A DNA stretch of 64,000 nucleotides from Halobacteroides halobius DSM 5150 (GTDB lineage Bacteria; Bacillota; Halanaerobiia; Halobacteroidales; Halobacteroidaceae): assembly GCF_000328625.1 (NCBI RefSeq), contig NC_019978.1, forward strand, positions 2,418,001 through 2,482,000. Direction: 5' to 3'. Below are positions 1 through 64,000 of this stretch, piece after piece. Numbering within the stretch: position 1 is the stretch's first letter; every line of letters starts with the position of its first letter. Position numbers and translations under genes: made by a program. The notes below the pieces were generated by a model. The model made no database searches, was not told where the DNA came from, and worked only from the letters and a program-made list of their open reading frames with translations.

Positions 1-661
1 CATCTCCAATATTAGCTACAAAATCTTCAGTAGCAACTTCTCCAGAAATACTTTCTAATTTAAAAGCTGTAGCATCAGCACCACCAAAACTATTATTCAC
101 AGCTTCTAAATCTAAATCAGCTTGCACGCCATCTTGAGCAACATTTACATTAAAGTCAGCATATTGTTTAAAAGTGTCTTCTGCAATTACTTTATCGTCA
201 TCATCAATTACATCATCACCATTGATATCCTTAGTATACGGATCTTGATAAGCAGTTCCACCTTCAACAGTAATATCTTTATACTCTACACCAGTCTCTC
301 CATTGATTTGAACAGCTTCTAAATTATCTAATCTTTGGTCAACCATAGCTAATTCTTGATCAAATTCAGTAGCTAATTTTTCAATTGCTTGAGCTACATC
401 TTTTGTTACTTCTTTATCTTCTTTCTTAATTTTAGTTAATACTTTTGCTGTTAAAGTAGCAACTTCATAACGACTTAATTTTTTCTGTCCTTTAAAAGTG
501 CCATCATTGTAACCATTAATTAGTCCTGCCTTAGCAACTTTCTTTAGAGCGCTAGTAGCCCAATGATCTGCTGGTACATCTGTAAACGGACTAGCCATTA
601 CCGGAATACTTAGTGCGAATACTAAAGCCAATGTCAATAGTACAGTTAATTTTGATTTCAT
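1..661 (-). CDS. SLH-domain outer-membrane protein (OmpM-like), 3' end cut by window
   Basis: Only the first 220 codons are in the window. The start is the ATG ending at 661, preceded by an AGGGGGAT ribosome site. The product opens with a Sec signal peptide (cleavage near VMA-S, residue 24), then one S-layer homology domain (about residues 25-70, with FTDVPADHWA and the typical GLINGYNDGTF stretch), then a short helical, probably coiled-coil segment (70-115) and the start of a strand-rich region. This order matches the OmpM type of diderm Firmicutes, in which SLH binds pyruvylated or aminated peptidoglycan and a C-terminal barrel sits in the outer membrane. The barrel assignment is inference because the C-terminus is missing. 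A long leader precedes the gene. Confidence 0.85.
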   Translation of the reverse strand, partial: MKSKLTVLLTLALVFALSIPVMASPFTDVPADHWATSALKKVAKAGLINGYNDGTFKGQKKLSRYEVATLTAKVLTKIKKEDKEVTKDVAQAIEKLATEFDQELAMVDQRLDNLEAVQINGETGVEYKDITVEGGTAYQDPYTKDINGDDVIDDDDKVIAEDTFKQYADFNVNVAQDGVQADLDLEAVNNSFGGADATAFKLESISGEVATEDFVANIGD

Positions 662-870
662 TAGTAAATCCCCCTAGTTTGTTTAATCTTTGATTGTTAG
701 AACATTTCTTAATTTAATATCTAATCTATCTAAGATATTACAGTCACAATCAATAATAACTAGGAGTAATTCAAAAGTGAGTGGCCGTGTTTCCTCATTC
801 TTTCCTTACTCTATAGTTTATTATCCCTTAGCAACTGTAATACCTGCTAAATAATCCTCTGTTCGGCTTA

Positions 871-890
871 GCGGGGGGCACCTCCTTTCC
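871..890 (-). promoter_or_regulatory. Leader motif with very strong SD-like core
   Basis: On the minus strand this reads GGAAAGGAGGTG, two bases, then CCCCGC. The same 12-mer with the same CCCCGC three bases later occurs at 2592-2612 in the leader of the neighbouring surface-protein gene. It is complementary to most of the 16S rRNA 3' tail but lies about 220 nt before the SLH start codon, so it is not that gene's own ribosome site (AGGGGG next to the ATG). Its function is unknown: a ribosome standby site, a tiny leader peptide or an RNA structure are all possible. Confidence 0.45.
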
Positions 891-1030
891 TGCCAGATTT
901 ATAGGATTATTTAAACACGAGTTTAGGGTACTACAATATTCAATTTTTCGACAAAATTCGACATTAAGGGTAAAAAATATAAGTGGAACTCATAGTTAAA
1001 TACTAACACTAGTATCTAATTATCAACTCC

Positions 1031-1070
1031 TATTATACTTATTTGACGCTTCCTGCCTAATTCCTTTAAG
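1031..1070. repeat. 40-bp direct repeat, copy 1
   Basis: Forty bases here (starting TATTATACTT, ending TTCCTTTAAG) are repeated exactly at 1141-1180. The 70-bp stretch between them is unique. On the minus strand an open frame of about 50 codons runs through both copies, entering them in different frames because the repeat period (110 bp) is not a multiple of three. It looks like a partly duplicated remnant of a lost gene or element. Confidence 0.8.
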
Positions 1071-1140
1071 TTAATCCAACCAGTATTACCAGATGATTCT
1101 AGATTAACTTTTAATTGCTGATTATCAATCATTACTGCTT

Positions 1141-1180
1141 TATTATACTTATTTGACGCTTCCTGCCTAATTCCTTTAAG
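1141..1180. repeat. 40-bp direct repeat, copy 2
   Basis: Exact second copy of 1031-1070. Only two copies are visible, so it is not a CRISPR array. It directly follows the A-rich tract of the terminator at 1207-1227. Confidence 0.8.
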
Positions 1181-1191
1181 AAAATATATCC

Positions 1192-1227
1192 AAAAAAAAT
1201 AAAAACCCCCGGGCGCTTGGCCCGAGG
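1192..1227 (-). terminator. Intrinsic terminator of the surface-protein gene at 1248-2519
   Basis: On the minus strand an 8-bp GC-rich stem (CCTCGGGC paired with GCCCGGGG, one G-T pair, loop CAAGC at 1215-1219) is followed by a T-rich run (1192-1205). It begins about 20 bp after the stop codon, as expected for a strong rho-independent terminator. Confidence 0.9.
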
Positions 1228-1247
1228 ATTATTTATTATTAAGTTAA

Positions 1248-2519
1248 TTAAAACTTAACATCTAAAGTAGTTTTAACTCTAGTAGATGCATTATCAGCAT
1301 CATCAGCTAATTTAGCTACTGTAGTATTTAAAGTAACATCTTTAGCTACAGTATATTCAGCTCCACCTTCTAAATAAGTGTATACTACATCAGCTTTGTT
1401 ATCTTTATTAATTGCTTCAGCCTTTAAAACAAGAGCATCAGTTAAATCATAACTACCATTTGCTTTGATAGTAGTAGTCTCTCCTTCGTTCTTATAAGAA
1501 ACCTCAGCAGTAGCTGCTTTAGTTGGAGTATACTTAGCTCCTGCTTCAATAATATTGTCTGCGTCCTTAGCAGCTTTATAAGTGTACTTACCATTTACAC
1601 TTAATACATCTGCTACTACAGCATAAGTAGCTCCTGCTTCAACAGTAGCATCTTCATTATAAGTTACCTTACTATCAACAGTTAGCTTCTCTGCTAGAGG
1701 TAAAGCCTCAACTCCTACAGTATATTCAGTCTTATCCTCAGTAACAGTAACATCATCATCTTTTACACCAATAAAATCTGCATCAACTTTTTCTACATCA
1801 GCGTTTAATGTTCCACCAGCGAATGGCATACTAGCTCCAGCTCTGATTACATTACCTTCATTAGTAACAAAAGTACCATTTAAAGTAATGTCAGAAAGAG
1901 TAGTCTTAGCCTCAACAGCATAAGTCTTATCCTCTTTAACACCATTAGTCAATACTCGACCAGTTAAGTTAAGACCAGCTACATCAGTAGCAGCTTCTAC
2001 AACTTTATAAGTAGTACTAGTATCAGCTTGATTAGCATATAGAACTTTTAAGTCTAAACCAGCAACAGCAGTACTAGCTTCTATACCTTCTAAATCTTCA
2101 TCATGTAAATAATAGTCTGCTATAGTATAACCACCTAGGTCACCAGCTTTTACAGTTACAGTATCATTTTCAACTGTTACTTTCCCAGTATCTAACTTTA
2201 AGTTTCTAACTTCTTCTCCAGCAAAGTCATTATTATCTAGATTTAAAGCAACATCAATAGTTGCTCCCTCAGTCTCAGCAAGAAGATTTAGGTTAAGCTC
2301 TTGATTAAATACTTTTTCTTCATTATCTTCAAAGTATTTATCATCATCTAAAATTTCTCCATCTTCCCAATCTTCTTCAAGTGCATTATACTCACCACTA
2401 AATTTATCATAAGTAGTAATAGTTTCACCTGTAATCTTTACATTATCCTTAGCAGCAAAAGCTGGAATAGCTAATGCTAAAACTAAAACAAACGCAAGTA
2501 ATGTTGTAATCTTTTTCAT
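1248..2519 (-). CDS. Putative outer-membrane beta-barrel surface protein
   Basis: The 423-residue product has a clear signal peptide (MKKITTLLAF, cleavage after AFA near residue 22) and no SLH domain. The mature part is acidic and built of alternating hydrophilic and hydrophobic short strands (for example repeats of the type TVEAGATYAV), and it ends in LDVKF; a terminal Phe is the usual BAM recognition signal of outer-membrane barrels. I recognise no specific family; porin or major surface protein is inference. The start is supported by GGGGGAT 5 nt upstream. It has its own promoter (2738-2766), a 210-nt leader and a strong terminator, and the tandem placement next to an SLH outer-membrane protein suggests a highly expressed envelope protein. 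Confidence 0.8.
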   Translation of the reverse strand: MKKITTLLAFVLVLALAIPAFAAKDNVKITGETITTYDKFSGEYNALEEDWEDGEILDDDKYFEDNEEKVFNQELNLNLLAETEGATIDVALNLDNNDFAGEEVRNLKLDTGKVTVENDTVTVKAGDLGGYTIADYYLHDEDLEGIEASTAVAGLDLKVLYANQADTSTTYKVVEAATDVAGLNLTGRVLTNGVKEDKTYAVEAKTTLSDITLNGTFVTNEGNVIRAGASMPFAGGTLNADVEKVDADFIGVKDDDVTVTEDKTEYTVGVEALPLAEKLTVDSKVTYNEDATVEAGATYAVVADVLSVNGKYTYKAAKDADNIIEAGAKYTPTKAATAEVSYKNEGETTTIKANGSYDLTDALVLKAEAINKDNKADVVYTYLEGGAEYTVAKDVTLNTTVAKLADDADNASTRVKTTLDVKF

Positions 2520-2591
2520 TTTATATCCCCCTTAACATTTTTATTCAAATTAATTTAATAACTTATTCAAAAAATATTAAATTTTCGACGC

Positions 2592-2612
2592 GCGGGGATT
2601 CACCTCCTTTCC
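2592..2612 (-). promoter_or_regulatory. Leader motif with very strong SD-like core (second copy)
   Basis: Minus strand GGAAAGGAGGTGAATCCCCG, shared in its core with 871-890. It lies about 75-90 nt upstream of the start at 2519, whereas the actual ribosome site is GGGGGAT next to the ATG. The flanking GACG and CGTC, and the GGG and CCCC bases, could pair to put the SD-like core in a hairpin loop. Confidence 0.45.
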
Positions 2613-2737
2613 CGTCCTTTATTATGTAAATAGATCGTTATTTAACTATTTGTATAAAACTGAACAAAGTCCTGCAAAATAAACTAAAAAAATCAGAAAA
2701 TTTATTTTTTCCTAGATTCCACCAGCCATTTGGTATT

Positions 2738-2766
2738 ATTATAACATAATAATCCATTAAATACAA
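2738..2766 (-). promoter_or_regulatory. Housekeeping-type promoter for the 1248-2519 gene
   Basis: On the minus strand: -35 TTGTAT (2766-2761), a 17-bp spacer, then a perfect -10 TATAAT (2743-2738). Transcription would start near 2731, giving a leader of about 210 nt that includes the SD-like motif at 2592-2612. Confidence 0.75.
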
Positions 2767-2815
2767 CTTGTGTTACATATATTTCTTAATCTTCAGATAA
2801 TTTACAAAAAGCATT

Positions 2816-3202
2816 TTAATCCTTTTTTAGATATCTAGTTGCTAAGATAACTGCTACATAATCATCAATCGGTTGCGGAGGTGTCTGTAGAGAAGTAGGA
2901 AGTAACCTTCTCCAACCAGTAGGCGGATTATCCTGCCAGTAAATAGCCCTAGCTTCTAGAGTAGAATGGGCTTCATCAACTATGATAACCCGCTTAAAAA
3001 ATTCTTCAATTTCTATTTTAATTTCTTGACTCTTAGTACCATCCCCTAAAACTAAATCTTCAACTTGATATTTTTCTTGTGTTTTTTCTACTTTAGACTT
3101 TAAATCAGTGGTCGCTACCACTTCCTTATACTCAACGGTTAGATCTTTTTTAACAACTGCTAACCCACACTTATCCCTGCCGGGATCAATTGCTATAATC
3201 AT
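2816..3202 (-). CDS. YqgF/RuvX-like RNase H-fold protein
   Basis: The 128-residue product starts MIIAIDPGRDKCG, the first strand and acidic residue of the RNase H-like fold of the YqgF (RuvX/Holliday junction resolvase-like) family, followed by VLGDGTKS and VDEAHSTLEAR segments. I chose the ATG at 3202 because AAGGTGGAGA lies just upstream; the frame is open for 15 more codons inside the preceding gene, but those residues do not fit the family. It lacks the most typical YqgF motifs, so the role (nuclease in rRNA processing or nucleic-acid binding) is uncertain. It is the last gene of the LPS cluster and is probably co-transcribed with the DUF3084 gene directly upstream. Confidence 0.75.
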   Translation of the reverse strand: MIIAIDPGRDKCGLAVVKKDLTVEYKEVVATTDLKSKVEKTQEKYQVEDLVLGDGTKSQEIKIEIEEFFKRVIIVDEAHSTLEARAIYWQDNPPTGWRRLLPTSLQTPPQPIDDYVAVILATRYLKKD

Positions 3203-3203
3203 C

Positions 3204-4244
3204 TTAACTCTCCACCTTAAATTTAATATTCTGGGCCAAACTATCATCCCGCCAAATATCTTCTTTAGCTACTACTTTAACTAACCTGCTTTTATTTGTT
3301 TGACGTAACTGATCTACTAATTGATATAATTGTTTTAGAGTTAAATCCACTACTTTCCCTTGCTTATTAGGCAACATCCCCGCTTGAATAACTTTTTGAT
3401 TAAGTTTAGCTTTTAATTGTTTTAACTGTATTTCTAAATCAGCTAGCTTAGTAAAGGTTACCTCGTGGGTTAAAATAATATCCCCCGTCTGATAAACTTT
3501 ATAATCACTATACAAATCAAAATTTAACTTTAGTTTTTCATTCTTAAAAGTATTTTTAGCAGCTAATAACCTCACAATCATTTTATTATCCCGTTTATTT
3601 AAAATATTAATTGCTTTGACTAATTCCTGTTGACTATAAGTTGTAACTTTTGTTAACCCTTTTTTAGTAGCCAGTTTTTTTGCTTGCAGGATTAATTGCT
3701 GGAGTTTATAATTTAATTCCTCCTGTGAGAGGTTACCCCTGATTGAATCACTGGTTACTACTGTACCTTTAGGATAAATAATATCTCCTGTTAAAGAATA
3801 AAAATATTTCTTCCCAAACAAACTTAAGTTATGGGCCAAGTTATTAACCTGTTTAGTTAAAGCTTGCTGTTGTAGAGATAGATTTTTTACTTGCCTTTTT
3901 AACTCTAGCTTACGCCCTTTAACAACCTTGATCTTAGCACTTAAAGTAGTTAAACGTTGATTCTTAGCCTCTACTGTTTGATTTAAATTATCTAATTTAG
4001 TTAATAAAGCCTGCATATCAAATAAAGCCTGTCTTATATTCTCAGAGCCAGCTATTAATACCCCTAAAGAACTAAGAGCAATTAAAATCCCAGTTACTAC
4101 TGTTATAATGATCGAGGTATATTTAGGACGTAATCCAAAGAGGGACAGACGCTTTCTTCCTACCTTCATACCGATTTTATCACCAACATAAGCTATTAAT
4201 CCTCCTGCCACAATCAAAATCAAGATTAATTGGATTATATACAT
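3204..4244 (-). CDS. DUF3084 domain membrane protein
   Basis: 346 residues. Two membrane segments lie at about 4-22 and 44-68, separated by a basic loop (GMKVGRKRLSLFGLRPKYTS) that is characteristic of DUF3084 proteins. A coiled coil follows (about 80-145) and then a mixed alpha/beta C-terminal domain, probably outside the inner membrane. DUF3084 is uncharacterised; it recurs in LPS and outer-membrane gene clusters of diderm Firmicutes and in cyanobacteria, so an envelope role is inferred. The start has AAAGGAGG upstream. The gene ends one base before the YqgF-like start and follows the LptF/G-type gene by about 120 bp. Confidence 0.8.
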   Translation of the reverse strand: MYIIQLILILIVAGGLIAYVGDKIGMKVGRKRLSLFGLRPKYTSIIITVVTGILIALSSLGVLIAGSENIRQALFDMQALLTKLDNLNQTVEAKNQRLTTLSAKIKVVKGRKLELKRQVKNLSLQQQALTKQVNNLAHNLSLFGKKYFYSLTGDIIYPKGTVVTSDSIRGNLSQEELNYKLQQLILQAKKLATKKGLTKVTTYSQQELVKAINILNKRDNKMIVRLLAAKNTFKNEKLKLNFDLYSDYKVYQTGDIILTHEVTFTKLADLEIQLKQLKAKLNQKVIQAGMLPNKQGKVVDLTLKQLYQLVDQLRQTNKSRLVKVVAKEDIWRDDSLAQNIKFKVES

Positions 4245-4267
4245 CCTAATCCCTCCTTTCTTTTAGT

Positions 4268-5365
4268 TTATCTACTCTCTTTAATTACTAGTCCAATTCC
4301 TACTAGAGCAAAGACTATATTCTGCAACCAAGCCCCTAGCCAAGGAGCTATATGACCAGCCTGTCCTAAAGTAGAACCTACTGTCATTAAGGTATAATAA
4401 ATAAAAATCACAATAATACTCAACCCTAAACCAATCGAAGAACCTGACCGATTAGGCTTCATACCTAACGGAGCTCCTAATAAAGCAAAAATAAAACAAG
4501 CAAAAGGAACGGCTAATCGTTGGTGATAAGCCACTAGTAACTTCTTAACATTTCTACCCTCCTGCTTCATTAACTTAATATGCTCTGCTAAAGCATCCAA
4601 TGTCATCTCCGCTGGTTCTTTTTGGGTTCGATTTATCTGCTGAGGAGTTCTAGGTAATCTATTCTTCATACTTAACCGTTGAAATGTAGTTTGAGGGACA
4701 CGCCCTTCTTTAGTAATTGTATAACTAGTTCCGTGAAGAAAGACCCATTCATCTCTTTCCCATTTAGCCTTATTAGCTTGAATGATTAATCTTAACTTAC
4801 CCTGCTCATAATCTTGCCAAGTAACCCCGGTCAAAGTCTTTGTCCGGCCATCAAATTTATTAGCTGTTAGGACAAAATCAAGCTTACCTGTCTGATTATC
4901 TACAGGGGCTATTCGCAGGTTCCGTTGGGTTTTAGGCATAGCTTCACCATGTCTTAATCTCCAGACTATTTCTTGGTAAGCATTTTGACTAGCAGGTACT
5001 AACTGATTGTCAAAAAAGATGGTTACCCCACTGACCAATAAACCTACTATTAAGACTGGAGTTATCAATCTTATAAAACTAACTCCGCCAGCTTTTAAAG
5101 CTATAATCTCACTATCACCCGATAAACGACCAAAGGATAATAAAGTAGCTAGTAGCATAGACATAGGAAAAGTCCAGACAATAATCTGGGGTAAACTAAG
5201 AAAAAATAACTTAATTGTTGTTAGTAAAGGAACTCCATACTGCATCATCATCTTACCTAATCTAACTAAAATATCTGATCCTACAAAGATACTAGTAAAA
5301 GCAAAAACACCAAATAAAAAAGGTTGAATTAATTCCTTTAGTAAATATCTATCAATAATCTTCAT
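4268..5365 (-). CDS. LptF/LptG family LPS export permease
   Basis: About 365 residues of the YjgP/YjgQ family. Three membrane segments lie in the N-terminal third, then a beta-rich periplasmic domain (about 130-270), then three C-terminal membrane segments with the family motif FACFIFALLGAPLG. With LptB it forms the inner-membrane engine that extracts LPS. The ATG encoding MKIIDRYLL aligns with the paralogue at 26326-27405; a GTG 12 bp upstream is possible. It sits directly after lptB. Two more family members occur at 26326 and 27420, so the window has three LptF/G proteins but a single LptB. Confidence 0.9.
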   Translation of the reverse strand: MKIIDRYLLKELIQPFLFGVFAFTSIFVGSDILVRLGKMMMQYGVPLLTTIKLFFLSLPQIIVWTFPMSMLLATLLSFGRLSGDSEIIALKAGGVSFIRLITPVLIVGLLVSGVTIFFDNQLVPASQNAYQEIVWRLRHGEAMPKTQRNLRIAPVDNQTGKLDFVLTANKFDGRTKTLTGVTWQDYEQGKLRLIIQANKAKWERDEWVFLHGTSYTITKEGRVPQTTFQRLSMKNRLPRTPQQINRTQKEPAEMTLDALAEHIKLMKQEGRNVKKLLVAYHQRLAVPFACFIFALLGAPLGMKPNRSGSSIGLGLSIIVIFIYYTLMTVGSTLGQAGHIAPWLGAWLQNIVFALVGIGLVIKESR

Positions 5366-5385
5366 TTCCAGTTGCACCCACCTTA

Positions 5386-6102
5386 TTACATTGTAAACTT
5401 CTCTCCTAAATAGAATTCTTTAGCTACTTCACTATTAGCAACTTCATCTGAAGTTCCTGATAGTAATATTTCTCCTTGGTGCATAATATAAGCCCGGTCA
5501 GTAATCGCTAATGTCTCTCGTACACTATGATCGGTTATCAAAACACCTAGATCCTTACTTTTAAGATGAGAAATAATCTCTTGAATATCACTAACTGCAA
5601 TCGGATCAACCCCTGCAAATGGCTCATCTAATAGAATATAATCTGGATTAGTAACTAATGAACGAGCAATTTCTACTCTCCTTCTCTCCCCACCGGATAA
5701 CATATAACCTTTCCGATCTCTAATATGTCCTATCTCAAATTCTTCTAATAATGATTCTACAATCTCTTGGTTAGGCTCTGATCGGTCTATCATCTCTAAA
5801 ATGGCCATTAGATTTTCTTCAACTGTTAACTTTCTAAAGACAGATGCTTCTTGGGCCAAGTAACCAATCCCTTTGCGAGCCCGTTTATGCATTGATAATT
5901 TAGTAATATCATTGTCATTAAGCTTAACTCGACCACCATTAGGCTTTACTAAACCTACCACCATATAAAAGGTTGTTGTCTTACCCGCACCATTAGGCCC
6001 TAAAATCCCTACTACTTCACCTTGCTTAACCTCAAAACTAACTTGATCTACTACATTTTTACCATCATACGTCTTAATTAGTTTTTCTGCTCTAATTGGC
6101 AT
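5386..6102 (-). CDS. lptB: LPS export ABC transporter ATPase LptB
   Basis: 238-residue cytoplasmic ATPase. It has Walker A GPNGAGKTTT, signature LSGGERRRVEIAR, Walker B YILLDEPFAGVDP and switch His in TDHSVRETL; the FYMVVGLVKP stretch and GIGYLAQEASVFRKL are typical of LptB. It powers LPS transfer through LptFG to LptC and the LptA bridge. The ATG at 6102 follows AAGGTGA; it overlaps the lptA end closely (lptA stop at 6104-6106), implying coupled translation. It is the only lptB in the window and could serve both lpt gene sets. Confidence 0.95.
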   Translation of the reverse strand: MPIRAEKLIKTYDGKNVVDQVSFEVKQGEVVGILGPNGAGKTTTFYMVVGLVKPNGGRVKLNDNDITKLSMHKRARKGIGYLAQEASVFRKLTVEENLMAILEMIDRSEPNQEIVESLLEEFEIGHIRDRKGYMLSGGERRRVEIARSLVTNPDYILLDEPFAGVDPIAVSDIQEIISHLKSKDLGVLITDHSVRETLAITDRAYIMHQGEILLSGTSDEVANSEVAKEFYLGEKFTM

Positions 6103-6103
6103 C

Positions 6104-6733
6104 CTAATCACCTTGCTTATTTGGGATTATAAACTTTGTTTTACCCTGAGTTGTTATCTTTCTTGTCTCTAAATCTATAATTACTTTAGGAGCAATCATT
6201 CGCCGACTACCACGATTAACCTCTACATCACCACTTAATACTACCTCTTGTTTATCTTGGTTATAATTTATTCTTTCTGCTCTAGCTGTTAAATCTTGCG
6301 TAGGGTCTTTTAAATATGCCCCTCCTGTAACCGCTAAATGATCTGCTTTTAGATCAAATTCAAACTGCTGTCCTGTAATTAACATTTTATCTCTAATTAA
6401 TCGTGGGTTACCAGTTAGAGAGCCCGTCTGTGTTTTATAATTTAAGTCTAACTGCTTACCCTTCAGTTGACTATTATTTTGTTTAAAGACTACATCTCCG
6501 ATAGCTGTTACCTGCTCTAAATCCTGCTGAGCAATAATTTTATTAGCTTTTAATAAGGTATTATTCTGACGTAAAGTAACACCACCACTAGCAATTAGTT
6601 GGGATTTTAGATCATCAACCACTAATTTACTAGCTGTTAATTCAGTTGCCTCTTGATTAGCTGCTAGTCCAACAGATATAGACAGTAATAGACTAAGTAT
6701 AATTCCACTAGTGATAATTATTCTTTTATTCAT
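6104..6733 (-). CDS. lptA: LptA-type periplasmic LPS bridge protein (first copy)
   Basis: About 209 residues. A signal peptide (to about residue 26, SVGLAANQ) is followed by an OstA/LptA jelly roll of repeated strands (LTASKLVVDDLKSQLIASG, AIGDVVFKQ, LSGDVEVNRG). LptA oligomers carry LPS across the periplasm. The gene stands between lptC and lptB, the classic order. The start is the ATG at 6733 after AGGTGAT; a TTG one codon earlier is less likely. A paralogue of the same fold lies at 22924-23541. Confidence 0.9.
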   Translation of the reverse strand: MNKRIIITSGIILSLLLSISVGLAANQEATELTASKLVVDDLKSQLIASGGVTLRQNNTLLKANKIIAQQDLEQVTAIGDVVFKQNNSQLKGKQLDLNYKTQTGSLTGNPRLIRDKMLITGQQFEFDLKADHLAVTGGAYLKDPTQDLTARAERINYNQDKQEVVLSGDVEVNRGSRRMIAPKVIIDLETRKITTQGKTKFIIPNKQGD

Positions 6734-6748
6734 CAAATCACCTGCTTC

Positions 6749-7315
6749 TTAATTTATAATTGCTACGGGCCCATTCCTCACCACTCTAACATCACCTAAC
6801 ACTTGTAACTTCTTTAAATCAATCTGACTAATAAAATTATCCCCTGTAATCTTTAAACCTGGTTGCTTAATTACTATCTCCCCTCGACCAACTAGTTGAT
6901 TCTTGACTTGATTCCACTTTAAATGGTTAGCTTTGACTAATTTTTCTTTGCTTTTAATAGTAATTGGCCCCTCTAGAGATAAAAAACCTGTTTGAGGGTC
7001 AAACTCACCTTTATTAGCTACTAAGGAGATCACTTCTGTCTGATTTTGATAGACAGTAGCACTAATCTGATGTAACTTAACTCGTTTAGGATTATTAAAT
7101 CTATAAATTGTTTGAGCACTTAATCGCCATTTAGTATTACCATCTTTACTATAAAGACTAATTGCTGCATTTTTCAACTTTGTATTGGCTTCTCTTTTAT
7201 CCTGAATTGGTTCTTTAGAGATCCTATCTTGGGGTTTAGGGGATGGCCGCTTAATTAATAAATAACCACTAGCTAATAAAATAATAATTATTATAATAAT
7301 CCCGATCTTTTTCAT
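6749..7315 (-). CDS. lptC: LptC family LPS export anchor protein (first copy)
   Basis: 188 residues with one N-terminal membrane anchor (about 4-21) and a periplasmic LptC-type beta jelly roll (ISLYSKDGNTKWRLSAQTI, then VSLVANKGEFDPQTGFLSLEGPI). LptC receives LPS from LptFG and passes it to LptA. The start has AAGGAGGATGA upstream and overlaps the end of the acyltransferase gene by 4 bp, so the genes are one operon. Confidence 0.9.
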   Translation of the reverse strand: MKKIGIIIIIIILLASGYLLIKRPSPKPQDRISKEPIQDKREANTKLKNAAISLYSKDGNTKWRLSAQTIYRFNNPKRVKLHQISATVYQNQTEVISLVANKGEFDPQTGFLSLEGPITIKSKEKLVKANHLKWNQVKNQLVGRGEIVIKQPGLKITGDNFISQIDLKKLQVLGDVRVVRNGPVAIIN

Positions 7316-8193
7316 TGCTCATCCTCCTTAGAAGGATCTGTCTTCCATCTACGGTGTAACCAAAGCCATTGGTCTGGATACTCTCTAATTTTTTCTTCTA
7401 AAGAAGTAGTTAATTTTTGTAAAACTTTTTTTCTTTCATCTCTACTAGCATCTTGAGTTAGTTGCAATGGCTCCTCTACAACTAAAGAATAGTTATCTAT
7501 TCCTTCTCTAATCATATATATAGGTAGGATTAAACTTTGCGCTTTCTGAGCCAAGACTGCGGGCCCTTTAGGTGTTGAAGCTAATCTATGAAAAAATTGA
7601 ACAAACTCCCCGGCTTGATGAGCATCTTGGTCACCTAAAATCACTAATAATTCCTTCTTTAACAAAGCCTTAAAAGAGCTTTTTACTTGCTTACGATTGA
7701 AAATTTTAGCACCATGTATCTCCCTAAGTTGCCATAACTCTTCAGTTATTAAATCACTCCTCTGTTCTTTAGCAATTGCATTAACCGGATATCCTAGCCA
7801 AGAAAGATAAATGCCTAATAGCTCCCAATTACCAAGATGGCCTGTAAATAGAACAATCCCCTGACCTTGCTCATAAGCCTTTTCTAAATTATCAAGTCCT
7901 TCAACTGTTATTCTATGATTAAAATCCTCTTTATTCCATTTCTCTAGTCTAAATATTTCTATAAATTTAAAAGCTAATTCTTTAAAAACATCTTTAGTTA
8001 ACTTATAAGCTTCCTCTTGAGAATAATCAAGGGCTAACTTAATATTTTTAATTCCTAACTCACGTCTATCCTTAACTAAATAAAAAAGTAAATTACCTAA
8101 CCCTGAGGCTAAATAATAACTAACTTGAATCGGTAAAACCTTAGCTAACCACTTACCAAATCTAAAAATATAATATTTTAGTCTCTTTTGCAC
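7312..8193 (-). CDS. LpxL/HtrB-type lipid A late acyltransferase
   Basis: About 293 residues of the LPLAT superfamily. An N-terminal membrane-associated helix is followed by the motif FTGHLGNWELLG (about residues 117-128), whose His and Glu form the catalytic H-x4-E pair of LpxL/LpxM enzymes, and by LGDQDAHQ and STPKGPAVLA segments. It adds secondary acyl chains to Kdo-lipid A using acyl-ACP at the inner membrane. I chose the GTG at 8193 with AAGGAG 9 nt upstream; the TTG three codons earlier touches the ribosome site. Its place between lptC and kdsC supports an LPS role. Whether it is LpxL- or LpxM-like cannot be decided. Confidence 0.88.
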   Translation of the reverse strand: MQKRLKYYIFRFGKWLAKVLPIQVSYYLASGLGNLLFYLVKDRRELGIKNIKLALDYSQEEAYKLTKDVFKELAFKFIEIFRLEKWNKEDFNHRITVEGLDNLEKAYEQGQGIVLFTGHLGNWELLGIYLSWLGYPVNAIAKEQRSDLITEELWQLREIHGAKIFNRKQVKSSFKALLKKELLVILGDQDAHQAGEFVQFFHRLASTPKGPAVLAQKAQSLILPIYMIREGIDNYSLVVEEPLQLTQDASRDERKKVLQKLTTSLEEKIREYPDQWLWLHRRWKTDPSKEDEQ

Positions 8194-8230
8194 CTTTAAC
8201 AACTCCTTGTGACAACTTCAATAAATAATC

Positions 8231-8719
8231 TTAAGCCTGCAAAAGTAGTTCTATTGCTTCCCTAACTGCACCTCTACCTCCAGCACGTTTTGTTATATAA
8301 TCTACCTTTTCTTTAACTTGACTTACTCCATTAGCTACAGTCAAAGCCAGTCCAACCTTCTCTAAAATAGGTAGATCATTGACGTCGTCACCAATATAAG
8401 CCACTTCATCTTCTGTAATTTGATATTTCTCTAATAAACTAGTAAAAACTCCTAATTTATCATCAATATTTTGATAAACTTGATCAATTTCTAATTCATC
8501 TGCTCTACGTTCTACTAACTTAGATTCTCGCCCTGTAATAATCGCTGTCTTAATCCCTGCCTCTTGAGCCAATTTAATCCCCATACCATCCTGAACATGA
8601 AAAAATTTGAACTCCTCACCGTCATTACCGAGTACGATTCTGCCATCTGTTAACACACCATCAACATCTGTAATAAATAATTTTATCTTAACTACTTTTT
8701 CTTTTAGTTGCTCATCCAT
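8231..8719 (-). CDS. kdsC: Kdo-8-phosphate phosphatase KdsC
   Basis: About 162 residues of the HAD superfamily, subclass without cap domain. Motif I is FITDVDGVLTDG (two Asp for phosphoryl transfer), motif II IITGRES and motif IV YIGDDVNDLPIL. It hydrolyses Kdo-8-phosphate to Kdo. The ATG giving MDEQLKEK follows AGAGGTGA; the GTG three codons earlier is less suited. It stands in the kdsB-kdsA-kdsD-kdsC run, so the Kdo assignment over other HAD phosphatases is firm. Confidence 0.95.
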   Translation of the reverse strand: MDEQLKEKVVKIKLFITDVDGVLTDGRIVLGNDGEEFKFFHVQDGMGIKLAQEAGIKTAIITGRESKLVERRADELEIDQVYQNIDDKLGVFTSLLEKYQITEDEVAYIGDDVNDLPILEKVGLALTVANGVSQVKEKVDYITKRAGGRGAVREAIELLLQA

Positions 8720-8749
8720 TATTTTCACCTCTTATCAATTTGAAATTAA

Positions 8750-9727
8750 CTAAATAACCCCAGCCTTAAGTAAGTCTTGAAAATTAACTAATCCTAAAGG
8801 TTTACCTTCTTGGTCCACTACTGGCAAATCATTAATCTCTTTATCTTGCATAATTTTTAGTGCTTCTGCTGCTAATTTATCCGGTGTAATAGTTGTAGGC
8901 CCTACAGACATTATCTCTTGGGCTTCTTTATGCATTAAATGAGGATCTTCTTCTAACAATCGCCTAATATCACCATCAGTAATAATCCCTGCTAATTCAC
9001 CTTCAGCATCAACAATATTAGCTGCGCCCATCCTAGTAGAAGTCATAACAAATAAAGTCTCTTTTAAAGTAGAATCCTGCTTAACTATTGGATTACGTTC
9101 TCTAACATGTAATACGTCATCAACTGTCAATAATAGTTGCCTACCTAAACTACCTCCTGGATGATAAAGTGCAAAATCTTCTGGTTTAAAGTCTCTAATA
9201 GCCAATAATACCATTGCTAAGGCATCACCTAAAGCTAAGGCTGCTGTAGTACTAGCTGTTGGTGCTAAATTTAACGGACAAGCTTCTTCTTCAATAGCAG
9301 CTTCTAAAGTATAATCTCCAGTTTGGGCCAAAGTCGATTCAATATTACCAGTAATAGCTGCAATTTGGGCTCCGATCCGTTTAATTACAGGTAAGATATT
9401 GACTATTTCTTCTGTTTCTCCACTATTAGAGATAGCAATTATTATATCCTTTTCAGTTACCATCCCCAAATCACCATGGATTGCCTCAGCTGGATGAAGA
9501 AAAAAAGCAGGAGTTCCGGTACTAGATAAAGTAGCTGCTAATTTCTTAGCAATAAAACCTGACTTACCCATCCCCGTCATAATCACTCGCCCCGTACAAT
9601 CTAAAATTTCTTGTACCACAGCTACAAATTCCTGATCTATTGCTTCAGATACACCTTTTATAGCTTCTGCTTCAATCTTTAGTACTTCTTGAGCTTGTTC
9701 TTTTATTGCTATCTCTTTTTGAGACAT
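8750..9727 (-). CDS. kdsD: Arabinose-5-phosphate isomerase KdsD
   Basis: 325 residues: a SIS sugar isomerase domain (about 40-175, with GMGKSGFIAKK and ISNSGETEEI) and two CBS domains (about 205-265 and 275-325). It converts ribulose-5-phosphate to arabinose-5-phosphate, the first step to Kdo. The ATG at 9727 has GGAGGGG upstream; an in-frame TTG 6 codons earlier would put the ribosome site inside the protein. It starts right after the kdsA stop. Confidence 0.95.
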   Translation of the reverse strand: MSQKEIAIKEQAQEVLKIEAEAIKGVSEAIDQEFVAVVQEILDCTGRVIMTGMGKSGFIAKKLAATLSSTGTPAFFLHPAEAIHGDLGMVTEKDIIIAISNSGETEEIVNILPVIKRIGAQIAAITGNIESTLAQTGDYTLEAAIEEEACPLNLAPTASTTAALALGDALAMVLLAIRDFKPEDFALYHPGGSLGRQLLLTVDDVLHVRERNPIVKQDSTLKETLFVMTSTRMGAANIVDAEGELAGIITDGDIRRLLEEDPHLMHKEAQEIMSVGPTTITPDKLAAEALKIMQDKEINDLPVVDQEGKPLGLVNFQDLLKAGVI

Positions 9728-9728
9728 T

Positions 9729-10556
9729 TTAACCCCTCCGTACAATATTATTAATTTCTTGGGCTTGCTTAAGTAAATCTTCTAAATCTTCTAATCGCAC
9801 CATATTTGGCCCATCACATAAAGCAGTATCTGGCCTATCATGCACCTCCATAAATAAAGAATCAATTCCAGCACCTACAGCAGCCCGAGTTAAATATGGT
9901 ACATACTCTCGTTCTCCTGTTGAGGAATCACCTGCTCCACCCGGCAACTGAACACTATGAGTAGCATCAAAAACAACTGGATAACCTGTTTCTCTCATGC
10001 GAGGTAGAGAACGCATATCTACTACTAAATTATTGTAGCCAAAAGAAGCTCCCCGTTCTGTTAATAAAATCTTTTTATTACCTGTACTTTCAATCTTCTC
10101 TATCACTTGTTCAATATCCCATGGTGCTAAAAATTGCCCCTTTTTAACATTAACCACCCTGCCAGTTTTACCAACAGCAGTTACTAAATCAGTCTGCCGG
10201 GATAGAAAGGCTGGAACCTGAATAACATTTAAAACCTCTCCTGCTACTTTAGCTTCTTTAACAGAATGAACATCAGATAATACTGGTAGATTAAATTCAT
10301 CCTTTACTCGCTGTAAAATCTTTAACCCCTTCTCTAATCCAGGACCACGATAAGATTCAATTGAAGAACGATTAGCTTTATCATAAGAAGATTTAAAAAC
10401 ATACGGAATATCCAATTTAGTAGTAATTTTTTTCAATTCTTCTGCCATTCGTAAAACATGATCTTCACTTTCAATTACACAAGGTCCAGCTAATAAAACA
10501 AAAGGGTTGTCAGCTCCAAACTTAACATCATCATTTAATACTACTTCATTTACCAT
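9729..10556 (-). CDS. kdsA: Kdo-8-phosphate synthase KdsA
   Basis: 275 residues of the TIM-barrel DAHP/Kdo8P synthase family. Landmarks are [52 protein letters not shown] and the [11 protein letters not shown] stretch. It condenses phosphoenolpyruvate with arabinose-5-phosphate. GGAGGGG precedes the ATG. The Cys in AGPCVIES is a metal ligand in the metal-dependent KdsA class, but the residue also occurs in other contexts, so metal dependence is only suggested. Confidence 0.96.
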
Positions 10557-10576
10557 TTATACCCCTCCAATTAAAT

Positions 10577-11302
10577 TCATGATTGATTTACTATCTTCCT
10601 TACCTTCTCTAAATCATCTTTAGTATCAACCCCAATAGATTGATGCTCTGTCTTAACAACCTTAATCTTATAACCATTCTCTAAAGCTCTTAGTTGCTCT
10701 AAAGATTCCTGCTGCTCTAAAGGAGTAGCAGGTAAATCAGCATAATTTAATAAAAATTCTCTACGATAAACGTATAATCCAATATGTTTATAATAAGTAA
10801 TATCATTTTCCTGGTGTGGATAGGGAATAGGTGCGCGAGAAAAATAAAGAGCAAAATCATTCTTATCAGTTACTACTTTAACCAGATTGGGATTTTCTAA
10901 TTCTTCTGCGCTAATGATGGGATGTTTTAGAGTTCCCATCTGCAAATTATTATCCTCTAATAAAGGTTTCACTGCTTGATCAATCATCTCCGGAGCTATT
11001 AATGGTTCATCTCCTTGGACATTAACAATAATATCTGCCTCTAAATCATTGGCTACTTCAGCCAAACGATCAGTTCCTGTCTGGTGCTGAGAAGATGTCA
11101 TTTCTACCTTACCCCCAAAGTCTTTAACTACTTGATAAATTCTTTGGTCATCGGTAGCTACAATCACCTGATCTAGATTTTGAGCTTGAGCAGTTCTTTC
11201 ATAAACATGTTGAATCATTGCTTTACCCTTAATCTTTTTAATTGGCTTCCCTGGTAGCCGAGTAGAACTATAACGTGCTGGAATAATAGCTATTACTTTC
11301 AT
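10577..11302 (-). CDS. kdsB: CMP-Kdo synthetase KdsB
   Basis: 241 residues with the nucleotidyltransferase N-terminus [27 protein letters not shown] and the [10 protein letters not shown] segment typical of KdsB. It activates Kdo with CTP. The start follows GGAGGGA and overlaps the lpxK stop by 4 bp (11299-11302). Confidence 0.96.
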
Positions 11303-12423
11303 CGTTGTAATCCCTCCAACTGAATAAGAAGTTGATCTGCTTTTTCTTTAGAATCAAGAATCTCTATTTCAATCCCTAATACCTCAAGATTAATCTGCTG
11401 ACGATTTATTTCAGCTACTAATTCTTGATTAATACTAACTACGTCCTTTTCAGTAGTAATAATTCGATCTACATTCTGTTTAGAAGCAATAGTAAAAATC
11501 TCCATGATTTGGTCTTTAGTATAGGTATGATGATCAATAAACCGAAACTTATCTACTACTTGAGCTCCTAGATTCCGTAGTGTCTCTTCAAAAGCTTGTG
11601 GATTACCAATCCCTGATACAGCTAGTACCTTTTCTCCCTCTAAATCTAATTGTTTATACTCTTGCTTTCCTATATTTCGTAAATAAGTTGGTTTATGACG
11701 AGTAGTAATAATCAAGGCTTGGGGATTAAATCTTCTCAAACACTTCTTAATTTTTTTTAATTTTTCAGGGGTTATCTGGTCTGCTTTAGTCAACAACAAG
11801 CAATTAGCACGTTGAAGACTAGTTACTGGTTCTCTTAATCTACCTCGTGGTAATAAATAACCATTAGCAAAAGGATTAGTCGCATCAACTACTACTAAAT
11901 CGTAATCTCTTTTTACCTGCCAATGTTGAAAAGCATCATCTAAAATAATAAAATCCGGGCTAAATTCTTCTAGAGCTAACTTACCCGCTTTACTTCTTTC
12001 TTTACCAATCAATACAGGAGTAGAAAATAAACTACTAGCTAACATATAAGCTTCATCACCAGCTTTTTGAGCGGATAACAAAATCTCTTCTCCGTCTGTT
12101 ACTATCCCCAATTCTTTTTCTAATTGGCCCTTATAACCTCGATTAATAATAACTGATTGATAATTATTCTTTTCTAGTCTACGGGCTAACATCTTAACTA
12201 CTGGAGTTTTGCCTGTACCTCCTACTGTTATATTACCTACACTAATCACAGGTACAGACAACTTAGTTGATTTTTTAATTCCCCAGTCATAGGCCTTCTT
12301 TCTAGTCCAAACTATACCTTGGTAAACCCAAGCTAAACCGGTTAATAAAACTAAAACAACTTTATCTTTAATACTCCGCTTTTGTCCTGTAATTACTTCC
12401 AATAGATACTTTTCTAATTTCAT
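11299..12423 (-). CDS. lpxK: Lipid A 4'-kinase LpxK
   Basis: 374 residues. An N-terminal membrane-associated helix (about 20-40) precedes a P-loop [14 protein letters not shown] (about 62-75) and downstream [19 protein letters not shown], both hallmarks of LpxK. It phosphorylates tetraacyldisaccharide-1-phosphate to lipid IVA on the inner membrane. GGAGG precedes the ATG. The Kdo transferase gene waaA, often beside lpxK, is not found here or elsewhere in the window. Confidence 0.95.
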
Positions 12424-12425
12424 AA

Positions 12426-13049
12426 TTATGCCTCCAGCATCTTTTGGGCACTAACAACTGCTGCTTCAAGATGTTCTTTCAATTTCTGTTGATAACATTC
12501 ATTAACCTCTGTTACTTCTAAAGGCTTACCGTATACTAAAGCCCCTTTAGCAAGAGGGTATGGTAACTCGAATTTATCCCAACTATTAAAAACCTTTTTT
12601 TTAGAAAAAGACACCCCCAAAGGAATAATTGTACTATTTGTCTTTTGAGCTAAATATAAAATACCAGATTTAACTTTATGTCGAGGACCGGTTGGCCCGT
12701 CTGGAGTAATAGCTACATTTTTTCCTCTTCTTATCTCTTTAACTAACTTAAGCAAAGAGCGAGCTCCTCCTCTAGAAGTAGAACCCCTAACCACTCCCCA
12801 GCCAAGTTTATTTAAAACTTGACTAATATATTCACCATCATCACTTTGACTAGCTAATGCAATATGACCTTTGTTTCTAAGATGATAAACAGGCAACCAT
12901 AGTTGTCCATGCCACATAGCAAAAATAATCTGTTTATTATCCTTTTGTAAATTGGTTACTCTTGATTCATTCTTAACTTGTAACCTTAGACTACCATTAG
13001 TCATCTTAGATAACCAGTAAGCCAGCCAAGGAATTATCCTTTTTTTCAT
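12426..13049 (-). CDS. DUF374/LPLAT-like lysophospholipid acyltransferase family protein
   Basis: 207 residues. The segment FAMWHGQLWLPVY carries the H of the acyltransferase-type motif, followed by ASQSDDGEYISQVL and ITPDGPTGPRHKVKSGI, which is the DUF374 signature. The family is found beside msbA and lpxK in diderm Firmicutes and some proteobacteria; its exact acyl substrate is not established, so a lipid A or phospholipid role is inferred from context. AGGTGAT precedes the start. Confidence 0.85.
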   Translation of the reverse strand: MKKRIIPWLAYWLSKMTNGSLRLQVKNESRVTNLQKDNKQIIFAMWHGQLWLPVYHLRNKGHIALASQSDDGEYISQVLNKLGWGVVRGSTSRGGARSLLKLVKEIRRGKNVAITPDGPTGPRHKVKSGILYLAQKTNSTIIPLGVSFSKKKVFNSWDKFELPYPLAKGALVYGKPLEVTEVNECYQQKLKEHLEAAVVSAQKMLEA

Positions 13050-13057
13050 CCTATCAC

Positions 13058-14779
13058 CTACTTATCAAACTGTGCTTGATATAAACCTTCATAAATTCCT
13101 TCCTGCTTGATTAACTCTTCATGAGTTCCTGTCTCTACTATTCTTCCTTCATCCATCACTACAATTTTATCAGCATTTAAAATTGTAGATAATCTATGAG
13201 CAATTACAAAGGTGGTTCTATTCTCCATTAACCTCTCTAGAGCTTCTTGGACTAAAGCTTCCGATTCAGTGTCTAAAGCTGAAGTAGCCTCATCTAAAAT
13301 TAAGATTTCAGGATCATTTAAAATAGCTCGTGCGATAGCTATTCTTTGTTTTTGGCCACCAGATAAACCGACTCCCCGCTCACCAATCTGTGTTTGGTAA
13401 TCGTCAGCAAAACTCATGATAAAATCATGAGCATTGGCTGCCTTAGCTGCTTGAACAATATCTTGCCGATTCGCTTCTAGATTACCATACAAAATATTAT
13501 CTGCGATAGTTCCTCCAAATAAAATAGTTTCTTGTGGTACAATTCCTATTTTATCACGTAAAGAGTCAACTTTAAACTCTTTAATATTTAATCCATTAAT
13601 AGTAACAAATCCTTGGTTAGGATCATAAAATCGAGGTACTAAATTAACTAGGGTAGATTTACCAGCACCACTAGGACCTACTAAAGCTACCATCTGCCCT
13701 GGTTGAGCCTCTAAATTTACCCTATCTAAAGCTAGTTCATCATTATCATAACTAAAGGAGACATTATTAAAGTTGATAGTACCATTAACTTTAGTTAACT
13801 TACGAGCATCAGGTTGATCTTGAATAGTCGGCTGAATATCAATAATTTCAAAAATTCTTTCTGCTGCAGCTAAAGCTCGTTGAATAGTTCCTGATAATCT
13901 GGTTAGTGATTTTAATGGATTCGTAATATACAATAATAAAGTAAAGAAACTGGTTAACTCACCTGCTGTCATATATCCAGCAATTACTTCTCGACCACCA
14001 TACCAAAGAACAACAATAAATGAAAGAGCAGCTAAAAACTCAGTTGCAGGAGTCAAGGTAGCTTTAAGCTGAGAGTTTTTTAGGTTGGCCCTAAAATTAG
14101 CATAATTTTGTTCTTGAAAGCGCTCATATTCATAATCCTCTCGCCCAAAAGACTTAACCACTCTAACCCCACTAATCGTTTCCTGTAAAACATCTGATAC
14201 ATTAGCAACTTTAACTTGAGCTCTCTTACTTACCTTTCTAATTCTACGATTAAATTTATCTACTACATATCCAATCAAAGGAAATAAAACAAAAGAAACT
14301 ATAGCCAAACGCCAATTATCATAAAATAACTTACTTACACCACCAATTAATATAAACACCTTACTAAAAACACCAATTGCTCCTGATACAATAGCACCTT
14401 GTAAAACGCTTATATCATTAGTAGCTCGAGACATAATCTCTCCTGTCTTATTTTTAGCATAAAAATCTAAAGATAAACTCTGTAAATGGCTATATAAATT
14501 AGCTCGTAGATCCTTAATAGCATGTTGGGATACATACGCAGTCAAATATTTTTGACCATACTGAAAGATTCCACGAAACAAAAATAAAAAGAACATACCT
14601 ACAATTAACCAATTTAACTTATCCATTTGGGCTTGACCAATTACAGTATCGATTAATTTCCCGAACCTATCAAAAAAGAAAATAGATAAAGCAGCATTAA
14701 ATAACATACAAACAACCGCCAATAAAAGCCGACCCTTATAGGGATTTAAATAACCTAATACTCGTTTAGCTAGTTTCAT
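13058..14779 (-). CDS. msbA: Lipid A flippase-type ABC exporter MsbA
   Basis: 573 residues with a fused exporter layout: a six-helix membrane domain (about 15-310) and a C-terminal ATPase (about 335-573) with Walker A GPSGAGKSTL, Q-loop IVPQETILF, signature LSGGQKQRIAIAR, Walker B ILILDEATSALD and switch His in IAHRLST. It acts as a homodimer that flips lipid A-core across the inner membrane. The start overlaps the lpxB stop by 4 bp. The MsbA call rests on context; sequence alone would allow a multidrug exporter. Confidence 0.92.
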   Translation of the reverse strand: MKLAKRVLGYLNPYKGRLLLAVVCMLFNAALSIFFFDRFGKLIDTVIGQAQMDKLNWLIVGMFFLFLFRGIFQYGQKYLTAYVSQHAIKDLRANLYSHLQSLSLDFYAKNKTGEIMSRATNDISVLQGAIVSGAIGVFSKVFILIGGVSKLFYDNWRLAIVSFVLFPLIGYVVDKFNRRIRKVSKRAQVKVANVSDVLQETISGVRVVKSFGREDYEYERFQEQNYANFRANLKNSQLKATLTPATEFLAALSFIVVLWYGGREVIAGYMTAGELTSFFTLLLYITNPLKSLTRLSGTIQRALAAAERIFEIIDIQPTIQDQPDARKLTKVNGTINFNNVSFSYDNDELALDRVNLEAQPGQMVALVGPSGAGKSTLVNLVPRFYDPNQGFVTINGLNIKEFKVDSLRDKIGIVPQETILFGGTIADNILYGNLEANRQDIVQAAKAANAHDFIMSFADDYQTQIGERGVGLSGGQKQRIAIARAILNDPEILILDEATSALDTESEALVQEALERLMENRTTFVIAHRLSTILNADKIVVMDEGRIVETGTHEELIKQEGIYEGLYQAQFDK

Positions 14780-15915
14780 ATCACAATTCCTCCTGTATCT
14801 AATACCAGCCTAGCTACTTGTTTAGTAGCATTCTTAGGACCTAATTTTGCTTTAATATTTGCTAAATCTTTTTTTATCTGATTAACTTTTCTTTCTGAAT
14901 CTAAAATATTAATTACTTCTTTAGCTAAATTACTACCTGTAACCTCATTTTGTAATAATTCAGGGACTATTTCTTTTTCAGATATAATATTTGGCAAACC
15001 AATAAATGGTAACTTAACTAATAGTTTGCCTAACCAATAGGTAGACCAAGAAGTCTGATAAGCAATTACCATTGGTGTTTGCAGGCAGGCTGCTTCTAAA
15101 GTAGCAGTTCCTGAGGCTACTAATAATAAATCAGTTACCTCCATTACTTCATAAGAATGGCCCGTAACCAATTGTACATCTACTTTATAATCTTTAATTT
15201 TTTCCTTTATTTTAGTTTGATCTATAGTCTCAGCTACTGGTAAAATAAAATTAGTAATAGAAAAGTGACTGCTAATTATATCTGCTGCTTCTAACATTGG
15301 CCCTAATAAACTATCTAACTCCTGTTGGCGGCTCCCAGGTAGTAATCCAATTACTTTTCCTGTTAAATCAAGCTTAAATTCTTCTTTAAACTCCTGATAA
15401 CTTAATTGTGGTTCTACCATGTCCAATAAAGGATGGCCTACAAATTCTACATCAGCTCCTGCCTTACGGTAAACCTTCTCTTCCATAGGAAAAACAGATG
15501 CAATCTTAGCTCCATATTTCGCCATTCTTTTGGCCCGCCATTTACCCCATACCCAAGCAGAAGGAGCAAAATAATTAACTACTGGAATTCCTAATTTAGC
15601 AGCTCGTTTAGCTACTTTCATATTAAAACCAGAATAATCTACCAAAAAAACAACATCTGGCTTTCTTTCTTTCATTGCTTCTTCTAATTGATTTAATTTA
15701 TCATACATTAATTTTAAATGTTTAATTGCTTCAGCAAAACCAATGGTACTTAATTTAGTAGGGTCGTATAAAATTTCTACCCCTGCTTGTTTCATCTGTT
15801 GTCCGCCAAAACCAAAAAATTCTACATCAGGATTTAACTTTTTAATCTCTTTAATAACTTTTGTAGCATGCATATCACCCGAAGCCTCTCCTGCTACTAC
15901 CATTATTTTACTCAT
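14776..15915 (-). CDS. lpxB: Lipid A disaccharide synthase LpxB
   Basis: 379 residues, GT-B-like fold of family GT19. Landmarks are VVAGEASGDMHA at the N-terminus, FLVDYSGFNMKVAK, YFAPSAWVWGKWRAKRM, LPGSRQQELDSLLG and VASGTATLEAA. It joins UDP-diacylglucosamine and lipid X at the inner membrane. The start follows GGTGATTAG. The repeat element at 15939-16130 separates it from lpxI. Confidence 0.96.
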   Translation of the reverse strand: MSKIMVVAGEASGDMHATKVIKEIKKLNPDVEFFGFGGQQMKQAGVEILYDPTKLSTIGFAEAIKHLKLMYDKLNQLEEAMKERKPDVVFLVDYSGFNMKVAKRAAKLGIPVVNYFAPSAWVWGKWRAKRMAKYGAKIASVFPMEEKVYRKAGADVEFVGHPLLDMVEPQLSYQEFKEEFKLDLTGKVIGLLPGSRQQELDSLLGPMLEAADIISSHFSITNFILPVAETIDQTKIKEKIKDYKVDVQLVTGHSYEVMEVTDLLLVASGTATLEAACLQTPMVIAYQTSWSTYWLGKLLVKLPFIGLPNIISEKEIVPELLQNEVTGSNLAKEVINILDSERKVNQIKKDLANIKAKLGPKNATKQVARLVLDTGGIVI

Positions 15916-15938
15916 CTAATCACCAACCTTATAAAATC

Positions 15939-16130
15939 AATTGACAATTTACAGTGTACAATAAAAGCTATATAAACTTAAATCTTCAATTCAAAAATTA
16001 TGATTTAATAGATAACTAAATCTAAAATTTTTCATGATAGTAAAGGATAGTTGCCTTAGAGCTAATATTGGAATTATTTATTATTTTATTGATTTTTAAT
16101 TGTCAATTATCAATTGTCCATTGTCAATTA
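15939..16130. repeat. MITE-like element with AATTGACAAT arms
   Basis: The left end carries AATTGACAATTTACAGTG and the right end ATTGTCCATTGTCAATTA, which is roughly its reverse complement; the right arm contains three imperfect ATTGTCAATT units. A block starting GATTTTTAATTGT and running about 40 bp is nearly identical at 52431-52470. The right end overlaps the lpxI stop codon (16128-16130). There is no reading frame inside, so a non-autonomous mobile or palindromic repeat is the best guess. Confidence 0.6.
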
Positions 16131-16937
16131 TTTTTCCATCGCCACTATTGGAATCCCTGCCTGATTAGCTTTTTTAATTACTTCTGTTTGATTTACGATA
16201 AATGTTTTATTAGCCTCAATGACTAGTCCCTTGGCCCCTACCTCAATTAATCTTTGTAAAGTTTCTAATCCTACTGTAGGTATATCAAAACGTAAATCTT
16301 GCTGAGGTTTACTAACTTTTGCTACTACTACTTCTTGGCAACCTAATTTACCGCCTCGACGTATAGCTTCATTAGTTCCTTCGATTGCTTCTACTGCCAT
16401 AACAGCTTTATCCTTAACTACTATAGTTTGTCCAATATCTAATCTGCCTATTTCTTTAGCCATTTTAAATCCGTATTTCATATCTGCTAAGACCTCTTCA
16501 CTTGGCTCAACAGTAGTTAAAGTTGCTGCATCAGGTAATAACTTTTCTATGAATTTAGTCTGGTCTGCTACTTTTATCCCTGCTTCTTTAAGCACCTTAA
16601 CTACTCCTAACATAATTGCATCATCATTCTTGTCTGGTAGAGAAGCTAATAATTGCTTAAATTTATTATCTAACTCAACCCCCTGGTATAATAACTCTTT
16701 AGTTACTTTTCCAAGCATTACAACTTCTGATACCTCTTCTTGTTGTAAAGTAGTAATAATTTTATCTAGTTGGCCCACTTCAATCTGATAGAAATGATCG
16801 GTTAAATCTGCTAATTTATTACTTGCAGCCTCTGGTGTGACTGTAATTACTACTATTTCATATCCTTGTTCTCTGGCAGCTTGAGTAAATAAAACTGGTA
16901 AATTTCCATTACCTGCTATTAATCCTATTTTAGACAT
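16128..16937 (-). CDS. lpxI: UDP-2,3-diacylglucosamine pyrophosphatase LpxI
   Basis: 269 residues of the LpxI (formerly DUF1009) family. The N-terminal MSKIGLIAGNGNLPVLF is diagnostic, with LPDKNDDAIMLGVVKVL and a C-terminal domain having KLGCQEVVVAKVSKPQQD and DIPTVGLETL. It hydrolyses UDP-diacylglucosamine to lipid X and replaces LpxH. The ATG at 16937 is preceded by CAGGAGGAAAAG; an earlier in-frame start 15 codons upstream has no such support. Its stop overlaps the end of the 15939-16130 repeat. Confidence 0.95.
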   Translation of the reverse strand: MSKIGLIAGNGNLPVLFTQAAREQGYEIVVITVTPEAASNKLADLTDHFYQIEVGQLDKIITTLQQEEVSEVVMLGKVTKELLYQGVELDNKFKQLLASLPDKNDDAIMLGVVKVLKEAGIKVADQTKFIEKLLPDAATLTTVEPSEEVLADMKYGFKMAKEIGRLDIGQTIVVKDKAVMAVEAIEGTNEAIRRGGKLGCQEVVVAKVSKPQQDLRFDIPTVGLETLQRLIEVGAKGLVIEANKTFIVNQTEVIKKANQAGIPIVAMEK

Positions 16938-16970
16938 ACTTTTCCTCCTGACTATATAAATTAAATTACA

Positions 16971-16999
16971 AGTCGTGAGCAAAATATTTACTCACGACT
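16971..16999. other. Perfect 9-bp inverted repeat between lpxA and lpxI
   Basis: AGTCGTGAG (16971-16979) and CTCACGACT (16991-16999) form a stem with an 11-nt loop in the short lpxA-lpxI gap. No T run follows on the minus strand, so it is not a typical terminator; an mRNA stability or processing hairpin is possible. Confidence 0.6.
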
Positions 17000-17044
17000 C
17001 CTAACCTAATTATTATATTTAATTTCCTCTTCAATCTAAAAAAA

Positions 17045-17860
17045 CTATCTACAAATACCGCGTTGGGCATTACGCAAGAAACGTAAAAAGTTTTCGATTA
17101 ACGGACTATTATCAAGCTCTTCTTCCATCTCTTCAATTGCTTGATTAGTATTTAGATTTGAACGATATAAGATTTTATAAGCCTGTTTAATCTTACGTCT
17201 AACCTCAGGTTTTACTTCATTTCTTCTTAAGCCTACAATATTAATTCCATTTACACTAGATGGATGACCATCTACTAGAATATATGGCGGTACATCCTTA
17301 ACAACTTTAGAACCTGCTCCTACCATAGCCATTTCTCCAATTCTAACAAACTGGTGTACACCAACTAAACCACCAATTACAGCTGAGTCTTCAACTATTA
17401 CATGACCCGCTAAATTAGCAGAATTAGACATAATAATATCATTACCCACTTGACAATCATGAGCTACATGACAATAAGCCATAATTAAATTATCATTACC
17501 AATTTTAGTTAGTCTCCCGCCATCCTCAGTCCCCCGATGAATAGTAGCAAACTCTCTAATTGTATTATTATCTCCAATTTCTAAGAAACTTTTTTCACCA
17601 GCAAACTTTAGATCTTGTGGTTCTTGACCAATAGAAGCACTATTAAAGATCTTATTATTCTTTCCAATTGTAGTCCAGCCTTTAATTACAGTATGTGGGC
17701 CAATCTCAGTATCTGCCCCAATCTCTACATGCTCACCAATTACAGCATACGGGCCAACCTCAACATTTTCTCCAATCTTAGCGTCTGGATGCACTACTGC
17801 AGTTTGATGAATTTGACCACCATTATTAAGATGAACTACATTATCTTTTTCTGCATTCAT
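17045..17860 (-). CDS. lpxA: UDP-GlcNAc O-acyltransferase LpxA
   Basis: 271 residues. Left-handed beta-helix hexapeptide repeats (HPDAKIGENVEVGPYAVIG and many more) run to about residue 195, then a helical C-terminal domain. The catalytic His region is MAYCHVAHDCQVG, and ANLAGHVIVED and GGLVGVHQFVRIG follow. It is the first enzyme of lipid A synthesis and uses 3-hydroxyacyl-ACP. GGAGGTGA precedes the ATG, 16 bp after the fabZ stop. Confidence 0.96.
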   Translation of the reverse strand: MNAEKDNVVHLNNGGQIHQTAVVHPDAKIGENVEVGPYAVIGEHVEIGADTEIGPHTVIKGWTTIGKNNKIFNSASIGQEPQDLKFAGEKSFLEIGDNNTIREFATIHRGTEDGGRLTKIGNDNLIMAYCHVAHDCQVGNDIIMSNSANLAGHVIVEDSAVIGGLVGVHQFVRIGEMAMVGAGSKVVKDVPPYILVDGHPSSVNGINIVGLRRNEVKPEVRRKIKQAYKILYRSNLNTNQAIEEMEEELDNSPLIENFLRFLRNAQRGICR

Positions 17861-17876
17861 TTACTTCACCTCCAGA

Positions 17877-18317
17877 TTATTTATCTTGAATAAAGCAAGT
17901 TAAAGTAGCTTCTGTAACAACTTCACCATCTACTAAAGCTTTAGCCTCTACCTTACCCATTCTTCCTCTTAATTTAGCAACTTCAATCTCCATAATTAGT
18001 TGGTCTCCTGGCTTAACTGGCTTTCTAAAACGAGCATCATTAATTCTACCAAAATAAGGCACCTTTTCTTCTGGATTATCTACAGTAGTTAATAAGCCAA
18101 TTCCTGCTACTTGAGCCATTGCTTCTACAATTAATACTCCAGGCATAATTGGATGACCAGGAAAGTGACCATTAAAGAATTCTTCATTCGTGGTTACATT
18201 CTTTAAACCTACAATTTTTTCTCCTGGTTCAACTTCTAAAATTTTATCCACTAATAAAAATGGATAACGATGTGGTAAAATCTCCTTAATTTCATCAATA
18301 TTCATTGCTTCTTCCAT
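17877..18317 (-). CDS. fabZ: 3-hydroxyacyl-ACP dehydratase FabZ
   Basis: 146 residues, hot-dog fold, with the motifs [13 protein letters not shown] and [23 protein letters not shown]; the His in GHFPGHP and the Glu of VEAMAQ are the catalytic pair. It makes enoyl-ACP for fatty acid elongation and competes with LpxA for 3-hydroxyacyl-ACP, which explains the location between lpxC and lpxA. GGAGGAG precedes the ATG. Confidence 0.97.
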
Positions 18318-18332
18318 AATTTAACTCCTCCT

Positions 18333-19160
18333 CTATAATACCTTATCTTTAATTTTTTTAGCTAAAATTGAATTTAATCTATGGCCTGATCTAACAGCTA
18401 TAATATGGCCTTTAAAATCAGGGGCCAACTTCAAATCACCAATTATATCTAAAATCTTGTGCCTGACAAATTCATTCTCAAATCTTAATTCATTAACTGG
18501 TCCATCTGCTTCAATTAAAATAGCATTCTCTAAACTACCACCTAAAGCTAGCCCTGCTTTTTTTAGCTTTTCTATTTCTTCAGCAAAACCAAAAGTCCTT
18601 GCTGGAGCAATCTCCTCTTGATAATTACCAGTAGTTAGATTAAACTCAGCAAACTGGTCAGTTAGTCCTGGATGATTGCCTACAAAAGTATAACTAATCT
18701 TTAATTCATCAGCTGGCAACAGAACTAAATATTGATCTCCATCTCTAACCTCAATTGGTTCTGTTATTTGATGAGTTTTTTTAGTAGCCTTTTGTTCCTT
18801 AACTCCAGCTTTCTCTAGTAGTTGATAAAAAACCTTAGCACTTCCATCAGTTACTGGTGGTTCATTAGCATCTATTTCAACTAACAAATTATCTATTTCT
18901 AAAGCACTTATAGCTGACATTAGATGTTCAATTGTATTAATCTCCCATCCACCTTGGCCGATAGTAGTACACCGTTGAGTTGAAACGACATTCTCTACGG
19001 TAGCTGTCACTTCTGGCTGGCTTGCTAAATCAATTCTTTTAAATTTAATTCCTTGATTAACTGGTAGTGGTTTACAAGTAATAGTTACATTCTCTCCAGT
19101 ATGCAAACCAATCCCTGTGTAACTAAATTGTGATTGAATTGTTTGCTGCTTATTTTTCAA
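18333..19160 (-). CDS. lpxC: UDP-3-O-acyl-GlcNAc deacetylase LpxC
   Basis: 275 residues. Zinc ligands are visible as His79 (IEHLMSAI), His234 and Asp238 (RHKILDIIGD); His260 (SGHRLN) is the general acid region. It starts with the family-typical GIGLHTGENV. It catalyses the committed step of lipid A synthesis. The start is a TTG preceded by GAAGGAGG. A strong hairpin (19200-19247) and the 400-bp repeat separate it from the ABC genes upstream, so it may be transcribed from its own promoter, which I could not place. Confidence 0.95.
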   Translation of the reverse strand: MKNKQQTIQSQFSYTGIGLHTGENVTITCKPLPVNQGIKFKRIDLASQPEVTATVENVVSTQRCTTIGQGGWEINTIEHLMSAISALEIDNLLVEIDANEPPVTDGSAKVFYQLLEKAGVKEQKATKKTHQITEPIEVRDGDQYLVLLPADELKISYTFVGNHPGLTDQFAEFNLTTGNYQEEIAPARTFGFAEEIEKLKKAGLALGGSLENAILIEADGPVNELRFENEFVRHKILDIIGDLKLAPDFKGHIIAVRSGHRLNSILAKKIKDKVL

Positions 19161-19199
19161 TCTTGAGCCTCCTTCTATTATAAAATATAACTTAAAGAC

Positions 19200-19247
19200 T
19201 AAGCTTGAATTTAAGCCTACACGAAGTTAGGTTCAAACTCAAACTTA
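19200..19247 (-). other. Long hairpin upstream of lpxC
   Basis: Arms 19200-19219 and 19228-19247 pair over 20 positions with one mismatch and a few G-T pairs on the minus strand, with an 8-nt loop. There is no T run after it, so it is not a simple terminator. It lies 40 bp upstream of the lpxC start, between that gene and the 400-bp repeat. Confidence 0.6.
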
Positions 19248-19253
19248 ACCTTT

Positions 19254-19654
19254 ATTGATATAAAACTTCACTTCTCAATTAGGCATTGTGTGGCTTTTTC
19301 CTTAAATAGTTTTTGTTCATTTCATTCCGGGTAAAATGAGATAAACCAAATCATAGATTTGCTTATTCATATCTATTTCACCTTTCATTCAAAGCATATG
19401 AACAAAAACTATAAGACAGTCCAAAAGCCCCACAACACCTTTAATAATTGCTGGAGAGGGTTTCGCAACGACTCATAAATTTTTCATTAATGAGTCTTAG
19501 TGAACTGGATTAAAAATAAGGTTTGGGTTAGCTAATCACCTGTTTTTGATTAGCTTAACCTTATTTTTATGGAAGTAAGCTTAGACGAATTTTGAGAAAT
19601 TTATCTAGTGAGAAATCCTCTCTCAGCAATCTAAAAGTTAAACTTTATATCAAT
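19254..19654 (+). repeat. 400-bp structured non-coding repeat, copy 1
   Basis: This 401-bp element is found again in reverse complement at 30227-30625 with only about 11 differences. Both ends carry similar terminal inverted repeats (ATTGATATAAAACTTCAC and, inverted, ATTGATATAAAGTTTAAC), and a TA flanks each end of this copy, as with Tc1/IS630-type elements. Inside are several hairpins: 19306-19320 with 19398-19412 (15 bp perfect), 19470-19476 with 19490-19496, and a long one around 19512-19569. No reading frame of note exists. The right end supplies the TGA stop of the ABC ATPase gene. Confidence 0.85.
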
Positions 19655-20381
19655 AATACTCCAATAATTCTTTATACTTTTTCCCAACCTCCGATTGAGG
19701 ATTGGTAAATATCGATTCTGAACTTCCTATTTCTACTACTTGTCCATTATCAAGTAATAAAATTATATCCGCTACCTTTAGGGCAAAAGAAACTTCATGA
19801 GTTACTAAGACTACAGCTCTTTTTTGACTATAAGTTGCATCTTCAATCACCTCTAGTACTTCCTTGACTAGTATCGGATCTAAAGAAGCTGTAGGTTCAT
19901 CTAATAACATCAAACTAGGCTCAATAACTAATGCTCTAGCAATTCCTACCCGTTGCTTTTGGCCCCCACTTAACTGCTTAGGATAACTGCTTGCTTGGTC
20001 GGCTAACCTTACCTTCTCTAAAGCAGCCCTAGCATATTTAACCCTTTGTTCTAAAGTAAAGTCCAACTTGATTAAAGGTAACATTACATTTTCTTGGACA
20101 GTCAATCGTTCGATTAAATTGAAATTTTGAAATACAAAACCAATTTCTTGTCTTAATTTTAATAATTCTGAAGACGATAACTCTAACAAATTAGTTCCCC
20201 TAAAGATGACTTTTCCGCTATCAGGCTCTGTTAAGAGATTTAAACAACGAATAGTTGTTGATTTACCACAACCACTTGGCCCCATAATAGCCACAGTTTG
20301 GCCCTTTTTAACAGAAAAATCAACCCCTCGTAATACCTTTTCATTTCCATAGCTTTTAATTAAATTCTTTACTTCTAACAT
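19650..20381 (-). CDS. ABC transporter ATPase of the polar amino acid (GlnQ-like) type
   Basis: 243 residues. It has Walker A GPSGCGKSTT, Q-loop VFQNFNLIERLTV, signature LSGGQKQRVGIARAL, Walker B LMLLDEPTASLDP and switch His in VTHEVSFA. The NBD belongs to the GlnQ/HisP group by motifs, but the adjacent partner is a very atypical 796-residue permease, so the substrate is unknown. The GGGGGAG site is next to the ATG, 10 bp after the permease stop. The final TGA lies within the terminal repeat of the 400-bp element, suggesting the insertion may have altered the native C-terminus by a few residues. Confidence 0.88.
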   Translation of the reverse strand: MLEVKNLIKSYGNEKVLRGVDFSVKKGQTVAIMGPSGCGKSTTIRCLNLLTEPDSGKVIFRGTNLLELSSSELLKLRQEIGFVFQNFNLIERLTVQENVMLPLIKLDFTLEQRVKYARAALEKVRLADQASSYPKQLSGGQKQRVGIARALVIEPSLMLLDEPTASLDPILVKEVLEVIEDATYSQKRAVVLVTHEVSFALKVADIILLLDNGQVVEIGSSESIFTNPQSEVGKKYKELLEYY

Positions 20382-20391
20382 AACTCCCCCA

Positions 20392-22782
20392 TTAAAAGTA
20401 AATTTTTTTCTGATTTATGAACTGTAGTATACCAGGCTTACCAGCTGGAATAACAATTTGATGCATAATTTCAGTATAACTAAACCCAAAAGCTCTGCCA
20501 GCTTGATACTCAGCTTGGGCAATAGGATTTAGACTCTGAGCCTTACTTACAGCAAGCAATCCTAATCCTGCCCCTAATAAACTAACCTGCCATAAAGCTA
20601 GATAAGGTAACTTTATCTCTGCTAAAGCAAAAATTAAAGTTAACATTAAGCTACCTACCCCCACCCCATAGTATAATCCTAAATCAGTAAACCAGTTTTG
20701 ATTATTATCTTGTAATAGACGTAGCGAATTAATAATTAGGGATTGGTCAAATACTAAGGAGAATACAGTAATTAAAATTGCTGTTACTCCTGCCAAAATC
20801 ATCTTAACTTGACTTAATATTTGGTATAATTGTGCCCTGTAGTTAGGACTGATTAACCCTAACTGAGAGCTAGAAAATGATACCTGCTGGGAGATTAACT
20901 CCTGAATCTTAGCTTTAATCTTAGTTAAATCAATTCCTTGAGCTGGTAATAAGAGCACAATCTCAGACCCTGGAATTACCTTACCAGCTAAGTACTTATT
21001 TATTAAATCAATTGTAGCGGTAATCTCTTCATCTTTTAACTGAGGTAAAGACTTCTGAATATACTTTAATTCTGTAACTATTGCTTTAAAGTCAACCCGT
21101 TTTAATTGCTTGGTTTGTTCTTGTAACTGCTTTAAATCCTGCCCTAAAGTAGCTGTATCTAAAGCATTAATCTGCTTCATTAATTGGGGATTAGTTACTT
21201 GGGCCAACTTAGACTTAAGATCTAATTGAGTAACAGAACTGACTTTATTTAGCAGCAACTTAAACTCCTCTACTTGCTGCTGCCAATAAATAACCTCTTG
21301 TAAAACAGGATTATAGCGATTAATATAAACTATAATCTGTTTGCTATTTGTCTGCAAGCCAGTAGCTAGCCTATTAATACTTTCTTGTAACTTCTCCAGT
21401 TCTTGGCGATACGGACTATCTGTTGCTAATCCTTGACTAGCTAGTTTTAGCTGCTGATTAATGTCGTTTAACTGTTGATTAAGATTAACTAACAAATCCC
21501 TAATTAAATTTAATCCTTTAGCTACTTCAGTTAACCAGCTTAAATTCTGGTCTAGCTTATTTATTGCTCTCTTTAACTGCATAAAATCAACCTTGCTTAG
21601 ATCCTGTTGGTAGATAGCTAACTGACGATTAAGCAGTTTAAGCTGCAATAAAGATTCTCGAGCCGTCTGTAAAGTAGCTGTTAATTTAGTCAGTTGCTCT
21701 AATAAATTCTGAGAGCGCTGGAAGATAGCTTGTAAATTAGGTACTAAATTGGCTAATTGTTCAACTGTATAAGCTAACTTTTGCCGAGGATTATTAACCT
21801 CTATTTGTCCTGCAACTGGGCCTAACTTATCTGGTTGAAATAAATAGGCTTGCTCACCTAAAATTTGTCTACTATCTCCTTTAACAATTATAGCCTCTGC
21901 TCTATCTTCGGTTACATTAGTTATCCGAAGAATAATTTGCTCTCCTCTTTTACTAGGCAAGATTAATTTATCCCCAACTTCTACTTTTATCTCTTTAATT
22001 AAATTAATTGTAATCCGACTGGTATAACTACTCAAAAACTTCTTCATTTCTGTCATAGTTTTAACTAATGACTCTATATTCTCACGGCCTGTAGAAGTAA
22101 TATTAAAGATTGAATGATCAACTTCTTTTTTTAGTACTTTTGTTACTTCTGTTCCTAAAGCAAATAATTGCTTAGGCTTAAATGTGATTGGGAATCTAAC
22201 TGCTAATACCTGATATTTTCGTAATAAATCATTGATCATCTCTTTAATTGAAGATAATCTCTCTGGTTTAGAAATTATAACCTCTAGCTTATCTCCTTCA
22301 GGAATAGTAAAACCAACTCCAGAGATACGATTAATTTTAGGCTCTAAAAAGGAAATTGCCTTTTTTCTTAACCCCCTAATGGTAACTCGTGGTTGAGTAA
22401 TTATAGATATACTCTCTAAACCTTCTACTTGAGAAAAATAATCATTAAGTTTCAAAAAAATACTTCGTCTTTTATATTGCGGGGCTAACTTAATAAAAAA
22501 ATTGGCCCTTCCCACCAGATTAATCCCTGAAATTAATTTTGAACCGGGTAACCTCTGCTTAATAATATCCTGCAACTGTTCTTGGGCTATTGCTTTTCTT
22601 TCCTGGTTAATAATTAATAATAGATCATACTCTCCATAACCACCTATCAAATTAGCTACTATATTCCCAAAATACATATCACTTAATTGACCTACAACTA
22701 AGGCTAGTAATGTAGCGATTAAAACAGTAGTTGCTAACATTACTATTATATCTTTAACAAATTCTGATTGCAAAAGAGGCAC
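20392..22782 (-). CDS. Atypical ABC permease with large extracytoplasmic coiled-coil domain
   Basis: 796 residues; I recognise no named family. One membrane segment at about 8-37 is followed by a long outward region: an alpha/beta part (about 40-330), then heptad-rich coiled coils full of Gln, Leu and Asn (about 335-590). Three membrane segments lie near 660-680, 704-722 and 730-747. The C-terminus has AEYQAGRAFGFSYTEIMHQI followed by VIPAGKPG, which matches the EAA loop by which binding-protein-type permeases contact their ATPase. The two helices that normally follow that loop are absent. The start is a GTG with GGAGGA upstream. The ATPase gene follows directly. An envelope-spanning lipid or LPS transport role is inferred from the neighbouring lpt genes only. 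Confidence 0.7.
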   Translation of the reverse strand: MPLLQSEFVKDIIVMLATTVLIATLLALVVGQLSDMYFGNIVANLIGGYGEYDLLLIINQERKAIAQEQLQDIIKQRLPGSKLISGINLVGRANFFIKLAPQYKRRSIFLKLNDYFSQVEGLESISIITQPRVTIRGLRKKAISFLEPKINRISGVGFTIPEGDKLEVIISKPERLSSIKEMINDLLRKYQVLAVRFPITFKPKQLFALGTEVTKVLKKEVDHSIFNITSTGRENIESLVKTMTEMKKFLSSYTSRITINLIKEIKVEVGDKLILPSKRGEQIILRITNVTEDRAEAIIVKGDSRQILGEQAYLFQPDKLGPVAGQIEVNNPRQKLAYTVEQLANLVPNLQAIFQRSQNLLEQLTKLTATLQTARESLLQLKLLNRQLAIYQQDLSKVDFMQLKRAINKLDQNLSWLTEVAKGLNLIRDLLVNLNQQLNDINQQLKLASQGLATDSPYRQELEKLQESINRLATGLQTNSKQIIVYINRYNPVLQEVIYWQQQVEEFKLLLNKVSSVTQLDLKSKLAQVTNPQLMKQINALDTATLGQDLKQLQEQTKQLKRVDFKAIVTELKYIQKSLPQLKDEEITATIDLINKYLAGKVIPGSEIVLLLPAQGIDLTKIKAKIQELISQQVSFSSSQLGLISPNYRAQLYQILSQVKMILAGVTAILITVFSLVFDQSLIINSLRLLQDNNQNWFTDLGLYYGVGVGSLMLTLIFALAEIKLPYLALWQVSLLGAGLGLLAVSKAQSLNPIAQAEYQAGRAFGFSYTEIMHQIVIPAGKPGILQFINQKKIYF

Positions 22783-22923
22783 TCTTGTATCCTCCTCAAA
22801 TTATATCATTAAGACCGCAGAGAGTAAACAGCTCTAGATAAATATCTTCTGGATAATAAAGTAAAATAATGTTTATTTGTTCTTATCTTTTGCTATCAGT
22901 GGCATTTTTAAACATTAAAATTA

Positions 22924-23541
22924 TTATTCTTTAATCTCAAACTCCATTTCCACACTTCCTGTTGCATTAATTGTATCATTAGCTAGGGAAATAATTACTT
23001 TTTGGGATTCAATCCAGTTATCTCCTTCTTTAATTTTAGCTCCTTGGGTTACAATCATCTTTTCTGTTTTAGCAATATACTCTAGCTTATCACCTTTAAT
23101 TTTTTGTTTATTATATACTACATCAACATTTCCTTGGGCCAATAAATCATTACTCTTACCCCACATCTTTAAATAATCACTAGTTAAATTTAGTGATTTA
23201 TTATCCTTAGTTGTATTTAACTTTACTTGTTGTTGGGCTATTAAAATATTCTCTTCTAAATCAAACTTTAACTTTTGGCTCCAAATCTCATCTTGTTTGG
23301 CTGTCAAATGTACATCATCACTAAAATAAGCTAAATTCTTATTTCTATCCATTCTTAAGCGTTGAGCAGTTACAACTCTTTTATCATAATTTAATTTAAC
23401 ATTTCCTGTAGCAATAAAGATATCCTCATCTTTTTTATATCTTAAATGATCAGATGTTAAATGTCCTGTCTGGGCCAAAGCAGGCTGAAGACTTACCAAT
23501 AATAAGCATATTACAGCGAGAATCACCTGTTTATTCTTCAC
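22924..23541 (-). CDS. LptA/OstA-like periplasmic protein (second copy)
   Basis: About 205 residues: signal peptide (LLLVSLQPALAQ) and an OstA-type beta jelly roll (LTSDHLRYKKDEDIFIATGN, AQGNVDVVYNKQKIKGDKL, INATGSVEMEFE). I chose the GTG at 23541 because AGGGGAGG lies 7 nt upstream; it overlaps the lptC-like stop by 11 bp. The order lptC-lptA after lptD suggests a second LPS bridge set, distinct from 6104-7315. Confidence 0.85.
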   Translation of the reverse strand: MKNKQVILAVICLLLVSLQPALAQTGHLTSDHLRYKKDEDIFIATGNVKLNYDKRVVTAQRLRMDRNKNLAYFSDDVHLTAKQDEIWSQKLKFDLEENILIAQQQVKLNTTKDNKSLNLTSDYLKMWGKSNDLLAQGNVDVVYNKQKIKGDKLEYIAKTEKMIVTQGAKIKEGDNWIESQKVIISLANDTINATGSVEMEFEIKE

Positions 23542-24088
23542 TACTATTGCCTCCCCTAATCTTAAAATTGAATTTAACATTTTGGTCAAAATCAATTATA
23601 CCTTCTTTAAGATTTAATTTCATTTTTTGAGCAGTTAGCTGACCATTCTTTAACTCTACTTGAACTCCACTTGTTGTTTGTAACTCTGTTTTGCTTTCTA
23701 CCCAGCTTAACTTATCTGCTTTGATCTTTAATCCATCTATCTCTTGTAACTTAACGGCTCCTACTAACTTAGCATTTTTACTTTTGACTAGATAAATTAT
23801 TTTCTGAGCCGTTAATTTATACTCTAACTGCCCATCAATAAATAACTTTCCCTCTTTAACTGTCTGCAAAATAGTTCTCTTTCGTTTATCATCCTTAGGT
23901 TTGATAATTGATTTAGCTGCTAAATCCCATCTTTTTTGGCCTTGATAATAACTAATTAAGCGGGGGGCTGTTATTTGGTACTGATAATTGGCATTAGGTG
24001 GCTGATCATCTTTCTCCTTGGTCTTCCATAAACCAATTACTCCTATGATTAAGATTACTATAAAAATTAGCTTCTTTCTCCTATTCAT
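23531..24088 (-). CDS. LptC family protein (second copy)
   Basis: 185 residues: an N-terminal membrane anchor (about 5-21) and an LptC jelly roll (APRLISYYQGQKRWDLAAKS, then strands ending NVKFNFKIRGG). GGGAGG precedes the ATG, which overlaps the end of the lptD frame by 8 bp (ATGAATAG). It is diverged from the copy at 6749-7315. Confidence 0.85.
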   Translation of the reverse strand: MNRRKKLIFIVILIIGVIGLWKTKEKDDQPPNANYQYQITAPRLISYYQGQKRWDLAAKSIIKPKDDKRKRTILQTVKEGKLFIDGQLEYKLTAQKIIYLVKSKNAKLVGAVKLQEIDGLKIKADKLSWVESKTELQTTSGVQVELKNGQLTAQKMKLNLKEGIIDFDQNVKFNFKIRGGNSSEE

Positions 24089-26321
24089 CTAGTAACCTCC
24101 CTAACTCTCCTCCAAATAACATTCCTTCATTATCATTGCTCCCTACTTTAACACCACTGTTAGGAAAAGCTAATAGCTGATACTGGAACCAGACTTCTCC
24201 TTGTAAATGATCATAGGAGAGTGACAACTTGCGTTTGTGTAACATCTTCTCTAGCGTTAAGTTAGCCTCCCTAAACTTTTGCTCTAATTGATCATAGCTA
24301 CTATTTAAACTAATTTGCCATTGCCAATCTGACGGGCCAAGCTTTAATTCTAAACTATTATCCCATCTCTTTAATTGGCCTGTATTTAGATCTATTTGCA
24401 TTGCTGTATCATACTTAAAATTATCGTAATCTATTTCTAAAGTAGTAGCAAACTCCTCGTAGCTAGCCTGATTTAAATCATATTTGGCCACTGCACCTAA
24501 AGTATAATGTTGATTAATTTGATAATCTAGCCCACTTGTCAAATCATCATACCCTTTAGTTAACAAATCATAACCTGATTTGATATAAAATTCACTGCCA
24601 TTTTTTCGCCAACTTAGTTCTTCTTTAACTTCATGCTCTCGTTTTTTTATCTCAAATACTCGAGGAGCAGTTCCAGCTACTGTCTGATAATCATAATTTA
24701 TCTCATTTTACCAACCAAAGGGAAGTTTAGTTGTTAAATCAAATCTATTTTGGTATGACCAGTGTTGGTGACCAGTACTATATATATTCTGTTCAAACTG
24801 TTGATTATAATGCAATCTATTGTTATCTGTTAACGATAGATAATCTTCATAACCTACCCGAGTGTAACCTTGTTGTTTAGGCTCTAACCAACTATCATTA
24901 TATCTGTTTAATCCTCCTACAGTAATATCAAGGGGATTTAATAACTTATTAGACCAAATTTCTCCAGGATGAATCGTTAATTGTGCCTCTGGTAGATCAT
25001 AATAATTTATCCCTTCATTATCTCTTTTAAACTTGGCGCCAACCGACCAGTTGTACTTGCTTTTATCTAGCTGTAACCTCAAATCAGTCTTATACTGCCA
25101 GCTATTATCCTCATTTTCTGCATGATATTCATAATCATAATTATAGTTTAAATAAAGATCATCAGAAAAATATTTTTTATAATTTAACCCCACTCCGTAC
25201 TCATTAAAGGTAGTCTTAGGCTGTTGTTGATATATATAATCTAAGTTTAAATCTAAATTATTATCTTTTAACCCCCATACATCTAAACTTAAATCAAGAT
25301 CATGATTATAACTTCTATTCTTTCTATACTTTAACCCCCAGTTATGTTGCCAATTAGTAAACTCAACTTTTTGCTTAGCTGATATATTAAGCCAGTTATT
25401 CTTTTGGGGAGTAGTTAAATAATTACTATAGTGATCTTTATATCCTACACTCCAAGTATAGCTTGTATCTTCTGCTTTATACTCTCTTTTAAGTTCTAAA
25501 CTAATCCAGGGACTTAGAGTAGGATTTCTATTATCTTCTTCTAAATAAAAGTATAAGGAAGCGTTATCATTCTTTAGTGTCTTATAGTAGTGCTTGGCCC
25601 CTATAGCAAAGCCTAATTTACTAAAGTAATCAAGATATAATTGTCCAAAGTCTTCTCTATCGTAATTATAGGTAGTCTTTATAAACCAACCTTTTTGCTG
25701 ATTATAACCTACCTGTGGTTTAAAAATTTGTTGATGATTTTTAAATGAATAAACCAAAATAGGCCAATAAAAGATCGGCACCTGGCCATTAAACTCCCAG
25801 AGAGTAACATGATAAGCTACAATTTTATCTTCAGGATAAATAGTCATACTCTCAGCTTGAAAGTGATAATGAGGCTCTTCTAAATCACAGGTCGTAAATT
25901 CTGCCTTTTGTAAGTTAGATTTATTGGGAGTATAAGATGTTTGAGGTGCTTGTAAATAAAATGGTTCTTTTAGGCTATCACTAATAATAATGCCCTCTGA
26001 ATTAATAAAAATGCCAGAATCTGTCTTGAAATTATAGTTTAGTTTTTGGCTTGTGTACTCTCCTGTTTCAGTCTTTGATTGAACATTACCTGTAGCTAGC
26101 AATTTATCTTGCTTAAGATTAATCTTAAGTCTATTAGCTGATAAATTAAGTCTCTTTGTTTGTAACTTGACATTCCCAGTAGCTATAATAATTCCTTTTT
26201 TACGCTGATATGTGACCTGTTTGGCTTTAAGATTAACCTGTTGATTAGCTAATGCTACAGTACAGGCTAGATTTAAGACTAGGATAATAATTGCTATCTT
26301 AATTACTTTGATTTCCGGCAC
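24081..26321 (-). pseudogene. lptD: LptD outer-membrane LPS translocon, interrupted by one in-frame TAA
   Basis: A single frame of 746 codons is interrupted once, by TAA at 24708-24710 (codon 538, after KLPFGW). Reading on in the same frame gives NEINYDYQTVAGTAPRVFEI and about 200 further barrel-like residues to the TAG overlapping the lptC-like start. The N-terminal part has a signal-like segment (to about 26) and an OstA domain (about 27-130); the rest has amphipathic Tyr-, Trp- and Asp-rich strands typical of the LptD barrel. No good start exists: the GTG at 26321 lies inside AAGGAGGTG, and the triplets at normal spacing are ATC and ATT. A true nonsense mutation, a sequencing error, or readthrough are possible. 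No other lptD is in the window. Confidence 0.8.
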
Positions 26322-26325
26322 CTCC

Positions 26326-27405
26326 TTAACTTAATTCAAAGTGCTCTTCCTTAATTATTAAACTGCTTCCTAATAGGGCAAAGACTAAATTAGGTAGCCA
26401 AGCTGCTAACCAGGGTGCTAAAGCTCCTGCATTGCCTAACGAACGGCTTATAGATAAGAAAACATAATAAATAAAGATAATCACTACACTAACTATTAGC
26501 CCAAAAATTCTTCCTTTATCTGATTTAATACTCAATGGAGCACCAATTAAAATAAATATTACACAAGCTAAAGGCTGGGCTAATTTAAAATAATACTCAA
26601 CTTCTAGCTTGGTCGTATCTATTCCACTAGCTTGTAGTAACTTTATTCTTGCTTTTAGTTGGGCCCGGTTTAATTCTTCTGGTTTCTTTTGTCTACTATA
26701 TAACTTCTTAATCCTTCTTTCTAACTTAAAATTTACCTTTCTTAGCTCATCCTGTTGGGCCAAATAACCCTCAGCCCCTAGTTGATATCTTATCCCCACT
26801 TGTAAGGATAAAATTTTACCTCTAAATGACCCCTTAGTAGCACTGATTAGCTGATTAGGCTTGTCTTGTTTATCATAAACTAAGATATTATTAACTTCTT
26901 TAGTTTTAGTGTTAAGTTTACCTAGATAAAAATAACGATTATGCCTATCTTTAAATAATACATTTTGCTTAATAACTTGGTCTTTCTTCTTATAAATAGA
27001 TTTGTTGATTACTTGCTGATACTTACTATTAGCAGTAGGAACTATTTTCTCATTAAACCAATAGGTTACCAGACTAATTAATAATCCCACGATTAATAAA
27101 GGAATTACTATCCGAGTAAATTTAATCCCACCCATTCTAAGAGCAGTAAACTCATTATCTTTAACCAAGCGACTTAAAGAAAGTAAAGTAGCAAATAATA
27201 CAGCCATGGAGAAGCTTTTAACCATTACTTGTGGAACTTTATACAACAATAATTTAGCTACTATTGGCACTGGAATATCCTTAATAATAATAAAATCAGT
27301 TAGTTGAAATAAAAAGCTGCTGATTAAAATAATAACCAAGGTAAATAAAGTAAGTAAAAAAGGTTTTATAAATTCCCAAACTAAATATTTATCAATTATT
27401 TTCAT
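26326..27405 (-). CDS. LptF/LptG family permease
   Basis: 359 residues of the YjgP/YjgQ family: three membrane helices, a periplasmic beta domain (about 125-265), then three helices with the motif ACVIFILIGAPLSI. It starts MKIIDKYLVWEF after GAGGGG. It follows the next family member at 27420 by 14 bp, the usual tandem lptF-lptG pair, and precedes lptD by 5 bp. Which one is F and which G cannot be told safely. Confidence 0.9.
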   Translation of the reverse strand: MKIIDKYLVWEFIKPFLLTLFTLVIILISSFLFQLTDFIIIKDIPVPIVAKLLLYKVPQVMVKSFSMAVLFATLLSLSRLVKDNEFTALRMGGIKFTRIVIPLLIVGLLISLVTYWFNEKIVPTANSKYQQVINKSIYKKKDQVIKQNVLFKDRHNRYFYLGKLNTKTKEVNNILVYDKQDKPNQLISATKGSFRGKILSLQVGIRYQLGAEGYLAQQDELRKVNFKLERRIKKLYSRQKKPEELNRAQLKARIKLLQASGIDTTKLEVEYYFKLAQPLACVIFILIGAPLSIKSDKGRIFGLIVSVVIIFIYYVFLSISRSLGNAGALAPWLAAWLPNLVFALLGSSLIIKEEHFELS

Positions 27406-27419
27406 CTTAAAATTCCCCT

Positions 27420-28505
27420 CTAAAGTTCTTCCTTGATAATCAAATAAATCCCTATTACACTAAAAATAAGATTGGGTAACCAAGCTGCTAATAAAGGATT
27501 TAATAAACCATTTCTACCTAATGAACGAGAAAAAGATAGAATAACATAGTATAAAAAGACAATTACTATACTAGCTATAACTCCAAAAATTCTACCTTGT
27601 TTAGATCTCACAGTCAATGGTGCACCAATTAAAACAAAAATAAAGCAAGCAAATGGCTTAGCTAGCTTTAAGTGATAATCAACTAATAAGGAGCTAACAT
27701 CTAATCCACTCTCTTTAAATAATTTAATATCTTTAAGTAACTCCTCTCGACTCATTTCTGAAGTTGTCTTTTGTTGGCCATAAAAGTTCTCTAGCTTTTG
27801 GTTAACATTTATTTTTAATTCTTTAAAAGCAGATTGATAGATTAACTCTCCTTGCTGATTAAATTTATTAACTAATCCATCAACTAAGTGCCATACTTTA
27901 TCTTTAAAATAACCCATCTTAGCTGTGATCAGTCGCGGGAATTTCTTATCCTTTGCTAATTCATAGAGCATAATCTCATAGAACTTATCTTCTTGTTCAT
28001 CAATCTTACCAATATAAAAATAACGTTTATCTAGACCTTTAAAAAAAGAGCCTTCTTTTAAATCTGGCAAACCCTGTTTTAAAATAATCCTGCGGACTAT
28101 ATTTTCTGCTCGATGATTGGTCCACGGGACTAACTGTTCATTAATAAAAAATGTACTAATACTAACTACTAAAGCCACAATTAAAAAAGGAAGTAATAAA
28201 CGCTGAAGAGAAACCCCGCCCATTCTAAAAGCTATCACTTCATTCTTTTTTACCAACTGGCTTAATGATAATAAAGTAGCAAATAAAATAGAAATAGCAA
28301 AACTTTGTACCATTACCCCTGGTATCTTATATAATAGCAGCTTTAGCACTTTATTTAAAGGTACCTGTTTAACCAAGATCAAATCAGTTAATTCAAATAA
28401 ATAACTACTTATCATTAAAACTGTTAAAGTAAAGATAGAAAATATAAATGGCTTCAAAAACTCTTTTCCTAAATAGCGATCAACTAATCGTAACTTAAAC
28501 AACAC
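27420..28505 (-). CDS. LptF/LptG family permease
   Basis: 361 residues with the same layout as 26326-27405 and the motif ACFIFVLIGAPLTV. The start is taken as GTG at 28505 with AGGGGG 8 nt upstream; a TTG one codon later is equally plausible. It is the first gene of the second lpt set, after the terminator-like hairpin of the subtilase gene. Confidence 0.9.
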   Translation of the reverse strand: MLFKLRLVDRYLGKEFLKPFIFSIFTLTVLMISSYLFELTDLILVKQVPLNKVLKLLLYKIPGVMVQSFAISILFATLLSLSQLVKKNEVIAFRMGGVSLQRLLLPFLIVALVVSISTFFINEQLVPWTNHRAENIVRRIILKQGLPDLKEGSFFKGLDKRYFYIGKIDEQEDKFYEIMLYELAKDKKFPRLITAKMGYFKDKVWHLVDGLVNKFNQQGELIYQSAFKELKINVNQKLENFYGQQKTTSEMSREELLKDIKLFKESGLDVSSLLVDYHLKLAKPFACFIFVLIGAPLTVRSKQGRIFGVIASIVIVFLYYVILSFSRSLGRNGLLNPLLAAWLPNLIFSVIGIYLIIKEEL

Positions 28506-28550
28506 AATTTCTGCCCCCTATTTCCCTTTCTTTCTAATTACCACAATTAA

Positions 28551-28572
28551 TTCCCAGCTATCTAGCTGGGAA
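28551..28572 (-). terminator. Hairpin after the subtilase gene
   Basis: TTCCCAGCTA and TAGCTGGGAA form a perfect 10-bp stem with a 2-nt turn, starting 3 bp after the stop codon. No clear T run follows on the minus strand, so termination efficiency is uncertain. Confidence 0.6.
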
Positions 28573-28575
28573 TAA

Positions 28576-30207
28576 TTATTCTACTTGATATTGAATTGCT
28601 TTATCTGTAATTAAACTTAGATTTAGATTAACATTCAAGCCCCTACTTACCCGACTATCTGTCTTACCAAAGTAATCTCCTTTATCTACTAAATTATTAT
28701 TATTAACATCTATCCAACCATAAAGATACCAACTACCAGCTTCAATATTAGCTAAACTATAAAAGCCATTTGCAACAGGATAAGTTACTTGACTAGTCCG
28801 GTTGATAATTGAACCATTCATTTTCCCAGCAAAGACTTGTGTCTTGGTAATTTTAGCATTTTTCACTCCAGCATAAGCATTGATTAAACCAAATCCATGT
28901 TTTTTATCTCGACCAAACACTCCTAAATCCTGAGCTGTTAGTCTTAATTGTCTCTTTACTTCAGCGGGAGTGTTGGCTTGTCCACTAGCGATTAATAAGG
29001 CTGCTAACCCCGCTACATGAGGAGTAGCCATTGAAGTACCAAACGCATACTTATAACCACTAGGGTCTGTGATAGCTAAATCATTGTTGGTTAAATCAGG
29101 GGGTACTGTAGAATAAATATATGAGCCAGGTGCTACAAAATCAAGATTAGCACCATAATTAGAAAAATTGGCCCTTTCTAACCTCGAATTAACAGCTCCT
29201 ACAGCAATTGTACTCGGGTAATGAGCAGGATAAAGCAACCCTAAATCTCCTATCATGTCCTCCCCTCCGTTACCAGCTGCCGCAACTACAGTTACCCCTT
29301 TATTATAAGCATACTCTACAGCTACTTTCAATGAATTCAATGAAGAAGTAGGCTCGCTCCCTCCTAAACTTAAATTAATAACCTCTGCATGATTATTGAC
29401 TGCCCAATAAATCCCAGTAATAAGATTTGAATAATTGCCACTTCCAGTAGCACCAAAAACCTTAATAGGCATAATTTTTATATTCCAATTAATTCCTGCT
29501 ACTCCCCTACCATTATCTGTTACAGCCCCCAGTATTCCAGCTACATGAGTTCCGTGCCCATGGTCATCATCAGCAGTTGAACTAGAATTGATTACATTAA
29601 CAGAATTCTTTAAATCTAACTGGCCTTCTAAATCAGGATGATCTAAATCAACCCCGGTATCAATTACAGCCACAGTTACTTCTTTACTACCTGTGGTTAC
29701 ATCCCAAGCTTGAGGTAAACTAATAGCTTTATAATTCCATTGTTTACTATACCCAGGGTCATTAGGAGAAATAGCTGCTTGCAATCTTATCTTTCTATTT
29801 AGTTCTGCATAATTTATGATGGCTTCATTATTAAGTTGTTCAATTAAGGTTTTAAGATCATAATCCGAATTAACTTTTAGAACTTTAATCTTTAATTTAT
29901 GTAACTCCCTTTTGACAGTTAGACCATATTTAGCAAGCAAGTTAGTAACTTTAGTCTTAGCTACATCTTCAAAAGATACTAAAATTTCATCTTGTACATA
30001 CTCTTCTTTTGAATTAGCACTAGTTATCCCTTTAATTGCAAAACTTTGTGTAGATATTTGTTGTGTGCTAGTGCTTTCTTTAAGTTTAGTATTAGTTAAA
30101 GTTACATGTCCTTTAACTCCGACAAATTCTTCTTTATCTAAAAAACTACAACCAAATGTTGTAATAGTTAATCCTAAAACTAGCAGGTAACAGATTAGTT
30201 TCTTCAT
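28576..30207 (-). CDS. Subtilisin-like serine protease, lipoprotein (S8 family)
   Basis: 543 residues. A lipoprotein signal peptide ends in TTFG-C (Cys20). An inhibitor-like propeptide spans about 70-140. The S8 domain (about 150-450) has the full triad: Asp183 in VIDTGVD, His218 in HGHGTHVAG and Ser392 in GTSMATPHVAG, with the oxyanion Asn in AAAGNGG. The C-terminal domain (about 455-543) includes YGWIDVNNNNLVDKGDYFG, an EF-hand/dockerin-like calcium loop. It would act as a protease anchored in a membrane, probably in the envelope. A GGAGAC site precedes the ATG, and the 400-bp repeat copy 2 lies only 20 bp upstream, so the promoter must lie in or beyond the repeat. Confidence 0.93.
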   Translation of the reverse strand: MKKLICYLLVLGLTITTFGCSFLDKEEFVGVKGHVTLTNTKLKESTSTQQISTQSFAIKGITSANSKEEYVQDEILVSFEDVAKTKVTNLLAKYGLTVKRELHKLKIKVLKVNSDYDLKTLIEQLNNEAIINYAELNRKIRLQAAISPNDPGYSKQWNYKAISLPQAWDVTTGSKEVTVAVIDTGVDLDHPDLEGQLDLKNSVNVINSSSTADDDHGHGTHVAGILGAVTDNGRGVAGINWNIKIMPIKVFGATGSGNYSNLITGIYWAVNNHAEVINLSLGGSEPTSSLNSLKVAVEYAYNKGVTVVAAAGNGGEDMIGDLGLLYPAHYPSTIAVGAVNSRLERANFSNYGANLDFVAPGSYIYSTVPPDLTNNDLAITDPSGYKYAFGTSMATPHVAGLAALLIASGQANTPAEVKRQLRLTAQDLGVFGRDKKHGFGLINAYAGVKNAKITKTQVFAGKMNGSIINRTSQVTYPVANGFYSLANIEAGSWYLYGWIDVNNNNLVDKGDYFGKTDSRVSRGLNVNLNLSLITDKAIQYQVE

Positions 30208-30226
30208 TTGTTATTTGTCTCCTTTG

Positions 30227-30625
30227 TGATATATAGTTTAACTTTTAGATTGCTGAGAGAGGATTTCTCACTAGATAAATTTCTCAAAATTCGTCTAAGC
30301 TTACTTCCATAAAAATAACGTTAAGCTAATCAAAAACAGGTGATTAGCTAACCCAAACCTTATTTTTATTCCAGTTCACTAAGACTCATTAATGAAAAAT
30401 TTATGAGTCGTTGCGAAACCCTCTCCAGCAATTATTAAAGGTATTGTGGGGCTTTTGGACTGTCTTATAGTTTTTGTTCATATGGTTTGAATGAAAGGTA
30501 AAATAGATATGAATAAGCAAATCTATGATTTGGTTTATCTCATTTTACCTGGAATGAAATTAACAAAAACTATTTAAGGAAAAAGCCACACAATGCCTAA
30601 TTGAGAAGTGCAACTATATATCAAT
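30227..30625 (-). repeat. 400-bp structured non-coding repeat, copy 2 (inverted)
   Basis: Reverse complement of 19254-19654 with about 11 substitutions over 399 bp. Its right end ATATCAATAATACT matches the right end of copy 1 and its flank. The two copies bracket 10.6 kb in inverted orientation. No reading frame of note is present. Confidence 0.85.
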
Positions 30626-30816
30626 AATACTTTATTTTCAAATTAACTAATTATAGCCAAAAAACCCCTTAAATAATATATTATCGAAAACTTAATTCTC
30701 TCCTGCTAAGTAACCTATTATATTTTATCCAGCTAAGTATATTTCCTTCTAAAAGATTAATATTTTTTATCTAACTCCAAATAATAGAATTAAACTCTAG
30801 CGAAAGGAGCTATAAA
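30626..30816. other. Intergenic upstream of L,D-transpeptidase gene
   Basis: 190 bp of AT-rich DNA on the far side of repeat copy 2. It must contain the promoter of the plus-strand gene at 30817, but I see no box pair good enough to name. The whole gap from 30208 to 30816 is otherwise the 400-bp repeat. Confidence 0.4.
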
Positions 30817-31659
30817 GTGGATACTAAATTTCCACAAAATAATCTTTTAAAACGCCTACTATTTTTACTACTACTAATATTACTAATTTTACTTGGCTTA
30901 TTATTTAATAATTCGCTTAGTAATAATTCACCGCTACCTCTAGAGAAAAAAACTGCTATAAACTATCAAAAACTAAAGCAACAAATTGATGATTACTTAA
31001 CAAAACAAAAAAAAGCCCAACCAGTCACTATTACATCTAACCAAGCCTTAAATAAATTAAGAACAGCTTTATATCTTTATCTACAAGATCATTATCAGTT
31101 ACCAAAAAATCTTAAGCAATTACTAGGTACTTATCTTAAAAATATTCCTCCGGAACCAATATCTGATGATAATAAGGTTAGTTTTAAACTAGATTATACT
31201 GGAGGTTGGTACTATAATCCCCAATTAACCGGGCCAAGCTTAGCTAAATTAATCACTACTAGTCTCCGCCCCAATACGAAACAAAATAATATAACCGATT
31301 TTAGACCATATCATATCCTAGTTAATACTACTAAGGATAAACTCTATTTAAAACAAGGGTCTAAAATAATTAAAGAATACCCAATAGCCGATGGAGGAAA
31401 GTTATCACCAACTCCTAAAGGAAGATTTAGAATTGAAGATAAGGCTATCTTAAATAAGCAACAAAGAGAAAAATACGGAAAGTACTGGCTAGAACTCGAC
31501 CTGTGGACTAAAGGTGGAGGGTATGGCATTCATGCTACAACTAATCAACGCTTGGCCCTTACCAACCAAACCTCTCAAGGTTGTATCAGGTTAAAACCAA
31601 AAGATATTGCTGAGCTCTACCAGCTTGTTCCCACAAAGGTCACAGTCTTTATAAAATAA
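30817..31659 (+). CDS. L,D-transpeptidase (YkuD family), membrane-anchored
   Basis: 280 residues, the only clear plus-strand gene. One N-terminal membrane helix (about 11-28) is followed by a linker domain (about 50-150, with an EPISDDNKVSF segment like pseudopilin tails) and a YkuD domain (about 165-280) with His239 (GIHATTNQ) and catalytic Cys256 (SQGCIRL). It cross-links peptidoglycan or attaches proteins to it. The start is GTG after AAAGGAG. It converges on the outer-membrane protein gene and shares a terminator with it. Confidence 0.9.
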   Translation: MDTKFPQNNLLKRLLFLLLLILLILLGLLFNNSLSNNSPLPLEKKTAINYQKLKQQIDDYLTKQKKAQPVTITSNQALNKLRTALYLYLQDHYQLPKNLKQLLGTYLKNIPPEPISDDNKVSFKLDYTGGWYYNPQLTGPSLAKLITTSLRPNTKQNNITDFRPYHILVNTTKDKLYLKQGSKIIKEYPIADGGKLSPTPKGRFRIEDKAILNKQQREKYGKYWLELDLWTKGGGYGIHATTNQRLALTNQTSQGCIRLKPKDIAELYQLVPTKVTVFIK

Positions 31660-31683
31660 AAGGTGCCTCTTAAGAGGCACCTT
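31660..31683. terminator. Bidirectional terminator between convergent genes
   Basis: AAGGTGCCTC and GAGGCACCTT form a perfect 10-bp stem with a TTAA loop between the stops of the plus-strand L,D-transpeptidase and the minus-strand 31694 gene. A T-rich run follows on the minus strand. Confidence 0.85.
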
Positions 31684-31693
31684 AACTAAACAA

Positions 31694-32344
31694 TTAAAAT
31701 TTATTTTTAAATCCAACCCCAAAAGTAAACTCATTTAAATTTAAGACACCTAAATTTACCTCAACTCCTGGTTCAAAATTAAATTTAGCTCCTAAATTAA
31801 CCCCACCATTATACTCTGCTATTAAAGTGGTAATTGGAAGTTTCACATAATTATCCCCTGAAGAAACAGTAACTGCATTAACAACTTTACTAATCCCTGC
31901 AAATGCATGGTCAGCAAAATAATCTTCTTCTCCAACCCCAAAATGAACCCGCAGACCATAATAAGGGGTTGATTTACTAGCAACTAAGTAATTACTATCT
32001 CCATTAACTCCAATACTTAACTGCGGACGATAACTACCATCTTCTGATATTATTCTAGCTTTAATCGAAGGTGCTATTTGAGGACCTCTTTGAGCAGAAT
32101 TCCAATTAATCACTGCACCAACCTGAACTCCTTCTCTTAAACCATAAACACCTGCTACTAAATCTTGGCTATTCTCCCCAGTTACTCGTTGGTAATTTAA
32201 ACTTAAATCTCCCGTGGTTAAAATATCAGCAGTTGGAATCGTCAGTAAATCATTCGGGCCAAACGCACCTACATTATGAGCATAACCTACCCCAGTAAAA
32301 CTAAAGATTAAAAGAAAGACTAAACTAACAGTTATTCTCTTCAT
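31694..32344 (-). CDS. Putative outer-membrane beta-barrel protein
   Basis: 216 residues. A signal peptide (to about 22, GVGYA-HN) is followed by GPNDLLTIPTADILTTGDLS, a start resembling YjbH/DUF3187-like barrel proteins, then repeated amphipathic strands and a C-terminal FTFGVGFKNKF ending in Phe. A small outer-membrane barrel is the likely product; no function can be named. The ATG overlaps the lpxD stop (ATGA), so it is co-translated with lpxD. Confidence 0.75.
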   Translation of the reverse strand: MKRITVSLVFLLIFSFTGVGYAHNVGAFGPNDLLTIPTADILTTGDLSLNYQRVTGENSQDLVAGVYGLREGVQVGAVINWNSAQRGPQIAPSIKARIISEDGSYRPQLSIGVNGDSNYLVASKSTPYYGLRVHFGVGEEDYFADHAFAGISKVVNAVTVSSGDNYVKLPITTLIAEYNGGVNLGAKFNFEPGVEVNLGVLNLNEFTFGVGFKNKF

Positions 32345-33387
32345 ATTCCTTCCTCCTTAGATAATTTTTCTTTTAGTTGGGCTACCTCTTTTTCTAATTT
32401 TCTCATTTTACTTCTCATTTGTGGTAACTTTTTACGACTTGCTTTGATTCTTCTTTCAGCACGATGATCATGAGCTGGATAACCAGAGACAAAAGAACCA
32501 GCAGATATATCATTAGTAACTACACTATTAGTAGCTACAGTTACATTATCTTCAATAGTTAAGTGTCCTGCTACCCCAGTCTGACCAGCTAGAGTAACTC
32601 TCTCTTCTACTTTAGCACTGCCAGCAACTCCTACTTGAGCAATAATTAAACATTCTGGGCCAATCTCTACGTTATGTGCAATATGAATTAAATTATCCAT
32701 CTTAGTTCCTCGACCAATAACTGTTGAACCAGTAGCAGCTCTATCTATTGTTACATTGGCCCCGATTTCTACATCATCCTCAACTATTACATCCCCAAAT
32801 TGTGGCACCTTAACATGACCTTCTTCACTAGTCTCAAATCCATAACCTTCTGCACCAATTACAGTACCAGGATGAACCTCAACTCTCTCTCCTAGCTGAC
32901 AATCATGTTCAACCACTACATTAGGATGTAAAATGCTCCCTGCTTCTATCCTTACATTTGTACCTACATAAACTCCTGGGGCTAAAACCACATCATCTGC
33001 AACCTTGGCCCCCTCAGCAATAACCACTCCTGGATGAATTGATACATTTGTTCCCACATCTGCCTGAGGACTAATAACAGCCTGCTTACTAATCTGGGAA
33101 TTATAATAAGGACAAGAAATAAACTCCTTAGCAATTTTAGCAAAAGCTAAACGAGGGTTATCTACTACTATTACTGGTATATTAATCTCTAACTGAGATA
33201 ACTTCTGATTTATAATGACAGCGGCTGCCCTTTGTTCTGCTTCTTTTAAAAACTTCTCATTTTGAGCAAAAGTAATCTGATTACTTTGAGCATTATCAGC
33301 GCCACCAACTCCATTAATCACTATTTCTTCCTTGCCAATAACTTCTCCTGTTACTAACCGGGCCAACTCCTTTAATTTCTTTCCCAT
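32341..33387 (-). CDS. lpxD: UDP-3-O-acylglucosamine N-acyltransferase LpxD
   Basis: 348 residues: an N-terminal uridine-binding domain (about 1-100, with ITFAQNEKFLKEAEQRAAAV), a long left-handed beta-helix of hexapeptide repeats (about 105-300, catalytic His region IHIAHNVEIG) and a helical C-terminus. It adds the N-linked acyl chain after LpxC. GGAGGGAG precedes the ATG. It lies upstream of the inserted-looking 19.65-30.2 kb segment, while lpxC lies on the other side. Confidence 0.95.
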   Translation of the reverse strand: MGKKLKELARLVTGEVIGKEEIVINGVGGADNAQSNQITFAQNEKFLKEAEQRAAAVIINQKLSQLEINIPVIVVDNPRLAFAKIAKEFISCPYYNSQISKQAVISPQADVGTNVSIHPGVVIAEGAKVADDVVLAPGVYVGTNVRIEAGSILHPNVVVEHDCQLGERVEVHPGTVIGAEGYGFETSEEGHVKVPQFGDVIVEDDVEIGANVTIDRAATGSTVIGRGTKMDNLIHIAHNVEIGPECLIIAQVGVAGSAKVEERVTLAGQTGVAGHLTIEDNVTVATNSVVTNDISAGSFVSGYPAHDHRAERRIKASRKKLPQMRSKMRKLEKEVAQLKEKLSKEEGI

Positions 33388-33452
33388 ATTTCTCCCTCCA
33401 CAACTAGACCTAGATATGTAATAGGGAAGAACAAATGTTCTCCCCCTTACTA

Positions 33453-33917
33453 TTATTTCTCTGAATCTAACTTTTTAATTACCTTATCTGTAATATTTGT
33501 TCCACCATACTTAACCTCTGTTTGATCTAATACTATATCATAATCTTTCTCCTGAGCTATTTCCTTTATAGCCTGCTTAATCTTATTTTTAAATTGATCT
33601 CTTAGTTTAGCTCGTAAATCATTAATCTTTAGATATAACTTTTGTTGTTTTTTTACTTTTTCACCTTGATTTAAGTCCTTACTTTCTTTTTGATAATTTT
33701 GCTGTAGCTGCTTAATTTCTTGGTTTAATTTCTTTTGGTACTCTTGGGCGCTCTTACTTTTAGTCCAGATTTTATCTTTATTAACTACGGCGACTTTTAA
33801 TTTCTCTATTTTAGTTTTAATCTTAACCTTAGGCTTAGTATCCTGCTGAGCACAACCTACTAGTAATCCTAGTACAAGTATTCCTAATAAACTAATCTTA
33901 ATTATTTTCTGTGACAT
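33453..33917 (-). CDS. OmpH/Skp-like periplasmic chaperone, lipoprotein form
   Basis: 154 residues. The signal peptide ends in LLVG-C (lipobox, Cys22), so this Skp homologue is probably membrane-anchored. A long charged helical hairpin follows (about 60-125) and a C-terminal strand segment (YDIVLDQTEV). Skp trimers hold unfolded outer-membrane proteins on the way to BamA. It is the last of three adjacent skp-like genes. Confidence 0.85.
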   Translation of the reverse strand: MSQKIIKISLLGILVLGLLVGCAQQDTKPKVKIKTKIEKLKVAVVNKDKIWTKSKSAQEYQKKLNQEIKQLQQNYQKESKDLNQGEKVKKQQKLYLKINDLRAKLRDQFKNKIKQAIKEIAQEKDYDIVLDQTEVKYGGTNITDKVIKKLDSEK

Positions 33918-33934
33918 TTATCTATTCCTCCTAG

Positions 33935-35065
33935 CTACATTTCACTTTTTACCATAGCAGTTAGATTAATTGCTGATATATTCTCTTTAGGATTAGTTAA
34001 TACTAGATCAATTTCTTTTTTAGTTGCAACTTTTTTGATTACCTGATTAATATCTGCTTCTCTTTTAGAGACTAATTGCTTTTTTCTTTTTTTTAATTGA
34101 TTAATTTCAGTCTTTAATTGCTTAATCTTAGCCGTTACTTTAGATAATAGTTGATCCTTAACTACCTCTAAATTAGATTTAATATCCTGTTTTAAACCCT
34201 GCTTTTGATTAGCTGTAGCTTCTTTTAACTTTTGATTAAGTTCAATTAATTCATCCTTAAATTCTTTCTCCAATTGCTTCTGTTTTACCTTGAATTCCTC
34301 TTCTGCATCTTTAACTAATTGTTGCTGATAAGTGGTTAATTTTTTCTGAATTTCTTCTTTCTTTTGTTTAATAAATTCTTCTAACTGCTGGTCATATAAG
34401 GCCTTTTGCTGCCTAATCTTCTTTTGCTTAATAGAAGTTAATTTCTCTAACTTTTGTCGATAAGCTTTAGCTTCCTCTCGGGCCAAAGAATTTAACTGTA
34501 ACTTTAATCTTAAATTAAGAATCTTTGTATTATATTTTTTAGCTAATTTAGTCTCATAAACTTCTAATTGCTGCTTATAGTTCTTTTGTTTTTGATTAAT
34601 TGTTTTAGCTAACTCTCTTTTTAACTTATTTTTACGTTGAGAGATCTTATTAGCTATTCCATCTTGTAGTTGTTTTTGGTATTCCTTTAAGTTCTGCTTT
34701 AACTTATTTTGTTCCTGCTTAATTTTGCTTTGATAATCTTTTTTTATCATAGCTAACCGACTTTGTAACTGTTGCTTAAAGTTATTTAACTGTGTTTGAC
34801 TACTCTTTTTTACTTGATTTAAATTATCTTGTTCACCTTGTAAATTTAACTGTGCATTAACAATTTGCTGTTCTAAGTGTTTAATTTGATTAGTTAACTC
34901 ATGGGCTTTATATAACCTGTCAAGATTGACTACTCCAACTTTTGAATTATTAGTCCTATCACTATTAGCTTTAATTTTAACCTGTGCCTTACCATAACCT
35001 GCAAATCCCAACACCACAACAATTAATAATCCAAGACCAATCTTAAACCAACGTTGTTGGAACAT
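33935..35065 (-). CDS. Extended OmpH/Skp-like coiled-coil protein
   Basis: About 376 residues. An N-terminal signal or anchor (about 7-28) is followed by a very long Lys-, Gln- and Glu-rich coiled coil (about 55-330) and the Skp-type C-terminal segment (EIDLVLTNPKENI). The family is usually about 160 residues, so the coil is more than doubled. The ATG for MFQQRW is chosen because AGGTG lies 6 nt upstream. Confidence 0.8.
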   Translation of the reverse strand: MFQQRWFKIGLGLLIVVVLGFAGYGKAQVKIKANSDRTNNSKVGVVNLDRLYKAHELTNQIKHLEQQIVNAQLNLQGEQDNLNQVKKSSQTQLNNFKQQLQSRLAMIKKDYQSKIKQEQNKLKQNLKEYQKQLQDGIANKISQRKNKLKRELAKTINQKQKNYKQQLEVYETKLAKKYNTKILNLRLKLQLNSLAREEAKAYRQKLEKLTSIKQKKIRQQKALYDQQLEEFIKQKKEEIQKKLTTYQQQLVKDAEEEFKVKQKQLEKEFKDELIELNQKLKEATANQKQGLKQDIKSNLEVVKDQLLSKVTAKIKQLKTEINQLKKRKKQLVSKREADINQVIKKVATKKEIDLVLTNPKENISAINLTAMVKSEM

Positions 35066-35097
35066 ACAAGACACCTACTTTCATCTTGGTTAGTAAT

Positions 35098-35580
35098 CTA
35101 TTTTTTATCTGTTTTTTCATCTGTTTTCTTATCTTCAGTTTCAGCTTCGATCAAATTTAATACCTCATCAGTTAAATTATATCCTCCAGCTAATACAGCT
35201 GACTTATCGACTACAATAGTAATTTCTTTTTCCTGAGCTACCTGTCTAATCTTTTGATTAATATCTTTCATTACTTCCCCTACTAATTCACGTTCTAATT
35301 CAGAGAGCTGCTGTTGGTACTTTTGCAGTAGCTGTTGTCTTTTTTCTTTACTTAAATCTTTAGCTTCAACTTCCAATTTTTTCTGCAGACTTTTAGCTTC
35401 CTGCTGCAATTTTACTTCAGAAGCTTTTTTACCCGGATGATTATTAAATAATTTTTGCATATTAACATAGCCAATCTGAGCTTCAACCTTCTTTTGTGCT
35501 TTAACAGGTTGGTTGATTAGAACACCTGTTAATACAATAGCAAATAATAAACTAGTTACAATCATTATTCGTTTTTTCAT
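35098..35580 (-). CDS. OmpH/Skp family periplasmic chaperone
   Basis: 160 residues with a cleavable signal peptide (to about 28, PVKAQ), then AQIGYVNMQKLFNNHPG, a coiled-coil hairpin (about 50-115) and EITIVVDKSAVLAGG, the canonical OmpH profile. The acidic/Lys-rich tail after residue 145 is low complexity. It follows bamA by 15 bp, the usual bamA-skp order. Confidence 0.9.
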   Translation of the reverse strand: MKKRIMIVTSLLFAIVLTGVLINQPVKAQKKVEAQIGYVNMQKLFNNHPGKKASEVKLQQEAKSLQKKLEVEAKDLSKEKRQQLLQKYQQQLSELERELVGEVMKDINQKIRQVAQEKEITIVVDKSAVLAGGYNLTDEVLNLIEAETEDKKTDEKTDKK

Positions 35581-35595
35581 TGGACAGCCTCCCTA

Positions 35596-37311
35596 TTAAA
35601 ATCTATTTCCAATTCTAATACTAAAGTCACTCTTTGACTTTAATTGTGCATCAGGAGCATAACCATAATCTAAACCTAATTGTCCTATTGGAGTCTGGAA
35701 TCTAACCCCTAATCCTACAGAATAATTAAGGTCTGTTAGCTTATCTAATTCAATATTATCCTTAAAAGTTCTACCTGCATCTAAAAAGGCAACCCCTGTA
35801 ACTTTATCTACTAATTTATGGCGATACTCTATATTACTAACTACAATTGAATCTCCAATAAATCCTGCTTCTTTAGGCTTATAATCTGTTTGAGAGGTAT
35901 AATAGTTACTATTATAACCTCTAACCCCATCTAAACCTGATAGAAAGTACCTATTATTTCCTAAGTCTCCACTACTTTCACCTAATTTTAAGCGAAAGGC
36001 CCAACTATTGTCATCCCCAACGGGTAAATACTTTCTAGCATCGATTTCATATTTAGCATAATCATTATCCCCGCCTAGAATTCCTGCCTTTTTAACTGAG
36101 AATTCAACCCTACTACCTGTTCTTGGATTAAAGATATTATCTCTAGTATCTCTAACCGTCTTAAGAGTTAAGCTGTTATTATCCTGCCAACTACCAGTTC
36201 CTACCTTCTTTTTATCAATATTTAGTTTCAGATATCCTTTAGTATTCTCAGTTAGTGGCCGACCAACAGTAATACTTCCTCCCTTAGTCTTCTCTTCGGT
36301 ACCACTCGGTCTAGTTTCTCGTTTATTATATAAATTTAAATTAATACTAGTTTTAGTTCCAAACGCCCATGGTTCATAGAAACCAATCTCATACGTATTC
36401 TTTTTAGAACCAAATTGCCACTTTAGTTTTACACTCTGTCCTCGGCCAAAAAGATTATCCTTTTTAATATTAATTAACCCAGTCCAACCACTTGTTCCAC
36501 TATATCCTGCACCAATACTAAAGGTACCAGTCTTAGCTTCTTTAACATGGATTTCTAGATTAACAGCTTGGCGATTTCCTTCTACTTTATTAAATTTAGG
36601 CTTTACATCCTTAAAATAACCTAGATTATAAATATCCCTTAAATCTTCCCAAACTTGATTAATATTAAATACTTGACCTGGTTGTAAAGATAACTCTCGT
36701 CTAATAACATAATCTTTAGTTACATTATTTCCAGTTATTAGAATTTTATTAAGTTTACCTTCATTGATCTTAAGGTGTAATTCATTATTATTCTTAATTG
36801 TCATATCAACTACTTTAGCTAATACATAACCTTCTTCTTGATAAAACTTATTAATCTCTTTAATATCTTTGTTTAATCTATTAATATTTAATACTTCTCC
36901 AGGTTCTATCTGTAATATTTCTTTAATCTTACTATCAGAAATCTTCTTATTTCCCTTAATCTTAATAGCTTCTAATTTAGGATGTTCAAAGACTTCAAAA
37001 ATAAGCATAATCCCCTCAGCATGATTTTTAAAATTAACTCGTACATCAAAGAAATAACCTAGATCAAAAATTGTTTGCATATCCTTTTTTAGTTGTTGAT
37101 AAGAAACCTTATCCCCTACTTTAGTCTTAATTTGATTTAAAATCATACTCTCAGAAATATGATCATTTCCAGCTACCTTGATTTTAGTAATAGTATTACT
37201 AGATAAATCTCCAGGTGCTACAGATACTGGTTTAGCAGCTACTGCAAGCCCTCCATTAACTGTTAATAAAATCAATACTAAAGTTACAATACCTAATCTA
37301 TTAAGCTCCAT
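35596..37311 (-). CDS. bamA: Outer-membrane protein assembly factor BamA
   Basis: About 571 residues, shorter than the roughly 800 of proteobacterial BamA. A signal peptide is followed by three POTRA domains (about 40-112, 113-187, 188-272, beginning ITKIKVAGNDHI, LEAIKIKGNKKI and LNKILITGNNVT) and an Omp85 barrel (about 275-571) ending in FSIRIGNRF with a terminal Phe. The barrel has the conserved GLDGVRGYNS motif. I chose the second ATG since GGAGG touches the first. Confidence 0.95.
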   Translation of the reverse strand: MELNRLGIVTLVLILLTVNGGLAVAAKPVSVAPGDLSSNTITKIKVAGNDHISESMILNQIKTKVGDKVSYQQLKKDMQTIFDLGYFFDVRVNFKNHAEGIMLIFEVFEHPKLEAIKIKGNKKISDSKIKEILQIEPGEVLNINRLNKDIKEINKFYQEEGYVLAKVVDMTIKNNNELHLKINEGKLNKILITGNNVTKDYVIRRELSLQPGQVFNINQVWEDLRDIYNLGYFKDVKPKFNKVEGNRQAVNLEIHVKEAKTGTFSIGAGYSGTSGWTGLINIKKDNLFGRGQSVKLKWQFGSKKNTYEIGFYEPWAFGTKTSINLNLYNKRETRPSGTEEKTKGGSITVGRPLTENTKGYLKLNIDKKKVGTGSWQDNNSLTLKTVRDTRDNIFNPRTGSRVEFSVKKAGILGGDNDYAKYEIDARKYLPVGDDNSWAFRLKLGESSGDLGNNRYFLSGLDGVRGYNSNYYTSQTDYKPKEAGFIGDSIVVSNIEYRHKLVDKVTGVAFLDAGRTFKDNIELDKLTDLNYSVGLGVRFQTPIGQLGLDYGYAPDAQLKSKSDFSIRIGNRF

Positions 37312-37340
37312 TAAATTCATCCTCCTTTGTTTGCTATAAA

Positions 37341-40300
37341 TTAAAAAGGAATAGTAGCTTCCATTCTTAATTTATAATTCCCTAAATTATTATAGCTTCC
37401 TCTTAATTGTAAATTATCTAATCCTTGACTAAAATTATACTCAAAGCCTAATGATTGTTTCTCTTCCATTCCAAAAGTCCTATTATACTTTAACATAAAA
37501 TTATCAAAGATAAATTTACCTATTTCAATCTTCAATTGATTACTTAGTAGTGACTTAATTCTAACTTTATCTAAATCTAATGATTGTTCAAACGAACGTT
37601 CTACTTTATACAATAATTCAGTCTTTAATCCCTCTCCCATAATACGCCATAATTCATTTTTGACTGCTTGTTCATAATTCTTCTGCAATAAGTTCCCAAT
37701 TCCTCCTTGACCCATTAATAAACTAATTATTTCTCTTCTAGTTAAAGCAGGGTCAGAACTAAGAGCAAAGTTTAAATGATTAGCAGGACCTGCTAAATCA
37801 AGTTTAATCTCAGTGCCTTGAATCATAGTCTTTGCTTGGATATCTAAATTAGGAATGTAACTATATTTATTAAAGCGAGCAGTTCCTTCTTGTAACTCAA
37901 AAACAGTATTATAATAAGTGAATCGTCCTGTATTAGATTTTAATCTTCCTGTTAATTGTAATGTGCCATCAACAGTTTTTAAATTCAATTTTCCGTTCTG
38001 CACTAGTATATCTATATTTTCATTACCTACTTTAACATCTTGACCAGGCTTTATTACTAAATCAAAACGTGGTTTAATAACTGCTGGTTTCTTATCACTC
38101 TTTGTTGGCCACTTAAAAGGAAGTCTAAATCTCATATTATGAGCTATAATATTTCCTTTAATTAATGGCTTCTTTAAAGAACCACCGATCTTTAATTGAA
38201 GATCATTTAAACCTTGCCAAGAACCATGTTCAAATGCAATATCCTGACCTGTTAACTTTAAGTTATAATTAGCAGGAACTACACCATCTAAAGCAATAGT
38301 ACCCCCTAATTGAAATTGACCTGTCCCATACTGGCCTGTTAATTTCTTAACCATTGCTTGACCTTTTTTAAAAAGCACCTTCCCTGTTAAACCTTTAATC
38401 TTTCTATCTAAGACTGGATGAGAAATACTTCCTGACTTTAGTTTTGCTTCTCCAGTTAATACAGGATGCTCCCAAGTCCCCCCTACACTTAACTGGGCTG
38501 AACCTTGGCCCTGGGCCAAATCAACATCATCTACTAACAATGAAAGGAGACTTAAATTGCCTTCTTCTAATCTTAAATCAAGATCAAATCTTTCGTCTTT
38601 AGTTAAAGGAACCAAACCTTTAGCCTGGAGAACATTATTGCCTTGCACTTGTAATTCTTGTTTTAAAAGCAATTGTTGACCATTAATTATCCTTAATCGA
38701 CCAGCCAACTGTTGATAATTCAAATCAGCTATTTGGCCCTTAGATACTTGTAAATTTGAATCTAAATTTAAATTATCTAATTGACCACTTATTTGACCTG
38801 TCAAATCTAACTCACCAGTTACTTTATAAGGTACCTCCTCTAATTGATTTAAAAAATTTAAATTAAAATTATGAGCTGCTAAGAATAAATCAACTCCATT
38901 TTTAAACCAATAATCCCCTTGTAACTTTAAGCTACCTTCCTTATCAGAATCTAGCGCTGAAAGGTCTAGTGATAATTTAGGTTCTTTTAAAAAACCATTA
39001 GCTTTAATCCGGCCAGTTAATTGATAATCTCCCTTGATTTTAACTGGAAGTAGTTGATTTAAATAAGTTAAATCACCTTTAATGATATCAACTACAAACT
39101 GGTCAAAGCTTTGTTTATATAAATCTATACTTCCTGCGAATTGATATTGATTATCTTGATCATTCAACTTACCATTTGTAACATCTAATTCTGATTGACT
39201 ATAATACAGCCTAGCTGATACTTCTCCTAACTTATATCCCTTAACTTTAAGTTGATGGCTACTTACCTTACCAGCTACTTTAAGATTATCTAAATCTCCA
39301 TATAAACTACCTTCTACATTGGCTTGACCTGCTACTTTAGCTAATTTAACCAATGGATTAATATCTTGTAATCTTAATTTATCACTAATAAATTTTAAAT
39401 TCAAATAATTATCTTTTAAACTACCCTTAGCTTGGGCAAAGCTATTGTTGTATCTAGCCTGCAAATCATTAATTATAAATGCTCCCTCTTTATAACTATA
39501 ATTAAGTTGCGCTTTAGTAAATTGTTGCCCATAAGCTTTCCCGTTACTTACTGATAACCGGCCTTTAATTACAGGTTTGTCCAATAAATTATTAATTCTT
39601 GTCCTACCAGTTACTAATCCTTGGATTGGTAAGTCTAATCCTAACGCTGATAATAATTTGTCTGCCTTAACTTTAGCTGCTTGAATTAATAATTTAGATT
39701 TTAGATTAGAAAAATTGAACTTACCTGATAGTTGACTATTTAATTTAGGCACTTGTACTTGAGTTAAAGTAAGTTCTTGCTCTTTAAAAGTCAACCGACC
39801 ATTAACCTTTTCTAAATTTAGATTATCTTGAATCAAATCCTTATAAACTAAATCATTAATCTTAAAATCACCCACAAAGCTAGGGTTATATAAATTTCCT
39901 TCTAACTTACCATCTAAGCTTATAATACCTGCTAACTCATTTAAATGGTGAATTGATTTTAATTCCTCTAATTTGATTTTATTTGCATCCAAATTTAGTT
40001 TGATATTGCCTGCTAAATCAATTGTCCCACTTAAATCAAAAGTACTTTTATCAGCAATCAACTGAGCCTGGTTAAGAAACATCTTGCCTTGACTAAGCCA
40101 AAAATCACTTTGAAATTGGTCAAATTCATACTCAGCAATTGACCCCTGTTCTACAGATAATGATCCTAAGAAATTAACTCCTTGCTTTTTAAAACCTTTA
40201 CCAGAGATGATCCCTTCTCCACTAGTGAAGCCAGATAAGGAATAATTTCCTGGAATAATAGATTTAAGTCGACTTAAATCTATCTTCTTAAATTCAGCTG

Positions 40301-41552
40301 ATAATATATAATTAAAATCATCTTTTATAGATAACATACCATTACTAGTAAATTGGCCACTTCCATACTTGAAATTTAATTTTTTCAAGTTTAAAATTCC
40401 GTCTTTATAATATAATTTACTAGCAAAATCATTAATCGGAATCTGATTTATTTTTCCGGTTGATAATTTAATTTCACTTACTAAATTAGGCTGTTTTAGT
40501 CCTCCTCTAACATGCCCAGTGATGTTAGCTAACCCAGCTAGGTTTAAATTAGGTGGTAAAAAATTATTTAATTTAGCTAACTGTAGTTGAGGAAACTTAT
40601 ATTTTAAATTAAGTTGAGGCTTTTGCCAACTAAAAACCTCTCCTTTAACTACTAAAGGCGATTTCTTATATCTAGCAAATAACCTCTTTACCTTTAAACC
40701 ATAATTATTAATGCTAAAATAACCACTAATATCTTTTAATCGATTATTTTTATAATATAAGCTAGCCTTAGTTAAAGCTAAATCACCATAGTAATTGGGC
40801 AGACTTCCCCAGTGACCTTTAAACTTAATCTCACCTGCTAAAAGACCTTGATACTCAACTTTTGAATTAAAATCAATTAACTTAGCTACTCGAACTAAAT
40901 CAATGTCACTAAAATCAAGCTTCCCTTGGTATTCTTCTCCTTTAATTACTCCTTTTAAATTAATTCTCTCCTTTAAAGTAGCTACTTTAGCTCCTAAGTT
41001 AACAGTTATATTCTCCTCAATATCAATTTGACCGGTTAATTGCTTAAATTCAGTGGTTAATTTACTTGTATCATACTCTATTCTACCATCTTTAATTTGA
41101 AGAGATAAAGAAAGATTACTTGTTTTAGATTTAGTTTGATTAGGACTAGACTTAAGAATACTCTTCTTTAGGGACTGATAATTCCATTTTTTTCTTTTTA
41201 TTAATCTCAATTGTGGTTCAATAAAACTAATTTCTTCAATACTCTTTACCGGATTTAGGGCACCAAAAATCAAATCCCCTAAATTATAGCTAATTATTAC
41301 CTGCTTTACTTGTAATAAATTCGAAATATCCCCTTTAATTCTTACATCGTTAATTATTATTTGATTAAATCCACCTAAACTTACCTCACCTATCTGTAGC
41401 TCTGTTTTTATCCTCTTCTCTAACTGACTAATTACCGGCTCTTTAATCTGTAGTAACAAATTATCATTTAGATAAAATGTAGCTACAAGAATAAATAATA
41501 AAATACCTACTATCAATAATGACTTTTTAGACTGTAAAGCCTCCTCTACCAT
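37341..41552 (-). CDS. tamB: TamB/AsmA-like translocation and assembly protein
   Basis: 1403 residues. One N-terminal membrane anchor (about 12-30) is followed by a long repetitive beta-rich region of AsmA/TamB type (repeated patterns like GxLxLDGxL) and a C-terminal DUF490 domain (about 1080-1400, with ALTRREIISLLMGQGGIGNL and a Phe end). TamB-like proteins bridge the periplasm and carry phospholipids to the outer membrane; in diderm Firmicutes they pair with BamA. It stands immediately upstream of bamA in transcription order. Confidence 0.92.
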   Translation of the reverse strand: MVEEALQSKKSLLIVGILLFILVATFYLNDNLLLQIKEPVISQLEKRIKTELQIGEVSLGGFNQIIINDVRIKGDISNLLQVKQVIISYNLGDLIFGALNPVKSIEEISFIEPQLRLIKRKKWNYQSLKKSILKSSPNQTKSKTSNLSLSLQIKDGRIEYDTSKLTTEFKQLTGQIDIEENITVNLGAKVATLKERINLKGVIKGEEYQGKLDFSDIDLVRVAKLIDFNSKVEYQGLLAGEIKFKGHWGSLPNYYGDLALTKASLYYKNNRLKDISGYFSINNYGLKVKRLFARYKKSPLVVKGEVFSWQKPQLNLKYKFPQLQLAKLNNFLPPNLNLAGLANITGHVRGGLKQPNLVSEIKLSTGKINQIPINDFASKLYYKDGILNLKKLNFKYGSGQFTSNGMLSIKDDFNYILSAEFKKIDLSRLKSIIPGNYSLSGFTSGEGIISGKGFKKQGVNFLGSLSVEQGSIAEYEFDQFQSDFWLSQGKMFLNQAQLIADKSTFDLSGTIDLAGNIKLNLDANKIKLEELKSIHHLNELAGIISLDGKLEGNLYNPSFVGDFKINDLVYKDLIQDNLNLEKVNGRLTFKEQELTLTQVQVPKLNSQLSGKFNFSNLKSKLLIQAAKVKADKLLSALGLDLPIQGLVTGRTRINNLLDKPVIKGRLSVSNGKAYGQQFTKAQLNYSYKEGAFIINDLQARYNNSFAQAKGSLKDNYLNLKFISDKLRLQDINPLVKLAKVAGQANVEGSLYGDLDNLKVAGKVSSHQLKVKGYKLGEVSARLYYSQSELDVTNGKLNDQDNQYQFAGSIDLYKQSFDQFVVDIIKGDLTYLNQLLPVKIKGDYQLTGRIKANGFLKEPKLSLDLSALDSDKEGSLKLQGDYWFKNGVDLFLAAHNFNLNFLNQLEEVPYKVTGELDLTGQISGQLDNLNLDSNLQVSKGQIADLNYQQLAGRLRIINGQQLLLKQELQVQGNNVLQAKGLVPLTKDERFDLDLRLEEGNLSLLSLLVDDVDLAQGQGSAQLSVGGTWEHPVLTGEAKLKSGSISHPVLDRKIKGLTGKVLFKKGQAMVKKLTGQYGTGQFQLGGTIALDGVVPANYNLKLTGQDIAFEHGSWQGLNDLQLKIGGSLKKPLIKGNIIAHNMRFRLPFKWPTKSDKKPAVIKPRFDLVIKPGQDVKVGNENIDILVQNGKLNLKTVDGTLQLTGRLKSNTGRFTYYNTVFELQEGTARFNKYSYIPNLDIQAKTMIQGTEIKLDLAGPANHLNFALSSDPALTRREIISLLMGQGGIGNLLQKNYEQAVKNELWRIMGEGLKTELLYKVERSFEQSLDLDKVRIKSLLSNQLKIEIGKFIFDNFMLKYNRTFGMEEKQSLGFEYNFSQGLDNLQLRGSYNNLGNYKLRMEATIPF

Positions 41553-41700
41553 CTTGTTTCCTCCAGTCTAATAGCAATAAATTCTATATTTTAGCTGTAT
41601 ATCATCGAATCACTTTTAATAATATTACATTTTAGCCTATCTTGCAATAAATATAGTTAGTTATTTATTAAAATAAATACAACTTATTACCAAATAAAAA

Positions 41701-41722
41701 AAGCTCCCTGCTTAGAGAGCTT
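41701..41722 (-). terminator. Intrinsic terminator of the S55-protein gene
   Basis: On the minus strand AAGCTC and GAGCTT pair around a 10-nt loop and are followed by a run of T (41694-41700). The stem overlaps the stop codon of the gene at 41721. It separates the flagellar/S55 unit from tamB. Confidence 0.75.
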
Positions 41723-43481
41723 AAGAAGCATCTTCATCCAATATAATATTAATTTTTTTCGTTTTATTACCATTTAAAACATAATCTGTATTTAACTCTA
41801 CCTGATCTAATTTTTGCTTGGAAAGTTTTGTTTCTTTCTTATCCGTTTTGGGTTTAGACTGGGAAGCATAATTACTTCTTAATTCAACTATTAATTGATT
41901 ATTCTGCTTCTTCTCCTCATAATCCTTAACTAATTCATCTAATCCTTTAATCTTAGATGTAAAAAGCGAAGAACCTTGATTTAAACTAACCTGCTCTAAA
42001 TTTGCTTCTCGTCCACTCAATACATGAACCCTTAATTCATCTTTTGAAATATCTTGAGGTACTTTTAAACTGACTTTCTTTTTTATTGCTTTACTTCTAT
42101 AAGGACGCAAAGTTATCTCTGCTTTAATTTTTTCCCCTGGTTGAAATTTAAATCTATTTAATTTAACCTTTTCAATTGTAGCTATCTTAGACGTTTGTGC
42201 TACTTTAATATTAAGGTGGATACCTGCTATATTAACTTTTCGAAAAGGATTATTAATTATTAAATGTAAGCCATTTAATAAACTAGATAAAGATGCTACA
42301 GCTATATCATTAGAACTATAATAAAGATTTTTCTGAGTAATTAGTTCATCAGATAAACTTCCACTTAAAATCTTTAACTCAACCTGTGAAGTACCTCCGC
42401 CCCGTCGGTCAATAGCACTGTCTATAGTTTGTAATACAGCCGATGATGCTAACTTAGTTAATAAGTCCTGATTTTTAATAATTTGAAAACTAAAATTCCT
42501 TGTTCTATTTAAATCTTTATCAGTTACACTAACTCTTACTGGAATTACATTAGGAAACTTTCCAATTTCACCTGCTATTCCAGCTTTTCTATCTTGATTA
42601 ATTAGCCCCTTTAAATCAAGAGGAGAACCAATCTTAAAAGGCATTTTAACACTTTTAATCATTTGATGAATATAAGCAGATGATAATAAATAGTTAACAT
42701 TTCCTTTTGATAAGAAAGGATGACCAAAAGCTAAGATTTTATCTTTATTACGATAAGTTAGTGTTCCAATTGCTGATACATTAATATCCCCTCTTACCAG
42801 TTGAACTGCTACTGCACTGCCTGGCTGTAAGGTTACTTCTTTTTGTTTAGCTACCAGACCACCAGCATTAACTGGTACTACATCATAATTTTTTAATCCT
42901 TGGGCCAACCTTTCTTTAGCCCTACCATATAAGCCACTTACTAATAATGGAGTAGTTACTGGCCTAGCTACCAAAGTAGTTTTATTCTTAACCTCTAGAT
43001 CTTTTGTAGCAAATCTAATTTTAGTATACTTCCTTTTTCCGATCCTAATTGGTTTAGTCAAGTTAATCTCTCGATTGACTTGAGGTTGATTCATCTTAAA
43101 GATACTTAACATACTTTTAATTGGAGTTACCATGCCAATCTTATGATTTGCCATCTGCCAACCATAACCAACAGCTCCAATTAACTTACCATCAATATAA
43201 ACTGGACTACCACTCATTCCTGAAGCAATACCACCAGTTTGTTCTATTAAATCACCACTTGTCTTGACTAAAATTAAAGGATGACCTACCTGCTTTCTTA
43301 AAATACTAATTATCTCTACATCAAATTTTTCTATTTTAGTGCCCTTAATAACTGTCTTTCCTGTCGCTTTCATACCGGGTTTAATCTGATTTAAAGGCAT
43401 AATTTGAGGACTAGCTAACACAGGATGAGCAAATAAGATAAAAATAAATACTATTAGAACTATTTGAGAGTATTTTCGCAA
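41721..43481 (-). CDS. SpoIVB-type peptidase S55 domain protein
   Basis: 586 residues. A signal peptide (to about 23) is followed by an S55-like chymotrypsin-fold domain with GGIASGMSGSPVYIDG (Ser90/Ser92), VEIISI and KIGMVTPIKSML, then a long C-terminal region of beta sandwich type and a charged tail. SpoIVB cleaves SpoIVFA in spore formers, but this protein is longer and lacks an evident PDZ domain, so it may be a different envelope protease or an inactive relative. The start is a TTG after GGAAGGGA. It follows the flagellar rod-binding gene by 16 bp. Confidence 0.75.
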   Translation of the reverse strand: MRKYSQIVLIVFIFILFAHPVLASPQIMPLNQIKPGMKATGKTVIKGTKIEKFDVEIISILRKQVGHPLILVKTSGDLIEQTGGIASGMSGSPVYIDGKLIGAVGYGWQMANHKIGMVTPIKSMLSIFKMNQPQVNREINLTKPIRIGKRKYTKIRFATKDLEVKNKTTLVARPVTTPLLVSGLYGRAKERLAQGLKNYDVVPVNAGGLVAKQKEVTLQPGSAVAVQLVRGDINVSAIGTLTYRNKDKILAFGHPFLSKGNVNYLLSSAYIHQMIKSVKMPFKIGSPLDLKGLINQDRKAGIAGEIGKFPNVIPVRVSVTDKDLNRTRNFSFQIIKNQDLLTKLASSAVLQTIDSAIDRRGGGTSQVELKILSGSLSDELITQKNLYYSSNDIAVASLSSLLNGLHLIINNPFRKVNIAGIHLNIKVAQTSKIATIEKVKLNRFKFQPGEKIKAEITLRPYRSKAIKKKVSLKVPQDISKDELRVHVLSGREANLEQVSLNQGSSLFTSKIKGLDELVKDYEEKKQNNQLIVELRSNYASQSKPKTDKKETKLSKQKLDQVELNTDYVLNGNKTKKINIILDEDAS

Positions 43482-43497
43482 TCATATCCCTTCCTTC

Positions 43498-43791
43498 CTA
43501 CTTATTTAATTGCCGATAAGCAGCCTCTGCAATACCTAAATTGCTCTTTTGGGCAGCTTCTTTAGCTAATTTATCATAATACATATCTTTGAATATTTTT
43601 CCTTTGATTCCCGTATCAAGAAGCTTAGATTTAAATCCAGCGTCTTTCATCTGTTTAAACATCATCCCTAGAAATATTGATTCAAAATCCTCACAGACCT
43701 CTTTTAACCTATCTTGATTCTGTTTATTAATCTTATTTTGAGCCTGTTCTATCTTAAATTGATTATACTGTAACTGAGAATTTATCCTCAT
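43498..43791 (-). CDS. Flagellar rod-binding protein (FlgJ N-terminal domain)
   Basis: 97 residues covering only the rod-binding (rod-cap) domain, with VCEDFESIFLGMMFKQM. The muramidase domain found in proteobacterial FlgJ is absent, as is common outside that group. It caps the growing rod. GGAGGTGA precedes the ATG; it is last in the flagellar operon. Confidence 0.88.
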   Translation of the reverse strand: MRINSQLQYNQFKIEQAQNKINKQNQDRLKEVCEDFESIFLGMMFKQMKDAGFKSKLLDTGIKGKIFKDMYYDKLAKEAAQKSNLGIAEAAYRQLNK

Positions 43792-43802
43792 CTAATCACC
43801 TC

Positions 43803-44894
43803 CTACATAATCTTAAGTTTAGCATGTAGCGCTCCAGCTTGCTTAATAGCCTGTAAAATAGCTATTATATCTTGAGGTTTGGCCCCTACTGCATTTAATC
43901 CTTTAACTACATCAGAAACACTAGCTCCCTTAGGCATAACCACTAAGCGCTTCTTTTTCTTTTCTTGTTCCTGATTGGGTTGTTGATTTTGATTAGCAGG
44001 TTTATCTTGCTTAGCCTCAATAGTTATAGTCAGATTTCCATGAGCTATTGAAACTTTAGACAAACGTACATTATGCCCCATTACAACTGTTCCACTGCGC
44101 TTATTAACTACCACTATTGCCTCAGTATCTGGTCTTACTTCTAATTGATTGATCCGCGAGATAAAATTAACCTTATTATTCTTAAAATGTTGTGGTATCT
44201 TAACTGCCACTCGACTAGCATCTAAGGCTTTAGCATATGCTCCACCGGTTGGAGTATAACCAAAGTTATTATTTATTACATCAGCTATTCTTTGGGCAGT
44301 AGAAAAATTAGAATTACTTAAAATTAAAGTCACCTGGTCACCAAAGGTAAATTTAGTAGGGACAACCCGCTCTATAATAGCCCCATTAGGTACTCTACCA
44401 ACTGTAGCAGTACCTCCATTACCCCCTCCAACTAAGACTGGACCTTGAGCCATAGCATAAACTTTTTGTTGTCTTGGCCCTTGAAGAGGAGTCATTAATA
44501 ATGTCCCACCTGCTAAGCTATCTGCACTACCAATAGATGATAAAGTAATATCAATTTTGTCCCCGGCTCGAGCAAACGGGGGTAATTTAGCCGTTACCAT
44601 TACTGCTGCTACATTATCCGTTCCTATCTCAGCAGGATTTACTTGAATCCCAAAATTTTGCAACATATTAGCTACTGATTGGACTGTATAAGCACTATCT
44701 CCATCTCCAGTCCCATTTAGACCAACTACTAATCCATATCCAATTAATTGATTATCTCTTACTCCTTTAACCCGTGTTATATCTTTTATTCTCACTAAAG
44801 GTTCATTAACACTTGGTTGATCAGGGGTTAAAGCCATAACTGAACTATTAACAATTAAGATTATAAATAATATACTAATTAAATATCTCTTCAT
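43803..44894 (-). CDS. flgI: Flagellar P-ring protein FlgI
   Basis: About 363 residues with a signal peptide (SVMA), VRIKDITRVKGVRDNQLIGYGLVVGL, GLNGTGDGD, and a C-terminal VVKGLNAVGAKPQDIIAILQ. It forms the peptidoglycan ring around the rod. The ATG at 44894 has AGAAAGAGGGG upstream; the open frame extends 29 codons into flgH but that part is not FlgI-like. An insertion rich in Gln and Lys occurs near residues 305-320. Confidence 0.94.
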   Translation of the reverse strand: MKRYLISILFIILIVNSSVMALTPDQPSVNEPLVRIKDITRVKGVRDNQLIGYGLVVGLNGTGDGDSAYTVQSVANMLQNFGIQVNPAEIGTDNVAAVMVTAKLPPFARAGDKIDITLSSIGSADSLAGGTLLMTPLQGPRQQKVYAMAQGPVLVGGGNGGTATVGRVPNGAIIERVVPTKFTFGDQVTLILSNSNFSTAQRIADVINNNFGYTPTGGAYAKALDASRVAVKIPQHFKNNKVNFISRINQLEVRPDTEAIVVVNKRSGTVVMGHNVRLSKVSIAHGNLTITIEAKQDKPANQNQQPNQEQEKKKKRLVVMPKGASVSDVVKGLNAVGAKPQDIIAILQAIKQAGALHAKLKIM

Positions 44895-44907
44895 TTTACC
44901 CCTCTTT

Positions 44908-45480
44908 CTAAAAGAACCAATTAAGAATTCTAGTAATAATTCCTGGCTTTTGTTTGTTAGCAATGACCCCTTTACCTTCATAATTAATATCTAAATTAGC
45001 TATATAATTTGATTGAATTGTATTTCCAGCAGAAATATCTTCGGGTCTAATTATTCCACTTAAATTTATCTTCTGTCTTTCATCATTAATAATAATTTCT
45101 TTCATTCCAGAAATCTTTAAATTACCATCAGGTAATACTTTAACCACTCTCACAGCTACTTTAGCAGATAGATTGCCACTTCGGCTAGTATTTCCAGCTG
45201 CTGAACTACTATCACTTTCATCAAACGCAAATGGATTAATAAAATCCAAAATTCCTGTTCCTGCTCCTACGGCAGCTTGATTAGTCTGGGAAACATCTGT
45301 ACTAGCTTGTTGGGTTGCTGTAGCATTTTCACTAACTATTATCGTTAAGATATCTCCTGCTTTATAGGCCCGTTCATCCGAATACATAGATTTAGACTGA
45401 TTCCAAAGGGAAGCAGCTTGAATAGTTGTAGTAGAAAATAATATAATTACTATCATCAGGGCCAATCTCTTATATTGCAT
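44908..45480 (-). CDS. flgH: Flagellar L-ring protein FlgH
   Basis: 190 residues. Signal peptide, SLWNQSKSMYSDERAYKAGDILTIIVSENATA, and the conserved GMKEIIINDERQKINLSGIIRPEDIS region. A lipobox Cys is not seen, unlike most FlgH, so its anchoring is unclear. The L ring sits in the outer membrane, direct support for a diderm cell. The start is the ATG after GGAAGGTGAAG. Confidence 0.93.
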   Translation of the reverse strand: MQYKRLALMIVIILFSTTTIQAASLWNQSKSMYSDERAYKAGDILTIIVSENATATQQASTDVSQTNQAAVGAGTGILDFINPFAFDESDSSSAAGNTSRSGNLSAKVAVRVVKVLPDGNLKISGMKEIIINDERQKINLSGIIRPEDISAGNTIQSNYIANLDINYEGKGVIANKQKPGIITRILNWFF

Positions 45481-45506
45481 CTTCACTTCACCTTCCTTTG
45501 ATCTAA

Positions 45507-46478
45507 CTAATAAATTATAACCTTCACTTTCCGCTTAGCAACTACTCTACCCTTTAATGTCTGGCCAGTATTTTCATTTCTAACTTTAATTATTTCTCCT
45601 TTATATCCAGGCTCTAAAGCTTTACCTATCGTAGTGATTTTAACCCCACCTACTTGAGCAACTATTGTTACTTCTTTCCACCTGCGTACTAAAGGTGGCT
45701 TTTCTACCATCCACTTTAATAACGGTTGGCCTGGGCTTAAGTAAGATTTTAACTTCAGCCCTGTTAGTTGAGTATCTAATCTAACAAATTCTTGTCTTGA
45801 GCTTTTGACTAACCTACGCTGTTTTTTGAATAAATTTGGCTTAATAATTTGGCCTCGTTCTAAACTTTTTTTAGCTACTAATACCTTCCTCCATAACTTA
45901 ACTTGATATTGTAAGTACACCTGTTTATATACTTGACCATTTACTACAATATTAATTGCAACCGAAGTTCTCCCCAACAAATTACTTGACCAATTATCCC
46001 CTACCTTAAATTCTAAAGTTCCATAAGGTACTTTTAACTTTTGAGGAGGATTAATTGCTGTGATCTTTAAATCTTTATTTGCATAGGGAAGACGATTATA
46101 AATATAATTTTTCCCCTTTTGAATTATCTGTTTAACAGACAAATTACGATAATCACTTACAACACTAAATTGGTAAGGTACGTTAAAATTAAGTTGTGAT
46201 AAATTAACATTACTCCTTTTTAGAGCATAAATAACCTCTTGACGATAGATACTCCTTCTATAATCGGGTAGTGGGGCTCGACCTAGACTAATACCCCCTA
46301 CTTGTTTTATAAACGAATTACTTCCATTTATATAAGCTATATCCTTTAATTCAATCTCTATCTGTTTTACTTTTACCTGTTGGGGGATAATAATAGTATT
46401 CATCTGTTGAGCTTTGACTCCTACATTACATAACAGAACTACTAATAAACAACTAATAAGTACTAACTGCCCCTTCAT
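45507..46478 (-). CDS. flgA: Flagellar P-ring assembly chaperone FlgA
   Basis: 323 residues with a signal peptide (VKAQ) and a C-terminal SAF-type domain (VAKKSLERGQIIKPNLFKKQ) followed by beta strands ending GRVVAKRKVKVIIY. FlgA helps FlgI assemble in the periplasm. The N-terminal region is longer than in the E. coli protein. GATAGGAGC lies 8 nt upstream of the ATG. Confidence 0.9.
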   Translation of the reverse strand: MKGQLVLISCLLVVLLCNVGVKAQQMNTIIIPQQVKVKQIEIELKDIAYINGSNSFIKQVGGISLGRAPLPDYRRSIYRQEVIYALKRSNVNLSQLNFNVPYQFSVVSDYRNLSVKQIIQKGKNYIYNRLPYANKDLKITAINPPQKLKVPYGTLEFKVGDNWSSNLLGRTSVAINIVVNGQVYKQVYLQYQVKLWRKVLVAKKSLERGQIIKPNLFKKQRRLVKSSRQEFVRLDTQLTGLKLKSYLSPGQPLLKWMVEKPPLVRRWKEVTIVAQVGGVKITTIGKALEPGYKGEIIKVRNENTGQTLKGRVVAKRKVKVIIY

Positions 46479-46490
46479 TATTTCTTGCTC

Positions 46491-47279
46491 CTATCTTTTT
46501 AGATTATTAGCTTGCTTTAACATATCATTAGATGTTTTAATTGCTTTAGAATTGACTTCATAAGCCCTTTGAGCAGCTATCATGTCTACCATTTCATCTA
46601 CCACCTTAACATTTGAAGATTCTAAGAAACCTTGGGCCAATGTTCCATAACCTGCCTGACCTGGAACTCCATCCATAGCCCCTCCAGATGCTGCTGTTTG
46701 TTTATAGATATTTTGACCAATTGCCTTTAACCCCGCTGGATTAGCAAAGTTAGCCAACTCAATCTGACCTCCTTCTTGAGGAACATCAGCTCCAGGAGTC
46801 ATATAAGTTACCATCCCTTCTTCATTGATTGTAACATTTGTTGCATCAGCTGGGATATTAATCGGTGGTTGTAGCTTATAACCATCAGATGTTACTAATT
46901 GGCCCATACTATCTAAATTAAAAGAACCATCACGAGTATATCCAATACTACCATCTGGTAACCGCACCTTAAAGAATCCATCTCCCTGAATAGCTAAATC
47001 AAGTGAATTCCCTGTGTTCTTCAAACTACCTTGCGTAAATATTTTTTGCGTAGCAGCTGCACGTACCCCATGACCAACCTGAATTCCAGTCGGAATTTGA
47101 GAACCTTGACTATTTGGAGTTCCTGGTTGCTTAATTGTTTGATACATTAAATCTTGAAAACTAGCTCTTGACTTCTTAAAACCTGTCGTGTTAACATTAG
47201 CTAAATTATTAGAAATAGTATCAACATTTAACTGTTGTGCTTTCATACCTGATGCTGCAGTCCATAATGATCGAATCAT
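46491..47279 (-). CDS. flgG: Flagellar distal rod protein FlgG
   Basis: 262 residues: [20 protein letters not shown] start, the [13 protein letters not shown] motif, and the C-terminal [26 protein letters not shown] typical of FlgG. Start at the ATG for MIRSL; the GTG three codons earlier overlaps the ribosome site. Confidence 0.95.
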
Positions 47280-47303
47280 CTTCTTCACTCCCTAATAATG
47301 TTT

Positions 47304-48047
47304 TTATGCCTTACCTACTTGATTAACAGCCTTACCTAAAGTATTGTCATGAGCTTTAATCATCTTTTGATTAGCCTCGTATTTACGACTATTTGCTATC
47401 ATCTTTACCATTTCTTCTACTACATTTACATTAGATTGTTCTAAAAAGCCCTGTTGGATCTCTCCTTGAGCAGCAAAAGCTTGGCCCGCTTGTGGGGTCC
47501 ATCTAAACAGTGTACCTCCTGCTTTTTCTAAACCAGCTTTATTAGGAAAATCTTTAAGTTTAACCTTATTAATTATCTCTCCATTAACTACTAACTTATT
47601 ATTTTTTAAACTAACTTGTTCACTTTGTGGAGGTAGCTTTAAAATTCCTTCTTCTCCTCTCACTAAATATCCATTTTGAGTAACTACTTGATTTTGCTTA
47701 TTAATAGTAAAGTCACCATTTCTAGTATATCTGACCCCATAAGGTGTTTGAATTGTAAAAAAGCCAGAACCTTCAATCGCCCAATCCAGTTTATTTCCTG
47801 TCTTCTTAAAACTACCTGTACTTTGGTCAGTAGTAGCTCCTGCAACAACTACACTACTACCTCCCTGACCTATATCAGTAACTTCACCATCCATCCTTGT
47901 TACTAATTCTTCAGAAAAAGACTTATTAACAGTCATCTCCTTTTTATAACCAGTTGTATTAATGTTAGCCAAATTATTTGAAATTATATTATTTTTTTGT
48001 AATGATGCCTGCATTCCTGAAGCAGCTGTATATAATCCTTTTATCAT
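47304..48047 (-). CDS. Flagellar rod/hook-basal body protein (FlgF-like)
   Basis: 247 residues, FlgF/FlgG family (MIKGLYTAASGMQASLQKNN, NNLANINTTGYKKE, C-terminal SNVNVVEEMVKMIANSRKYEANQ). Its position before flgG corresponds to flhO in Bacillus, where it follows spoIIID and mbl. AAAGGAGG precedes the ATG. First gene of the flagellar unit. Confidence 0.9.
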   Translation of the reverse strand: MIKGLYTAASGMQASLQKNNIISNNLANINTTGYKKEMTVNKSFSEELVTRMDGEVTDIGQGGSSVVVAGATTDQSTGSFKKTGNKLDWAIEGSGFFTIQTPYGVRYTRNGDFTINKQNQVVTQNGYLVRGEEGILKLPPQSEQVSLKNNKLVVNGEIINKVKLKDFPNKAGLEKAGGTLFRWTPQAGQAFAAQGEIQQGFLEQSNVNVVEEMVKMIANSRKYEANQKMIKAHDNTLGKAVNQVGKA

Positions 48048-48186
48048 GAAATAATCTTACCTCCTTTATAGACACTTATTTACTTATTTATATATCTAAG
48101 GACAAAATCCTCTCTTATTTTAAATAAAATTTTGTTTTATAATATACTTATAATTAATAATAGCTAAAAATTATTAAAAATAAAAA

Positions 48187-48210
48187 GAGACTGGCTTATT
48201 TGCCAACCTC
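48187..48210 (-). terminator. Terminator overlapping the 3' end of spoIIID
   Basis: On the minus strand GAGGTTGGC pairs with GCCAGTCTC (two G-T pairs) around a 6-nt loop, followed by TTTTTA (48181-48186). The stem covers the last codons and stop of spoIIID. Confidence 0.7.
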
Positions 48211-48477
48211 CTCTATCATTTGTTCCTCATTTTGATTTAAATACTTCTTTCTTGTAGCCTCTCCACCTCTATAATGGCGCTCAGCCTTATTATAATCTAA
48301 TACCTCTCGTACATCTTCTGCTAACTCTTCATCTACTTTTTTTATTCTATCTGTTACATCTTTATGAATAGTACTCTTACTAACTCCAAAAACTTTTGCG
48401 GCTTGTCTAACTGTAGCTTTAGTCTCATATATGTAGTTACCAACCTCTAAAACTCGACGATAAATATAATCCTTCAT
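48196..48477 (-). CDS. spoIIID: Sporulation transcriptional regulator SpoIIID
   Basis: 93 residues. Opening MKDYIYRRVLEVGNYIYETKATVRQAA is diagnostic, with the helix-turn-helix TVRQAAKVFGVSKSTIHKDVT. SpoIIID is a mother-cell regulator working with sigma-E and shows that the organism has a sporulation program. The start has GGGGGACA upstream, part of an inverted repeat matching the SpoIIID site consensus (see 48477-48540). Confidence 0.97.
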   Translation of the reverse strand: MKDYIYRRVLEVGNYIYETKATVRQAAKVFGVSKSTIHKDVTDRIKKVDEELAEDVREVLDYNKAERHYRGGEATRKKYLNQNEEQMIEEVGK

Positions 48478-48540
48478 TACTTGTCCCCCTTATCCGTATC
48501 CATTTACTATATACATATGCTAAAGGACAAGTAATATTAC
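48477..48540 (-). promoter_or_regulatory. Candidate sigma-E-like promoter with paired SpoIIID sites before spoIIID
   Basis: GTAATATT (48540-48533) and CATATGTA (48519-48512) with a 13-bp spacer resemble sigma-E -35 and -10 boxes, though the spacer is about 1 bp short. AAGGACAAGT on the plus strand (48523-48532) fits the Bacillus SpoIIID consensus WWRRACARNY; GGGGACAAGT on the minus strand (48488-48479) fits its core. The two form a 10-bp inverted repeat whose downstream arm includes part of the ribosome site and the A of the start codon. Confidence 0.5.
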
Positions 48541-48571
48541 AAAATATTTGGAATTTACTTCAAATATTTTG
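48540..48571 (-). terminator. Terminator-like hairpin after the M23 gene
   Basis: CAAAATATTTG (48540-48550) and CAAATATTTTG (48561-48571) form a perfect 11-bp but AT-rich stem across the stop codon. The following sequence has few T residues, so it may be only a weak terminator. Confidence 0.45.
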
Positions 48572-49265
48572 TAGGTGGTACTCTTTTTCCTGCTTTAATA
48601 ATTTCAAAATGTAATCTGTTCTTATCTGAACCACTATCTCCTACTTCTCCAATTATTTGGCCTTTCTTTACTGGAGATCCTTCTTTTACTTTACAACTTC
48701 GTAAGTTACCATATAAAGTCTTAAATTCATCCTGATGTTTAATAATAACTGTAATTCCTTTAAAATCATCTTTAATTATCTCTTCTACCTTACCATCCTG
48801 AACTACTTTAACCTTTGTTCCGATCTTAGCAGCAATATCTACACCTGGATTATACCTCCAAGCATCCAATGTTTCATCTTTATACCATTGACGAGAACTT
48901 ATAACTTCTCCATTAACCGGCATAATTAAATTTTCAAACTGGGCATTAGCTACTTGATTATTAGTTACTTTAACAGCTTGCTTAGGCTTTGTACCAGTAG
49001 CATCTTTAGTCTTTTTTCTTACTGGCAACTCCAATTTTTTACTACCCAAATCATAATTAGTTTCTTTAGTTTTAATATCAACTATTTCCACTTTAGCTTG
49101 TTGACTAAGCTCACTTTGTTGAGTAGGTTTATTATAGTGTTGATAAACTGCAAAACTAGCTCCTAAAATGAAAAATAGCCCAATTACTGATAAACTCCTT
49201 CTCCAGTCTATTTGCTTCATAATTGATTTTAATTTAGCAGTTAAGTCTTTCTGTTCTTTATTCAT
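48555..49265 (-). CDS. spoIIQ: SpoIIQ-like M23 (LytM) domain protein
   Basis: 236 residues: a cytoplasmic N-terminus, one membrane helix (about 24-42), a linker, and an M23 domain (about 105-236). The zinc motif HxGxD reads YNPGVD and the last motif HxH reads RLHFE, so two metal ligands are changed and enzyme activity is doubtful. SpoIIQ of B. subtilis is likewise degenerate; it forms the forespore half of the SpoIIQ-SpoIIIAH channel. Its position between spoIID and spoIIID is the Bacillus order. The ribosome site lies in a hairpin at 49275-49298. Confidence 0.88.
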   Translation of the reverse strand: MNKEQKDLTAKLKSIMKQIDWRRSLSVIGLFFILGASFAVYQHYNKPTQQSELSQQAKVEIVDIKTKETNYDLGSKKLELPVRKKTKDATGTKPKQAVKVTNNQVANAQFENLIMPVNGEVISSRQWYKDETLDAWRYNPGVDIAAKIGTKVKVVQDGKVEEIIKDDFKGITVIIKHQDEFKTLYGNLRSCKVKEGSPVKKGQIIGEVGDSGSDKNRLHFEIIKAGKRVPPTKYLK

Positions 49266-49274
49266 TTATGCCAC

Positions 49275-49298
49275 CTCCGGGAATTATACTTCCCAGAG
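49275..49298 (-). promoter_or_regulatory. Hairpin enclosing the spoIIQ ribosome-binding site
   Basis: On the minus strand CTCTGGGAA pairs with TTCCCGGAG over 9 bp. The 3' arm contains the GGAG of the Shine-Dalgarno site GGAGGTGG, 7 nt before the ATG. It may limit translation, or terminate reads coming from spoIID. Confidence 0.5.
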
Positions 49299-49316
49299 AT
49301 TATTTATTTATGCATA

Positions 49317-50228
49317 TTAATCATAATCTACCAGCGAAAATTTTACTCCGTGGTAGTAGTACTTTAAAATTTGACTAAAACTATAGCCTTGATTAGCCAT
49401 TCCTTGAGCACCATACTGACTTAAACCGACTCCATGTCCATAACCAGAAGTAATAAACTCAATTCTTCGCCCGGTAATATCAAAAGAAAAATCAGTGGAT
49501 AATAACCCTAATTCATTCCTTAGCTCTTGACCTGTGAAAAATCTATCTCCTATTTTAATTTTTAATACTCGCCCACTATTACTTAATTTAGTTATTCTTA
49601 TAGACTTAATAGTACTATTGTCAAGATTTAATTTTTGAGATAACTCAGTCATGGTAAATACTTTTCTATTCCTATTATATGGAGAACTTCGTTCATACCT
49701 ACTTCTTACACTCTGTAAATAAGGAATCTTATTGCCCCACACTTCTTTAGCAGAGGCAGTCTGGCCCCCACTAGAAGAATGATAAACAGAATCTATAATT
49801 CTCCCTTGATAAGTTAGAATTAACCCCTTAGTCTCCTCTACAGCAGCAGAAACCTTAGGCCAATACTTAAAATAATTAATTAGTCCCCATCTTTCTAATA
49901 AATCCTGTTGAGAAAGCCATGCTTGATCTACTCTACTATTAGTTGTTAATTGCTCTTGATTAGCTAACCTTTTAAAAGTATAAGTTCTAGCTGCTACTGC
50001 CTGAGCTTTTAGAGCTTCTATAGGAAAAGAAGCAGGCATTTCTGCAGCTAACACCCCTTTAAGATACTCTTCTATCTGTAATTCTATAACTTCTTTTGTC
50101 TTACTATTATATACTTTAATACTCTTTTGTATAGGTTGCAATTGATCGGTTAAAAATACTACCGTAGTAGGAATAATAAAGATAAATAATAAACTGCAAA
50201 TAATAAATACTATTAGAACATCCTTCAA
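49317..50228 (-). CDS. spoIID: Stage II sporulation protein D (lytic transglycosylase)
   Basis: 303 residues with one N-terminal membrane helix (about 5-25) and a SpoIID domain: LKGVLAAEMPASFPIEALKAQAVAARTYT, SVYHSSSGGQTASAKEVWG, and GYGHGVGLSQYGAQGMA near the end. The Glu in AAEMPASF is the catalytic residue of the family. It trims septal peptidoglycan during engulfment. The start is TTG preceded by AAGGAGG. Confidence 0.96.
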   Translation of the reverse strand: MKDVLIVFIICSLLFIFIIPTTVVFLTDQLQPIQKSIKVYNSKTKEVIELQIEEYLKGVLAAEMPASFPIEALKAQAVAARTYTFKRLANQEQLTTNSRVDQAWLSQQDLLERWGLINYFKYWPKVSAAVEETKGLILTYQGRIIDSVYHSSSGGQTASAKEVWGNKIPYLQSVRSRYERSSPYNRNRKVFTMTELSQKLNLDNSTIKSIRITKLSNSGRVLKIKIGDRFFTGQELRNELGLLSTDFSFDITGRRIEFITSGYGHGVGLSQYGAQGMANQGYSFSQILKYYYHGVKFSLVDYD

Positions 50229-50317
50229 TCTAAACCTCCTTGACCTACCTGGTTTATTTTACTAAATATGAGTGTCCTATATAATATTTATTATTAGCCC
50301 CTACTTCTTACCACAGT

Positions 50318-51568
50318 TTATTGTTCAACTTCTTTAATTTTAGCTCCTACATTAGTTAATTTATTAGTTATGTCTTCATATCCACGCTTAATATGGTAAA
50401 TATCTTCTATTTCTGTTTGACCTTCTGCTGCTAATCCAGCCAGTACTAAACTAGCACCCGCTCTTAAATCAGTAGCTTTGACTCTAGCACCAATTAAATT
50501 ACTATTCTGCACTGCAGCAGCATTTCCTTCTACCTTGATTTTAGCCCCCATTTTCTTAAGTTGGCTTACATGACCAAACCTATCTTCAAATACAGTCTCA
50601 GTTACTTTAGCTTGGCCCTTTACCTGAGTTAATAAAGCCATAGTCTGAGCTTGTAAGTCTGTAGCAAAACCAGGGTAGGGCAGCGTTTTTATATCAACTG
50701 CATTTAATGGTTTATTTGCAATTACTTCCACCCCATTAACATCTTCTTTGATCTTTATTCCCATCTCTCTTAATTTAGCCAGTAAGGAATTAATATGCTC
50801 TACTAATACATTATCAATATATAATTGACTATTTGTAATAGCAGCAGATATTATATAAGTCCCAGCTTCGATCCGGTCAGGAATAATTGTATATTCTCTC
50901 CCCTGAAGTTTCTTAACCCCTTGAATTCTAATTAAATTTGTTCCAGCTCCTTTGACTTTGGCCCCCATCACATTTAAGTAACTAGCCAAATCAACAATCT
51001 CTGGTTCTTTAGCTGCATTTTCAATCATGGTTTCTCCTTGGGCCATAGTAGCTGCCATCATAATATTCATAGTTGCACCTACACTAGGATAATCTAGATA
51101 TATTTTATCCCCAATTAATTTATCAGCTTGAAGATTAATTATGCAGCCATCTCTATTTATTTCTGCTCCTAAAGCTTTAAAACCTTTCAAATGTAAATCA
51201 ACTGGTCTCCTCCCGATCTTACAACCACCAGGTAAAGTAGTAGTCACTTCTCCATAACGACCTAATAAAGCCCCTAATGCATAATAAGAAGCCCTCATTT
51301 GAGTAGCTAATTTAGCAGGAACCTCTAATTTATTAAGTGCATTTGTATTAACTAGTAATCTATTATCTTTAAATTCAGTTTTAGCACCTAAAGCATTTAG
51401 AATCTTAATTAGATTATTAACATCTCTTAAATGGGGAACATCATATAATATACTTTCACCTTGGCCCATTAACGCAGCCATAATCACTGGTAATGCTGCA
51501 TTCTTGGCACCACTAATGCCTATTTTACCACCTAATTTATTACCACCATTAATTATTATTCGTTTCAT
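50318..51568 (-). CDS. murA: UDP-GlcNAc 1-carboxyvinyltransferase MurA
   Basis: 416 residues; Lys22 (GAKNAALP) and active-site Cys116 in LPGGCKIGRRPVDLH (the fosfomycin target) are present. It makes the first committed peptidoglycan precursor. GGAGGTATAAT precedes the start. It lies between yueI-like and spoIID, the Bacillus murAA-spoIID order. Confidence 0.96.
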   Translation of the reverse strand: MKRIIINGGNKLGGKIGISGAKNAALPVIMAALMGQGESILYDVPHLRDVNNLIKILNALGAKTEFKDNRLLVNTNALNKLEVPAKLATQMRASYYALGALLGRYGEVTTTLPGGCKIGRRPVDLHLKGFKALGAEINRDGCIINLQADKLIGDKIYLDYPSVGATMNIMMAATMAQGETMIENAAKEPEIVDLASYLNVMGAKVKGAGTNLIRIQGVKKLQGREYTIIPDRIEAGTYIISAAITNSQLYIDNVLVEHINSLLAKLREMGIKIKEDVNGVEVIANKPLNAVDIKTLPYPGFATDLQAQTMALLTQVKGQAKVTETVFEDRFGHVSQLKKMGAKIKVEGNAAAVQNSNLIGARVKATDLRAGASLVLAGLAAEGQTEIEDIYHIKRGYEDITNKLTNVGAKIKEVEQ

Positions 51569-51648
51569 ATTATACCTCCTGTCAACTAAATCTTCTCTAA
51601 CGATATTCTTGATTAATAATTAAGTTCCTGCTTGAATGTTTACTATAT

Positions 51649-52245
51649 CTAATGAGGCCCTGGACATTCTGCACCTAATAGTTTATCTAACCAGGAAAAC
51701 TGTTGATAATTATCCAATTCTTGTGGCGCCTTTTCTTTTACTAGTTGATAACAATCTGCGCATACTTTATCACCTTGAGCATCAATTAACTCTTTAGGTA
51801 TTCCTTGCTCTAATAAATACTTCTCTTTATCCCTAATAGATACATCTTCTTTATTTACGGCATGATCACTCACAACTATTAATGCTATATCCCCCGTAAA
51901 ATCTGGTGAATCAACCCTTTTAAAAGAAAGGTTAGCTTCTCGGGCCAATCTAATATACTCTTTAGCACTTTTTTGATCAACCTCTCGATTTACAATTAAC
52001 TTTGTGGCTTCTGGGTCTTTTATATTATCTTTTACCTGTTGATAACCCTTACCTGCTTTAACTTGGTTATATGTTAGTGCAATTAAAACTCGTTCTCTAA
52101 ATTCACCTAAAAACCTATTTTTTTCTCCCTTTTTTAACTCCAAACCACCATGCATCCCTGCTGCAACTTGCTGTTCTAAATTACTTTTATTTTGTTGTCC
52201 TTTAAGGGCCTCCTTTTGAATATCATCCTCTTTATTATTAGTCAT
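51649..52245 (-). CDS. YueI-like (DUF1694) protein with Cys-rich C-terminus
   Basis: 198 residues. Residues about 25-150 match the YueI family (LGEFRERVLIALTYNQVKAG, SFKRVDSPDFTGDIALIVVSD). After that comes an extension with KVCADCYQLV and a terminal ECPGPH, three Cys and one His that could bind metal, not usual in YueI. Function is unknown. GAGGTGA precedes the ATG. Confidence 0.75.
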   Translation of the reverse strand: MTNNKEDDIQKEALKGQQNKSNLEQQVAAGMHGGLELKKGEKNRFLGEFRERVLIALTYNQVKAGKGYQQVKDNIKDPEATKLIVNREVDQKSAKEYIRLAREANLSFKRVDSPDFTGDIALIVVSDHAVNKEDVSIRDKEKYLLEQGIPKELIDAQGDKVCADCYQLVKEKAPQELDNYQQFSWLDKLLGAECPGPH

Positions 52246-52331
52246 GATTTCACCTCTAATTTAGTATTAACATATAATTATCTTTTTATAAAGGGGAACT
52301 TCGGTAATCTTAATGAATAATTTTATTTATA

Positions 52332-52482
52332 CTGATATAAAGCTTCACTTTTAATTTACAATTAACAATTGATAATTGACAATTAGAACCCCTTAAAACC
52401 TTTCTAAATCAAGGGATTACACGGTTTTGATTTTTAATTGTAAATTGTTCATTGTCCATTGTCAATTGCTCTTAATATCAAT
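52332..52482. repeat. MITE-like element between atpC and yueI-like gene
   Basis: Outer ends resemble those of the 400-bp repeat (TGATATAAAGCTTCACTT on the left; ATATCAAT on the right). Inside are inverted arms rich in AATTGACAAT and ATTGTCCATTGTCAATT units, shared with 15939-16130. No gene is present in the 288-bp gap apart from this element and the atp terminator. Confidence 0.6.
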
Positions 52483-52508
52483 TAAGTTGCAAATTATTAA
52501 AAATACAT

Positions 52509-52539
52509 AAAAAAAGAGCAAGAGATTACTCTCTTACTC
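52509..52539 (-). terminator. Intrinsic terminator of the atp operon
   Basis: On the minus strand GAGTAAGAGA and TCTCTTGCTC form a 10-bp stem (one G-T pair, 4-nt loop) followed by seven T (52509-52515). It overlaps the atpC stop codon. Confidence 0.85.
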
Positions 52540-52944
52540 AAAGTTACGTCCTTTAGTAACTCGTAAACGATTTATAGCTTTCTGTAAAGCAATCTCCGCT
52601 CTACGCTCATTAATATTATCATTGCCTTTATTCAATCTATCTTCAGCTCGTTTTTTAGCTTCTTCAGCCCGCTCAACATCAATTTCATCAGCAAATTCAG
52701 CAGTATCTACTAAAATAGTAACTTCTTCTGGAGTAACTTCCATATAACCATGACTAGCTGCAAGATGAAGTTCATCACTATCTTCTTTAATCTTTATTGG
52801 TCCTATATCTACTCCAGTTATTAAAGGTTCATGATGAGGCATAATTCCCCGGTCACCATCAATTGTCCTTACGGTTATCATCTTGGCTTGGTCATCATAA
52901 ACACTACCTTCCGGGGTAACAATATTAAGCTTCATTTGAGCCAT
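52534..52944 (-). CDS. atpC: ATP synthase epsilon subunit
   Basis: 136 residues: N-terminal beta barrel (MKLNIVTPEGSVYDDQAKMI, GDRGIMPHHEPLITG) and C-terminal helical hairpin. It is part of the central stalk and couples or inhibits the F1 motor. Last gene of the operon, 2 bp after atpD. Confidence 0.96.
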   Translation of the reverse strand: MAQMKLNIVTPEGSVYDDQAKMITVRTIDGDRGIMPHHEPLITGVDIGPIKIKEDSDELHLAASHGYMEVTPEEVTILVDTAEFADEIDVERAEEAKKRAEDRLNKGNDNINERRAEIALQKAINRLRVTKGRNFE

Positions 52945-52946
52945 GA

Positions 52947-55239
<2,293 letters not shown>

Positions 55240-55326
55240 CTACAACTCACCCCACTTTCTTTGCAAGGCAGGGAGTTTAATGAATAAATATGTAGCTTTT
55301 TAAACCCCCTGAAATAATAATATCTT

Positions 55327-56856
55327 TTAGGCAGTCTCTTCTTGCTTACTAACTGCAAAATCACCTTTAAAATCTTCAAGAGCAGATTTTAACTTCTCTT
55401 CTATTTCTTCAGTTAAATCTCCACTCTCTTTAATTTCTTCTCCAATCTCAGGATGATTATCTTGCATAAATCTAATGTACTCATCCTCAAATCTTTCTAT
55501 ATCTTCTAGAGGGATATCATCTAAATAACCATTAGTTACCGCATAAATAACTAGTACCTGCTCCTCAACTTCCATTGGACTTGTTTCATCCTGTTTTAAA
55601 ACTTCTACTACTCTTTCACCACGGGCCAATTTCTTTTGTGTAGATTCATCAAGATCAGACCCAAATTGGGCAAAAGCTTCTAATTCACGATACTGGGACA
55701 TATCAAGCTTTAATGTACCAGCAACATCTTTCATAGCAGAAATTTGAGCATCTCCACCTACTCGAGATACAGATAAACCTACATTAACTGCTGGTCGTAC
55801 CCCTGAGAAAAATAATTCACTTTCTAAATAAATTTGACCATCAGTAATTGAGATTACATTAGTTGGTATATAAGCTGAGATATCTCCAGCTTGAGTTTCA
55901 ATAATAGGTAAGGCTGTTAAAGAACCAGCACCTAAGTCATCATTTAATTTAGCAGCACGCTCTAATAAACGAGAGTGTAAATAGAATACATCACCTGGAT
56001 AAGCCTCTCGTCCTGGTGGTCTTCTTAATAGTAAGGACATTTCACGATATGCTACTGCATGTTTTGATAAATCATCATAAACAACTAGTACATCTTCTCC
56101 TTCATACATAAAATGCTCACCAATAGCACAACCAGAATACGGTGCTAAATACTGTAAAGGAGCCGGATCACTAGCAGATGCAGATACAACAGTAGTATAT
56201 TCTAAGGCTCCAGTTTGCTCTAATTTATTTACAATTTGAGCTACTGTAGAAGACTTCTGACCTATTGCTACATAAACACATGCTACGTCTTTACCCTTTT
56301 GATTGATAATTGTATCAATTCCTAAAGCACTCTTACCAGTTTGTCGATCACCAATAATTAGCTCACGTTGGCCCTTTCCAATTGGTACCATAGAGTCAAT
56401 AGCTTTAATACCAGTTTGTAATGGCTCTTTTACAGGTTGTCTTTCAACAATCCCAGGAGCTCTAGATTCGACTGGTCTATTATTAGTAGTATCAATTGGC
56501 CCTTTACCATCAATTGGCTCACCTAATGCATTTACTACACGACCCTTTAGCTCTTCACCAACAGGAACTTGGACCACATTTCCTGTTCTATAGACTTCAT
56601 CTCCTTCTTCTATCTTAGACTCATCTCCCATAACTACACAACCAATACTATCTTCCTCAAGATTTAAAATCATACCATTAACTCCACTTTCAAACTCTAA
56701 TAACTCTCCAGCCATAGCATCATTTAAACCATGAATCCGAGAGATACCATCTCCAACACTAAGAACAGTTCCTACGCCTTCAGTTTCTAACTTTGCATCA
56801 TAATTCTCTATTTGATCTTTAATTATTGAACTTATTTCTTCAGGCTTAAGATTCAT
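55327..56856 (-). CDS. atpA: ATP synthase alpha subunit
   Basis: 509 residues with P-loop [45 protein letters not shown] and the alpha-subunit C-terminal domain. It carries the non-catalytic nucleotide sites and contacts delta. GGGGTGAGATA precedes the ATG. Confidence 0.98.
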
Positions 56857-56866
56857 TATCTCACCC

Positions 56867-57415
56867 CTAACTTACTTCTAACATCTTTAGATTTTTATTT
56901 AAATTATTAATTTTTCTAAGCAAACTACCATCAATTACTTTATTACCAATTTTTAGTACTAGACCACCTATTAATCGTGGTTTGATTTCTACCTTTAATT
57001 CAATAGTTTTATTTAATTGTTCTTCTAACTTTAACTTCAACTTTTCTTGCTGTTGGGCAGATAACTCAATAGGTGCTTCAACTCCAACTTGTAACCTATC
57101 AGCAAAATCATCTACCTTTTTCTTAAACTGTTGATAGATTAACTGTAATAAATCTTCTCTCTTCTTATCTACCACTAATTTAATAAAATTAAATAATTTT
57201 TCAGACAATTGTGACTCAAAAGCTTCAGTTAATATTTCCTTCTTTTGTCTAGCACTAAGTTCAGGATGTTCTAAAACTTCATTTAATTCTTTACTCTCAT
57301 CAATTACTGTTACTAATTGACTAAACTCTTCTAAAATTTGATCTAAAGTTTCCTCTTCTTGGGCCACTTCAAATAAAGCTTGAGCATATTTTTCAGCTAT
57401 TTCTTGTTCTATCAT
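56867..57415 (-). CDS. atpH: ATP synthase delta subunit
   Basis: 182 residues: an N-terminal six-helix domain ([16 protein letters not shown]) and C-terminal [31 protein letters not shown]. It links the peripheral stalk to F1. Its ATG overlaps the atpF stop by 4 bp. Confidence 0.95.
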
Positions 57416-57915
57416 CTTACTTCACCTAACTTATCTTGATCAAGTTGTTCAATAAACTGATCGATAGTTTCTGTCTGTAGATTTTGTTGAGTAACATATT
57501 GCGCTAATACTTTCTTACTCATCTGAGCAGAAATATTAGCTACATCATCTCTTAGTTCCTCTTGTGCCTCTTGCTTGGCCCTAGCAATTTCATCCTCTGC
57601 TTTTTCGATCTTTCTATTTGCTTCTTCTTGTGCTTGGTCAATAATTTCTTCTTTTCTCTTCTTACCTCTCTGTCGTCCATTTTCAATTATCTCTTGAGCT
57701 TCTTCTCTTGCTTCTTTTAACTGTTGTTGATATTTTTCTTTTAACTTTTCTGCTTCTGCTTCTTTTTCTTTAGCAGATTCAATTTGATTAGAAATATCTT
57801 CAGTTCTTTGACTCATAAAATTTGTAATTGGTTCAAATAAGAAATGTCTTAAAATTAGATATAACACTATAAAGTTAATCAACTGAAAAAAGAAGGTTAT
57901 ACCTATATCAATCAC
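57412..57915 (-). CDS. atpF: ATP synthase b subunit
   Basis: 167 residues: one N-terminal membrane helix (about 5-24) and a long charged helix (about 35-150) forming the peripheral stalk. Only one b-type gene is present, so b is probably a homodimer. The start is a GTG preceded by AAAGGAGGGA. Confidence 0.95.
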   Translation of the reverse strand: MIDIGITFFFQLINFIVLYLILRHFLFEPITNFMSQRTEDISNQIESAKEKEAEAEKLKEKYQQQLKEAREEAQEIIENGRQRGKKRKEEIIDQAQEEANRKIEKAEDEIARAKQEAQEELRDDVANISAQMSKKVLAQYVTQQNLQTETIDQFIEQLDQDKLGEVR

Positions 57916-58014
57916 TGTCTATTCCCTCCTTTCAAAACTACCATAATCAAGGGGAGAAAGAAATAAAGTGTTTGACTTTATCTCTGACCACATACTCCCC
58001 ACTGAATTTTTTTA

Positions 58015-58853
<839 letters not shown>

Positions 58854-58882
58854 TTAAATCCCTCCTTTCTAACATGGAGAGA

Positions 58883-59632
58883 TTACTCCATCTCCATTGA
58901 AATATAAGTCATAGTTAACATTGAAAAGATAAACGCCTGTAATACACCAGAGAATAAATTAAAATATAAATCAGCTAAACCTGGAATGACTAAACTAACT
59001 ACTCCATATAACAACCCCATAATAACAACACTAGCCATCATATTACCAAATAAACGGAAAGATAATGAAACAGGATCTGCTAAATTCCCAATTATATTCA
59101 ATGGAAATAAAAGGGGCATTGGTTCGAAATAACCTTTTAAATAATCCTTAATTCCATTAGCCTTAATACCAAAATAGTGGATATTAAAGAAAGTAATTGC
59201 TGCTAAAGCAAAAGTAGTATTTAAATCTGCTGTTGGAGTATAAAGATGTAGTACATCTCTTCCAGGAACAATTCCTATAATATTAGCAATGGTTAAGTAA
59301 ATTATTAGTGTTCCTATATAGGGAGTAAACTTCTTCATATCAGAGCCCATTGTAGTTTCAACTAAACTCGAGATATTCTCTACAAAAGCCTCAGCTATAT
59401 TCTGCAGACTACCTGGTTTAGGCTCTCTTTCTAAATTTCTAGTAGCTAACCAAGAAAAAATAGCTAAAAGGGCCATAATAACCCAAGTGGTAGTTACAGT
59501 TGATTTAATGGGGGCATTAGCAATCTGCAATATTCTAGTTAATGCATTATCAGGTAAATAAAAGATAACATCTGGACTAAATGCATCAGCTGATGGAGCA
59601 CCTTTAAGAAATATCTTATCTAAAATACTCAC
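58883..59632 (-). CDS. atpB: ATP synthase a subunit
   Basis: 249 residues with several membrane helices. The essential stator Arg is Arg193 in DPVSLSFRLFGNMMAS, and the last helix has LQAFIFSMLTMTYI. It forms the ion half-channels next to the c ring. The start is a GTG, with GGAGGGAAAA about 9 nt upstream. Confidence 0.96.
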   Translation of the reverse strand: MSILDKIFLKGAPSADAFSPDVIFYLPDNALTRILQIANAPIKSTVTTTWVIMALLAIFSWLATRNLEREPKPGSLQNIAEAFVENISSLVETTMGSDMKKFTPYIGTLIIYLTIANIIGIVPGRDVLHLYTPTADLNTTFALAAITFFNIHYFGIKANGIKDYLKGYFEPMPLLFPLNIIGNLADPVSLSFRLFGNMMASVVIMGLLYGVVSLVIPGLADLYFNLFSGVLQAFIFSMLTMTYISMEME

Positions 59633-59636
59633 TTGT

Positions 59637-60047
59637 TTATTTTCCCTCCTTTCTAATTAAATTATTTAACTTTTGATCTTCAGGCCAAAAATTAAAAACA
59701 TTAACTATTAAAACAACTATCTTAACTGTTAGCATCCCTACTATTACAGTTACTAGATTTATATCTGGCCTTTGTAAAGAAATATATAAAACTGCAAACC
59801 AAAGACTATACCTTATTATGTATTGGATAAAAGTATAGATACCAGCTTTAACTGGCTCAAACTTAACTGCCTTTTGTAAAGAAAACGATAATAAATGAAA
59901 ATTTATCAAACTCATTATTGCTCCTACAATAAGTCCTAAAGTAGCCCTTTGACCAAAGAAAAAAGCCACCAAAAAGATTAATAATAGATTTAAAATAGAT
60001 GCCCACTTGAAAATAAATCGTTTAGTAGTAGTTAATTGTTTCATCAT
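59637..60047 (-). CDS. atpI: ATP synthase subunit I-like protein AtpI
   Basis: About 136 residues with four predicted membrane helices (about 13-30, 35-52, 70-90, 100-120). Members of this family assist c-ring assembly. The ATG pair after GGGAAGTGATTG is the likely start; the previous gene's stop overlaps the upstream region. Sequence conservation in this family is low, so the call rests on position and topology. Confidence 0.85.
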   Translation of the reverse strand: MMKQLTTTKRFIFKWASILNLLLIFLVAFFFGQRATLGLIVGAIMSLINFHLLSFSLQKAVKFEPVKAGIYTFIQYIIRYSLWFAVLYISLQRPDINLVTVIVGMLTVKIVVLIVNVFNFWPEDQKLNNLIRKEGK

Positions 60048-60050
60048 CAA

Positions 60051-60272
60051 TCACTTCCCACTATCTTGCTGACTAGCAAGTAATTTATAAGCATTTCTAA
60101 AACCAATAAAAACACCTGAAAGAATACATAAGATTAAAAATAAGATATTAGTTCCTAATAATTGGTCTAAATAATTCCCTAGCCAGACTCCAGCTATAAT
60201 TGGTACAATAATTGTAATTCCTACTTGAGATAACAAAGCTAATGCTTTAAGAATACCTATTTTATCTTTCAT
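60051..60272 (-). CDS. AtpZ-like small membrane protein
   Basis: 73 residues, two membrane helices, with VGITIIVPIIAGVWLGNYLDQLLG followed by FLILCILSGVFIGFRNAYKLL, the AtpZ/AtpI-superfamily pattern. First gene of the atp operon; the related AtpZ acts with AtpI in some bacteria. The ATG at 60272 is preceded by TAGGAGCG; the frame is open another 29 codons upstream without support. Confidence 0.85.
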   Translation of the reverse strand: MKDKIGILKALALLSQVGITIIVPIIAGVWLGNYLDQLLGTNILFLILCILSGVFIGFRNAYKLLASQQDSGK

Positions 60273-60403
60273 ATTAACGCTCCTAATATAGTAATCCCTA
60301 ATTGAAATTAAAATATACATTAAATCTATTATACCAAATATAATTTGATCCAACAACAAGAATAAAACTATTATTCATATAATTACCATCCAAAAAATAA
60401 TAT

Positions 60404-60430
60404 AAAAAGACTACAGCAAGAGCCATAGTC
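60404..60430 (-). terminator. Riboswitch expression platform terminator before the atp operon
   Basis: On the minus strand GACTATGGC pairs with GCTGTAGTC (9 bp with two G-T pairs) around TCTT, followed by TTTTT. It lies about 45 nt after the c-di-AMP aptamer and about 130 nt before atpZ, so ligand binding could switch the operon at transcription termination. Confidence 0.8.
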
Positions 60431-60475
60431 TCATTTTGGATAGAGTTATCCTATATAGGTATCCCCCTTAAAAAA

Positions 60476-60590
60476 TGCCTACGGAGTTAGCTGTCGGGCT
60501 CAGGCTAAAGGGTACCTTACCAAACTTAATTTAATAAGCTTAGATTCGCCCCAAAAATGGGTCCCCCGTTCTTAAATAAGACTCGGCTAT
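60476..60590 (-). ncRNA. c-di-AMP riboswitch (ydaO/yuaA type)
   Basis: On the minus strand the aptamer runs from AGCCGAGTC near 60588 through AACGGGGGACCC, TTGGGGCGAATC, GGTAAGGTACCC and AGCCTGAGCCCGACAGC to ACTCCGTAGGC near 60477, all hallmark blocks of the ydaO/yuaA class. The class binds c-di-AMP and usually turns genes off. It stands between a strong promoter and a terminator, directly upstream of the ATP synthase operon. Confidence 0.93.
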
Positions 60591-60633
60591 ACAGATATTA
60601 AATTTATTTTATCTATAAATATTTGCTGTCTCT

Positions 60634-60662
60634 ATTATAATAGATATTTTTAACTTTGTAAA
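60634..60662 (-). promoter_or_regulatory. Promoter of the riboswitch and atp operon
   Basis: On the minus strand -35 TTTACA (60662-60657), a 17-bp spacer and -10 TATAAT (60639-60634). The transcript would begin near 60627, about 37 nt before the aptamer. Confidence 0.85.
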
Positions 60663-60687
60663 GAATTTTTTTCTAATGACCATAATA

Positions 60688-61695
60688 TTAGTACTTGCTA
60701 TACTTATTGGAATCAAAATTAAAAAAACCTGATTTGCGAGCTCCTACCAATAAAAAACTAGAAGCCATAACTAATAAAAATATGCCCTCTCCTAAGTTAG
60801 CTTGATTAAGACCAACCGCTATCAATCCTAAAAAAACACTAATTAAATACACAATAACTACAGCTTGCCATTGATTTAAACCCATTCTTAATAACTGATG
60901 ATGCAAATGATTCTTATCAGCCTTAAAAATAGACTTTCCACTTAATTTACGTCTTAAAATAGCAAATAAAGTATCAAAAATAGGAATACCCAATGCCAAA
61001 ATTGAAGTAACAAAAGTTAAAACTGTCACACTTTTTAAAGCACCAGTAATAGCAATAACTCCTAACATAAATCCTAAAAACATACTTCCTGTATCCCCCA
61101 TAAAGATTTGCGCAGGATTAAAATTATAACGTAAAAACCCTAAAGTAGCACCAATTAAAACTACCGTTAATAACACAGTCAACATTTGCCCTTGATAATA
61201 AGCAACAATCGCTAATGGAACTGCTGAAATAACTGTTATTCCTCCAGCTAATCCATCTAAACCATCAATCAGATTAATAGTATTTATCGTTCCTAACATC
61301 CAAATTAAAGTAACCGGAATACTTAGTATACCTATATAATAACCTCTAATGAAATTAATTTTAATACCAAATAAAGTTAAAATTAACACAATTATTATTT
61401 GACCTAGCAACTTAGTCAGTGCAGATAGCTCATACAAGTCATCTATAAGCCCTAAGCCCACAATTAAAGTACTACAGACCATAATACCTTTTATTTGAGA
61501 ATTAACTTCTAAAAATAACAACCCTAATATAACCCCAGCATAAATTGCCAAGCCACCTAAATTAGGGATTGGCTTAACATTAACCCTTCTTTTATTAGGC
61601 TTATCTACTGCTCCTAAAATAAAAGCAAGTCTTTTAGCCATAGGGGTTAAAAGATACGAACCCAATAGACTAATTAAAAGAACAAATAGTAACAT
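60688..61695 (-). CDS. WecA/TagO-type undecaprenyl-phosphate sugar-1-phosphate transferase
   Basis: 335 residues with about ten membrane helices. Conserved loops: LGAVDKPNKRRVN, INLIDGLDGLAGG (catalytic Asp region), GDTGSMFLGF and ADKNHLHHQLLRMG. It transfers GlcNAc-1-phosphate or similar from UDP-sugar to undecaprenyl phosphate, starting O-antigen, teichoic acid or other wall polymers. In a diderm with LPS, O-antigen is plausible. GAGGTGAG precedes the ATG; the gene ends just upstream of the riboswitch promoter. Confidence 0.92.
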   Translation of the reverse strand: MLLFVLLISLLGSYLLTPMAKRLAFILGAVDKPNKRRVNVKPIPNLGGLAIYAGVILGLLFLEVNSQIKGIMVCSTLIVGLGLIDDLYELSALTKLLGQIIIVLILTLFGIKINFIRGYYIGILSIPVTLIWMLGTINTINLIDGLDGLAGGITVISAVPLAIVAYYQGQMLTVLLTVVLIGATLGFLRYNFNPAQIFMGDTGSMFLGFMLGVIAITGALKSVTVLTFVTSILALGIPIFDTLFAILRRKLSGKSIFKADKNHLHHQLLRMGLNQWQAVVIVYLISVFLGLIAVGLNQANLGEGIFLLVMASSFLLVGARKSGFFNFDSNKYSKY

Positions 61696-61728
61696 TTATC
61701 TCACCTCTTTCTAAATTAAGTTACATAA

Positions 61729-61757
61729 TAAAAAAACTGGCCACCCTAGTGACCAGT
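61729..61757 (-). terminator. Intrinsic terminator after the dCMP deaminase gene
   Basis: On the minus strand ACTGGTCAC and GTGGCCAGT form a 9-bp stem (one G-T pair) with a 4-nt loop and a run of T (61729-61735). It ends the glyA-upp-deaminase unit. Confidence 0.85.
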
Positions 61758-61817
61758 GAAATCTATCTTTATTCTAAAAGAATTATTCTTTTTTTGCAAT
61801 CATCAAATCAAGGTGAA

Positions 61818-62273
61818 TTAGTTAATTTGTTCCAAGTCAATATCGGCTTCAACCAGCATCTTTTGGGCCAATTGGTCCGGATACGCCCCCTTAAAAACTA
61901 TTCGACCAACACCAGCATTAATAATCATTTTAGTACACAAGACACACGGCTGATGGGTACAATATATAGTTGCCCCTTCTATTGAAGTACCATGCAAAGC
62001 AGCTTGGATAATTGCATTTTGCTCAGCATGTAATCCGCGACAAAGCTCATGCCTTTGGCCAGAAGGAATATTTTCTTCTTCTCTAATGCACCCTACTTCA
62101 CTACAGTGCGGTAAATCAGTTGGTGCCCCATTATACCCTGTAGCCAGTACTCTTTTATCTTTAACAACTAAAGCTCCTACTTTACGACGTAAACAAGTAG
62201 ATCTTTTAGCCACTACTTCAGTCAGCTCCATAAAATAATCATCCCACGAAGGGCGACTTTTATTTTGTTCCAA
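61818..62273 (-). CDS. Deoxycytidylate deaminase (ComEB-like)
   Basis: About 151 residues. Zinc motif LHAEQNAI (His and catalytic Glu) and [10 protein letters not shown] (two Cys), and the allosteric-type CSEVGC. It deaminates dCMP to dUMP for thymidylate supply. I prefer a TTG start ([14 protein letters not shown]) with AGGTGA 8 nt upstream, which aligns with known ComEB N-termini; an ATG 6 codons earlier also exists. It overlaps the 3' end of upp. Confidence 0.9.
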
Positions 62274-62889
62274 ACAATCTGTCACCTGCATCACCTAATC
62301 CTGGTACAATATAAGCATGATCATTTAACTTTTCATCAACTGCTGCCGTATAAATATCAACATCCGGATGAGCTGCTTGTAATTCCTCTATTCCTTCAGG
62401 AGCTGCAACTAAACACATAAATTTAATATTCTTTGCTCCTCTATTTTTAACAAATTCTAAAGCAGCTACAGCTGTTCCTCCTGTTGCTAACATTGGATCA
62501 ACCATAATTAATTCTCTAGATCCAATATCTGTTGGCATTTTACAATAATACTCTACTGGTTCTAAAGTTTCTGGATCTCGATATAAACCAACATGTCCTA
62601 CTTTAGCTGCTGGAACTAAATCAACTACTCCATCTACCATTCCTAAACCAGCTCTTAGAATAGGAACAACTGCTAACTTTTTCCCAGAAATAACTTCAGA
62701 TTGAGTCTTGGCAATTGGCGTTTCAATCTCAATATTTTGTGTAGATAAATCTCTGGTTACTTCATAGGCCATCAAGGAAGCTATCTCGTCAGTTAACTCC
62801 CTAAATTCTTTAGTTCCTGTCTCCTTCTTTCTTAAGTATGTCAATTTGTGTTGAATTAATGGATGATCAAGTGTATGTACTTTACTCAT
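62260..62889 (-). CDS. upp: Uracil phosphoribosyltransferase
   Basis: 209 residues: [14 protein letters not shown] motif [17 protein letters not shown] and the C-terminal [14 protein letters not shown] uracil site. It salvages uracil to UMP. The start follows GGAGG. Located between glyA and atp, as in Bacillus. Confidence 0.97.
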
Positions 62890-62911
62890 TAATTAGCCTC
62901 CTTATGTTCTA

Positions 62912-64000
62912 TTAATCAAACAAGGGAAAATCTGCTACTAGATTTGCTACTTCTTCTGTTACCTCATCTTTAACATCTTGACTATCAATATTTAATAGTA
63001 CTTTAATTATTAAATTACCTATTTTCTTCATCTCTACTTCTTTCATTCCACGTGTAGTTAAAGCAGGTGTTCCTAAACGAATTCCACTCGTTACAAAAGG
63101 ACTCTTTGTTTCAAAAGGAATTGTATTTTTATTAACTGTAATTCCTACCTCATCTAAAACTTCTTCAGCTTTTTTCCCCGTTAAATCATGATCAGTTAAA
63201 TCAACTAATAATAAATGGTTATCTGTTCCTTCTGCAACCAATCTAAACTCCTGTTCTAATGTTTCGGCTAAAGTTCGGGCATTTTTCATAATTTGCTCTT
63301 GATATTCATTAAATTCTTCGGTTAGTGCTTCCTTAAAGCAAACTGCTTTAGCAGCAATGATATGCATTAAGGGCCCACCTTGAATCCCAGGAAAAATAGC
63401 CTTATCAATATCTTTAGCTAATTGTTCTTGGCACAAAATCATTCCTCCCCGGGGTCCTCGTAAAGTTTTGTGAGTAGTTGTGGTTACTACATGAGCATAC
63501 TGAACTGGATTTTGATGCAAATCAGCTGCTACTAAACCTGCAATATGAGCCATATCAACCATCAAATAAGCTCCAACTTGATCTGCAATCTCTCTAAAAC
63601 GTTTAAAGTTTATTTCACGTGGATATGCACTAGCTCCAGCTACAATTAATTTAGGTTCTTCTTCTTTAGCTATCTGCTCCACTCGATCATAATCTATCCT
63701 CTCTGTCTCACGATCAACACCATAAGAAATGAAATTATAGTAGTCTCCAGAAAAGTTAACTGGGCTCCCATGACTTAAATGTCCTCCATGAGTCAAGTTC
63801 ATTCCTAATACCTTATCTCCTGGTTTTAAAAGCGTAAAATATACAGCCATATTAGCTTGTGATCCAGAATGAGGTTGCACATTAACATGATCTGCTTTAA
63901 ATAATTCCTTAGCCCGTTCAATAGCTAATTTTTCTGCTTCATCAACCCACTGACAGCCACCATAATATCTTTGGTCTGGATATCCTTCAGCATACTTATT
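62912..64000 (-). CDS. glyA: Serine hydroxymethyltransferase, 5' end cut by window
   Basis: The last 362 codons are present; the N-terminus lies beyond the window edge. Visible landmarks: [37 protein letters not shown] and the PLP-lysine motif [14 protein letters not shown]. It interconverts serine and glycine and supplies one-carbon units. Confidence 0.97.

Follow-up and report, generated by a model that had tools for sequence, protein, structure and literature searches.

c-di-AMP is known as the messenger that keeps K+, osmolytes and the cell wall in balance. Whether it also controls the ATP synthase is the question raised by a 64 000-nucleotide stretch of DNA from Halobacteroides halobius DSM 5150 (the window, to which all positions in this species refer), where a c-di-AMP riboswitch had been predicted from the sequence in front of the atp operon. 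If conserved, such a switch would tie the K+/turgor messenger to the central ion-driven enzyme and would connect turgor sensing to the Na+ bioenergetics of extreme halophiles in a way that can be tested. The targets of c-di-AMP riboswitches described in the literature are genes for K+ and amino-acid transport, the cell wall and osmotic functions, in keeping with the original prediction's statement that they are mostly K+ and osmolyte transport and cell-wall hydrolases. The ATP synthase appears to be unreported as a target: literature searches returned no report linking it to a c-di-AMP riboswitch, with a listing in the tables of Nelson 2013 or Block 2010 still possible.

The atp leader and its operon

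The leader is the interval between a wecA/tagO-like gene (60688-61695) and atpZ. On the minus strand it carries, in this order, a promoter (P1), an aptamer and a terminator, so that the aptamer sits in a 5′ leader with an expression platform, a layout kept in seven genomes. The features of the leader are as follows.

60634..60662, minus strand: promoter P1 of the sigma-A type, TTTACA-N17-TATAAT, ahead of the aptamer (11/12 match)
60460..60598, minus strand: c-di-AMP riboswitch aptamer, RF00379 (cmscan)
60575..60589, minus strand: 5′ strand of aptamer helix P1 and of the helix after it, predicted to pair as antiterminator (folding)
60420..60434, minus strand: switching strand, formed by the terminator's left arm (complementarity, folding)
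60407..60432, minus strand: intrinsic terminator hairpin, 11 bp with a 4-nt loop (folding)
60406-60397, minus strand: T-rich tail after the terminator
60328..60356, minus strand: P2, extended −10 promoter TTGTTG-N17-TATAAT with TGn, between terminator and atpZ, a possible bypass of the riboswitch

The predicted ydaO/yuaA aptamer was confirmed by covariance search: cmscan gave an RF00379 (c-di-AMP/ydaO) match at 60598-60460 with 88.2 bits (E 3e-19) against a gathering score of 38 bits, spanning the whole model (1-134 of 134). The conserved core is retained, with GGGGACCCA..UUUUGGGG, GAAUC and GAGCCCGACAGCUAACUCCGUAGGC differing little from the consensus. No other RF00379 copy occurs in the 2.65-Mb genome, which encodes two DAC (c-di-AMP synthase) domains, suggesting that H. 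halobius could make the ligand. Judged by its sequence, the RNA is an ordinary member of the c-di-AMP riboswitch class, from which its ligand is taken. Its target, the ATP synthase operon, is not of the usual type (K+/osmolyte transport, cell wall); such targets are typical of the class without defining it, and the RNA remains a member.

The near-consensus promoter expected upstream is present (60662-60634), and its quality was equalled in only 2 of 500 dinucleotide shuffles. Its hexamers and spacing are identical in all six Halobacteroidaceae riboswitch loci and also in both Natroniella species, which lack the riboswitch. The terminator and its T-rich tail had likewise been foreseen, but with a stem of 9 rather than 11 pairs; the hairpin alone has a predicted stability of −14.1 kcal/mol, and a terminator follows the aptamer in 7/7 atp-linked loci.

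Directly downstream lies an operon with the order atpZ-I-B-E-E-F-H-A-G-D-C, its first gene preceded by an AGGAG ribosome site. Matches to PF09527, PF03899 and TIGR01131 bear out the identification of the first three genes as atpZ-atpI-atpB; genes from atpZ to atpG are named by family models, atpD and atpC from sequence or position alone.

60051..60272, minus strand: atpZ, first gene of the operon (PF09527 ATPase_gene1, E 6e-19)
59637..60050, minus strand: atpI (PF03899, E 3e-10)
58883..59632, minus strand: atpB, subunit a (TIGR01131, above cut-off)
58302..58853, minus strand: atpE1, fused double-hairpin c subunit (TIGR01260, two stretches)
58015..58266, minus strand: atpE2, single-hairpin c subunit with a Q / E-T Na+-type motif (TIGR01260, sequence)
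57412..57915, minus strand: atpF, subunit b (TIGR01144)
56867..57415, minus strand: atpH, subunit delta (TIGR01145)
55327..56856, minus strand: atpA, subunit alpha (TIGR00962)
54394..55239, minus strand: atpG, subunit gamma (TIGR01146)
52947..54374, minus strand: atpD, subunit beta (open reading frame of beta-type sequence, Walker A GGAGVGKT)
52534..52944, minus strand: atpC, subunit epsilon (open reading frame, position and sequence)

The c subunits carry the residues of the Na+ type, a Gln in helix 1 and a Glu followed by Ser or Thr in helix 2. In AtpE2 the motif reads GIGQGY...AVAETTG and in the first hairpin of AtpE1 GQG...AVAETSG, with the Glu present; in the second hairpin of AtpE1, Gln replaces Glu. 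The F-type ATP synthase of H. halobius is thus probably Na+-coupled, as had been proposed. The genome also encodes an NQR2/RnfD/RnfE-family membrane protein, and both directions could therefore be open to the enzyme, which may act mainly as a Na+ pump.

An F/V-hybrid-type rotor, with a fused c subunit bearing Gln for Glu in hairpin 2 alongside a normal c subunit, is encoded in most Halobacteroidaceae and in genome G047, and not in Natroniella. Elsewhere in the class, five loci encode c-like subunits without the ion-binding Glu (L074 1405-1181, L077 2192-2416, L084 1326-1102, L085 2248-2469 and L073 2336-2464): ISGSTG or a similar sequence replaces VAESTG, GMG replaces GQG in the four with that helix covered, and a normal c subunit gene lies near the Glu-less one in four of the five.

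Predicted switching helix and putative second promoter

A riboswitch acting through termination needs aptamer and terminator pairings that exclude one another, and in H. halobius folding predicts them. Between the left arm of the terminator (60434-60420) and the aptamer 5′ strand (60589-60575) a duplex of −15.4 kcal/mol is predicted, against a shuffle mean of −7.2, and none of 1000 shuffles was as good. This alternative pairing appears in the minimum-energy fold of the leader, and its predicted probability without ligand is 0.85 for the full leader and 0.88 while the transcript is still unfinished. The pairing known from Dehalobacter, between the right shoulder of aptamer helix P1 and the terminator, was considered for H. 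halobius and rejected, as 465 of 1000 shuffles did as well, which is chance level.

In the other genera mutually exclusive pairing is found in part. The switching strand varies by genus, being the 5′ strand of the aptamer in H. halobius and Halanaerobacter and the 3′ strand in Orenia and Halonatronum. In the unfinished transcript the left arm pairs with the aptamer 5′ strand in Halanaerobacter (probability 0.69) and with the 3′ side in Halonatronum (0.86), and the pairing with aptamer strands is weaker in Orenia; folding and shuffles revealed no convincing antiterminator in the leaders of O. metallireducens and G017, a genome from another family. When the leaders were scored singly, only the H. 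halobius pairing beat all shuffles, making it the best-supported switching helix of the seven.

The reading that we consider likely is that the operon of the probably Na+-coupled ATP synthase is under a transcriptional OFF switch, with P2 giving a basal level. RNA polymerase would start at P1 and transcribe the aptamer. At low c-di-AMP, the aptamer 5′ strand would capture the terminator's left arm, allowing read-through into atpZ-C. At high c-di-AMP, the ligand-bound aptamer would hold its 5′ strand, the terminator would form and the P1 transcript would end before atpZ. We infer the OFF direction from the class of the RNA and from folding: a bound aptamer would occupy the 5′ strand and so free the terminator.

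The original prediction held that the riboswitch controls the whole ATP synthase, and named an additional promoter between terminator and atpZ, driving the operon, among the findings that would refute it. The placement of riboswitch and terminator before the operon stands, but P2 (60356-60328), which had been overlooked, is in part such a promoter and makes the claim too strong for H. halobius. The count of P2 hexamer matches is not significant by itself in this AT-rich stretch (311 of 500 shuffles were as good), and only the extended −10 element and the like layout in Halanaerobacter support P2. The full extended pattern has a chance of 0.003 in composition-matched shuffles and the same post-terminator layout in Halanaerobacter one of 0.0006, both values being somewhat flattering since the pattern was defined after the sequence had been seen. 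No P2-like promoter was found in the atp leaders of Orenia or Halonatronum, where the best candidates match at 7-8 of 12 positions. A share of transcription independent of the riboswitch is likely in H. halobius and Halanaerobacter, as P2 lies past the terminator in both. In H. halobius, atp is therefore probably transcribed from both promoters, under riboswitch control from P1 and constantly from P2, the latter giving a basal level on top of which the switch would tune expression without setting it in full; in Orenia and Halonatronum, control of the operon by the riboswitch is probably complete and the original claim may hold.

The strongest alternative accepts a functional riboswitch but assigns it a minor role: P2 would drive most atp transcription, while P1 and the riboswitch would provide a conditional increment or mainly end read-through from tagO/wecA. 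The extended −10 pattern of P2, with TTGTTG at 17 nt and its counterpart in Halanaerobacter, speaks for this view, and a constitutive source would be expected for a housekeeping operon. On the other hand, P1 matches better (11/12 versus 9/12) and is kept in eight genomes, among them the aptamer-less Natroniella, whereas Orenia and Halonatronum lack P2, and the P2 hexamers score no better than chance. We regard this account as unlikely. That the switch works in the opposite sense, c-di-AMP binding favouring read-through and raising ATP synthase expression, is very improbable: the aptamer by itself does not reveal the direction, but a terminator that is separate from the aptamer, with a left arm competing for an aptamer strand, is the layout found to be OFF in tested members. 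Equally improbable is a degenerate remnant that has lost ligand binding and retains just an attenuating terminator, for although the H. halobius aptamer scores slightly lower than those at atp in Orenia and Halonatronum (88 versus 94-101 bits) and RF00379 copies known in sister genera are missing from this genome beyond the one at atp, the match is full length with a conserved core, its switching helix is the best supported of all seven, and aptamer and terminator are missing together in the switch-less Natroniella.

Distribution and history of the link

RF00379 is present in 42 of 59 genomes of the class Halanaerobiia, 57 of which have an AtpB match. Inspection of the DNA behind 61 aptamers of the class, along the lines of the survey suggested with the original prediction, showed atpZ-atpI-atpB downstream of seven: those of H. 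halobius, Halanaerobacter jeridensis, Halonatronum saccharophilum, Orenia metallireducens, two more genomes of the genus of O. metallireducens, and G017. The arrangement thus occurs in six of eight Halobacteroidaceae genomes; the other two, both Natroniella species, have RF00379 elsewhere in the genome and not at atp. A covariance model of our own, built from the seven atp leaders, recovered 59 of 60 tested sources with known aptamers and was used to scan 120 regions upstream of atpB from other Bacillota, 35 distant loci and 24 further loci of the class, and twenty additional atp loci were scanned with Rfam. Among these some 200 other atp loci no further atp-linked c-di-AMP aptamer was found, the model recovering G017 again and one aptamer in G280 that belongs to another gene pair. 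The atp leaders yielded no Na+-I or other Rfam riboswitch besides RF00379. An association that is lineage-specific and repeated is too consistent for a chance neighbour, and its conservation in six Halobacteroidaceae genomes and one of another family makes real regulation far likelier.

Other RF00379 copies in the class lie in front of genes for TrkH, KdpA, amino-acid permeases and a Na+/H+ exchanger. One candidate, in G280, was rejected as an atp-linked case: the aptamer (L199, 42-169) precedes a TrkH-TrkA (KtrB/KtrA-like) pair that adjoins the atp operon upstream, and atpB lies 2.3 kb later. A PAS-HAMP histidine kinase is a frequent target of c-di-AMP riboswitches in the class, outside the usual listed targets (L013, L015, L016, L019, L031, L034, L038, L044, L021-L025, L054 and L060; called with Pfam in L031 and L038 and by similar N-termini in the others).

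The atp leaders of Natroniella (L093 and L094, about 2136-2363) keep P1 and homologous downstream sequence (TATGTATAA...ATTGTATAAACTA), while the aptamer and terminator block is absent as one unit, apparently a clean loss. A tree of AtpI, AtpB and AtpF groups Natroniella with Orenia and Halonatronum at support values of 66 and 87, a mild argument for loss of the switch rather than its later gain. The ATP synthase of G017 forms a deeply separate lineage in the same tree (support 100), and its riboswitch-atp link therefore looks independent. All six Halobacteroidaceae with the switch have the fused double-hairpin c subunit and Natroniella has neither; in G047 the fused subunit occurs and the switch does not. 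The two Natroniella species and G047 possess closely related ATP synthases without the switch, which, like the difference in switching helix between genera, counts against the proposed control.

Proposed physiological meaning and known systems

Taken together, the turgor messenger c-di-AMP probably also sets the amount of ATP synthase in H. halobius and its close relatives, with a probable partial bypass in H. halobius itself. A fall in c-di-AMP, on salt upshift or at low K+, would then yield more of the Na+-translocating ATP synthase/ATPase along with K+ uptake, a role that, like the use of P2, is proposed here. A wider reading is possible but more tentative: that c-di-AMP directly controls a Na+-translocating F/V-hybrid ATP synthase serving largely as a Na+ pump in salt-in fermenters, under a switch ancestral in Halobacteroidaceae, lost by excision in Natroniella and recruited again in another family. 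If so, a single turgor messenger would turn on primary Na+ extrusion and K+ uptake together.

The F/V-hybrid rotor of Acetobacterium woodii combines a fused double-hairpin c subunit, one hairpin of which lacks the ion-binding Glu, with normal c subunits. H. halobius resembles it in combining a fused with a normal c subunit and in the residues of the Na+ type (Q and E-T/S), but has one normal c gene rather than two. For the switch itself, the closest counterpart is the kdpFABC leader of Bacillus thuringiensis, which shares the aptamer family, a separate terminator before the first gene and an upstream sigma-A promoter; OFF action by ligand-promoted termination was measured there (PMC6488665) and for the c-di-AMP riboswitch of Dehalobacter ablA (PMC9337991), the same logic that we propose here. 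The H. halobius leader differs from that of kdpFABC in its target, an F-type ATP synthase operon rather than K+/osmolyte transport or cell-wall genes, and in the second promoter past the terminator in two genera, Halobacteroides and Halanaerobacter. Riboswitch control of ATP synthase genes tied to Na+ and osmotic physiology has a precedent in the Na+-I (DUF1646) riboswitch, an ON switch on ATP synthase operons that also occurs in tandem with c-di-AMP switches on ablA and dapB (White et al. 2022, PMC9337991). The link described here would be parallel to that one, yet distinct from it in aptamer and ligand and opposite in sign.
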